Assembly (NCBI GenBank): GCA_016203135.1
Contig: JACQNI010000006.1
Coordinates: 1-43,937, forward strand
DNA length: 43,937 nt
Direction: 5' to 3'
Origin: Candidatus Woesearchaeota archaeon
Lineage (GTDB): Archaea > Nanobdellota > Nanobdellia > SCGC-AAA011-G17 > JACPNG01
The translations under genes and the position numbers were made by a program. Numbering within the stretch: the first letter of the stretch is position 1; the number at the start of each line of letters is the position of its first letter. Positions 1 through 43,937 of the stretch are shown piece by piece. Under the pieces are notes generated by a model, which ran no database searches, was not told where the DNA came from, and was given only the letters and a program-made list of their open reading frames with translations.

Positions 1-1
1 C

Positions 2-61
2 TTTATTATGGCAGCAAAAAGGAAAAGAAAAGCAAGCAGCGCAAAAAGAAAGAGAAGATAA
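2..61 (+). CDS. C-terminal end of a CDS truncated by the window edge, Lys/Arg-rich tail (FIMAAKRKRKASSAKRKRR*)
   Basis: Open frame from window edge to TAA at 59-61; basic low-complexity translation. Confidence 0.5.
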   Translation, partial: FIMAAKRKRKASSAKRKRR

Positions 62-91
62 TTCTTCTCAAATCTAATTTCTTTATTTTTT

Positions 92-691
92 TTATTTTAT
101 TCTTAATAATTTTCCTTGTTTTCCTGGATTTATAACCCTGCAATTCTTGACCCAATCAACCTTGCTATCGTTCTCATGAAAATGACCACAGACAGCAAGA
201 ATAGGATTTACTTCTTCGATAAATTTTCTTATGGACTTGTTTCCGCGATGCTCTTTTGACCAAGGTAAATAATCTACTGCTGTTCCATAAACAGGGGCAT
301 GAGTTATTAAAATAATTTTATCGTCTTTTTTAATTATTTTTTTGAATTTTTTTGCTAAGTTATCAAATTCTTTGTCTTCCATTGAAAAACCGCTGCCGCC
401 ATATCCTAAAAATAGAAATCCATTTTTTCTTATGAAATCCTTGTGAATATATTTAAGATTTTTAAACTTGCCACATAGCTTTTTGAGTTCATTGTCCATT
501 TCATGGTTTCCTGGAATTATCAATGTTTCTTTATTAAGGTTATTTAACTCATTCAGGAATTTATTTAGATTAGAGCTAAAATTAGAAATATCTCCGGCAC
601 ATATGATTAAATCAGCAAGCTTGGATTTTTCCTTTATTCTCTTTAAAGCTTGCAAGTTTTCATGAAGGTCAACGAACGCCAGGATTTTCAT
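92..691 (-). CDS. Metallophosphoesterase (calcineurin-like)
   Basis: FVDLHEN, CAGDISN, PGNHE, THAPVYG, CGHFHE metallophosphoesterase motifs. Confidence 0.9.
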   Translation of the reverse strand: MKILAFVDLHENLQALKRIKEKSKLADLIICAGDISNFSSNLNKFLNELNNLNKETLIIPGNHEMDNELKKLCGKFKNLKYIHKDFIRKNGFLFLGYGGSGFSMEDKEFDNLAKKFKKIIKKDDKIILITHAPVYGTAVDYLPWSKEHRGNKSIRKFIEEVNPILAVCGHFHENDSKVDWVKNCRVINPGKQGKLLRIK

Positions 692-742
692 ATAATAATG
701 TTATAAGAAAGTTTTTTATACTTAACTAGTAAGTCAAAAACT

Positions 743-1819
743 ATGGTTCTGATGAATATATTCTTAACAGACTTTGTAAAGGGATTGATACCATTTCAGA
801 ATATCTATCTGAGGGCATTAATAATATTTTTTTTAATCACCTTGTTTCTTTATATTGTGATATTTTTAATAGATAGAGTAGTAAAAACCTTATTTTTAAA
901 AACTAAAACAACACTTGACGATGAGTTGTTTTCTGCTGTGGAAAAGCCATTTTATGCAATAGCATTTCTTGCTGGTTTATGGTTTGGAATTGATGTACTT
1001 GGAATAAATCAATCTATTTTGATGCACATAAACAGATTATTAATGGCATTTATTTTATTTGTATTGTTTTTTCCTGTGCATAGGATTACAAACATACTGA
1101 TAAACTATTGGTTTGGAAAATATACAAGAAGGATAAGGATAACAGTAGATGAAAAATTACTTCCAGTTTTAAATAGAGCTGTTAAGATAATTTATTTTAT
1201 AATCTTTATCTTGTTTATACTAAGGCTTTATCAAGTTGATGTAGGCCCTTTACTTGCAAGCCTGGGAATTGCTGGATTGGCTGTTGGATTGGCTTTACAA
1301 GATACTTTAAAAAATATATTTTCTGGGGCTTCTATTATCTCTGATAAGTCTATCGGGCTTGGAGACAGAATAAAATTGGAGTCAGGAGAGTCTGGAATTG
1401 TTAGGGATATAGGATTAAGAACAACAAGAATAGAAACTCCTGACAAAGAAATAATTATAGTTCCAAATTCGCAGCTTGCAAACAATCGAGTTTTAAATTA
1501 TTCACTGCCAAATCTTAGGACAAGGGTTAATGTTGATGTTGATGTTGGATATGGGGTTGATATTGACAAGGTTAAGAAATTATTGCTGGATTGTGTTAAG
1601 GTTTTGGATAAAGATGCTGTTGATAATAGCAAGGATATAGGAATTTATTTCATGAAGATGGGGGAATTTTCATTGACTTTTAGGCTTGTTGTTCCAATAA
1701 ATGATGTTCATCATAAGTTTTCAATTGAATCAAAGCTGAAGGAAGAAATATATAAAAGACTTAGGAAATCCAAGATAGAAATCCCTTTTCCTACGAGAAC
1801 TATTTACGTTAAAAAGTAG
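743..1819 (+). CDS. MscS family mechanosensitive ion channel
   Basis: N-terminal TM segments, then LLASLGIAGLAVGLALQDTLKNIFSGASII (TM3) and beta domain GDRIKLESGESGIVRDIGLRTTRIETPDKEIIIVPNSQ. Confidence 0.93.
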   Translation: MVLMNIFLTDFVKGLIPFQNIYLRALIIFFLITLFLYIVIFLIDRVVKTLFLKTKTTLDDELFSAVEKPFYAIAFLAGLWFGIDVLGINQSILMHINRLLMAFILFVLFFPVHRITNILINYWFGKYTRRIRITVDEKLLPVLNRAVKIIYFIIFILFILRLYQVDVGPLLASLGIAGLAVGLALQDTLKNIFSGASIISDKSIGLGDRIKLESGESGIVRDIGLRTTRIETPDKEIIIVPNSQLANNRVLNYSLPNLRTRVNVDVDVGYGVDIDKVKKLLLDCVKVLDKDAVDNSKDIGIYFMKMGEFSLTFRLVVPINDVHHKFSIESKLKEEIYKRLRKSKIEIPFPTRTIYVKK

Positions 1820-2618
1820 ATGCCTCTGAAAATTGAGTCTGTATTAACTGAAATTTACTTAATTTTTCTAAATCTTTACTAGATAATTTTCCATTTTTGA
1901 TTTTTACGTTAATAGCTCGTAAATATTTAGATACATTTAGAAATTCAACAACCTTTTTAGTTGATCTAAATCTTGTTGGAAAACCATAAATTTCAGTATC
2001 TTCAGGTTCAAAGTCTTTTATTCTATACAATTTAGTGCAATAGTTTGAAACAAATTTACAGAATTTATAAATTGATATTGGTTCTTCTGTAATTCCCTGA
2101 TACACCAGTAATTCAATATTGTCTGGTTTATTTCTTACTAATCCAATCATTGAAATAGGATTAGCATAATCAATTTTGAACCCTTTTAATTGAGTATTAT
2201 CTTCTTTTTCATATACTTTTCTTTCAAACTCGCTTGAAGAAGAATCCCTTAAATTTGTGTTAGCTATTCTTGCATTTAAATAATCAAAAATATCTCCATG
2301 TGATGGATGAAGATTTGATTTTGGAGGATGGAAATGTAAATGTATTAATCTGTAGAATAGGTAGGGTATGTGGTATCCGCTGTTTGGTTCATGTTTATGA
2401 CCTATAATCATATCTGAAGACGCTGTACGTTCTTCTCCTAAAACAGCCTTATTAACATAAGGTTGTGAAAAGGATTCATCTGTATAAACACTAAATCCAG
2501 ACTCTTTGTTATGTTCATAAGACAGGCTTGCAGCTCTATGAATTTCTCTAAGAAAATCCTCTCCACTTACTATATCTACTAACTTTATTTTCTTAGTCAT
2601 AAAATAATAGCTAAACAA
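1809..2618 (-). CDS. Uncharacterised protein with a JAMM/MPN-like HxHP...PSxxD motif
   Basis: Long ORF; HLHFHPPKSNLHPSHGDIFDYL resembles JAMM metal-binding signature; likely start is the internal MTKKIKL. Confidence 0.6.
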   Translation of the reverse strand: MFSYYFMTKKIKLVDIVSGEDFLREIHRAASLSYEHNKESGFSVYTDESFSQPYVNKAVLGEERTASSDMIIGHKHEPNSGYHIPYLFYRLIHLHFHPPKSNLHPSHGDIFDYLNARIANTNLRDSSSSEFERKVYEKEDNTQLKGFKIDYANPISMIGLVRNKPDNIELLVYQGITEEPISIYKFCKFVSNYCTKLYRIKDFEPEDTEIYGFPTRFRSTKKVVEFLNVSKYLRAINVKIKNGKLSSKDLEKLSKFQLIQTQFSEASTF

Positions 2619-2648
2619 TAAAATTTATAAATTTATTCTTATTAGTTA

Positions 2649-3041
2649 GTGGTATTAAATGTAAAAATGGTAGACTATCCGCTTGTGAATTGGCCTGAGA
2701 AATCAGGAGGTTATAAAGTAGTTCAATTTGATAGTGATGAGTATCCATATCTAAGATTTTCTATAAAATCTAAAGAATTTACAGATTTTCATCAATTTAT
2801 TCTAGAGAGATTTGCTAGAGAAATTGGTGTGGAATGTACAAAAATTTCTGGTCTATATGGATTAATACCCGCATTACCAACCAATGTTCCTTATAGAATG
2901 ATTGGAGCTGGAATATGTGATTTAAATCTTGAAAAACATATTGCTACTTTTGGTGGAAACAGTCGTGATTATACAATTGGAATAAATCAAGACCATCTAC
3001 AAAGATTTATGATGAAATTTCCTGAATGGCAAATCAGATGA
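2649..3041 (+). CDS. Hypothetical protein
   Basis: 130-aa ORF with plausible composition, non-overlapping. Confidence 0.6.
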   Translation: MVLNVKMVDYPLVNWPEKSGGYKVVQFDSDEYPYLRFSIKSKEFTDFHQFILERFAREIGVECTKISGLYGLIPALPTNVPYRMIGAGICDLNLEKHIATFGGNSRDYTIGINQDHLQRFMMKFPEWQIR

Positions 3042-3156
3042 TTTCTTCTGGTATTGCTGAAAAAAATGAAGGTAATTCCAAATTATTTTAAGGAATATTT
3101 ATAAATTTGATGGTATTACCGACATAATAAAAGATTTTATCAGAACTTAAGATAAA

Positions 3157-3987
3157 ATGGAAATAAGATTTGCTGCATTATGGAATAGGATTGGAGCAAA
3201 AGAAGCTCATGAAGAAAAATTTGCTAAATTAGTTTCTATGTATTCAGAACCTCAAAGATTTTACCATAATATGGATCATGTTAAAAACTTGCTAGTGGAG
3301 TTAGATTCTGTAAAAAATCCATTTGGACTTCAACCTGATTTAGTTGAATTAGCGATTTGGTATCATGATGCTATTTACAACACTCGGGCTAAAGACAATG
3401 AAGAAAGAAGTGCACAATTGGCTTATGATGTTTGTATATCTGCTCAACTCCCAGAAACATTAGGTAAAAGAGTAAAAAACTTAATATTAGCAACTAAGCA
3501 TGATGTAGTTCCTAATGGAATAGATGCAAGAGTTTTGATAGATATTGATTTATCAATACTTGGAAAATCTCCTCAAGAATTTGATGAATATGAAAAAAAT
3601 ATTAGAAAAGAATACTCTTGGGTTCCTGAAGATAAATATAGAGAAGGAAGAAGTGCAATACTTAAAAGGTTTTTAGATAGAAGTGAGATATATTTAACTG
3701 ATTTTTTTAGGAGCAAATATGAAATACAAGCACGTGAAAATATCATTCATTCAATGAAAAAGCTGGAGAATAGTTCTACAGGAAGCTTGGAATCTAAATT
3801 GAGATTATCTGAGAGAGATATGAAGGATCTTCCAGAAGCAAGCATATTTAGCCATTGGTTAGAAGACGATACCAAAGAAAAACCTTATCCTGAAGCAGGC
3901 ATTGGATTATTCAGTAACTATGTGGAATCTTGTGAAAAAAAAGATCTTCCAGAAGCAAGTATATTTAGCCATTGGTCAGATGATTAA
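3157..3987 (+). CDS. HD-domain metal-dependent phosphohydrolase with repeated C-terminal tail
   Basis: YHNMDHVKNLL, WYHDAIYNT, ATKHD, LIDIDLSILG typical of predicted HD hydrolases; tail contains DLPEASIFSHW twice. Confidence 0.85.
   Translation: MEIRFAALWNRIGAKEAHEEKFAKLVSMYSEPQRFYHNMDHVKNLLVELDSVKNPFGLQPDLVELAIWYHDAIYNTRAKDNEERSAQLAYDVCISAQLPETLGKRVKNLILATKHDVVPNGIDARVLIDIDLSILGKSPQEFDEYEKNIRKEYSWVPEDKYREGRSAILKRFLDRSEIYLTDFFRSKYEIQARENIIHSMKKLENSSTGSLESKLRLSERDMKDLPEASIFSHWLEDDTKEKPYPEAGIGLFSNYVESCEKKDLPEASIFSHWSDD
3826..3984 (+). repeat. Two-copy 38-bp near-identical direct repeat (period 117 bp) inside the HD protein 3' end
   Basis: gatcttccagaagcaag[c/t]atatttagccattggt[t/c]aga at 3826 and 3943. 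Confidence 0.9.
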
Positions 3988-4161
3988 TTTTTCTAAATTC
4001 TTTGTTGGTGTCCACTTTCTATTTTATGGTTTTTGAAAATTACATTTAAAATTAATCTAGAGATCCCGGTTTGCAAATTCTTTTATCTTTAAATGTTGAA
4101 TCAAGAAAAAAAATAGAAAAATTATTCTGCAAGGCTTTGAGGAATATAAAAGTAAATGTCT

Positions 4162-4266
4162 TTATTCTAAATATCCTACCATGAATGCCTCTTCCCATGC
4201 AGCCAATTCATCGTCTTCAACCATCTCTTGAAGCAACTCCTCCATGTAAACATCATTTTCTCTCAT
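4162..4266 (-). CDS. Small acidic 34-aa protein MRENDVYMEELLQEMVEDDELAAWEEAFMVGYLE (below ORF-track cutoff)
   Basis: Preceded on minus strand by aagaGGTGAtaaaaATG; start overlaps preceding small ORF by 14 nt. Confidence 0.75.
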   Translation of the reverse strand: MRENDVYMEELLQEMVEDDELAAWEEAFMVGYLE

Positions 4267-4345
4267 TTTTATCACCTCTTTTTAATGGTAGATTTACTAA
4301 TGTTTTGCTCAGCAATGAGCTTATTGTCTTCATGCTTGTATCCAT
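4253..4345 (-). CDS. Small 30-aa protein MDTSMKTISSLLSKTLVNLPLKRGDKNERK (below ORF-track cutoff)
   Basis: Strong SD: aaaGGAGGTGgatgatATG; coupled to downstream acidic small ORF. Confidence 0.65.
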   Translation of the reverse strand: MDTSMKTISSLLSKTLVNLPLKRGDKNERK

Positions 4346-4375
4346 ATCATCCACCTCCTTTGATATGTTCTAGGA

Positions 4376-4412
4376 TAGAGCTCACGCTATATTCATTCAA
4401 CTATTAGCTCTA
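4376..4412 (-). promoter_or_regulatory. Inverted repeat TAGAGCT...AGCTCTA in putative 5' leader of small-ORF operon
   Basis: 7-bp perfect inverted repeat, 23-nt loop, just upstream of the SD. Confidence 0.4.
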
Positions 4413-4455
4413 TGCCAAGAATTTTCTTAACTCTTAATATTCATAGGAAAATTTA

Positions 4456-4463
4456 TTTATAAA
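4456..4463 (-). promoter_or_regulatory. Candidate archaeal TATA box for small-ORF operon
   Basis: tttataaa (minus-strand context ggatttataaataaatt) upstream of the leader. Confidence 0.35.
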
Positions 4464-4517
4464 TCCTGCGGGTATGTTGTCGCGAGTGTCGTCTAGGAAT
4501 ATACTAGAAAATATACT

Positions 4518-5585
4518 TTAGAATTCAACTAATTTTTTATCAACACACCTTAAATTATAGGTTTTTCCACCTTTTTTAGAAATAACTTCGTCTAAAAAAA
4601 TAACCTTATTCTTTGCCAATTCCTTTATCTTTCTTTGAAATGTTCTAATACTTTTATCATTTTTTTTCTTGTATTCTTCATATATTTCTAAAATATCTTT
4701 ATTTACATTGTTTTTAATAAGCTCAACGATTTCTTTTTCTTCTTCATCCAGTTCTAATGGAATTTTTATCTTGTAGTTTTTCAGCCTTGATACTGCTTCT
4801 TGTGAATGCTCTAAAGTTATTTTTTTTGATGATTTTTCTTCTGCAATGTTTCCTGACTCTTGTAATAAAAAAAGTCCTGTTCTTATGTCTTGAACTTCAT
4901 GGCTTTTTTTAGCAATAACCTCAAACGCATCCTGAGAAAATGCATCTTTTACAAATGCATATTTTTTCCTTTCATTAAGGATATCCTTTGTCTGCTCATA
5001 ATTATATGGCTTAAATTCCAGTTCAGACAATGAAAGCCTTGATTTTAATCTTGCATCTAAGCCGATTAAAAATTTTTTATCATTGGTTATGAAAAAAATG
5101 CATTTTCTGTAGATATCTTCAAGTAAATTGTATATGGTTTGAAAATCACTTAATTTATCTACTTCGTCTAGGACTATGACTGCAGATTTTTTATTCAATC
5201 TTGTTTTAATTTCTTCAAATAATTCATCTGTGCCTTTGTTATGGGTAAATTTATAGCCTAATTGATGGCATATCTCTATTGCCATCTTATGGGAGGTATC
5301 CTTTTTCCAGCAGTTTATGTAAATTGTTTCTATCTCATCTGTTTTTTCATTCAATTCATTCAATACATGAATTAAGCTCACTGTTTTTCCTATTCCTGGC
5401 TGTCCGAAAATAAAAAGATTTTTTCCAGATCTTTTTTCAAACAATGGTTTTATGCAAGAGGCTATGAAATGCTGCTGATTTTCCCTATGAGGAACAAGCT
5501 TTGGCTGATAATCATATGATAACATATGTTCATTAAGAAATAAAGATTCATTGTTTATTGAAAAGTCCTTAAATAGATTGCCCAT
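4518..5585 (-). CDS. cdc6: Orc1/Cdc6 replication initiator (AAA+ ATPase with winged helix)
   Basis: PHRENQ, FGQPGIGKTVS Walker A, VIVLDEVDKL Walker B, C-terminal wH-like region. Confidence 0.92.
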   Translation of the reverse strand: MGNLFKDFSINNESLFLNEHMLSYDYQPKLVPHRENQQHFIASCIKPLFEKRSGKNLFIFGQPGIGKTVSLIHVLNELNEKTDEIETIYINCWKKDTSHKMAIEICHQLGYKFTHNKGTDELFEEIKTRLNKKSAVIVLDEVDKLSDFQTIYNLLEDIYRKCIFFITNDKKFLIGLDARLKSRLSLSELEFKPYNYEQTKDILNERKKYAFVKDAFSQDAFEVIAKKSHEVQDIRTGLFLLQESGNIAEEKSSKKITLEHSQEAVSRLKNYKIKIPLELDEEEKEIVELIKNNVNKDILEIYEEYKKKNDKSIRTFQRKIKELAKNKVIFLDEVISKKGGKTYNLRCVDKKLVEF

Positions 5586-5713
5586 AATGGCATTGATATT
5601 ATAATATTTTTAATGTTTTCTATTTATTCTAGACTAGGTTTCTCCTGATGGGGAATTGATTTTTAGTGAAGCGTTGTGAAGTAAAAATTGGCGAAGAGTT
5701 GGACGTTAACATA

Positions 5714-6115
5714 TTAAGAATTACCAGATAGTTTTGCTTCTTGTACCATTCTATTCCATTCTCTTGGAGAGTAATGTCCCACCTTTTTTAAAGCTGATCT
5801 TTGTGCATTTAGAGGTATGACCTGCCGTGGTCCACTAATCCTAGATTCTCCAAATTGTTTGTAAGTTTCATTGAGATAATAAATAGTATCAGGTGTTTCA
5901 TGAGGATCGGCTCGAACAAAATATGAGAGTGGGACTATAGGGATTCCAATCACTCCATTTTGGTCCAATCTAATATACATATACCTAATATTATCAAGTT
6001 CAACAATGTCGCCTGGAGCAAGTCCATTCCATTTATTTTCTCTTATATATCTTCGTAATTTTATATGGTTTCTTACTTCTCCAACAACTTTATCAATTAT
6101 ATTATCTAGGTTCAT
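5714..6115 (-). CDS. Hypothetical protein
   Basis: 133-aa ORF overlapping next minus gene by 4 nt (operon-like). Confidence 0.65.
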   Translation of the reverse strand: MNLDNIIDKVVGEVRNHIKLRRYIRENKWNGLAPGDIVELDNIRYMYIRLDQNGVIGIPIVPLSYFVRADPHETPDTIYYLNETYKQFGESRISGPRQVIPLNAQRSALKKVGHYSPREWNRMVQEAKLSGNS

Positions 6116-6726
6116 TTTACAAGAGGTTTTAATGCAACAATCTTGCTTTCTTCAACTTTACCTGCTAATATTACATTATCAGAAGGAGTGAAATCATTTG
6201 CTGGCTCTTTACTTTCTATGGTTATGACTATCCTGTAATCTCTACTTGAATCTAATAGGTTTACAGGCCAGTCAACTTCATCATTGCTGCCTATTTGGGC
6301 AAATTTAGCAGAGAAAGGATCATCGCTTATCACTTTATTATCTTGATCTACAATATAACCGTTTTCATCTATATTAAATTTACCAGTGCTTATCTTTGCA
6401 ATAGCTTCATCGTCTTTAAATTCAACTATCCAGCCTTCATATAGATTATTAGATAATGGCTTTAGGCCTTCAAAACCAAGGATTATTAAATCATTTTTGT
6501 CATCATTACTGCTTGTTATTGTTGCAAAACCTAATATGCCTTCTAGACTGAATTCTTCTTTTGTCTCAGTAACTTTTTCTATAGGGTTTACTGGAATTTC
6601 TTGAACTGAGCTTGAAGTTATACTTTTAAAACTTATATTATCTGAAGCAATAAAGTAACCAACGACTAGACCTATTATTAGGAAAAGTATAGAATATTTA
6701 AATCTAAGCTTGTTTATCAGTCTCAT
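6112..6726 (-). CDS. Hypothetical membrane-anchored protein
   Basis: N-terminal TM (YSILFLIIGLVVGYFIA) followed by extracytoplasmic-type domain. Confidence 0.7.
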   Translation of the reverse strand: MRLINKLRFKYSILFLIIGLVVGYFIASDNISFKSITSSSVQEIPVNPIEKVTETKEEFSLEGILGFATITSSNDDKNDLIILGFEGLKPLSNNLYEGWIVEFKDDEAIAKISTGKFNIDENGYIVDQDNKVISDDPFSAKFAQIGSNDEVDWPVNLLDSSRDYRIVITIESKEPANDFTPSDNVILAGKVEESKIVALKPLVK

Positions 6727-6809
6727 TTTTTAATATAATTGAGAGAGTTTATATATAAACTTTTATCTGTTTTATAATGATTATCACATTACCTTGATTA
6801 AAGAATATA

Positions 6810-7187
6810 TTAATCTTTCTTTTTGCTTCTAAATGTAGAAGCTAGGTCTATTATATACTTGCCGTCTTCAAGCCTATAGACAAGTGGTTTCCCTTTAAAC
6901 AATTCAACAACATCAAGCTGGTACTTGCCTGGCTCTAATACCCTTATGGATTCAAGATCAAGGACAACTGGGCTTTCATCCCCTTCAATGCCTATAAGCT
7001 CAAAAACATCCTTTTCAATCTGGATTTTTTCTTCTGGAGTAAGGTTCTTGACTATTTCTTCTGCTTCTTTTAGCTGATTTTCCTTGATAAAGAAAAAGAA
7101 CTTTCCACCACATTCATTGCAACCTTTAAGAAGATTAACACTACCATCTGGATAAATTATATTGCACTTGACACACTGGTGAGGCAT
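6810..7187 (-). CDS. oapC: Zn-ribbon DUF2072 / OapC-like protein
   Basis: MPHQCVKCNIIYPDGS...GCNECGGKFFFF Zn ribbon and conserved DUF2072-like C-terminus. Confidence 0.8.
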   Translation of the reverse strand: MPHQCVKCNIIYPDGSVNLLKGCNECGGKFFFFIKENQLKEAEEIVKNLTPEEKIQIEKDVFELIGIEGDESPVVLDLESIRVLEPGKYQLDVVELFKGKPLVYRLEDGKYIIDLASTFRSKKKD

Positions 7188-7570
7188 TATCTCCTCCTTT
7201 TTCTTATTTTGTCTACAGTGAACAATTGAACCTTTGTTGGATCTTTTCTAATCTCTTTTATAATAGCTGCAGGACCGATGATTGTAAATCCTTGCCTGTT
7301 GCCTACTAACAAGCTAACCATACCAGCTTTAAACTTGCTGATAAGGCCATAGTCTTCTTCTGCTTTAATTGTACATAATTCAATTCCTTTAAATGATTTG
7401 GTCACATTTTCCATTGTTCTTTCAATCAATGCAGCTTCTTCATTAGACCTAAGCTTTCCTTCTACTAGGACTATTTTGTTTTCCTTGACAAGATCTAAAA
7501 TTTTCTTAATCTTGCCAGAAGTTGTCAAATTATTAATTTCTTTGTATGGGATAAACTGCAAAGTTAACAT
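7187..7570 (-). CDS. oapB: DUF2073 / OapB-like protein
   Basis: Position between DUF2072 and GTPase; sequence consistent with DUF2073 (KIKKILDLVKENKIVLVEGKLRSNEEAALI). Confidence 0.75.
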   Translation of the reverse strand: MLTLQFIPYKEINNLTTSGKIKKILDLVKENKIVLVEGKLRSNEEAALIERTMENVTKSFKGIELCTIKAEEDYGLISKFKAGMVSLLVGNRQGFTIIGPAAIIKEIRKDPTKVQLFTVDKIRKRRR

Positions 7571-8208
7571 TATTTTATCACCCTAAACAAGCTTTCATAA
7601 AATTCTTCTATGTTATTTCCATTTAATGCTGAAACTCCAATCACTTCATATTGGGGAAATGCATCTTCAATGGCTTTCAAGTTAGATTTTTTTAAATCTA
7701 CTTTATTTCCTATAACCAAAACAGGGATGTTTCTTGCTTGTAAATTTCCTAAAATAGTTAAATTTACTTGGGAATATGGATTTTTTGTGCTGTCTAAAAC
7801 AACTAAAACACAGTCCATATTGTCAAGCCATTTTATTGCTTCTATGACACCTTTTGTTGCTTCTTTTGCTCGTTTTTTTGCTTCCTTGACAGACATCCTA
7901 TGCTTTAAAAAGTCTTCATAATCAATTCTTGTCGCTATTCCCGGGGTATCTACAAGATTAAAGCTGATGCTTTTACCTTTTTTTGATTTTATTTCTACTT
8001 TCTCTTTGATTTTTATCTCTCTTGTTTCATGTGGGATACTAGAAACAATGCCCATTTCTTCTCCGATCCAATCAACACAGATTTTGTTTGCTAAACTAGT
8101 TTTTCCAGAATTAACAGGGCCGTATAGGCCTAATTTAATATTTTTCTTTTGCTTAAATATATTGTTTAACACCCTTTTTATGAAATCACCTATGCGAATA
8201 ATCATCAT
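7570..8208 (-). CDS. oapA: Era/Der-like small GTPase (origin-associated)
   Basis: GPVNSGKTS (G1), DTPG (G3), GNKVDL (G4), SAL (G5). Confidence 0.85.
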   Translation of the reverse strand: MMIIRIGDFIKRVLNNIFKQKKNIKLGLYGPVNSGKTSLANKICVDWIGEEMGIVSSIPHETREIKIKEKVEIKSKKGKSISFNLVDTPGIATRIDYEDFLKHRMSVKEAKKRAKEATKGVIEAIKWLDNMDCVLVVLDSTKNPYSQVNLTILGNLQARNIPVLVIGNKVDLKKSNLKAIEDAFPQYEVIGVSALNGNNIEEFYESLFRVIK

Positions 8209-8319
8209 TAAAATAAATGAGTTAGTATATTATTAAGCTTTTCGGTGATATTTTAACAATACTATGAAAAACTGGAAATCTATATAAAGTTTGTAATATA
8301 ATCTTTTTTTGATATAACT

Positions 8320-9102
8320 ATGAAGGCTAAAATCTTAAGCTATGAAAGTAAGTTACGAGAGAGAATTATAGAAGGCTTTATAGAACAAATTGGAAACAAG
8401 AATAGACAGGCATCAGATGTAGCAGATTCATTTTATACATTAATGATGGATGATCCTATTTCAGCTATAAATAAATTAACTTCCTATATTGAACAGGCAA
8501 GAGATGTTAATGAAAACAGATACTTTGTAGAAGCAATTGCTGGCGGCCCAAATCATGATTGGACTGGGCCAATGTTAGATATTGTTGGGATAGTCTACCC
8601 TTCGTTAGAAAGAGAAGCAAGAATAAATGGTTTGGAAAAAATCCTTAATTTTCTTGACGGTCTAAATTATTTTAATTCACAATCTAATGTTGAATTGATT
8701 AATGAACCGTGGCTTGTTGCTGATATAGTGATAAATCGTTCATTATACTGGTGTGGATATGAAGAATATACAAAACTTCTTAAGGGCAATAGAACTTGGC
8801 GAGAACTTGAACCGCATATGAAATCAATTAGGAGTGCATTTTGGTTGGCCATAACAGTTACAATACCAGAGTATTCTTCGCTTGAATTAAGAACAGATTT
8901 TTATAAAGAATTCCCTACTTTAATAGATAGAACAAAAGATGCCATCGCTGCTATTACATTTAACCATGCACAAAATGCTAATAAAAGGGATGGAACTATA
9001 GTTGAAGATTATATTCAAAAAAGCTTATCTAAATATGATCCTTTATTCCATAATCCTATAAGGAAAAAAATGGAAGAGGAAAAATGGATAAGGTTTATCT
9101 AG
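8320..9102 (+). CDS. Hypothetical protein
   Basis: 260-aa ORF, TATA-like tatataaa upstream. Confidence 0.65.
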   Translation: MKAKILSYESKLRERIIEGFIEQIGNKNRQASDVADSFYTLMMDDPISAINKLTSYIEQARDVNENRYFVEAIAGGPNHDWTGPMLDIVGIVYPSLEREARINGLEKILNFLDGLNYFNSQSNVELINEPWLVADIVINRSLYWCGYEEYTKLLKGNRTWRELEPHMKSIRSAFWLAITVTIPEYSSLELRTDFYKEFPTLIDRTKDAIAAITFNHAQNANKRDGTIVEDYIQKSLSKYDPLFHNPIRKKMEEEKWIRFI

Positions 9103-9130
9103 AAAACTTGTTAAAATAATGAGAATAGAA

Positions 9131-9748
9131 TTATTTAATTGCTTCTTCGTATATTCTGCTGACTTCATCTCTATTTAGAATATTCCAGAAAGCTGATATG
9201 TATTCTGGTCTTTTATTTTGATATTTTAAATAATAGGCATGCTCCCATAAATCCAAGCCTATCAAAGATATAAAACCTTGGGATATTGGAGAGTCTTGAT
9301 TTGGGGTTGTTATTATTTCTAATTTTTTATCTTTTAAGACAAGCCAGCACCAACCAGATCCAAATAATGCCGTTGCTTTATTTGAAAATTCCTCCATGAA
9401 TTTTTCTCTGCTGCCAAATTTTTTTTCTATCGCAGCTTTTAATTTTGGACTTGGATCTGTTTTTTTTAGAGTTAATATTTTCCAGAAAAATGAATGATTT
9501 AAATGACCTCCACCATGGTTTCTGACTAAGGTTCTTATGTCTTCTGGGATTGAATTTAAATTTTTAAGCAAATCTTCAACCTTCTTTTTTTGCAATTCAG
9601 GATATTTCTCCAAGGCAGCATTTAACTTATCAACATAAGTTTGATGATGTTTTGTATAATGGATTTCCATTGTCTTTGCATCTATGAAAGGCTCTAAGGC
9701 ATTATAAGAATAGGGTAATTTTGGCAATTCATGCTTCATAATCATCAC
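9131..9748 (-). CDS. sod: Superoxide dismutase (Fe/Mn family)
   Basis: [75 protein letters not shown]. Confidence 0.96.
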
Positions 9749-9831
9749 TTATTTTTATATAAATATTGATTACTTTTATAGTTTTCTGTTTTAAGCGACA
9801 ACTTTAAATATATTTTGATTTTTAAGATTAT

Positions 9832-10188
9832 ATGAAATTCGATGAGGATATCCCAAATCCAATTGTGATTACATTTAATCCATTAGATATTCAAGATGAT
9901 GAGAACCGTTTGGTTAAAAAAGTATTTGTGGATGATATTGCAAGAACCTTATGGCTTGGGATCAGATCGAGACATATTACTGATCAATATTTTCATCAAA
10001 AATGCTTAAATTTAGCAGATAAAATTAGAAAAGATGGAGTTCCAAATTCTGATGAAGATTTAAAATCGCTTTTACATAGGTATATTGGTTATGGATATGC
10101 GTCTTTAGAATTTTCTGGTAAATTATTGCCTTATATCAAAGGGGAAAATAAATTAGAATATAAGGTAATAGAAACTGAAGATAATTGA
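9832..10188 (+). CDS. Hypothetical protein
   Basis: 118-aa ORF. Confidence 0.6.
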   Translation: MKFDEDIPNPIVITFNPLDIQDDENRLVKKVFVDDIARTLWLGIRSRHITDQYFHQKCLNLADKIRKDGVPNSDEDLKSLLHRYIGYGYASLEFSGKLLPYIKGENKLEYKVIETEDN

Positions 10189-10244
10189 TTTAACATATAG
10201 TTTGATACAAAACTTTTTAAAGTTAGTTCTCTTTGATAAATAAA

Positions 10245-13200
10245 ATGATTTTAAAAGATTTAAAACAAATAGATGAAGTAACTTGGGAGATTCCTACTAG
10301 TTTTAAGAAAGGCATGTTAGTTCCTGCTAGAATAATTGCTACAAAGAAGCTTTTTGATGCAATGGATGATGGGGTTTTTGAGCAAATCACTAATGTAGCT
10401 ATGTTACCTGGAGTTCAAAATTATGTAATAGCTATGAGTGACTCTCACTTTGGCTATGGTTTTCCTGTTGGAGGAGTTGCTGCTATGGATTTAGAAGAAG
10501 GAGTTATTTCTCCTGGCGGAATCGGTTTTGATATAAATTGTTTAGCTAAAGGATCTAGAATTTTGACAAAGCATGGATATACTAAAAAAATAGAAGAATT
10601 TGAGAAAGAGTTTTATAAAGAGAATTTAATAACAATTGATCTTAAGAAAAAAAATGAAGATTCTTCTCAACCAGTTCTTTTTATGAAAAAACCAGTAAAT
10701 AAAGAAAAGGTTTATAGATTTATTACAAAAAGTGGAAAAGAAGTAATTGTTACAGAAGATCATCCTATATATACTAAAACTGGAATGAAAATAAGCAAAG
10801 ATCTTCGAGAAGGCAATGAAATTGCAGTTTTCCCATTTGAAGGAGTCCCTTATGAAAAACCAGAAGATGATTTTTTAATTACAGAAGAAGAATTTAAAGA
10901 ATTTATTAAAGATAGAAGCTTAACTTCACAAATTCAGGTAGTTAACATTTTAAAAGAAAAGGGATTATTACCTTTAGTTAGATCTTCTGATAAGTTGCCT
11001 TATTTAATAAAACTGATTGGATTTCTAACTGGAGATGGGAATATTACCTTTACTAAAAAAACACAGAGTATATCTTTTTATGCCAATGAAGAAGATTTAG
11101 GAGATATAAGAAAAGATGTAACAGCTTTAGGATTTACACCATCAAGAATACGGGCTAGAACTAGGAAACATAGCATAAAAACTAGATATGATTTAATTGA
11201 ATTTGAGAGAACAGAATATTCTTTTACTTCAATGTCTAGTGCATTAATTTTGCTCTTAAAATTTCTTGAAGCTCCATTGGGGAAAAAAACAGAATTAGAT
11301 TTTAGAATACCAAAATGGTTATTTAAATGTCCTTTATGGCAAAAAAGACTTTATTTAGCTACTTTATTTGGAGCGGAATTATCAAGCCCTTCAACCAAGA
11401 AAAATCTTGGATATACTTTTAATACTCCCACTTTATCTATGAATAAACATGAAGATCATATCAATTCTGGTTTTGAATTTTTAAACGATATTAAAAGAAT
11501 ATTGGACGAACTTAGCATAAAGACAAGGGAGATATCAATAAGGGATGAATATGATGGTTTAACTGGGAAAACTTATAGATTACGTCTTTTTATTTCAGAC
11601 GAATCTATGCTAGACTTATATAAATATGTTAATATAGAATATAATAAAAAGAAAAGGTTTCTGGCTAATCTGGCTTTACAATATTTAACCTTAAAAAAGA
11701 AGATAATTGAAGAAAGAGTAAAGATACAGAAACAAGTAATCCTTCTTTATAATAATGGAATGAAAAGCAGCGAGATCTATGAAAAGTTTTCTTCTGAACA
11801 CATTAACAAAAGATTTTTGCAAAGATCTTTGTTTGAAGGTAGAAAGACAAGTCCTAGAATTGCTTACAATTTTATTAGCTTTAATGATTTTGTTGAGAAA
11901 TATGCTTTAAATCAATCTGGAGTAGTTTGGGATTTTATAGAGAAGAAAGAAGAAGTTCAATATTCTGATTGGGTATATGATTTTACTGTTGACAATAAAT
12001 CTCATAATTTTATTGCAAATAATTTGGTTGTATCAAATTGTGGGATGAAGATTTTAAGAACAAACTTAACAATAAAAGATGTCAAGCCAAAAATAAAAGA
12101 AATTGTTCATGAATTATTTGATTCAGTTCCTACTGGAGTTGGGGCTTCTTCAAAATTAAAATTAACAGACTCTGAAATAGATGAATTATCTAGATATGGA
12201 GTAAAGTGGTGTGTAGATAATGGATATGGATGGAAAAATGATGACAAAAAAATAGAGGAGCATGGATACATCAAATGGGCCGATCCAAGCAAAGTCAGTC
12301 AAGAAGCAAGGAATAGGGGAAGAAAACAAGTAGGAACTCTAGGAAGTGGAAATCATTACCTAGAAGTTCAATTTACAAAACCAGAATTTATTTTTGATGA
12401 AAAAATTGCTAATGGATTTGGGATTAATGGAAATGATCAGATACTTATAATGGTGCATTGTGGATCAAGAGGATTTGGGCATCAAATTGCAACTGATTAT
12501 TTAAAAATATTTGATAAGGCCATGAAAAAATATAATATTACTATTCCAGATAGGGAATTAAGTTGTGCTCCTTTGAATACTAAGGAAGGACAAGATTATG
12601 TTGGCGCAATGACTTGTGCGGCTAATTATGCCTTTGCAAATAGACAGATGATAATACATAATGTAAGAGAAGCATTTAGTAAAGTCTTTAAACAATCTGC
12701 AGAAGATATGGAAATGGAAATAATTTATGATGTTGCACATAACATTGCAAAAATTGAAAAGTATAAGGTTGATGGAAGACTAAAGGAATTATTAATACAT
12801 AGAAAAGGGGCAACCAGAAGTTTTGGACCTGGAAATGAAGAGCTATGGGGGAATTATTCTAAATATGGACAGCCAGTTATTGTAGGAGGGAGTATGGAAA
12901 CTGGATCTTATTTATTGGTTGGAACTAAGAAAGCAGAAGAGACAACTTTTGGAAGCACTTTGCATGGATCTGGAAGAACAATGTCCAGAACAAAGGCTAA
13001 AGGAATGGTAAGGGGAGATAAATTGCAAAGAGACATGGAAGAAAGGGGAATATATGTTAAGGCTGCATCAATGCCTGGATTGGCTGAAGAGGCTGGATTG
13101 GCTTACAAAGATATAAATGAGGTTGTCAAGTCTGTTGAACTAGCTGGAATTTCAAAACCTGTTGTAAAATTATCTCCTCTTGGAAATATCAAAGGCACTG

Positions 13201-13268
13201 CTGGTTTTAATATTATAAACTTGTTTTTTTTATTACTGGTTGCTTTATCTTTGATCTCAATTCTGTAA
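10245..13268 (+). CDS. rtcB: RNA-splicing ligase RtcB with in-frame intein and hydrophobic C-terminal tail
   Basis: SDSHFGYGFPVGGVAAMD, GGIGFDIN|C, GTLGSGNHYLEVQ, HCGSRGFGHQI, AHNIAKIE, HRKGATR, GTLHGSGR motifs; start moved to ATG 10245. Confidence 0.96.
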   Translation: MILKDLKQIDEVTWEIPTSFKKGMLVPARIIATKKLFDAMDDGVFEQITNVAMLPGVQNYVIAMSDSHFGYGFPVGGVAAMDLEEGVISPGGIGFDINCLAKGSRILTKHGYTKKIEEFEKEFYKENLITIDLKKKNEDSSQPVLFMKKPVNKEKVYRFITKSGKEVIVTEDHPIYTKTGMKISKDLREGNEIAVFPFEGVPYEKPEDDFLITEEEFKEFIKDRSLTSQIQVVNILKEKGLLPLVRSSDKLPYLIKLIGFLTGDGNITFTKKTQSISFYANEEDLGDIRKDVTALGFTPSRIRARTRKHSIKTRYDLIEFERTEYSFTSMSSALILLLKFLEAPLGKKTELDFRIPKWLFKCPLWQKRLYLATLFGAELSSPSTKKNLGYTFNTPTLSMNKHEDHINSGFEFLNDIKRILDELSIKTREISIRDEYDGLTGKTYRLRLFISDESMLDLYKYVNIEYNKKKRFLANLALQYLTLKKKIIEERVKIQKQVILLYNNGMKSSEIYEKFSSEHINKRFLQRSLFEGRKTSPRIAYNFISFNDFVEKYALNQSGVVWDFIEKKEEVQYSDWVYDFTVDNKSHNFIANNLVVSNCGMKILRTNLTIKDVKPKIKEIVHELFDSVPTGVGASSKLKLTDSEIDELSRYGVKWCVDNGYGWKNDDKKIEEHGYIKWADPSKVSQEARNRGRKQVGTLGSGNHYLEVQFTKPEFIFDEKIANGFGINGNDQILIMVHCGSRGFGHQIATDYLKIFDKAMKKYNITIPDRELSCAPLNTKEGQDYVGAMTCAANYAFANRQMIIHNVREAFSKVFKQSAEDMEMEIIYDVAHNIAKIEKYKVDGRLKELLIHRKGATRSFGPGNEELWGNYSKYGQPVIVGGSMETGSYLLVGTKKAEETTFGSTLHGSGRTMSRTKAKGMVRGDKLQRDMEERGIYVKAASMPGLAEEAGLAYKDINEVVKSVELAGISKPVVKLSPLGNIKGTAGFNIINLFFLLLVALSLISIL
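10539..12038 (+). mobile_element. RtcB intein (500 aa) with LAGLIDADG-type homing endonuclease region
   Basis: Extein DIN|CLAKGSRIL...FIANNLVVSN|CGMKIL; TEDHPIYT block B; LIGFLTGDGNITF; in frame with RtcB. Confidence 0.93.
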
Positions 13269-13322
13269 CTTTATAGTGATAATAAAAGAAAAGTTTATAA
13301 ATTAAATTATATTGCTTGTAAA

Positions 13323-13787
13323 ATGATTAAAAAAGTCAAAAAGCCACATGTTTGGTATAAACCAATTAGTCGATTATATGCTAGTGCTTTAGATGAAAAA
13401 CTTTTTGGATTAGCCTATTTGAAGCCGATACATGAATTAGTTGATAGAACAATTTTTAGTGGATTGGAGGAGACTCTTACGCCTGATTTTTATAGGAGTT
13501 TAGTGAAAACTGCAATGGAGAAAGCAGGCTACCCATTAGAACTTTCAGATGAAGTATCTAATCTAGTGGCTAAATATATTGAGAATAATTTTTCTAATGA
13601 GATGTTTTTTATAGGAAGTAGATCAGAACATAAACCATCGAGAGAAGAACTTGTTAAGTTATTTGAAGAAAATTATGGAAATATAACCGCTATGTCAAAG
13701 TCATTAGGAACTAATAGGGTAGCTATATATAAATTGTTAAAAGACCATGGAATTAATCTTAAGAGACTAAAAACTGTGAATAGATAG
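13323..13787 (+). CDS. Hypothetical protein with C-terminal Fis/NtrC-type HTH
   Basis: EELVKLFEENYGNITAMSKSLGTNRVAIYKLLKDHGI. Confidence 0.65.
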   Translation: MIKKVKKPHVWYKPISRLYASALDEKLFGLAYLKPIHELVDRTIFSGLEETLTPDFYRSLVKTAMEKAGYPLELSDEVSNLVAKYIENNFSNEMFFIGSRSEHKPSREELVKLFEENYGNITAMSKSLGTNRVAIYKLLKDHGINLKRLKTVNR

Positions 13788-13898
13788 GTAAAATAAAATG
13801 ATTGGCTTATTTCTATTGTTAACATAGATATATTTTAATATTAAATAAATTTAGCCTAATATAGAAAGCCTTTTAAGATTAATAGTTATTTTTTTTCT

Positions 13899-14330
13899 AT
13901 GGAACAAGGATATAAATTTTTAGAGGATGAAGCAACAGCAGACATAGCTTTTGAGGCTAATGGGAAAGACTTGAATGAATTATTTGAAAACTGTTGTTTA
14001 GCTGTTACTGAGATAATGGTTGATCTAAATGATGTAAATCCGATAATAAGGAAGGAATCAAAAAAAAGCAATGAAAGCATAGAAGACTTGCTTTATGATT
14101 TATTATCTGAGGTTGTTACTTTAAAAGACTCTGAGTCTTTATTGTTCAGGCAGTTTATTATTAGAATCAACAAAGAAGGAAATAAATATGTTATGAATGC
14201 TGCATTTTATGGAGAACAAATAAGCAATGAAATGAATTTAAAAATAGATGTCAAGGCAATAACTCTGCATGAATTTAACATCAAGAAAGAAGAAAAATTA
14301 TGGAAGGCGCATATAATTGTTGATATCTAG
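13899..14330 (+). CDS. Archease
   Basis: YKFLEDEATADIAFEANGKDLNELFENC, LLYDLLSEVV, VKAITLHEF, WKAHIIVDI. Confidence 0.93.
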   Translation: MEQGYKFLEDEATADIAFEANGKDLNELFENCCLAVTEIMVDLNDVNPIIRKESKKSNESIEDLLYDLLSEVVTLKDSESLLFRQFIIRINKEGNKYVMNAAFYGEQISNEMNLKIDVKAITLHEFNIKKEEKLWKAHIIVDI

Positions 14331-14731
14331 TTTCTCCAGATCCATATCCTTACAATTTTAGGTTGCTGGTTTTCTAATGTTGAAGTTATAAATACATCTG
14401 TAAGATAAACAGACCTGTCAAAAGGAGTATCTGCAAGGCAGTTTGTTGTCTCGCATATCTTGAACGTATGATCAAAACCAGCTGGAATATTATTTGATAT
14501 TGTATTTTTAATCAAATCTGAATTTTCACATAATGGATTATTTATAACGCAATCCCTAATCAGTTCATTGCTTGAGATTTCTTTTATTATAAAATTTTGG
14601 GCGTTTTTAACTACAGGAGGGGTTTTAGGATCTTCAATGCTTCTGTCTGGAATTATTGTATAAATAAATACAAGTATGGCAACTATTGCTATAACAGCTT
14701 CTAGAGTTTTAATATAGGCTTTTTTATCCAT
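14327..14731 (-). CDS. Pilin-like / type IV pilus operon membrane protein
   Basis: Short N-terminal leader plus single TM (KTLEAVIAIVAILVFIYTII); last gene of pilus-like operon. Confidence 0.65.
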   Translation of the reverse strand: MDKKAYIKTLEAVIAIVAILVFIYTIIPDRSIEDPKTPPVVKNAQNFIIKEISSNELIRDCVINNPLCENSDLIKNTISNNIPAGFDHTFKICETTNCLADTPFDRSVYLTDVFITSTLENQQPKIVRIWIWRN

Positions 14732-14732
14732 G

Positions 14733-15500
14733 TTACCAGACTCTAAAGTTAATTACTACTTCTTTTTTAGTGCCATCTTTAAGCAATATTGTATCTTTTA
14801 TATCCTTAACAAAAATATTTTCCTCATCTGGATCTGATGTCTTAAATATATAAATGATGTCGCTTTCCTGATAATTAAAGCTTGCAGAATCTATAACATT
14901 GATCATTAGCCCGTTTGTTTCTGGATAATTAAATCTTTTTCTTAGGTCTGTTTCTTGTTTTAGGAGATCTAGTTTTTCTTGATTTATACCGCTTATTGTT
15001 TCTACTGTACCAAATTTATAATTGAATTGGTTATTTGACTCTTGTAAAATAATTCTTTGATCTTGGCTGACTGGCAAATTGTCATAATTTGCATCTTGCA
15101 TATATAATAACCAAAATAAATTTTTAAAATTATTTCCTTTTATTGCCACATCAAAATTCATGTTGCTATTTGCATTCAAATTAAGATCAAATGGAACTTG
15201 ACTATTATCTTTATCTGTTAATGTAAAATCTTCTTCATTGCCTGTAAATGGAAAATTATTATTAAAAATAATTTGGAATTTGTAATTGCCATCTGAACTT
15301 GAAGTATTAATGAATAAAGGTGTTTTTTCTAGGTCATGATAGGTATAGTCTTTGAATCCGCTTTCTAGAATAGTCAATAAAATAGTTCTGTCTGAGGTTT
15401 CTTCAAGGCCAGGCTGTACAAATATGAGCAATGACATTATATATATGATGAATATGCCCATGCTTATTGCCCAGTCAATATGGGAAGCTCCTTTACTCAT
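14733..15500 (-). CDS. Pilus-operon single-TM extracytoplasmic protein
   Basis: MSKGASHIDWAISMGIFIIYIMSLLIF N-terminus; operon context. Confidence 0.65.
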   Translation of the reverse strand: MSKGASHIDWAISMGIFIIYIMSLLIFVQPGLEETSDRTILLTILESGFKDYTYHDLEKTPLFINTSSSDGNYKFQIIFNNNFPFTGNEEDFTLTDKDNSQVPFDLNLNANSNMNFDVAIKGNNFKNLFWLLYMQDANYDNLPVSQDQRIILQESNNQFNYKFGTVETISGINQEKLDLLKQETDLRKRFNYPETNGLMINVIDSASFNYQESDIIYIFKTSDPDEENIFVKDIKDTILLKDGTKKEVVINFRVW

Positions 15501-16345
15501 TATATGCCTCCTTTTACTGTTGTAATAACCAATGTTGCTATCGTTATTAAATATATTGAATGCAACAAGCCTTGTTTTAATGTACCTTCTGAAAATTTGC
15601 CTATCATTATCCCTGTGAAAAAACCTTCTATTATAACAAGACCAAAGAAAATGTTATCAAGACTTATTGGCTCAGAAGAACCTATTACTCCTTCTTTTAG
15701 ACCTATGCCTGCTAGACCTCCGGCTAATCCAGTTTTGTTTAATTCTGGAAATAATTTTAGCTGCAAAACCAGCATCACTATTATAAAAACAAAAAAGACA
15801 ATATAGCCCTGGACTATTTGGGGATGAACACTTGCTTTTCTTTCTTCTTTTATTTTTTTTATATTAAGAACAGATTCTGTTACTGAGTCAAGAACATTTT
15901 CTATATCTCCTCCTGACCTTTCAGCTTCCATTACTATTGAAATAGATCTTTTTATTACAGGGCTTTTTGTATTATTTCCAAAGTTAAATAATGCCTCTTG
16001 AATAGGAATGCCCCATTCAATCTGATTTGCTAATTTTTTAACATAAGGACTTAAACCTCCGAAATCTCCCCTTGCTGTTTCTATTATTGCTGTTGGTATA
16101 GGAATTCCAGATTTTACTGTACTGACAAGGGTTCTTACAAATTCTAAAAACTTGGTTTCTATTTCTTTTTGCCTGTTCATTTCTTTTAGGAAGTCAAGCC
16201 AGAACTGAAGCCAGCTTATGCTTATTGCCAATACTATTAATGAAAAGAACCATCTTGTTTTCATGAAATATAAAAAATCTAGAAGCAAGATAATTAATCC
16301 TATTGAAATTCCCATCAAATATATTTTTCTGAATTTAAGCTTCAT
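15500..16345 (-). CDS. Type II/IV secretion F-domain protein (TadC/FlaJ-like)
   Basis: T2SF-like SGIPIPTAI...GIPIQEALFNF...SGGDIENVLDSV plus TM segments. Confidence 0.8.
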   Translation of the reverse strand: MKLKFRKIYLMGISIGLIILLLDFLYFMKTRWFFSLIVLAISISWLQFWLDFLKEMNRQKEIETKFLEFVRTLVSTVKSGIPIPTAIIETARGDFGGLSPYVKKLANQIEWGIPIQEALFNFGNNTKSPVIKRSISIVMEAERSGGDIENVLDSVTESVLNIKKIKEERKASVHPQIVQGYIVFFVFIIVMLVLQLKLFPELNKTGLAGGLAGIGLKEGVIGSSEPISLDNIFFGLVIIEGFFTGIMIGKFSEGTLKQGLLHSIYLITIATLVITTVKGGI

Positions 16346-16346
16346 T

Positions 16347-17636
16347 TTAATCTTTTAACTGAACTGAATTTAAAAACAATAAAAATGCCCCGTTTAATAA
16401 TGGAATAACAAAATATGTTCCGGCTATTGCAAGGGATCTTATACTAAATCCAAATATTTTGCCTCCTAATAGCTGAATTATAGCTAATGTAACAAAGAAT
16501 AGCAAAGGGGCTGCTATCAATATTCCTGTATAGATATCTGAGTAAGTGCTTATTGCTTCTATGTATTTTTTTCTTTCTAGTTTGTATGTCTCCATCAAGT
16601 CAGATGATTTTGCATTTAGATATTCTTTTAGGCTTCCTCCTGATTCTGTTGTAGAAACTATACCCATTAATAATTCAGCAAAAGGCTTTGAAGGGGTTGT
16701 TGAAGCGACGTTTTTTAATGCGGTATTTAGATCATAACCCATTAGATTAACATAATTAATTATTTTTTTTATTTCCCCTTTAAGGCCTTCATATTCCTCT
16801 GAATTTAAGACCATGTTGAACATTGCAATTGGCTGTGCACCTGAAGCAGAGACAGCGGCCATGTGCATAACAACAAATGGAAGATCATCTTTTATCTTGC
16901 GCTTTTTATTGTTTAATGACAAGTATGGATAGTAATACATTGCTGAAAAAACAGATATTGAAAACAATATTGAAGCTAACAATGAGGTTAATACAGAAAT
17001 AATTATGTTGCCTTTTATTATAATGCTGAAGATTATGGCTGAAACTATAAAAGATATCAGGCTTGAAAAAATCATTGAGCTTACATATGTCTTAGACAAA
17101 ATCCTGACATCGGATGACTTTAATGATGAAAGCAGATTTTCAAAGAAATTTGGGAACTTGTTTATTAAATTTAGACTTTGTTTTTCGAATATGTGATTTG
17201 ATATTTTTCCATAAAGATTTGTTTCATATATGGTATATTCTTTTACTTCTACATTTTTTTTATCTTTTAAACCTGAAATAACTTCCTTAAGATATTCTGA
17301 ATCAATGCCAGCATAATCTGGCTTTTGTTTTAAACTTAGGCTTGACTTAACATCTGGGGAGATATGATTAAAAAGAGAAGTATTTTTTCTTTCTATTTCA
17401 CTAATTAGATCAAGAACTTTATTATTGTAAAATCTTACAAGGTCTTCTTTTTTATAACCCTTAAGGACTTTATCCAGTAATGCTTTGTATGACTCTTTGC
17501 TTATTTCTTTTTTCTTAAGCTTATTGTTTAAATCTTCTATATACGCTTGTAATTTAACCCTATAATTATTGTACTTATTTGCTTCTTCTGACAAGGATAT
17601 TATTTCCTTGCATGTATTCCTTAGATCATTTAGCAT
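16347..17636 (-). CDS. Second type II/IV secretion F-domain protein (TadC/FlaJ-like)
   Basis: DDLPFVVMHMAAVSASGAQPIAMF...GYDLNTALKNVASTTPSKPFAELLMGIVSTTESGGSLKEYL. Confidence 0.88.
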   Translation of the reverse strand: MLNDLRNTCKEIISLSEEANKYNNYRVKLQAYIEDLNNKLKKKEISKESYKALLDKVLKGYKKEDLVRFYNNKVLDLISEIERKNTSLFNHISPDVKSSLSLKQKPDYAGIDSEYLKEVISGLKDKKNVEVKEYTIYETNLYGKISNHIFEKQSLNLINKFPNFFENLLSSLKSSDVRILSKTYVSSMIFSSLISFIVSAIIFSIIIKGNIIISVLTSLLASILFSISVFSAMYYYPYLSLNNKKRKIKDDLPFVVMHMAAVSASGAQPIAMFNMVLNSEEYEGLKGEIKKIINYVNLMGYDLNTALKNVASTTPSKPFAELLMGIVSTTESGGSLKEYLNAKSSDLMETYKLERKKYIEAISTYSDIYTGILIAAPLLFFVTLAIIQLLGGKIFGFSIRSLAIAGTYFVIPLLNGAFLLFLNSVQLKD

Positions 17637-17811
17637 TTTTATCTGAATCTATTAATTCTTTTATCTCCTTATCATTATCTTGGATCAAAGAATGAATTTT
17701 TCTTTCTAATTCAATTATCTTTTTCTTATTCTTTTTTTTATCCAGCAGGCCTTCAAGGGAATAAGAAATTTCTATGATAGTTTTAGAGTTCTGCTTTATT
17801 CCATCAAACAT
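17626..17811 (-). CDS. Small Lys-rich operon protein
   Basis: 61-aa ORF packed between ATPase and TadC genes, same strand, overlaps next gene. Confidence 0.5.
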   Translation of the reverse strand: MFDGIKQNSKTIIEISYSLEGLLDKKKNKKKIIELERKIHSLIQDNDKEIKELIDSDKNAK

Positions 17812-17812
17812 T

Positions 17813-19402
17813 TTACTCTATTCCAAATTTTTTTAAAATATATTTTGGATCCTTGTAATATAGATTTATGACTTCACTGACTTCTTTAAATCCAAACATG
17901 TGATTTTGATACATCTTTAAAAGCAAAATGGTTCTTCTTCTAAATTCATTCTTTAAGTTTTGCACAGGAATGCCTTTTTCTTTTGATATTTTATCAAACA
18001 TTTTGTTATTTGGATCAAAGTAAAATTTGTCCTTGATTGGATCCCTGAAGAAAGACCTGTTTTTTCCTATACTTTCCTTTCCCACTTTAAGTATTTCATC
18101 AATTTCATATATTTTTCTGGCTGAAGATCCCTCTTGTTTTACTTCCCCTATTATTATAACAGCGTCTAAAGATTCTATTAATGCTGGGGATAAATTTATC
18201 GGCTCTGTCTCAAGTCTTCGCACCATTGATTCTACTGATTCTGCGTGCATTGTAGCCATTGTTGGGTGTCCAGAGCTTGCTCCTTGAAACAATACAAAGG
18301 CTTCTTCTCCCCTTATTTCTCCAACAATAACATAATCAGGCCTTTGCCTAAAACTTTCCTTTAATAGATCAAAAAGACTCACTTCGCCATGTTTTTGGCC
18401 TAGGATATTTGACAAGCCAAAACCCATTCTTGCAACACTTGGTAGCCAGTTTTTATGCATCAATTGTATTTCTCTTGTATCTTCTATTGAAACTATTCTT
18501 GAAGATGGCTGAATAAAAAAGGCAATGGCATTAAGAAGGGTGGTTTTACCGCTTCCTGTACCACCGATGACCATTATGTTTGATTGGTTTTCTATTAATA
18601 TCCAGATATAAGCCAGGATTTCTGGAGAGGCTGTTCTGAATTCTATAAGTTTTATTGGAGTCCAGGGTTCTCGAGTAAATTTTCTAATGCTAAATGTAGG
18701 ACCTCTTGAAGATATGTCTTCTGAATATGTTGCGTTAGTCCTAGATCCGTCTGGTAGTACTCCGTCTAACAATGGATTTGCATAGGAGACATACTTCCCG
18801 CATTTTTGGGCTAATTTTTCTACAAAACCTCGAAGCTTATTATTGTCTTCAAAGGAAATATTTGTCCTTATATTCCTGAATTTTCTATGAACTATATAGA
18901 TAGGAAACTTTGCACCATTGCATTCTATATCTTCAATGTAATAATCCTTAAGCAGGGACTCAATTTCATTCATACCAACAAAATCTCTATAAATATAATA
19001 CATTATTTTTATCAAAGATTCTTTGCTTATTTTTATTCCTAATTCGTTTAACAAAACATTGACATTTTTTTCCAAGTAACCTATTATTGCTTCTACACTA
19101 TTTATGCCAACTAAACTTATATTGATAAGCTCTTTAATTCCGGTTTCTAATTTTTTTAATATATCTTTTTCAGCATCACTCAACATTGGCTCTTCTACAG
19201 AATAAACAAGTTCGCTGCTTTCATGATCCCAGTATATATGGGCATAGGTATAGGGGGGAAGTAGAGGATATTTTAGATCAATTTTTGTCTTGTCTTGGAA
19301 TTCAGGAAGGTCTATAATCTGCGGATTTAAATCTATTTTAAACTCTGTTATTATCTCGGTTTTTTCATCTTCTTTTTTTTTAAATAGACTAAGTAATTTC
19401 AT
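17813..19402 (-). CDS. Type II/IV secretion system ATPase (FlaI/TadA-like)
   Basis: GGTGSGKTTLLNAIAFF Walker A, RPDYVIVGEIRGEEAFVLFQGASSGHPTMATMHAES. Confidence 0.95.
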   Translation of the reverse strand: MKLLSLFKKKEDEKTEIITEFKIDLNPQIIDLPEFQDKTKIDLKYPLLPPYTYAHIYWDHESSELVYSVEEPMLSDAEKDILKKLETGIKELINISLVGINSVEAIIGYLEKNVNVLLNELGIKISKESLIKIMYYIYRDFVGMNEIESLLKDYYIEDIECNGAKFPIYIVHRKFRNIRTNISFEDNNKLRGFVEKLAQKCGKYVSYANPLLDGVLPDGSRTNATYSEDISSRGPTFSIRKFTREPWTPIKLIEFRTASPEILAYIWILIENQSNIMVIGGTGSGKTTLLNAIAFFIQPSSRIVSIEDTREIQLMHKNWLPSVARMGFGLSNILGQKHGEVSLFDLLKESFRQRPDYVIVGEIRGEEAFVLFQGASSGHPTMATMHAESVESMVRRLETEPINLSPALIESLDAVIIIGEVKQEGSSARKIYEIDEILKVGKESIGKNRSFFRDPIKDKFYFDPNNKMFDKISKEKGIPVQNLKNEFRRRTILLLKMYQNHMFGFKEVSEVINLYYKDPKYILKKFGIE

Positions 19403-19447
19403 ATTCCCCTTTTAAAGAAAAAAGCAGTTGATTACTTAAATAGCTTT

Positions 19448-19981
19448 CTATTTAATTGTTAATTTGATGACTGGAATGTTGTTGCTGTAAGCCCCAGTAT
19501 GCTCTATTAGAAGAGTGTATGTTCCGGTTAAGCTATTGTCATATTCACTTTCAAGATTTAATATTGCTATATTTTCATATTTTAGTTTTATAGATAGAAG
19601 ATACTCATCTTTTACATTTGTTTCTTTGCTTGTTAATATCAAAGCACCCTCGTTGAAATCAATATTGCTTTCCATGGCCTTGTATTTTGTCTTCAGCTGC
19701 CAGATTATCTCATTTGTGTTTTCATCTATGATCAATTCCCCTTTATCAATATTTAATGGGGATAAAAATCTCTTGCTTCCTGTACCTTCTGTAGATACTG
19801 TTTTTATATTGTCATCTATTGCATATAATAATTCTTTTGTTTGTATGAATGTATTTCTATCTCTGAGCTTTTCTATCAATGGAACAACAGCTGAAAGAAT
19901 TATTGTTATTATTATAATTCCCAGGGCTATGTAAAGAACTGCTGAAATCCAAATATCCCCTTTTTTCATAGGATAGTTCAA
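19448..19981 (-). CDS. Pilin-like protein
   Basis: MKKGDIWISAVLYIALGIIIITIILSAV leader/TM; operon context. Confidence 0.7.
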   Translation of the reverse strand: MNYPMKKGDIWISAVLYIALGIIIITIILSAVVPLIEKLRDRNTFIQTKELLYAIDDNIKTVSTEGTGSKRFLSPLNIDKGELIIDENTNEIIWQLKTKYKAMESNIDFNEGALILTSKETNVKDEYLLSIKLKYENIAILNLESEYDNSLTGTYTLLIEHTGAYSNNIPVIKLTIK

Positions 19982-20004
19982 GTATAATGATATATAAAGT
20001 TTTT

Positions 20005-20481
20005 CTAACAGGGGCTTAGACTTTGTTCATTTAAATTGCCAAAGGATTTTATATCTTGGGAACAAGAAATAACTTTGTTGTTAAGCTTTACTTTAGCTAC
20101 AATCTCAATGAATTTTATATCAGCTTCTGAGCTATACTTAAAGGAATCAATTTTAAATTTTTCAATCTTATAATCTATATCATTTTGGGATACTTTATCA
20201 AGGCTTTTATAGGATCTAATTAAGAATCCTTCTAGATCTAGATCTGCATTGTTACTTAGGGTTACTTTAACTGAATCGTCTATATAACATGCGTTAGTTA
20301 TCTCGAAATTAATGTTATTCAAGCAGTAGATTCTTTGTGAGGATATATCCTCTGTTTGTTCTTTTAGATCTAATGTATAGTTTTTAACCCAGACAAGGAC
20401 TGTTATTGTGACCATGATTGTGAAGGAGACTATAAGAAAGGTCACAAAAAGATTATCAAGCCCTTTTTTCATTATATTCAT
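20005..20481 (-). CDS. Pilin-like protein
   Basis: MKKGLDNLFVTFLIVSFTIMVTITVLVWV leader/TM. Confidence 0.7.
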   Translation of the reverse strand: MNIMKKGLDNLFVTFLIVSFTIMVTITVLVWVKNYTLDLKEQTEDISSQRIYCLNNINFEITNACYIDDSVKVTLSNNADLDLEGFLIRSYKSLDKVSQNDIDYKIEKFKIDSFKYSSEADIKFIEIVAKVKLNNKVISCSQDIKSFGNLNEQSLSPC

Positions 20482-20509
20482 ATAAATAAATTTTATATAA
20501 AACTTTTTA

Positions 20510-20980
20510 TTATTGTGATAGAATAAATGCTTCTATATGCTTTGCTGAACATGGAACATAATAGCCTTTGGCTACCTTAAGCCATGGGATTATATCTATA
20601 GAATTTATGTTTTCTATGCTTTCAGCAGGTTTAACTACATATTGTCTGATGCTTAAACTATCTAATTTATCAAAACTGCTAGTAGCAAAACCTTGAATTC
20701 CAACTCTAAAAGTAAATTTTTCAATGGCTTTGTTTTTTGCATTTTTTAATGTCACAACTATTTCATCAGCTTGTTTATATGAGTTTACTACTTCAAGTTG
20801 GATATTCTCGCATTCAAGCTGTTTTTCTGCCAGTTTGCCTTGCTTTTCAGCTTTTTCTTGAATATAATTTCTTCCCCATAATATTACAAATACCAAAAGA
20901 GCTATCACAAAACCAATTAAAAGAACTGTTGCAATCTGTTCTGATATCCCTTTTTTGTTTAAGCGCAATTTGCCGTACAT
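20510..20980 (-). CDS. Pilin-like protein with class III-like signal
   Basis: MYGKLRLNKKG|ISEQIATVLLIGFVIALLVFVILWG; internal ATG preferred over MLLENK start. Confidence 0.75.
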   Translation of the reverse strand: MYGKLRLNKKGISEQIATVLLIGFVIALLVFVILWGRNYIQEKAEKQGKLAEKQLECENIQLEVVNSYKQADEIVVTLKNAKNKAIEKFTFRVGIQGFATSSFDKLDSLSIRQYVVKPAESIENINSIDIIPWLKVAKGYYVPCSAKHIEAFILSQ

Positions 20981-21672
20981 TTTATTTTCCAGCAGCATGG
21001 ATCTTTATTTGAACAAGCATTTTCATTTTTAAACTTATTGCAGAAGCCTTCTATGGTTTTCTGCTCTTCGCCTGTTGAGAAGCCTTCTCCACCTATGAAA
21101 ACCTTTCTTTGGTCTTTTGCTTCTTCCTTGCTGACAATAATCAGCTGTGGCCTATTGCTGACTTCAAATGCATACCATAAACCATCTATGTAAATCCATA
21201 TTCTTTCCTTATAATCTATCTTTTTAAGACAATCTCCGACTTCACCGTATTCTATATCGCTTTCAAAATTAAAACCTTGAAAGTTAACAACTGCACCAAC
21301 CTTATCATAACAACCCTCAATTATATATGAATTTGAACCATCATCTACTATAATTTGACTATCCATAAAATTGCCAATATGAATCATATTATCAAAACCA
21401 AAGGCATAGATAAGGTTAAAATTAGGGTTTTGTGATTTTGAATAGGAAGTAAACAAAGATGTGAAAGTAAAAAAACTTTTTGATACGTCTGATTCCGTGA
21501 TTATCAATGAATTTACAAATCTTGCACTTTCATCTTCATAATTTTGAGAGAGCTTTTCAAAATCATCTTCTAATTTTTCCTGGACAACAAAATTTGGCCT
21601 TAGGGCTAGAATGAAAATGACTAGGCTGATGATTACTGCTGCAAGAATATATATCTGACCTCTCTTATTCAT
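20959..21672 (-). CDS. Pilin-like protein with Cys-rich C-terminus
   Basis: MNKRGQIYILAAVIISLVIFILAL leader/TM; first gene of the operon. Confidence 0.7.
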   Translation of the reverse strand: MNKRGQIYILAAVIISLVIFILALRPNFVVQEKLEDDFEKLSQNYEDESARFVNSLIITESDVSKSFFTFTSLFTSYSKSQNPNFNLIYAFGFDNMIHIGNFMDSQIIVDDGSNSYIIEGCYDKVGAVVNFQGFNFESDIEYGEVGDCLKKIDYKERIWIYIDGLWYAFEVSNRPQLIIVSKEEAKDQRKVFIGGEGFSTGEEQKTIEGFCNKFKNENACSNKDPCCWKIKCTANCA

Positions 21673-21696
21673 ATTCTGTTTGTCATTTTATACTAT

Positions 21697-22308
21697 TTAA
21701 ACATTTCTCAAATGTTTTTTAATGTTGTTATATATTTCAATAACTTTCTTGTCTGCGTTTATTTCAATCAGCATTTTTAGATGCTTGTAATGCCTTATAA
21801 CTGCTAGGGTTTTTTTATTGTATAATTTTATTCTGTTATTTATTGCTTTGGAATAATCATCTGGCCTTTTTACTAGGGTTTTTTTACACTTGTCGCATTT
21901 CAAATCATGTCTTGGCTTTTTAGTCAAAAGATTATAAGTCATGCCACATGAACATATCCTTCTATTTTTTAACCTGTTAATTATTGTTTTCTTATCTATT
22001 TTTAATAAAAATACTTTGTCTAGCTTAACTTTTTTATCCAGGAATATTGCTTCTGATAAATCTCTTGGATAACCATCAATGACAAAGTTTTTCTGCTTAA
22101 TATTTTTAAGAACAATTTTGTTTGCTATTATATTTGGGGCAAAATTTCCTTTTTTAAGCAGGTTATTTACATAAGTATTTAATTTTTTATCCTTTATATT
22201 TCTTAAAGAAGCTCCTACTGCAATTATTGGAATCTTTAAATCTTTATTAATGAGTTCAATCTGTGTACCTTTTCCTGATCCAGGAGGACCTAGTATAGCG
22301 ATTTTCAT
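21697..22308 (-). CDS. adk: Adenylate kinase
   Basis: ILGPPGSGKGTQ, DGYPRDLSEA, Cys4 lid CSCGMTYN...CDKC. Confidence 0.95.
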   Translation of the reverse strand: MKIAILGPPGSGKGTQIELINKDLKIPIIAVGASLRNIKDKKLNTYVNNLLKKGNFAPNIIANKIVLKNIKQKNFVIDGYPRDLSEAIFLDKKVKLDKVFLLKIDKKTIINRLKNRRICSCGMTYNLLTKKPRHDLKCDKCKKTLVKRPDDYSKAINNRIKLYNKKTLAVIRHYKHLKMLIEINADKKVIEIYNNIKKHLRNV

Positions 22309-22784
22309 CCAAAATAAACATCGGAAAATTTCTCTTCCTCTTCTTTACTCCAAGCTTCCTCCATTTTTGAAGCTATTTTTTTAACTTTAATTTTTATATC
22401 ATTAAAATTTTTAAAAACATCATTTATGAAGCCAACATCAAGATTAATATCTGGATCTATGTCTATTTTTAACCCTTTTCTATCTAACTGCATTAATTTT
22501 CTCATAACCTTTAATGCCTCTTGCTTTTCTTCATCTGTGAAAAACCTGTTTTCGTGGGTGCTTATGACTGATGATGAGGCTGGATGCAAAATACCATCTA
22601 AGATTCTTATAAAAAAACCTATCTTTTCATTTATTCTTCTTCTTATTGCTCGAATTAAGAATTTTTCATTTATGTCTTGAATACTGCTGATTTCAAATTC
22701 CTTGTCTAAGACATCAAAGTCTGGAAGCTTGTGTTTTTTACTTAATAGCTGATATTCCTTTTTAATATCTATGTCCTGTTTCAT
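22305..22784 (-). CDS. Hypothetical protein
   Basis: Overlaps adk start by 4 nt; likely start MKQDID, because the upstream ORF extension runs into the TnpB-element inverted repeat. Confidence 0.7.
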   Translation of the reverse strand: MKQDIDIKKEYQLLSKKHKLPDFDVLDKEFEISSIQDINEKFLIRAIRRRINEKIGFFIRILDGILHPASSSVISTHENRFFTDEEKQEALKVMRKLMQLDRKGLKIDIDPDINLDVGFINDVFKNFNDIKIKVKKIASKMEEAWSKEEEEKFSDVYFG

Positions 22785-22820
22785 GAAATATATGGCTGGA
22801 ATTAACTTAAAAATCTTTTC

Positions 22821-22843
22821 TTTTATGAGGCTTTGCACATAAA
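22821..22843 (+). repeat. Left inverted repeat
   Basis: 22/23 match to right repeat. Confidence 0.9.
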
Positions 22844-22978
22844 CTAAGTTCTGCACATAAATAAAAACCATTTGCAAATTAAATTATTTTCTATATAAAT
22901 ATATAAAAATCAATAAAATTTTTGGGTTACTAAGGGGTGTAGATAAAAGATTAAATAACCTAAAAACATATACTAAAT

Positions 22979-24069
22979 ATGTATATTACAAAGACGATAA
23001 AGGCTTCTGTTATTGAGTTAACTAAGTCAAAAAAAGAGCTTCTTGATAATGATTATTTCAATTATCAATGGTGGATGATATTTGGAATAGATAACGGTCT
23101 ATTGAGTTGTTTTAAAGCTCAGAAAGGCTTTAAACAAGAAATAATCAAGTATAGAGAATATCCATTGCCTTTATGGTCTAAATTGATTAAAGATTGGTTT
23201 AGGATTAGAAATACCAAACTAACTAAAAACTGGATTAAAATACCTAATAGTAAGAAAAAAGGCATAGGTCTATGGCTTCCTTTGAAGTTTCATCAAGAAT
23301 TGCCTAAAAAGTTTAAGTTAAAAGATTCTTTTTTAGTTAGGAAAAATAACAAATATTACATTCATTTCTATGTAGAAGTTGAATGTGGTGAACAATATAT
23401 TCCTAAGAATATAGTTGGAATAGATTTTGGAATTAAGAATCCAGTCACATTAGTAGATATAAATACAAAAGAAACTAGATTCTTAGGCAAAGAATTAAAA
23501 CAAGTAAAAGGAAAATATTATCATTTAAGAAAAAAGCTAGGTAATAGCAAAAATTTAAGGTTAATTAAGAAAATAAAAGATAAAGAGAAAAGAAAAGTTA
23601 ATTCTTTATTACATAGACTATCTAAAAATATAGTAAATGATGCATATAATAATAAATCTACTATTGTTTTAGGGAAATTAAAGGATCTAAAGAGAAATAA
23701 AGGAAGATATTTCAATAGGAAGTTATCTAGTTTTTCTTATTTAGATTAACAAGTTATATAGAGTATAAGGCAAAGTTAAAAGGGGTTCCTGTAATCAAAG
23801 TATCTGAAGTAAATACATCTAAAACTTGTAATGTCTGTGGCATTACTGGCAAGAGAACTAAGAATTGGTTTATTTGTGGGTGTGGTTATGAAGACAATGC
23901 AGATAGAAATGCAGCCTTTAATATAGGCAAACGGGGTCTTAGCTATATGCTAGGATCAGGGGTAAATGCTTTTGCCCAAAGTTCATCAATAGTGGTAGAC
24001 CCTTATCAACCCAAGTTGAATGAACAAGCGCATACCTTAAATAATGTGCAAGTTTGTAATTTGCATTAA
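22979..24069 (+). pseudogene. tnpB: TnpB (RNA-guided nuclease family), frameshifted near 23746
   Basis: VGIDFGIKNPVTL (RuvC-I); after the shift, YIEYKAKLKGVPVIKVSEVNTSKTCNVCG...CGCGYEDNADRNAAFNIG (Zn finger and RuvC-III) continues in another frame to 24069. Confidence 0.9.
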
Positions 24070-24079
24070 AAGGGATTAA

Positions 24080-24102
24080 TTTATGTGCAAAGCTTCATAA
24101 AA
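24080..24102 (-). repeat. Right inverted repeat
   Basis: 22/23 match to left repeat; overlaps first base of the next gene's ATG. Confidence 0.9.
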
Positions 24103-24770
24103 TGTTAATATATAAAAACTTGATTTTGATCGGAACCTCTCATATTTCAATAGAAAGCATAAAACAAGTAGAACAAGTTATTCTTGATAAAAATCCGGAT
24201 ATTGTAGCCCTAGAACTAGATAGATCAAGGCTCCAAAGTCTTTTTTCTAAGCATAAAAAGCCTTCAATTAAAGACATTAGGAAAATAGGTGTTAAAGGCT
24301 TTATTTTCTCATTGATTGGCCATTATGCAGAGAAAAAACTTGGTGAAATTGTAAATGTCAAGCCTGGCTCAGAAATGATTAAGGCAATTGAAACAGCTAA
24401 AAAAACAAATTCAAAAGTTGCTCTAATAGATCAAGACATAAGGGTTACTTTAAAAAAAATTTCAGATAGATTAACCTATAAGGAAAAACTCAGGTTTATC
24501 TCTGACTTATTTAAAGGAATTTTTATAAGGCAAAAAATAGAATTTGATTTGAAAAAAGTTCCAGAGAAAAAGATAATAGATAAGCTTACAAAAGAATTAC
24601 AGAAAAGATATCCAACATTATACGAAGTATTAATAAGTGAGAGAAATTTAATATTAGCAAAGAACTTGCATAGATTATTAAAAACAGAAAAAACAATCGT
24701 TGGAATTGTTGGCGCTGGTCATGAACAAGAAATAATTAATATCATCAAAGACTTAGATAAAAATGTTTGA
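24102..24770 (+). CDS. TraB/PrgY-like family protein
   Basis: LIGTSHIS, VALELDRSRLQSLF, GAGHEQEI motifs. Confidence 0.85.
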   Translation: MLIYKNLILIGTSHISIESIKQVEQVILDKNPDIVALELDRSRLQSLFSKHKKPSIKDIRKIGVKGFIFSLIGHYAEKKLGEIVNVKPGSEMIKAIETAKKTNSKVALIDQDIRVTLKKISDRLTYKEKLRFISDLFKGIFIRQKIEFDLKKVPEKKIIDKLTKELQKRYPTLYEVLISERNLILAKNLHRLLKTEKTIVGIVGAGHEQEIINIIKDLDKNV

Positions 24771-25467
24771 TGAAAAAGAGTTAAACAATATTTTTGCAAC
24801 AATCATTGTAATTGCAATAGTCTTCGCTTTTGATGATAAAAGGCAAGTATTTCAATTAGGCTTTTGGGCTCTAAATTTCTTGAAGATATTGTTATTTTCT
24901 ATGATTGTTGTGTTTTCCTATGAGCTTGCACAAAAATTTACAGCAAGATTATATAAAGCAAGAACATTTCATGAAATAAACTACAATATAAGGCTTTTTA
25001 AAAAATCAAAAAGTTTTCCAGTAACAATATTTATCGCATTCTTATCAACCATCTTTAGCAATGGAAGGTTTTACTTTGCTTCTATTAAAAAAACAGAAGT
25101 GATATTAGATAAAAAACTGATAGGAAAGCCGTATCAATTTCTAAGGGAATTTGATGTTGCTAAAATAATTTCCTCAGGTCCATTATTTACAATATTTCTA
25201 GCAGCCTTAGTATCTTCAATAAAACTTCCAGGTCTTGACTCATTAGAATTAATGCTGATAGCCTATTCAATATACAATATCTTGCCTATTCCGCCTTTAG
25301 ACGGCTCAAAAATTTTCTTTAACTCACTTCCCTTATTCATCCTCTCTTTTATATTCATAATATTAACTTCCCTTTTACTATTCTTTATTCCATCCCTGCC
25401 AACAATAGTAATCTCAGTAATAGTTTCTCTGATTTTTTTCTTTATGATATTAAAAAGATTAAATTAG
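24763..25467 (+). CDS. Site-2 protease (M50)-like membrane protein with degenerate active site
   Basis: Multiple TMs; NILPIPPLDGSKIF retained; HExxH position reads YELAQ. Confidence 0.75.
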   Translation: MFDEKELNNIFATIIVIAIVFAFDDKRQVFQLGFWALNFLKILLFSMIVVFSYELAQKFTARLYKARTFHEINYNIRLFKKSKSFPVTIFIAFLSTIFSNGRFYFASIKKTEVILDKKLIGKPYQFLREFDVAKIISSGPLFTIFLAALVSSIKLPGLDSLELMLIAYSIYNILPIPPLDGSKIFFNSLPLFILSFIFIILTSLLLFFIPSLPTIVISVIVSLIFFFMILKRLN

Positions 25468-25785
25468 GCTAATTATGCCTTTTTGTATAAACCAGAAAAC
25501 CGCAACCCAAGTAAATGGAGAAAACAATCCAAACAAGCCCAATATAAAAAAAGCCCCGCCAACAAGATCTACAAAGCTTGCTATATTTGTCAAGAAAAAA
25601 ATACTTTTTAATAAAAACAAAATAAATACAAAAATTGATGCACTTTTTAAAAAAGGCATATTAAAAAAATCAAAATATAATGCTACTAAAGCAATTCCAG
25701 TCAAAATATCCAATAACCCAAATGCATATTTTATCATCAAAACTCGATTTAAAGAAGGTATATAAAGATTCCCCTCTTTTATCAT
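25459..25785 (-). CDS. Hypothetical membrane protein
   Basis: Several TM segments; start at MIKEGN avoids overlap with the divergent helicase gene. Confidence 0.65.
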   Translation of the reverse strand: MIKEGNLYIPSLNRVLMIKYAFGLLDILTGIALVALYFDFFNMPFLKSASIFVFILFLLKSIFFLTNIASFVDLVGGAFFILGLFGLFSPFTWVAVFWFIQKGIISLI

Positions 25786-25788
25786 AAA

Positions 25789-27294
25789 ATGCACTCTCTT
25801 GTTAACATAACCCCCAGAGAATACCAAGAAAAGATATTTGAAACCTGCAAAGATAAAAATACTTTAGTGATTTTGCCTACAGGCATAGGAAAAACACTTC
25901 TTTCAATATTATTAACTGTCCATAGATTAAATCAATTTCCAAACAGCAAAGCAATGATTTGCTCCCCGACAAAACCCCTCTGCAATCAGCATTTGAAAAC
26001 ATTCATGGAAAAAACAACCATAGAAAAAGATAAAATAATTTTATATACTGGAATGATAAAACCAGAAGAAAGAGAAAAAATATTTCAAAAAGCAACAGTG
26101 ATTATAGCTACCCCCCAAACCATAGAAAAAGACTTGGAAAACAATAGGATATCTCTAAAGAATTTTTCAGTTTTAACAATAGATGAAGCTCATCGTTCTA
26201 GAATGGATTATGCAAATACAGCAGTGGCAAAATATTACTTTTCTCAAGCAGAAAACCCAAGATTGCTTGCCTTGACTGCTTCTCCAGGTGCTTCAAAGGA
26301 AAAAATAGATGAGATCATGAAAAACCTAAGTATAGAAGTCGTTGAAATAAGAACAGAAAAAGATGAAGCAATAAAGGAATATGTCCAAGAGAAAAAAATA
26401 ACCTGGATAGAAGTAGAGCTGCCAAAAGAGCTTAATGACTTGGCAAAAAAAATAGAAAATGTTTACAAGGAAAAAATAAAAAAGCTAAGGAATTTTGGCA
26501 TTACAAAACCATCAAGCATAATCAGCAAAAAGGATTTAATTATGTTTCAAAGTTTAATGCAAAGAGAAATAAGGCGTGGTAACAACTCTGCATTTGCAGC
26601 AATATCCTTAATAGCTCAATGCCTTAAATTAAGCCATGCAATAGAGCTTCTAGAAACCCAGGGTTTAAAGCAGTTTGATGAGTTTATGTTAAAACTTTCC
26701 CAAGAAAAGACTAAAGCAGCTAAATCTATAATGTCTGACAAAGAGATACAAGAAACCCTGCCTGTTACTTTGTCTTTAATTGAAAGAAATGTATTGCATC
26801 CAAAACTAATCGAGTTAAAGTCTATTGTAAGAAATCTTATCCAAGAAAACAAAGACATAAAAATAATGGTTTTTGCTAATTACAGAAATACAGTAAAAGA
26901 AATAGTTTCATTCCTTAAAGATATCCCTGGAATTAATCCTGTCAAGTTGCTTGGTCAAAAAGAAGGCATTACCCAAAAAAAACAATTGCAAACAATAAAT
27001 GATTTTGAACAAGGCAAGTATAATGTTCTTATAGGAACTTCTATTATGGAAGAAGGCATAGACATCCTTGGTGGCGCTGAAACAGCAATATTTTATGATG
27101 CTGTTCCAAGTGAAATTAGAAGAATTCAAAGATCAGGAAGAGTCGGCAGAACAAAATCAGGAAGTATTATCTGCCTTATTACCAAGGATACAAGAGACGA
27201 AGCCTATAGATGGGTTTCTTATAGAAAAGAAAAAAAGATGCATGACTTGATTAAAAACATCCAAGACGAAGGAAAAAAACTTTCAGAGTTTTAA
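25789..27294 (+). CDS. Hef-like SF2 helicase (helicase moiety only)
   Basis: LPTGIGKT, LTIDEAHRS, LTASPG, GTSIMEEGIDI, RIQRSGRVGRT. Confidence 0.93.
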   Translation: MHSLVNITPREYQEKIFETCKDKNTLVILPTGIGKTLLSILLTVHRLNQFPNSKAMICSPTKPLCNQHLKTFMEKTTIEKDKIILYTGMIKPEEREKIFQKATVIIATPQTIEKDLENNRISLKNFSVLTIDEAHRSRMDYANTAVAKYYFSQAENPRLLALTASPGASKEKIDEIMKNLSIEVVEIRTEKDEAIKEYVQEKKITWIEVELPKELNDLAKKIENVYKEKIKKLRNFGITKPSSIISKKDLIMFQSLMQREIRRGNNSAFAAISLIAQCLKLSHAIELLETQGLKQFDEFMLKLSQEKTKAAKSIMSDKEIQETLPVTLSLIERNVLHPKLIELKSIVRNLIQENKDIKIMVFANYRNTVKEIVSFLKDIPGINPVKLLGQKEGITQKKQLQTINDFEQGKYNVLIGTSIMEEGIDILGGAETAIFYDAVPSEIRRIQRSGRVGRTKSGSIICLITKDTRDEAYRWVSYRKEKKMHDLIKNIQDEGKKLSEF

Positions 27295-27295
27295 G

Positions 27296-27934
27296 TTATT
27301 CTATCTTGATTGAATCACACCATTCCTTGCTGTATATCCTGTTAAGCTTTTTATTCAGTTCCTTTTTCGTGCCCTCAATCAAATATATTAAACAACCCTT
27401 ATTGTTCTTCTTGTCTATTTCCTTTGACAATAAATGATACTTTCTTATTCCATTTGCCAATGATTTTTCTACTTCTTTTGTATTCACAATTCCGTGCATG
27501 TTTATTATTATCTTTCTTTTATAAGATCCAAGTCCTTTTTTCTCAAGCTGCTTGTCAAATATTATTACAGACCAGACTAAAACATAAAGGGTTATACCTA
27601 TAACATATTGCCCTGCCCCGATTATCAATCCAAGTATTGCAAAAACCCACAGGCTTGCAGCAGTGGTAAAGCCAAATATCTTATCTGTATTTCTTATCAA
27701 AGCCCCTGCCCCTAAAAAACCTATTCCGGTTACAATGGCTCCAAAAACAGGTAAAAAATTTTCTGGTTGCAATGAAATAGTTGCAAGAGTTAACGCACAG
27801 CTTCCAACAGAGACAAATATAAAAGTGCCAAAGCCAACAGACTTATTTGATTTTTGCCTGTCTAATCCAAATAGATAGGCAAATACAAATGTTATTAGCA
27901 ATCTAATTAGTAATTGAGTTATTTCCACATTCAA
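27296..27934 (-). CDS. MgtC/SapB family membrane protein
   Basis: FAYLFGLDRQ, GFGTFIFVSVGSCALTL, GIGFLGAGALIR, GFTTAASLWVFAILGLIIGAG. Confidence 0.93.
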   Translation of the reverse strand: MNVEITQLLIRLLITFVFAYLFGLDRQKSNKSVGFGTFIFVSVGSCALTLATISLQPENFLPVFGAIVTGIGFLGAGALIRNTDKIFGFTTAASLWVFAILGLIIGAGQYVIGITLYVLVWSVIIFDKQLEKKGLGSYKRKIIINMHGIVNTKEVEKSLANGIRKYHLLSKEIDKKNNKGCLIYLIEGTKKELNKKLNRIYSKEWCDSIKIE

Positions 27935-27953
27935 AACCTCTTAAAAATTTAAT

Positions 27954-28664
27954 TCAGGCAACAAGTTCCAGTTTTTTGTATATCTCTTTTTCCCTTTCAG
28001 CAACTTTAACTAATTTATTGCTGGCATTTCTTTCATATCTTCTATTAACCCCAATAACTCCTTTAGCAGGATCATATTTAAAGAAAAACTCTTCCAATAA
28101 TCCATCTCCATTAAAATGAGTAACTTTCCCCATTCCAAAATCTGTATAAGCGCTTCTCTTTATTTGAAATGCCTCTGTATGATCATATGCAGCAGGAAGC
28201 CTGACAGCTAATCTAGTTTTCAGGCCAATTAAATCAAGACTTTTTTCTCCATTATATGAAACAAAATCCTTTGGCAATCTATCCTCAAGTTTAAATTGAT
28301 TTGGGAGGGTATTTGGATTATTGTTTATCTCAGCAACCCTCATAATTCTGCCATTCTTACTGTCATATATATAAGCCCCATCGCTATTTCTTTGATTTGA
28401 AATGTAACGTAAAAAATCTTCATTGCTTCTTACTTCATAAAATTCTTCTGGCTTGTGATTTATTACTTTCTTTTCATATAATCTATCAACCAAAGTATCC
28501 CCGTTAGCCATGATAAGAAGTCCTTTATACCATTCACATTCTTCTTCTCCTTCTTCATGCGGCTTGCCCTCGCTATTAATAACTCTTCCATTTTTAATGT
28601 GTTTTAGCACCTTTTCTAGGTTTACATTAGAATGATAATTAACAAGTAAATTGAATATGTCCAT
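27954..28664 (-). CDS. Hypothetical protein
   Basis: 236-aa ORF; weak resemblance to diadenylate cyclase-like DGA motif. Confidence 0.6.
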   Translation of the reverse strand: MDIFNLLVNYHSNVNLEKVLKHIKNGRVINSEGKPHEEGEEECEWYKGLLIMANGDTLVDRLYEKKVINHKPEEFYEVRSNEDFLRYISNQRNSDGAYIYDSKNGRIMRVAEINNNPNTLPNQFKLEDRLPKDFVSYNGEKSLDLIGLKTRLAVRLPAAYDHTEAFQIKRSAYTDFGMGKVTHFNGDGLLEEFFFKYDPAKGVIGVNRRYERNASNKLVKVAEREKEIYKKLELVA

Positions 28665-28770
28665 AACTATTAAAAGGGATATTTACCTATTTATAACTAT
28701 CTGGAAATTTTTTTTATTTTCTTCCATAAAAATAGAAAATTTTATTAAATAATAAAAAAATTAGGTTATA

Positions 28771-29781
28771 ATGGCTAAAATAGATTACAATTTGCTATAT
28801 TTAAAAGCAGAAAACGCAAGAACTTCCCTTAAAGAACTATCTAATTATCTAAAAAAATCCCCTCAAAGGCTAAAATACTCCTTATCAGTCTTAGAAAAAG
28901 ACAAAGTAATAAGAGATCCATATTGTGTCTTTGATTATTCCTATTTCGGTTTAATTCTATTCAGGGTTTATTTTAAAGGCGGTTATATAAGCGATCAAGA
29001 TAAAGTCCGTATAATTAAAGAATTATCCAATAATGCCTATGTAACCTCAATATACGAGTTAACTGGTGAATTTGATCTTGCTGTTGAATTTGCCTCTCCA
29101 AACCCATCAAAATTCAACAAGGAGTTAAAAAGAATTTCAACATTAACCCCTACTTTAAATGATTATAAAATTGTATTAAATGTTGTTACTTATCTATATC
29201 CAATGCATTACTTGACTAACTCTCAAAATCTTCATCGTTTAAACATTGAAAGAATAATTGGAGGAGACAGAGATAGAGAAAGTTTCAATGAGAATGAAAT
29301 GATTTTGATAAAAAATATGCTGTTAAATCCAACAATGAATTTTACAGACCTGGCTATTAAATCTGATTTAAATATAAAAACAGTAAAGTCAATCTTAAAA
29401 AATCTTAAGAAAAGAAATATAATAAAATCTTTTAAGTATATCATTGACACAAATTCTTTGGGAATAAATAAGTTCAGGTTATTTTTAAAATTACATAACT
29501 TAAGCGTTGAAAGAGAAGCCCAATTAATGGGTTATATGTTGAATACAAAAGAAATAATTCAAGTAAACAAAACAGTCGGCGACTGGGACATGGAATTAGA
29601 CATAGAATCTCCAGATAAAACTAGATCTCGTTATATAATAAGACAAGTAAGGGAAGAATTCAAAGATCTGATAGAAAGGTTTAATATTATTGAATTTTAT
29701 ACCTATTACAAAAGATCATTTCTTCCATTGTATTTGTTCAAAGAAGAGAAAAAACATGACAAAAATAATAGTAGACCATAG
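28771..29781 (+). CDS. Lrp/AsnC-like transcriptional regulator (two-HTH type)
   Basis: NLKTVKSILKNLKKRNIIK-type HTH, repeated N- and C-terminal halves. Confidence 0.75.
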   Translation: MAKIDYNLLYLKAENARTSLKELSNYLKKSPQRLKYSLSVLEKDKVIRDPYCVFDYSYFGLILFRVYFKGGYISDQDKVRIIKELSNNAYVTSIYELTGEFDLAVEFASPNPSKFNKELKRISTLTPTLNDYKIVLNVVTYLYPMHYLTNSQNLHRLNIERIIGGDRDRESFNENEMILIKNMLLNPTMNFTDLAIKSDLNIKTVKSILKNLKKRNIIKSFKYIIDTNSLGINKFRLFLKLHNLSVEREAQLMGYMLNTKEIIQVNKTVGDWDMELDIESPDKTRSRYIIRQVREEFKDLIERFNIIEFYTYYKRSFLPLYLFKEEKKHDKNNSRP

Positions 29782-30415
29782 AGAAGACAAGGAAATTATA
29801 AGAGAGCTTACAAAACAAGGTTTAGATATAGAAATAAAACAGCTTGCTGTTGCTGATTTTATTATCCAAACAAAAGACAATGAAGGCAATATAAAAGACT
29901 TAGCTGTTGAAAGAAAGTCTCAGATGGATTTTATAAATTCAATAATAGACAAAAGGCTTGTTACTCAATTGATTAATTTAAAAGAATATTATCCATTGCA
30001 GCTATTAATCATTGAAGGCTCAAGAAACATATTTGCTATAAGAAACTTTCATCCTAATGCAATTCGAGGAATGCTCGCTTCAATAGCAATAGACTTTCAA
30101 GTTCCAGTAATTTATACAAAAAATTTTAGGGATACAGCTTCTTTTTTAAACATAATTGCAAAAAGGCTTGAAAAGCAAAGAAAAAATTTCAGTTTAGTTA
30201 AAAAAGTAAAGCCTTTAACATTAAAGGAACAACAAGAATTTTTAATTGAATCTCTGCCTGGAATAGGTCCAAGTCTATCAAAGGAATTGCTAAAAAAATT
30301 TGGCTCTGTTAAAAAAATTATAAATGCTTCTGAAGAAAAATTAATTAAAGTTCCAAAGATAGGAAAGAAAAAAGCAGAAGCTATAAAAAAAGTTTTGGAT
30401 GAAAAATATGTTTAA
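29756..30415 (+). CDS. ERCC4/XPF-type nuclease with HhH domain (nuclease moiety of Hef)
   Basis: IIVDHREDKEI, VERKSQMDF (ERKxxxD), LPGIGPSLSKELLKKFGSVKKI HhH; start at MTKIIVD. Confidence 0.93.
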   Translation: MTKIIVDHREDKEIIRELTKQGLDIEIKQLAVADFIIQTKDNEGNIKDLAVERKSQMDFINSIIDKRLVTQLINLKEYYPLQLLIIEGSRNIFAIRNFHPNAIRGMLASIAIDFQVPVIYTKNFRDTASFLNIIAKRLEKQRKNFSLVKKVKPLTLKEQQEFLIESLPGIGPSLSKELLKKFGSVKKIINASEEKLIKVPKIGKKKAEAIKKVLDEKYV

Positions 30416-30420
30416 AATTA

Positions 30421-30738
30421 TTAATCATTTAAGTATGCTCTACTCGCTTTTCGTTGTATTTCTTCATAAGATTTCAATCTAAAATTTTCACCAGTTAAAT
30501 CCTTATACATTTTATAAAGCATAGAAAGCGGTATTTTATAAGACACCCTACGCCAATATGGAGCTTCCGAATCAAAATTCTTTGCCCTTTCTTCTTTAGT
30601 AATAAAAACCAATTGGTCTTTTTTAATACTCTCAATTGTAGCTTCAGTTAAAATTTCTTCTAAAGTTATAATTTCTACATCTCCATTAGGATATTCTAAA
30701 ACTTCATCTGAAGCATCTAATCTAATTGCTTTTTCCAT
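30421..30738 (-). CDS. Hypothetical protein
   Basis: Start MEKAIRLDA favoured over upstream track start. Confidence 0.55.
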   Translation of the reverse strand: MEKAIRLDASDEVLEYPNGDVEIITLEEILTEATIESIKKDQLVFITKEERAKNFDSEAPYWRRVSYKIPLSMLYKMYKDLTGENFRLKSYEEIQRKASRAYLND

Positions 30739-30971
30739 ATTTAAGAATAATAGGAGAATATTTATAAAATGAGTTGATTTAATATTTTTACGGACCCCAT
30801 TTCGGTTCATTATAATAGAAAATAAAGAGCGGGCAACAGAAATCTTCACTAAATTAAAGCAGGTTTGGAATTTATATTAAGAAATGGCGTCTATATTGTA
30901 GTCTTTTAGAAGTGGTTAATAAACAAAAGATTTAAATACTTGTTGTTGTTATCTAAAGTAAGGATATTAAA

Positions 30972-31361
30972 ATGGGATTAGACTTAACAATTATACCCTT
31001 AAGCCATGGAAGAGCCTTAAGTGGCTCGATATTAGGTTATGATAGCTTAAACTTTGTCAGAGATTATAGAATTTTTGCTCAAATTGCAGATGTTGATGGA
31101 AAATCAGCAATTCCAGAGGGGGACATTGAAGCAATAGTTTGTACTTATCCATTACCTCCTGGAGTAAAAGTTGGAATATATGGGGATAATGGTATTAGGC
31201 ATACAAGAAAAAATCCATATGGAGAAGAAATGGTATACGCAACTGCTAGAGAGATGAGAAAACTTAGTCTTCCAGAAGATGTTTCTCCATCAAATAAAGC
31301 AATTATGGCTTACATTAAAGCTCTTCAGAGAGATACTCCAATAATTTTGGAGTGGAGATAA
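30972..31361 (+). CDS. Hypothetical protein
   Basis: 129-aa ORF with TATA-like atttaaata upstream. Confidence 0.6.
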   Translation: MGLDLTIIPLSHGRALSGSILGYDSLNFVRDYRIFAQIADVDGKSAIPEGDIEAIVCTYPLPPGVKVGIYGDNGIRHTRKNPYGEEMVYATAREMRKLSLPEDVSPSNKAIMAYIKALQRDTPIILEWR

Positions 31362-31514
31362 ATCTCTCGTTAAACTCTTTTATTTTTTGACCATTCATTA
31401 TAATTTCTTTTTTGTGCCATTTGATTAATTAGCCATAAGCTAAAACTATAAAGATTATCCCAAGTACAATAACCACTAAATAAAGTTTTAAGTGATTTTA
31501 AATATTTTATTCAA

Positions 31515-32054
31515 TTAATCTTCTAAACCATAACCCTTCACAACCCCATACTTAGGTCCATCCTTGCTCAAAACACTTTTATACAATTTAAACTCACTAA
31601 CTTCAAATTCTCCAGTAACTTTTACTTTTCCAATTTTTTTCAGAAACTTCTCTTTGTCCTTAACAAATTTAACCCTTCCCAGAGTCAAATGGCTGTGAAA
31701 GCTTTTTTCTCTTGGAAACATTGTTAGTAATTTATTGTCAATCTCATTCTGAAGATCAATTACATTTTTGCTTGGATTTAACTCAACAAAAACAACCCTT
31801 ATGAAATTCTTGCTTGGGAAAACACCAATTTTATCAAGTCTTATTTTAAATCTTTTAAAGTTTACCTCTTCAAGTTTTTTCATGATCTCTTTTAAAGCAA
31901 TCTCATCAACGTTTCCAAGGAATTTCAAAGTGCAATGCAGGTTTTTTTTAGCAACCCATTTTATTTTCTCATTCTCAGAATATAATTCTTTTTGTATCTC
32001 TTCAAGTTGATTCTTCAAAGAAACAGGAATGTCAAAAGCAATAAAGCATCTCAT
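31515..32054 (-). CDS. thpR: RNA 2',3'-cyclic phosphodiesterase (2H family)
   Basis: MRCFIAFDIP, LHCTLKFLGNV and FHSHLTLGRVK (two HxT/HxTL motifs). Confidence 0.95.
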   Translation of the reverse strand: MRCFIAFDIPVSLKNQLEEIQKELYSENEKIKWVAKKNLHCTLKFLGNVDEIALKEIMKKLEEVNFKRFKIRLDKIGVFPSKNFIRVVFVELNPSKNVIDLQNEIDNKLLTMFPREKSFHSHLTLGRVKFVKDKEKFLKKIGKVKVTGEFEVSEFKLYKSVLSKDGPKYGVVKGYGLED

Positions 32055-32056
32055 TC

Positions 32057-33175
32057 TTAGCCAAACATGTTCATGTGATCCTTTTCTTCTTCTTCCTTGA
32101 TCTTTTTTATTGCATCCAAGAAATCATTCATTGTTACCTTAGTTCTATTCTCTCTTATAGCAAAATATCCAGCCTCAGTAGCTATTGCCCTTATTTCAGC
32201 ACCAGACATTTCTTTCATTTGTTTAAGCAGTATGTCAAAATCTATCTTCTCAATGTTCATATCCCTTGTATGTATCTTAAAAATTTCTTTTATTCCTTCT
32301 TCATCAGGCAAAGGAACTTCAATCAATCTGTCAAATCTCCCAGGCCTTAGCAAAGCCTGGTCCAAAACATCAGCCCTGTTAGTTGCCCCAATTACTTTTA
32401 CATTATCCAAGTGTTCAAACCCGTCAATCTCGCTTAATAATTGTATAAATGTCCTTTCAACTTCTCTCTCACCGCTTGTTCCTACATCTAATCTTTCAGA
32501 AGCCAAAGCATCTATTTCATCTATGAAAACAATGCTTGGAGATCTTTCTCTTGCAAGTTTAAAAATTGACTTGACTAATTTAGCCCCTTCTCCAATAAAT
32601 TTCTGGTTTAACTCTGAAGCTATGACTTCTATGAATGTTGCATTTGTAGAAGCAGCAACTGCTTTTGCCAATAAAGTCTTTCCACTTCCAGGAGGCCCAT
32701 AAAGCAGTATTCCTTTGCTTGGTTTTATCCCAACCTTCTTGAATATATCTGGATTCTTTAAAGGCAATTCAATAACCTCTTTTAATTCCATTATCTGATC
32801 CCTTAAGCCACCAACATCATTCCATGCAATATTTGGCTTCTCAATGTTTATGAATTGCTCGGCATCATCACTATTTGGCTTGTCTAATCTATCTACAACA
32901 GTTAATGATCTTTGTTCCACCATGACAAGATCATTTATCTTTATCTTGTCCATTAACTCATCAAGAATATTAACAAAAAACAAATTTCCATTTGGAAGCC
33001 TTATTACTACCTTTTTTTTATCCTTGTATAATTTCCTTACCTCGCAAACAATCAACGGCCTTGACTTAAACTTGTCAATCTCTTTTCTCAAGTAACTAAC
33101 AGTAGCCTTTAGCATATCATTGTCAATATCTAAGGAAAAATCTTCACTAGCAACCTTATGAACTTTAGTTTCCAT
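32057..33175 (-). CDS. pan: Proteasome-activating nucleotidase-like AAA ATPase
   Basis: WNDVGGLRDQIMELKEVIELPL, YGPPGSGKTLLAKAVA, IVFIDEIDALASERLD, LRPGRFDRLIEVPLPDEEG. Confidence 0.9.
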   Translation of the reverse strand: METKVHKVASEDFSLDIDNDMLKATVSYLRKEIDKFKSRPLIVCEVRKLYKDKKKVVIRLPNGNLFFVNILDELMDKIKINDLVMVEQRSLTVVDRLDKPNSDDAEQFINIEKPNIAWNDVGGLRDQIMELKEVIELPLKNPDIFKKVGIKPSKGILLYGPPGSGKTLLAKAVAASTNATFIEVIASELNQKFIGEGAKLVKSIFKLARERSPSIVFIDEIDALASERLDVGTSGEREVERTFIQLLSEIDGFEHLDNVKVIGATNRADVLDQALLRPGRFDRLIEVPLPDEEGIKEIFKIHTRDMNIEKIDFDILLKQMKEMSGAEIRAIATEAGYFAIRENRTKVTMNDFLDAIKKIKEEEEKDHMNMFG

Positions 33176-33215
33176 ATTTTTAGTGTTTTAAATGTTCTTA
33201 AATAGCTTATGCTTG

Positions 33216-34229
33216 CTAATTTATAAAATTATCCCCTAATTCCTTTAAAATATCCCTATTCTTCTCAAAGTATTTTCTAGCCTTAGAAAAGATATTTATT
33301 ACTTCAGAGCTTACAGCCATCTTCAAGTCAGCTGGATGTAATTTCTTGCTCGCAAAAGTCTTTTCAAGATCATTATATTCTTTAAATAAAACATCTCCCC
33401 CATATTTCTTGTCTCTTGCTATTTTAATTTTCTTGTTTACAGGAAAAACAATAAACTTAGCTAATTGCAAAACAGGATTTTCAGCTATAACCCCTTCAGG
33501 ACAATAAGCATTTTTAATTTTAGATTTAATATCTTCTTCCTTGTCATATATCTTGATATGACTTTCTTTTATTGAAGCGCTCATCTTAGTTCCAGGTCCT
33601 TTCAAGCTTGCAATTAAAGGAGTCATTACTTCAACCCTTTGTTTATATCCAATACTTGGCAAAAATTCCCTTGCATAAGCCAATATATGCCTTTGATCTA
33701 TACCCCCAAGTTGTATATCAACATTAAGGTATTCCTCATCTAAAGCCTGCATCAAAGGATATATCAATTCAGAAACTTTAGGATTCTTCATTCTTGTTAC
33801 TTCTGAAGCAGCCCTAGTAGATCTTGCAACAGTTGTGATTGTAGAGAGTTTTAATATATCTAAAACATATTTATCCTTAAGCTCAAAACTGCTTCCATAT
33901 ACAAACTCAGGTTTTTTATCCCAAGGAAATGCCAATTCTATGCATTTTTTATAGTAATCAGCAACAACATCTATTCTATCCCATCCAGTTTTTAAATCAT
34001 CTAAAGCAGCATGAATGTTCGCAATCAAAATTTTATTTTTTATTCCTGCCTTGTCAAAATCAAATAGCTTGCTTAAAGGAACTAAATAAGCAATATGAAA
34101 GGGTCCAGTTGGAGCAGTTCCATAATAAGAAGTTATTTTCTTGTTTTTTAAAAGTTCTCTAAGTTCATTTTCAGTTAATATCTCCTGGGTATTTCTTTTT
34201 ACCAGTTCAAATTTCTGATTTAGGTCCAT
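33216..34229 (-). CDS. tyrS: Tyrosyl-tRNA synthetase (archaeal type)
   Basis: YYGTAPTGPFHIAYLVPL, GGIDQRHILAYAREFLP, PGTKMSAS. Confidence 0.92.
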   Translation of the reverse strand: MDLNQKFELVKRNTQEILTENELRELLKNKKITSYYGTAPTGPFHIAYLVPLSKLFDFDKAGIKNKILIANIHAALDDLKTGWDRIDVVADYYKKCIELAFPWDKKPEFVYGSSFELKDKYVLDILKLSTITTVARSTRAASEVTRMKNPKVSELIYPLMQALDEEYLNVDIQLGGIDQRHILAYAREFLPSIGYKQRVEVMTPLIASLKGPGTKMSASIKESHIKIYDKEEDIKSKIKNAYCPEGVIAENPVLQLAKFIVFPVNKKIKIARDKKYGGDVLFKEYNDLEKTFASKKLHPADLKMAVSSEVINIFSKARKYFEKNRDILKELGDNFIN

Positions 34230-34332
34230 AAATTAAAAAAGTAAGTCGATATTATTAAATATATCGCTTGTCTCGGAAATTCTTCGGTTTTTCCATGTTT
34301 AAGTTTATTAACCACTTTTCTTTGTTTAAACA

Positions 34333-34680
34333 ATGGATGAAAAATCACTCTACTCATTATCCCTAATAAGTTTCCTAATCGGATTGTTTTTACTAATAAT
34401 CATTTCTGAAAAAATAGATATTTCAGAGTCAAATATATCTTCTTTATCAAGCCTGAAGCCAGGAGAAAAAGTAAAGGTTAAAGGCATAGTTACAAGTTCA
34501 ACAGCCTTGGAAAATTTTATGTTATTAAATATTCAAGATAAAACTGGCAATATAACTATCGTAGCTTTTAATACAAAGGATGTAAAAATAAACAAGAACG
34601 ATGTAATAGAAGCAAAAGGAGAAATAGTCTTATACAAAAACCGAGTGGAAATCGAAGCTTCAAGCATTAAGATTTTCTAG
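34333..34680 (+). CDS. Membrane-anchored OB-fold protein
   Basis: N-terminal TM then VKVKGIVTSST...LLNIQDKTGNITIVAFN OB-fold pattern. Confidence 0.75.
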   Translation: MDEKSLYSLSLISFLIGLFLLIIISEKIDISESNISSLSSLKPGEKVKVKGIVTSSTALENFMLLNIQDKTGNITIVAFNTKDVKINKNDVIEAKGEIVLYKNRVEIEASSIKIF

Positions 34681-34746
34681 TCAATCCGGAAATTTTTCAG
34701 TATTTCTTGATAAACAAATATAAAGCTTAATAATCTCAAGTAATAT

Positions 34747-35941
34747 ATGTATGAAATATTAATCTCAATTTTAATAGGTATCTCTGCCGGAATAATAACC
34801 GGCTTGATTCCCAGGCATTCATACTAATCTTGTTGCTGTTTTAATGATCTCCCTTTCTAACTACTTATTAAAAATTTTCTCTCCGTTAGATCTAGTGATT
34901 ATCATTTTATCCATGGCAATAACAAATACATTTTTAGATTCAATCCCATCCATTTTTCTTGGAGCCCCAGATACATCTACTTCTATTTCTATCTTGCCAG
35001 GCCACAGATTATTAATGAAAGGCAAAGGCTTTGAAGCAGTAATCCTTTCATTGATCGGATCTTCAATATCCTTGCTAATAGTCATAGCATTATTTCCATT
35101 TACATTAAAAATAATAAAGATTGGATATCCAATAATAGAAAGATACATAGCTTATATCTTGATATCTGCAAGTGTTATTTTTATTATTAAAGAAAAAAAA
35201 TCCAAATTTCTGGCTTTTCTGCTATTTTTAAGTTCAGGAATACTAGGAATTGTTTCATTTTCCCTAGGCATTAAAGACGTTCTTTTTCCAATGCTTTCTG
35301 GCTTGTTTGGAATAAGCACATTATTGACTAGTTTAAACAACAATACAAAAATCCCAAATCAAATTATCTCATATCCAAAAATTACAAACAAGGAAAAAAT
35401 AACAGTTTTCTCTTCAATTTTCATCTCAAGTTTTTTTACAACAGTTCTTCCTGGTTTTAGTTCAGCCGAAGCATCTTCAATAGGAACATCAATATTCAAG
35501 AATATCAAAGGCAATTTATTTCTTGTCTTGGCTAGCGGAATAAACACATCAAGCATGATCTTAAGCATATTTACATTATATGCTATAGACAAGGCAAGAA
35601 ATGGTGCTGTAGTTGCCATATCAAGAATAATAGAAAACCTTAATCAAAACAATTTTATTTTATTGATTTCAGTTTCTTTAATCTCTTCTTCTATTGCAAT
35701 TCTGCTTGCGATAAACATTACAAAGTACATATCAAAAATAATTCCAAAGATAAATTACAATTTTTTATGCATTTCAATAATAATCTTTATTTCTGGATTA
35801 GTAATTATATTGTCTGGTTTTTATGGTTTCCTTGTTTTAGTAACTTCAACCTTTCTTGGAATAATTCCCCAAACAAAAAACATTGCAAGAAGTCATTTAA
35901 TGGGCTGTATACTTTTGCCAGTAATCTTGTATTTTATCTAG
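34747..35941 (+). pseudogene. TctA-like polytopic membrane protein, 1-nt frameshift near 34810
   Basis: MYEILISILIGISAGIITGLIP (ATG 34747) then frame change to PGIHTNLVAVLMISLSN; remainder is the 34844-35941 ORF. Confidence 0.75.
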
Positions 35942-38900
35942 ACTTTTTAGTCTTTTTCTTAGTTTTTAATATTTGTTCCTTTTTATTGCCGACTTTAATG
36001 GTCTCTGTAATTTTTTTATTATTAGTGGTTGTTTTTTTCTTTTTAACTTCTTTTTTTTCAGAGATTTTTCTTTTAGCAGCTTCAAGCTTTTTAACTTCCT
36101 TTTCAACTTTAACTTCAGGAGTCTTAAATAATATCTCTGGTGTTTTTATTTCAACTTTTTTAAACGACTTTGAATAATTCAATGCATTTCCTATGTCTTT
36201 TAAATTCCATCCAGCAGCCAATAGTTTATTTCTTATCTCTTCCTCGCTTACTCCCTTTTGTATGTTTAGCTTAGCATATTCATAAAGCCTATCCAAAACC
36301 TGTTTTCTCTTTACTACCTTCTCAGCATATTTAAATGATTCATCTATTTCATCTTGATTCCATCCAGCATCAAGTGAAGCCCTTCTTATCTCCTCCTTAT
36401 CCCTGCCCCTTTCTAAGCTTATTTTCACATAATCATTTAGCTGATTTATATTTGAATGTTTTTGCAGGACATTTTCAACATTCTTGAAAGAGCTTGCTAT
36501 TTTTTTATTCAGCTCATTAAAGTCTGGCTTTTCTCCCAAAAATAATTTTTTATTTTCCTGTTTTGTTTTTCTTTTTTTCATGGCAAAATAATAAGCAAGA
36601 ACTAAGATCAATAATAAGGCAGCTAAAATTCCGACTACTGTCCAAATAGATCCACCCTTGCTTTCCTTGCAATCACTAGGACAGTTAGTGCTATCTTCTC
36701 TATATCCATTTCCAAAGTCATCACAATTTCCATTTTCATTGCATACTGGCAATGAATCATCTCCATCATTAGTTCCATCATTATCTGTATCAGGATTATT
36801 TGGATCTGTTCCTGCTTCAACTTCTTCACTATCTGTTAATCCATCATTATCACTATCTCTTCCTGGACCTTCAGATATTCCACAATCACTAGGACAATTA
36901 CTGCTGGTCTCTCCAAGAGTGCAACTTCCGTCCCCGCATACTTTTGCCCCAGTATCACTGATGCATATACCATCAGTTTTACAAACCTTTCCAGCAGGAC
37001 ATCCACATAAAGAGCATTTCTCTTCTAAAACCCCAGATCTGCAGAAAAATGGCTTGTCATCAGAACACTCACTAAATGTTGTTCCATCTCCACATTCAAA
37101 GTCATCTGTTACTTGACAACTTGTATCATTTAAATCAACAAAATTATTGCAATCATTATCCAAGACATCATCGCAACTTTCTTCAGGGCTTTCATAATCG
37201 TCTATGTTATTATACTTACATTCCCCCCATAAACTATTGATGCATGTTTGATTGAATCCCTTACAAACCCCAAATTGTTTAACACATAATCTTGTTGTTA
37301 AATTCACTTGTATTCCTGTGCTATTGTTTCTAACAGCACAAGGACATCCTTCATCAGCACTTCCCTCACAGTTATTATCTAATCCATCAAAACAAACCTC
37401 TGCTGTAGGTCCAATTACACCAATGCAAGTACTCCCCCATAATCCATTGCTTTCACATCTCTGTACTCCAGCATTGCATATTCCAACAGAATTCCCACAA
37501 GACCTAGTAGTTCCAGCCACACATGGACCACATCCTTCATCAACAACATTATCGCAATCATTATCTTGATTATCACAAACTTCTAGACTTGGATATTTAA
37601 CCCCAACGCATTCACCCCATACAGCCCCAATAGAACTTTGAACACATTGCTGCATTCCTTGAATGCAAGCATTTGTTCCTCCGCAAGTCCTTATTTGATT
37701 TAATGTGCATTGTGGGCATCCTTCGTCTGAACTTCCATCACAGTCATTATCTAAATTATCCCCACAGAATTCAATTCCAGGATTTACTGAATTTTTGCAC
37801 TCACCCCATTCTCCTATTCCTTGACTGTTTACATTAATACAAGATTGAAGGCCATAACTACAAATTCCAACATCGCTTCCACATTGTTTTGTCTGATCCT
37901 TCACACAAGAATTACAACCTTCATTTATGCTTCCATCACAATCATTATCTAAATCATCATTGCATACCTCAGCACCATACTTAGGAATACTTGTATAATC
38001 ACATCCAGGCCACCTGCTATTTGTACATATTTCAAGAGAACCCTGGCAAACCCCTAATTGTTTAGGGCAGCTCTGTCTTTCTCCATTTGTACATTGTTGG
38101 CCAAGTGTACAGCTAGGATCAGCCTTAATACATTGGCCATATTTACTATTCGTCTGACAAGATCTAATATATTCACATTCTTTTGCATCAGGAACTTGTT
38201 GTTCATTTGGATAACACCTTATTTTATCATTTTGATTGCATTCAGCGCATTGAGTTGTATCTAAAGATTTGCAATTAACACAAGTTAAAGTTCCAGAAAC
38301 AAAATCATCAAATAATTTATCTCCATCTGCTTTAAGGCTTGTACAAGTTAAGCTTCCAGCAAATTTGCTTCCATCACATATTTCTCCTTGATCTATATTT
38401 CCATTGCCACATTGAGAAGGATCATTCTTTGGTAAGCATTCACTAAAATCAAAATTACATTTATTTGTTTGACTTGGAGGAATACATTTCAAAGTTCCAC
38501 CAGTAAGTCCAGGGAAATCAGTACATTTTTTATTGTTTAAATCTACATCATCACAAGACTCTCCAGTTTCTTGTATTTTATTGCCACAAACCGGAGTAGT
38601 TATTACACCACCTTCACATTGACTAGAATCATAAGATAAACAATCAGCTTTGCATTTTAATTGTCCTGATTTAAATGCTAAACTTTGACAAGTTTTTCCA
38701 TCTAAATCAGTTCCATCACAAGTTTCTCCCTTTTCCTTGACATTATTTGGACAAACTGGTTTTGTACAACTGCTGAAATCAAAATTGCAATTATTGCATT
38801 TTAATTGTCCTCCCAAGTAATTATCAAACTCAGGAGCACATGTCTTCCCTCCTAAATCAGTTCCATCACAAGCTTCTCCAGGATTTATTACCCCATTATT

Positions 38901-41288
38901 ATTACAGGTTGGGTTTGGTGTACATGTACTAAAATCAAAATTACTACAATCAGCTTTGCATTTTAAATTTCCTCCTGTAAATCCAGTAAAAGTAGTACAT
39001 TGTTTATTATCTAAGTCAGCTCTATCACATATTTCATTACCTTCTTTTATATTATTGCCACATGTTGATGGAGGTAATATTGTAGTCCCTTGACAAATTA
39101 CAGAGTAAACTCCAGGTTCAGTAACTGTTGCTTCTGCTTTTCCACTAACAATATTTGTTTGTAAAATTTGCCATGAAAAGCATTGGCTTGAAGTATATCC
39201 ATATTTAACTAACTTAATTTTATCTGTCTGGCAATTTGCTGAGTTATCATAACTTAAACTTAATTTTGTATTGCAGTTTCCAACATAATAAGACAATCCC
39301 GCTATGAGGTTATTACAATCTTCTTTATCAACTCCAAGAGGATTAGTTTCACAATTTCCTTTTGTTATAGTTGGTATAAATAATCTACATTCATTATTTA
39401 CTGCAAATCCAGTTATTTCTTTAACAGCTGCCCCAGTTGCAGGACATCCACTTGGTTGACCTGGATTTTGCTTGTTAAAACTAAAAGTAAATGTTTGTTG
39501 TTTTGTCCCCCTTGCTACATTAAGAACAACACTTTGGAAATCAGCAAGATTTTGAGATTTAAACGTAACAACATAAGTTAAATCCACAGAATGAGCAGAT
39601 GTAGAAGTTGTTAATGCATTGCTATTATCTGAAATTGTTATCTGTTCTTGGGATAATATCGGAGCCCCAATATCATTATATCCTATTGGCACTTGATTGA
39701 AAACAGCATCTGCCCTATAATTGCAATTTGTATCTGCTTGCACATTCAAAACAGTCCCTTGTGTAAGTTGAAGTATTTCATTAGAACCACTCGAAGTTCC
39801 GCCAGTCCCTGGATTAGGATTAATTGCTATAATGCCATCATTTGAAACACATTTATGCTGACCTAAATCATATATATCATTAGCCCCACAGCAATATCCA
39901 GCAATATATCTTCCATTGCAAGCATAAGTACATATAGCTTTTTTCCCATCAGCTACCTTGCAAGCACTTCCAGTCAAGCTACAACTTTGGCACCTATAAT
40001 TGCTACTGCAAGTGCTAGTGCAAGTTCCAACTAAATCTTGGCTTATAGTGCTACATTGACTTTGTTGTCCGCATCCTTTTTGTTGTGCTCCCCCAATTAC
40101 ATTCCCACCGCCACCAATTACTGGATCGCTTGCTGGTATGCATTCAACACAATTTCCAAGGCTGTTGCAATAGGGTGTTGCTCCAGAACATTGAACATCA
40201 TTCGTGCATTTTGTTTGTGGTGCACAATCACTATCCTGATTGTCTTTATTTCCATCGCAGTCATTATCCAAACTATCAGTACATCTTGTTTCTTTTTGCT
40301 CTGTTGGAATACATACTTGAGATTTTATACACTTCCCTTGTGAACAGGTTAATCCTTGGGAGCAGGTTAAAACTCCAGGGTCTGTTCTAGAACTACAACA
40401 ATCCTGGTTTTCATTTCCGCAAGTTGTAGAAGCTATGCAAAGATTATCTATGCAAGTTAATCCTTGATTGCAAGTTGCAGGTCCAAAAACAGATCTTGGT
40501 CTACAGCATTCTTGTCCAGAAGCACCACAAGTTAGTGTTGTTGTACTTATGCATTTTCCACTACTTGAATCCCATTTTTCTCCTTGTCCGCATATATAAA
40601 ATTTTCCGCATGAAATTGTTAGTAAATTACCAGATAAAGTCTCACCAACCTTCAACTTCGCGTTATATATTCCAGTGATATAAGCTGAAGGAATTATGTT
40701 TTGATTAAGTTCTGAAAAAGATCCAGAGCTATCTGTCCTAACTTTACTTTCAAATTTTGGTTCACCTTCAGAGTTTCCGTAAGAATTTATTAAAGTATAT
40801 TCTTTATTTGCAATACCTTTGCTTATATCAATTTTGATATTTGCCGGATCGCCAACATTTCTAACAGGAACCCCATCAGAATTAAGAGGACTCCCACCAC
40901 TAACCAAACAGCTTACAGAAGGAGGAACACAAGCGCCATTTTTACATTCAAACCCATTGGCACAATCCTGATCTGTAGATAAAGCGTCTGTATTTTCATT
41001 ATTGCAATAAAATTCATTAACAGTATCTCCATCAACACAGCCATCAATATATAAAACTTCAGATGTGCTGCCATCATCATAAACATATTCAACAGAAACT
41101 TCTCCCTTAACACCAATATTAAAACCATTGTCAGTCTCTGCTAAGCAGGTTGACTGAACTAATTTTGGACAAAATAATTCAAAACCAGAACCATCACACC
41201 AAAAAGGAGCAGCTTTTACATCACTTACAAAAATTATTCCAAATAGCAAAATAACAAATACAAAGATCAAACCATTTTTTTTAATCAT
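35934..41288 (-). CDS. Giant Cys-rich surface protein (MopE-like and DUF4215-like repeats, TSP3-like Ca-binding repeats, C-terminal TM and cytoplasmic helical repeats)
   Basis: Signal peptide; repeats EVCNDDLDNDCDGSINEGC, GEACDGTDLGGKTC; DSDNDGLTDSEEVEAGTDPNNPDTDNDGTNDGDD; TM WTVVGILAALLLILVLAYYF. Confidence 0.9.
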   Translation of the reverse strand: MIKKNGLIFVFVILLFGIIFVSDVKAAPFWCDGSGFELFCPKLVQSTCLAETDNGFNIGVKGEVSVEYVYDDGSTSEVLYIDGCVDGDTVNEFYCNNENTDALSTDQDCANGFECKNGACVPPSVSCLVSGGSPLNSDGVPVRNVGDPANIKIDISKGIANKEYTLINSYGNSEGEPKFESKVRTDSSGSFSELNQNIIPSAYITGIYNAKLKVGETLSGNLLTISCGKFYICGQGEKWDSSSGKCISTTTLTCGASGQECCRPRSVFGPATCNQGLTCIDNLCIASTTCGNENQDCCSSRTDPGVLTCSQGLTCSQGKCIKSQVCIPTEQKETRCTDSLDNDCDGNKDNQDSDCAPQTKCTNDVQCSGATPYCNSLGNCVECIPASDPVIGGGGNVIGGAQQKGCGQQSQCSTISQDLVGTCTSTCSSNYRCQSCSLTGSACKVADGKKAICTYACNGRYIAGYCCGANDIYDLGQHKCVSNDGIIAINPNPGTGGTSSGSNEILQLTQGTVLNVQADTNCNYRADAVFNQVPIGYNDIGAPILSQEQITISDNSNALTTSTSAHSVDLTYVVTFKSQNLADFQSVVLNVARGTKQQTFTFSFNKQNPGQPSGCPATGAAVKEITGFAVNNECRLFIPTITKGNCETNPLGVDKEDCNNLIAGLSYYVGNCNTKLSLSYDNSANCQTDKIKLVKYGYTSSQCFSWQILQTNIVSGKAEATVTEPGVYSVICQGTTILPPSTCGNNIKEGNEICDRADLDNKQCTTFTGFTGGNLKCKADCSNFDFSTCTPNPTCNNNGVINPGEACDGTDLGGKTCAPEFDNYLGGQLKCNNCNFDFSSCTKPVCPNNVKEKGETCDGTDLDGKTCQSLAFKSGQLKCKADCLSYDSSQCEGGVITTPVCGNKIQETGESCDDVDLNNKKCTDFPGLTGGTLKCIPPSQTNKCNFDFSECLPKNDPSQCGNGNIDQGEICDGSKFAGSLTCTSLKADGDKLFDDFVSGTLTCVNCKSLDTTQCAECNQNDKIRCYPNEQQVPDAKECEYIRSCQTNSKYGQCIKADPSCTLGQQCTNGERQSCPKQLGVCQGSLEICTNSRWPGCDYTSIPKYGAEVCNDDLDNDCDGSINEGCNSCVKDQTKQCGSDVGICSYGLQSCINVNSQGIGEWGECKNSVNPGIEFCGDNLDNDCDGSSDEGCPQCTLNQIRTCGGTNACIQGMQQCVQSSIGAVWGECVGVKYPSLEVCDNQDNDCDNVVDEGCGPCVAGTTRSCGNSVGICNAGVQRCESNGLWGSTCIGVIGPTAEVCFDGLDNNCEGSADEGCPCAVRNNSTGIQVNLTTRLCVKQFGVCKGFNQTCINSLWGECKYNNIDDYESPEESCDDVLDNDCNNFVDLNDTSCQVTDDFECGDGTTFSECSDDKPFFCRSGVLEEKCSLCGCPAGKVCKTDGICISDTGAKVCGDGSCTLGETSSNCPSDCGISEGPGRDSDNDGLTDSEEVEAGTDPNNPDTDNDGTNDGDDSLPVCNENGNCDDFGNGYREDSTNCPSDCKESKGGSIWTVVGILAALLLILVLAYYFAMKKRKTKQENKKLFLGEKPDFNELNKKIASSFKNVENVLQKHSNINQLNDYVKISLERGRDKEEIRRASLDAGWNQDEIDESFKYAEKVVKRKQVLDRLYEYAKLNIQKGVSEEEIRNKLLAAGWNLKDIGNALNYSKSFKKVEIKTPEILFKTPEVKVEKEVKKLEAAKRKISEKKEVKKKKTTTNNKKITETIKVGNKKEQILKTKKKTKKSR

Positions 41289-41803
41289 ATAAACTCATGC
41301 TCCACAATTATTGGTTTTAAAACATCCCTATTCCCATCAACTACAACAACAGCTTCATAATAAACAACTACTTCAGCTCGTTTATAGGCATAAAAATCAA
41401 CAACATTTCCATTTTCATCAACATATCTATCTTGTTCTAGACTTCCATAAATTCTATAATCATCAACTTCTTCTACATTAGCATTAACACTAAATTCATT
41501 TGGAGCTTCAACATTTCTAAATTTTTCATTGACTTCCTCTTGGCATTGATTTATATTTTCATTCATATAGTCAACTAAAAAAACTTCAGCGTTTTGAACA
41601 TTTCCTTTAAATCCTTCATTTCCAACGCTATCTTCAACTAAATTTTTCACGCAATCTTCCATATAATCTTGTACATCTTCAGTTCTTGCAGATTGTAAAC
41701 CACCAAAACTAATCGGTTTGATTAAATAAACAAAAGCGATTATAACAACTAGAACTATTCCTAGAATAACAAATATAGATACCTGTCCCCTTTTGTTCAT
41801 CAT
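41285..41803 (-). CDS. Single-TM pilin-like/secreted protein
   Basis: MMNKRGQVSIFVILGIVLVVIIAFVYLI; overlaps giant surface gene by 4 nt. Confidence 0.7.
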   Translation of the reverse strand: MMNKRGQVSIFVILGIVLVVIIAFVYLIKPISFGGLQSARTEDVQDYMEDCVKNLVEDSVGNEGFKGNVQNAEVFLVDYMNENINQCQEEVNEKFRNVEAPNEFSVNANVEEVDDYRIYGSLEQDRYVDENGNVVDFYAYKRAEVVVYYEAVVVVDGNRDVLKPIIVEHEFI

Positions 41804-41832
41804 CTAATTTTAATAATAAAAGATATATAAAC

Positions 41833-43937
41833 TTAACTAAACCATTTAACCAAATCCCTTTGAACTTCCTTCTCTTTGCCAAAAACGCTTTCTATTCTTT
41901 TTTTAGTCAATTCTAATGTTTGTTTCAAATATAATGGTAAATCATATTTTTCAGCTAGTTCAATGCTTGGTTCTAGGTATTTTACTATGCTTCCCTCAGA
42001 AACAGTAAAAATAATTCTGCCCTTGCACTTTACGCAGTTTCCCGTTAACGGCGGTCTTCTATATTTCATATTGCAATCAACACATCTAAAGCCCTGCATT
42101 CCAAATTTTCTTAGGTTTCCTTTTATATCTCTGATGAAATGTCTTTCTATTATCAGCCTTGCAACATCACTTTCATCTACTGCCCTTATCTTCTCAGCCA
42201 AGCCCATCTGCCCCCTTACCTTATCAATCATGGTTGGAATTGATTTATAAGCGCTGCATCTAACCCCCATATTTATGTCAGAAGTATTATGTGTAAACAT
42301 CAGTCCTTGATATTGCTCTGGTTTATTCAATGTTTCTTTATACACTTTTACTTTTACATCAAAAGGAGATCCGTAATTTAAGGCAGTTTCATAAAGTTCC
42401 AAAGGATATTTGCTTGCAATGTCCAGGTCATATATCATATCGTCTACCTCGCTAGGAATAAGTCTTGATGTCAAAACCAATGGTGCGTCTTGTGTAGTTC
42501 CCCTGTGGCTTGGCAAGTATTTTCTAGAAAAATTTAACAATCCATCCATTAATAATAAAACACAGGCTTCATCCCCGTCACATCTTGTATTTATTATTTG
42601 TTCGCCCCATAAGATATTTTTATCCTCTTGGCTTTTCCAATCTATTTCCACGCAATAAGAATTTCTCTTTTTTTTAATGATTTCAACTTTCTTAACATAA
42701 TCTGTAAAATAGTCGCTATTTGCCTGTAGAGGGATAAGCCTGTTATTAAATTTAATGTTTCTCTTGTCCATTTCTTTTAACGAATCAAGCTTTATGGATT
42801 TTATCCTGCTATTTAACCTAAGTATTCTTTTAAGGTTAGTGGCATCTATCCCATTAATGATTAAATGATTTAGAATATGTTTTTTAGGTTCTCTTCCCAA
42901 TAATTTATATATGTTCAATACTTTCCTTCCAGGCAATCTTGGTTTGGTGGTAAGGTATCTACAAAAAATCTCAAAGCGGTTTAACAATAAAGAAATGTCA
43001 TCAAGTAAAGACCTATTCACAGAATAAAAAGCAACAAAGTTTCTTTTTTTTGTAGAAATAATTGAACCATCTCCATCAAGGTAAGCCGAAATAAATTCTA
43101 TTATCAAATCTTTATCCAAGCCATATACAAAACTAGGAACTCTCTTTTCATAGGCATTTTTGCCAATTTTAAAGCAATCATTAAATAAGTGGTATAAGAG
43201 CTTGCTACATATTGTAATTTTAGAATTATCTTCTCCCAAATTTGTCTTAAGACTAAAAACTTTTTTGATGGTTGAAATTAAGTCATTTTGAAGGTCTTTT
43301 TCACACACCCTAAAACAAATTTGGCTTACTTGTTTGTTGCTTCTAGAATAACCTTCAGCAAGATAATAGCCAAGAATTCTCATTAAGCCTTTGTTTAAGT
43401 TCAAATTAACTGGAAATTCATGTTTGCTAAACATAAACCTCAGCTTGGTTCCATTTTCTAAATCCTCGATCTTAACCAAACCAAGATTAATTAATTTTTC
43501 TAGATGATAAATTGTTACATATTCGCTTAGTCTTTTGATATTAATTTGGGATCCAAAATTTTTTTTGATGCCTTCAAGATTATCTCTAAAAAGAGTGTAA
43601 AAAAAATGTTCTTGCCCTTTTATTAAGATCTTCTTTTTTGTTCTATCATCCAAATTCTCAATAAAAAGTTCTGCCAAATTCAAATTGTTTTTAAAATCGA
43701 AATCTAGGTTTAGCTTAGATAATGTGGCAACCCTATCACCAACTTTTGCCTCTTTTGCATTCTTAAATTTAAAGTTACCCCTCTCGTCTAAATACATAAA
43801 TTTATGTGTTTTTGTCATTAGGTATTCTCTATTCGAAGTAGTTATTATTTTTACCCATTCTTTATTAACTGGCCCTTTAATGAAGTACCTTATTTTCTTA
43901 AATATCAATTTCTTGCTATTGGGGGCTATCCCAAGGC
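41833..43937 (-). CDS. polC: DNA polymerase D large subunit DP2, C-terminal part with intein, truncated at window edge
   Basis: CDGDEACVLLLMDGLLNFSRKYLPSHRGTTQDAPLVL, GFRCVDCNMKYRRPPLTGNCVKCKGRIIFTVSEGSIVKYLEPS; frame open to window end. Confidence 0.94.
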   Translation of the reverse strand, partial: LGIAPNSKKLIFKKIRYFIKGPVNKEWVKIITTSNREYLMTKTHKFMYLDERGNFKFKNAKEAKVGDRVATLSKLNLDFDFKNNLNLAELFIENLDDRTKKKILIKGQEHFFYTLFRDNLEGIKKNFGSQINIKRLSEYVTIYHLEKLINLGLVKIEDLENGTKLRFMFSKHEFPVNLNLNKGLMRILGYYLAEGYSRSNKQVSQICFRVCEKDLQNDLISTIKKVFSLKTNLGEDNSKITICSKLLYHLFNDCFKIGKNAYEKRVPSFVYGLDKDLIIEFISAYLDGDGSIISTKKRNFVAFYSVNRSLLDDISLLLNRFEIFCRYLTTKPRLPGRKVLNIYKLLGREPKKHILNHLIINGIDATNLKRILRLNSRIKSIKLDSLKEMDKRNIKFNNRLIPLQANSDYFTDYVKKVEIIKKKRNSYCVEIDWKSQEDKNILWGEQIINTRCDGDEACVLLLMDGLLNFSRKYLPSHRGTTQDAPLVLTSRLIPSEVDDMIYDLDIASKYPLELYETALNYGSPFDVKVKVYKETLNKPEQYQGLMFTHNTSDINMGVRCSAYKSIPTMIDKVRGQMGLAEKIRAVDESDVARLIIERHFIRDIKGNLRKFGMQGFRCVDCNMKYRRPPLTGNCVKCKGRIIFTVSEGSIVKYLEPSIELAEKYDLPLYLKQTLELTKKRIESVFGKEKEVQRDLVKWFS
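42589..43937 (-). mobile_element. DP2 intein (C-terminal part) with LAGLIDADG endonuclease
   Basis: TKTHKF block B-like, LMRILGYYLAEGY and FISAYLDGDGS; probable splice end QIIN|TRCDGDE. Confidence 0.85.

Follow-up and report, generated by a model that had tools for sequence, protein, structure and literature searches.

A conserved pair of overlapping small genes behind orc1 in Woesearchaeales

Two overlapping small genes, ORF1 and ORF2, follow the gene of an Orc1/Cdc6 family replication initiator in the window, by which is meant the whole stretch of 43,937 nucleotides analysed here (contig 88 of an archaeal genome of 0.91 Mb). Comparison with related genomes gives good support for both as conserved, protein-coding genes across Woesearchaeales, and it is very probable that they encode proteins that function together. 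Together they appear to be one protein split into two parts, produced by coupled translation and not by a programmed frameshift. The pair had escaped annotation and represents a real, uncharacterised small-protein system across the order.

Gene pair and linkage to orc1

The first-pass annotation had described a hidden bicistronic operon of a 30-aa and a 34-aa ORF beside orc1. Re-derivation from the window recovered the same coordinates, lengths and sequences, as well as the 14-nt overlap (Table 1). Both ORFs lie on the minus strand, after orc1 and on the same strand as it, with a promoter-like region of their own in between; ORF2 carries a net charge of -11. As had also been claimed, the pair lies below the ORF cut-off and the plus-strand ORF at 4185-4373 appears to be spurious. 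The latter is antisense to both ORF1 and ORF2. Beyond the window, significant matches to it are few (best E 2e-5), and at the loci checked they overlie relatives of the pair, which is what the antisense of a conserved coding sequence would give.

Table 1. Features of the orc1 locus and its neighbourhood in the window
Feature	Position	Strand	Remarks
Calcineurin-like metallophosphoesterase	92-691	-	Pfam PF00149
ORF2, 34 aa acidic peptide, MRENDVYMEELLQEMVEDDELAAWEEAFMVGYLE	4162-4266	-	Consensus IY......L.E.DEI...EEGFM.GY; predicted helical hairpin (AlphaFold2, fused relative)
ORF1, 30 aa, amphipathic-helix peptide, MDTSMKTISSLLSKTLVNLPLKRGDKNERK	4253-4345	-	Consensus D...I..IFS.QLR.LP; conservation, dN/dS
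Shine-Dalgarno (SD) of ORF2, GAGGTGAT	4271-4278	-	Within ORF1 tail; about -12.7 kcal/mol
SD of ORF1, GGAGGTG	4352-4358	-	About -14.7 kcal/mol
Promoter-like region between orc1 and ORF1	4452-4517	-	Equivalents in relatives; putative function
orc1/cdc6 family replication initiator, 355 aa	4518-5585	-	NCBIfam TIGR02928, E = 3.6e-54, above cut-off; directly upstream of ORF1
OapC	6810-7187	-	Upstream of orc1, wider neighbourhood; Pfam PF09845, PF09846 and PF01926 for the OapC/OapB/GTPase set
OapB	7187-7570	-	Upstream of orc1; same Pfam search set
Small GTPase gene	7570-8208	-	Upstream of orc1; same Pfam search set

Linkage of the pair to this orc1 paralogue was assessed in 93 genomes. On the same strand and within 4 kb downstream, ORF1 was found in 65 genomes and ORF2 in 58, with one or both in 74 and both in 49; no opposite-strand ORF1 or ORF2 was seen near orc1 in any of the 93. 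Among the 43 ORF1 matches in genomes not known to feed the ORF1 profile, 38 lay on the orc1 contig and strand and none on the opposite strand, though five alignment rows are unmapped and a few of these matches may be non-independent. Retrieval with the Orc1 of the window as query, which is blind to small ORFs, yielded 29 loci, almost all of which carry a Woesearchaeota or Nanoarchaeota label; the small ORFs were present in most of them.

The composition of the cluster varies. Some loci lack ORF1 or ORF2, or carry ORF0 in place of ORF1. ORF0 is a third, uncharacterised small ORF of about 40 aa with the motif YL.W.EY, found at L045, L046, L047, L052, L065, L069-L071, L090, L097, L116 and L119. 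Several genomes have it between orc1 and ORF1, and in other orders it comes after ORF2; at L057 it appears to be fused to ORF1. Directly upstream of orc1, relatives often have a gene of about 110 aa (MTELVACLSTGKGTWGHVSRLI...SGTGKEHMALLSALLKLGVG; L059, L066, L085, L088), which by eye resembles a CARF-type Rossmann domain and has no Pfam match.

Of 99 related genomes, 82 gave a match to ORF2 alone as query (E up to 0.1); at the scale of the phylum, the ORF2 profile matched 236 of 371 genomes (E up to 0.001), often in 2-4 copies. The ORF1 profile matched 73 of the 99 related genomes (E up to 0.01), with a single copy in each, at a fixed locus. When related loci were compared in pairs, dN/dS was about 0.05-0.4 for both ORFs wherever dS could be estimated, so selection acts on the two proteins. 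Conservation, synteny and dN/dS together rule out chance ORFs. The checks proposed at first pass included a search for both peptides in related genomes, a test for synonymous-biased substitution and a test of SD conservation; the peptides recur beside orc1 in dozens of genomes, purifying selection acts on both, and the SDs are kept (see below). With peptides, SDs, overlap, strand and linkage all conserved, the proposed operon beside orc1 is strongly supported.

No match to the pair was found in Pfam, NCBIfam, PHROGs or PADLOC, and no description of it in the open-access literature. The PDB contained no sequence relative of ORF2. The PDB matches of ORF1 were not credible, the best (E 0.0024) covering nine positions of a chain named k-cTRP5.

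Translation signals, overlap and fusions

SD strength was taken as the duplex energy with the 16S tail (archaeal anti-SD sequence). The energies of the two sites of the pair (Table 1) compare with a median of -0.6 kcal/mol for the 47 long ORFs of the window, only seven of which reach -5, and a value of -9 is attained by just 1.6% of the ATGs in the window. SD-led starts are therefore unusual here, and these values bear out the first-pass view that the pair has two strong tandem SDs of a kind that most genes of the window do without. In relatives, -5 is reached at 27/27 starts of ORF1 and 31/34 of ORF2.

The gap between orc1 and ORF1 contains, on the minus strand, an AT-rich element TATATTTTCTAGTATATTCC (about 4497-4516), a C/G-rich stretch GACGACACTCGCGACAACATACCCGC (about 4468-4494) and, upstream of ORF1, a TATA-like element GGATTTATAAATAA (about 4452-4466). 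Because the corresponding gap in relatives also has an AT-rich element shortly behind the orc1 stop, a C/G-rich stretch and a TATA box, the operon is suggested to have a candidate promoter of its own. The C/G-rich stretch is a direct repeat in several genomes (e.g. CTTGCCA.CTTGCCA, TGGACGCATTGGACGCAT). The ORF1 leader (4346-4432, minus strand) can form two predicted hairpins (z -2.4), the second of which would hold the SD in the loop and the start codon in the stem. No Rfam element matched over the region.

Across 24 pairs, the position of the ORF2 start ranges from 1 nt past the ORF1 stop to 53 nt ahead of it, with an overlap of 4-23 nt in most, and the frame offset from ORF1 to ORF2 is 1 in 17 pairs, 2 in seven and never 0. 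Since the ORFs overlap, translation of ORF2 is likely to be coupled to that of ORF1. Termination-reinitiation is known to couple the translation of overlapping gene pairs, and subunits of heteromeric complexes are over-represented among pairs with short overlaps (PMC6728339, PMC10666635). The present pair shares with them the co-directional stop/start overlap or near-zero spacing (14 nt in the window) and the SD in the tail of the upstream gene, and subunits of one complex are a common outcome in such pairs. It differs from them in its overlaps, mostly 4-23 nt against the usual 1 or 4, and in its products of only 30-40 aa, whose complex is so far a prediction.

Natural fusions of ORF1 and ORF2, as expected of a split protein, occur at L083, L085, L087 and L092, where one protein of about 57-66 residues still sits behind orc1. 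These fusions, together with the fact that both frames are open in the overlap, might point to a fused product made by programmed frameshifting. Nevertheless, such a frameshift needs a fixed offset, and both the offset and the overlap length vary between pairs, while ORF2 starts at an SD and ATG of its own. The better model is thus that the two are translated separately but in a coupled manner; programmed frameshifting was rejected as the least probable of the explanations considered.

Predicted structure and the ORF2 module elsewhere

An early AlphaFold2 run on four fused sequences only was weak (pLDDT 70). With 30 sequences, the fused relative was modelled with a mean pLDDT of 80. The ORF2 part is predicted to be a helical hairpin (pLDDT about 94) and the ORF1 part a helix (pLDDT about 77), with no confident packing of the one against the other (pTM 0.44). 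A Foldseek search of the model against the PDB gave no significant match.

ORF2-like sequences also occur away from orc1. The genome of the window has a second ORF2 copy on another contig (L050). Single ORF2-like genes stand opposite a conserved gene that matches the MazE/AbrB Pfam model at its N-terminus (MEYRKLIKFGNSS..; L005, L007, L008, L011, L018, L020-L022, L028, L038, L042), and this second conserved neighbourhood of the module is beside DnaJ in some cases. In other proteins an ORF2-like hairpin is N-terminal to TRASH/FCS-like zinc fingers, to a SecD/SecF-like protein (L100:3237-4637, plus strand) or to a Lys-rich tail (L108). Fusions of all types, cysteine-less zinc-finger look-alikes included, were found at L100, L108, L113, L029, L030, L104, L105 and L107. 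The TRASH/MYM-type FCS zinc-finger proteins of L029, L030 and L113 share the DEI..EEGFM.GY hairpin at their N-terminus; unlike them, ORF2 has no zinc finger. As these hairpins recur away from orc1 and in fusions, the module would seem to serve for docking in general, and the specificity of the orc1-linked copy may come from ORF1. A helical-hairpin module that is spread over the phylum and has no name is thereby brought to light, and one mini-protein that exists naturally in both split and fused form illustrates the evolution of such proteins.

Possible role and alternative explanations

Our preferred reading, adopted tentatively, is that ORF1 and ORF2 are coupled halves of a split mini-protein whose complex would serve Orc1 or the orc1 gene cluster. 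One short mRNA would yield the two products in linked amounts: ribosomes would load at the strong SD of ORF1, and initiation on ORF2 would use its own SD within the tail of ORF1, with termination-reinitiation accounting for at least part of it. ORF1, as an amphipathic helix, would then pair with the acidic helical hairpin of ORF2, joined by ORF0 in some genomes, and the resulting complex would be a small factor that assists or regulates the Orc1 initiator or the orc1 gene cluster. A physical complex of ORF1 and ORF2 is probable. Less firmly, we infer from synteny that it could act on Orc1 or on replication initiation, and the conserved linkage to orc1 (74/93 genomes; 38/43 out of sample) is what an accessory factor or regulator would display.

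Some observations weigh against this role: the occurrence of ORF2-type modules away from orc1 means that the module itself is not replication-specific, and a downstream metallophosphoesterase is likewise linked to the pair (see below). In addition, the GC skew of one closed relative (G041), taken over 800 of its 829 kb, has no minimum at the orc1 locus and so lends no support to an origin there; none is claimed. A wider formulation is more doubtful, namely that a lineage-wide micro-complex of two or three proteins of 30-45 residues (ORF1, ORF2 and sometimes ORF0), built on an acidic helical-hairpin module reused across the phylum for docking, might control Orc1-dependent initiation in Woesearchaeales and related small-genome archaea.

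Knowledge of the control of replication initiation in DPANN archaea, which are ultra-small and mostly uncultured, is very limited. A tiny conserved operon right behind orc1, below standard ORF cut-offs and absent from all family libraries searched, is a concrete candidate. SirA and YabA are small protein regulators that act on the bacterial initiator DnaA, and as small proteins acting on a replication initiator they offer a possible parallel to what is proposed for ORF1 and ORF2 on Orc1. No sequence relation is expected, and the proposed action on Orc1 follows from gene order only. Another parallel is with oapABC/arvABC (PF09845, PF09846), genes named for their linkage to replication origins (PMC10927574); OapB, OapC and a small GTPase gene are found upstream of this orc1. 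ORF2 and the relatives of ORF1 had no Pfam match and so none to the Oap families, whereas the neighbours at 6810-7570 do match. Since the origin-linked OapA of Haloferax, a GTPase, drives vesicle formation (PMC10927574), linkage need not mean a role in replication.

The heteromer might be real and coupled, yet have as its partner the downstream metallophosphoesterase or another product of the cluster, with orc1 merely a stable neighbour. This is unlikely but carries some weight, since about 30 loci have the metallophosphoesterase gene behind the pair and on its strand, in many relatives directly after ORF2, and since at L088 and L089 an ORF2-like gene on the opposite strand adjoins it, upstream of orc1. 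Nevertheless, orc1-ORF1-ORF2 occurs without that gene nearby at L033, L039, L047, L053, L071, L073 and L075, and the copy in the window is 3.5 kb away behind other genes. Slightly less plausible still is a general docking role, in which ORF2 would be one of many copies of a hairpin spread over the phylum, all binding a shared hub (chaperone, ribosome, RNA polymerase or similar); ORF1 would supply local specificity, and any effect on replication would be indirect. The spread and copy number of the ORF2 profile and the N-terminal fusions to zinc fingers, a SecD/SecF-like protein and a Lys-rich tail agree with this, but no hub was identified and Foldseek found no structural match in the PDB. It is compatible with the split-protein model that we prefer.

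The first-pass annotation had thought of an antitoxin-like, adaptor or regulatory peptide system. An adaptor or regulator is compatible with the data and is the reading retained here. The antitoxin-like part found no support: two overlapping small genes, one of them very acidic, do recall a type II-like toxin-antitoxin pair of very small proteins, but toxin, antitoxin and defence matches were absent from PADLOC, Pfam, NCBIfam and PHROGs, the single chromosomal site is conserved across families, some loci lack one half or have ORF0 instead of ORF1, and fused forms are unexpected of a toxin and its neutraliser. Such a pair is highly improbable. Equally remote is the idea that the ORFs are leader peptides or a cis-regulatory element in which translation matters and the product does not. 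The hairpin before ORF1, the strong SDs and the intergenic position would fit, while amino-acid conservation, low dN/dS, the fused forms, the dispersal of the ORF2 module into longer proteins and the lack of an Rfam match argue against it.

Other genes of the window also drew attention. At 3157-3987 (plus strand), a 276-aa protein with DLPEASIFSHW twice near its C-terminus contains an HNMDHV motif suggesting an HD-type hydrolase, with no Pfam match above cut-off. An RtcB RNA ligase gene at 10245-13268 (plus strand) is interrupted by an intein (Pfam RtcB 8e-164, Intein_splicing 5e-16). The 1784-aa protein at 35934-41288 (minus strand) has TSP3-like and MopE-like metal-binding repeats and is probably a surface protein.
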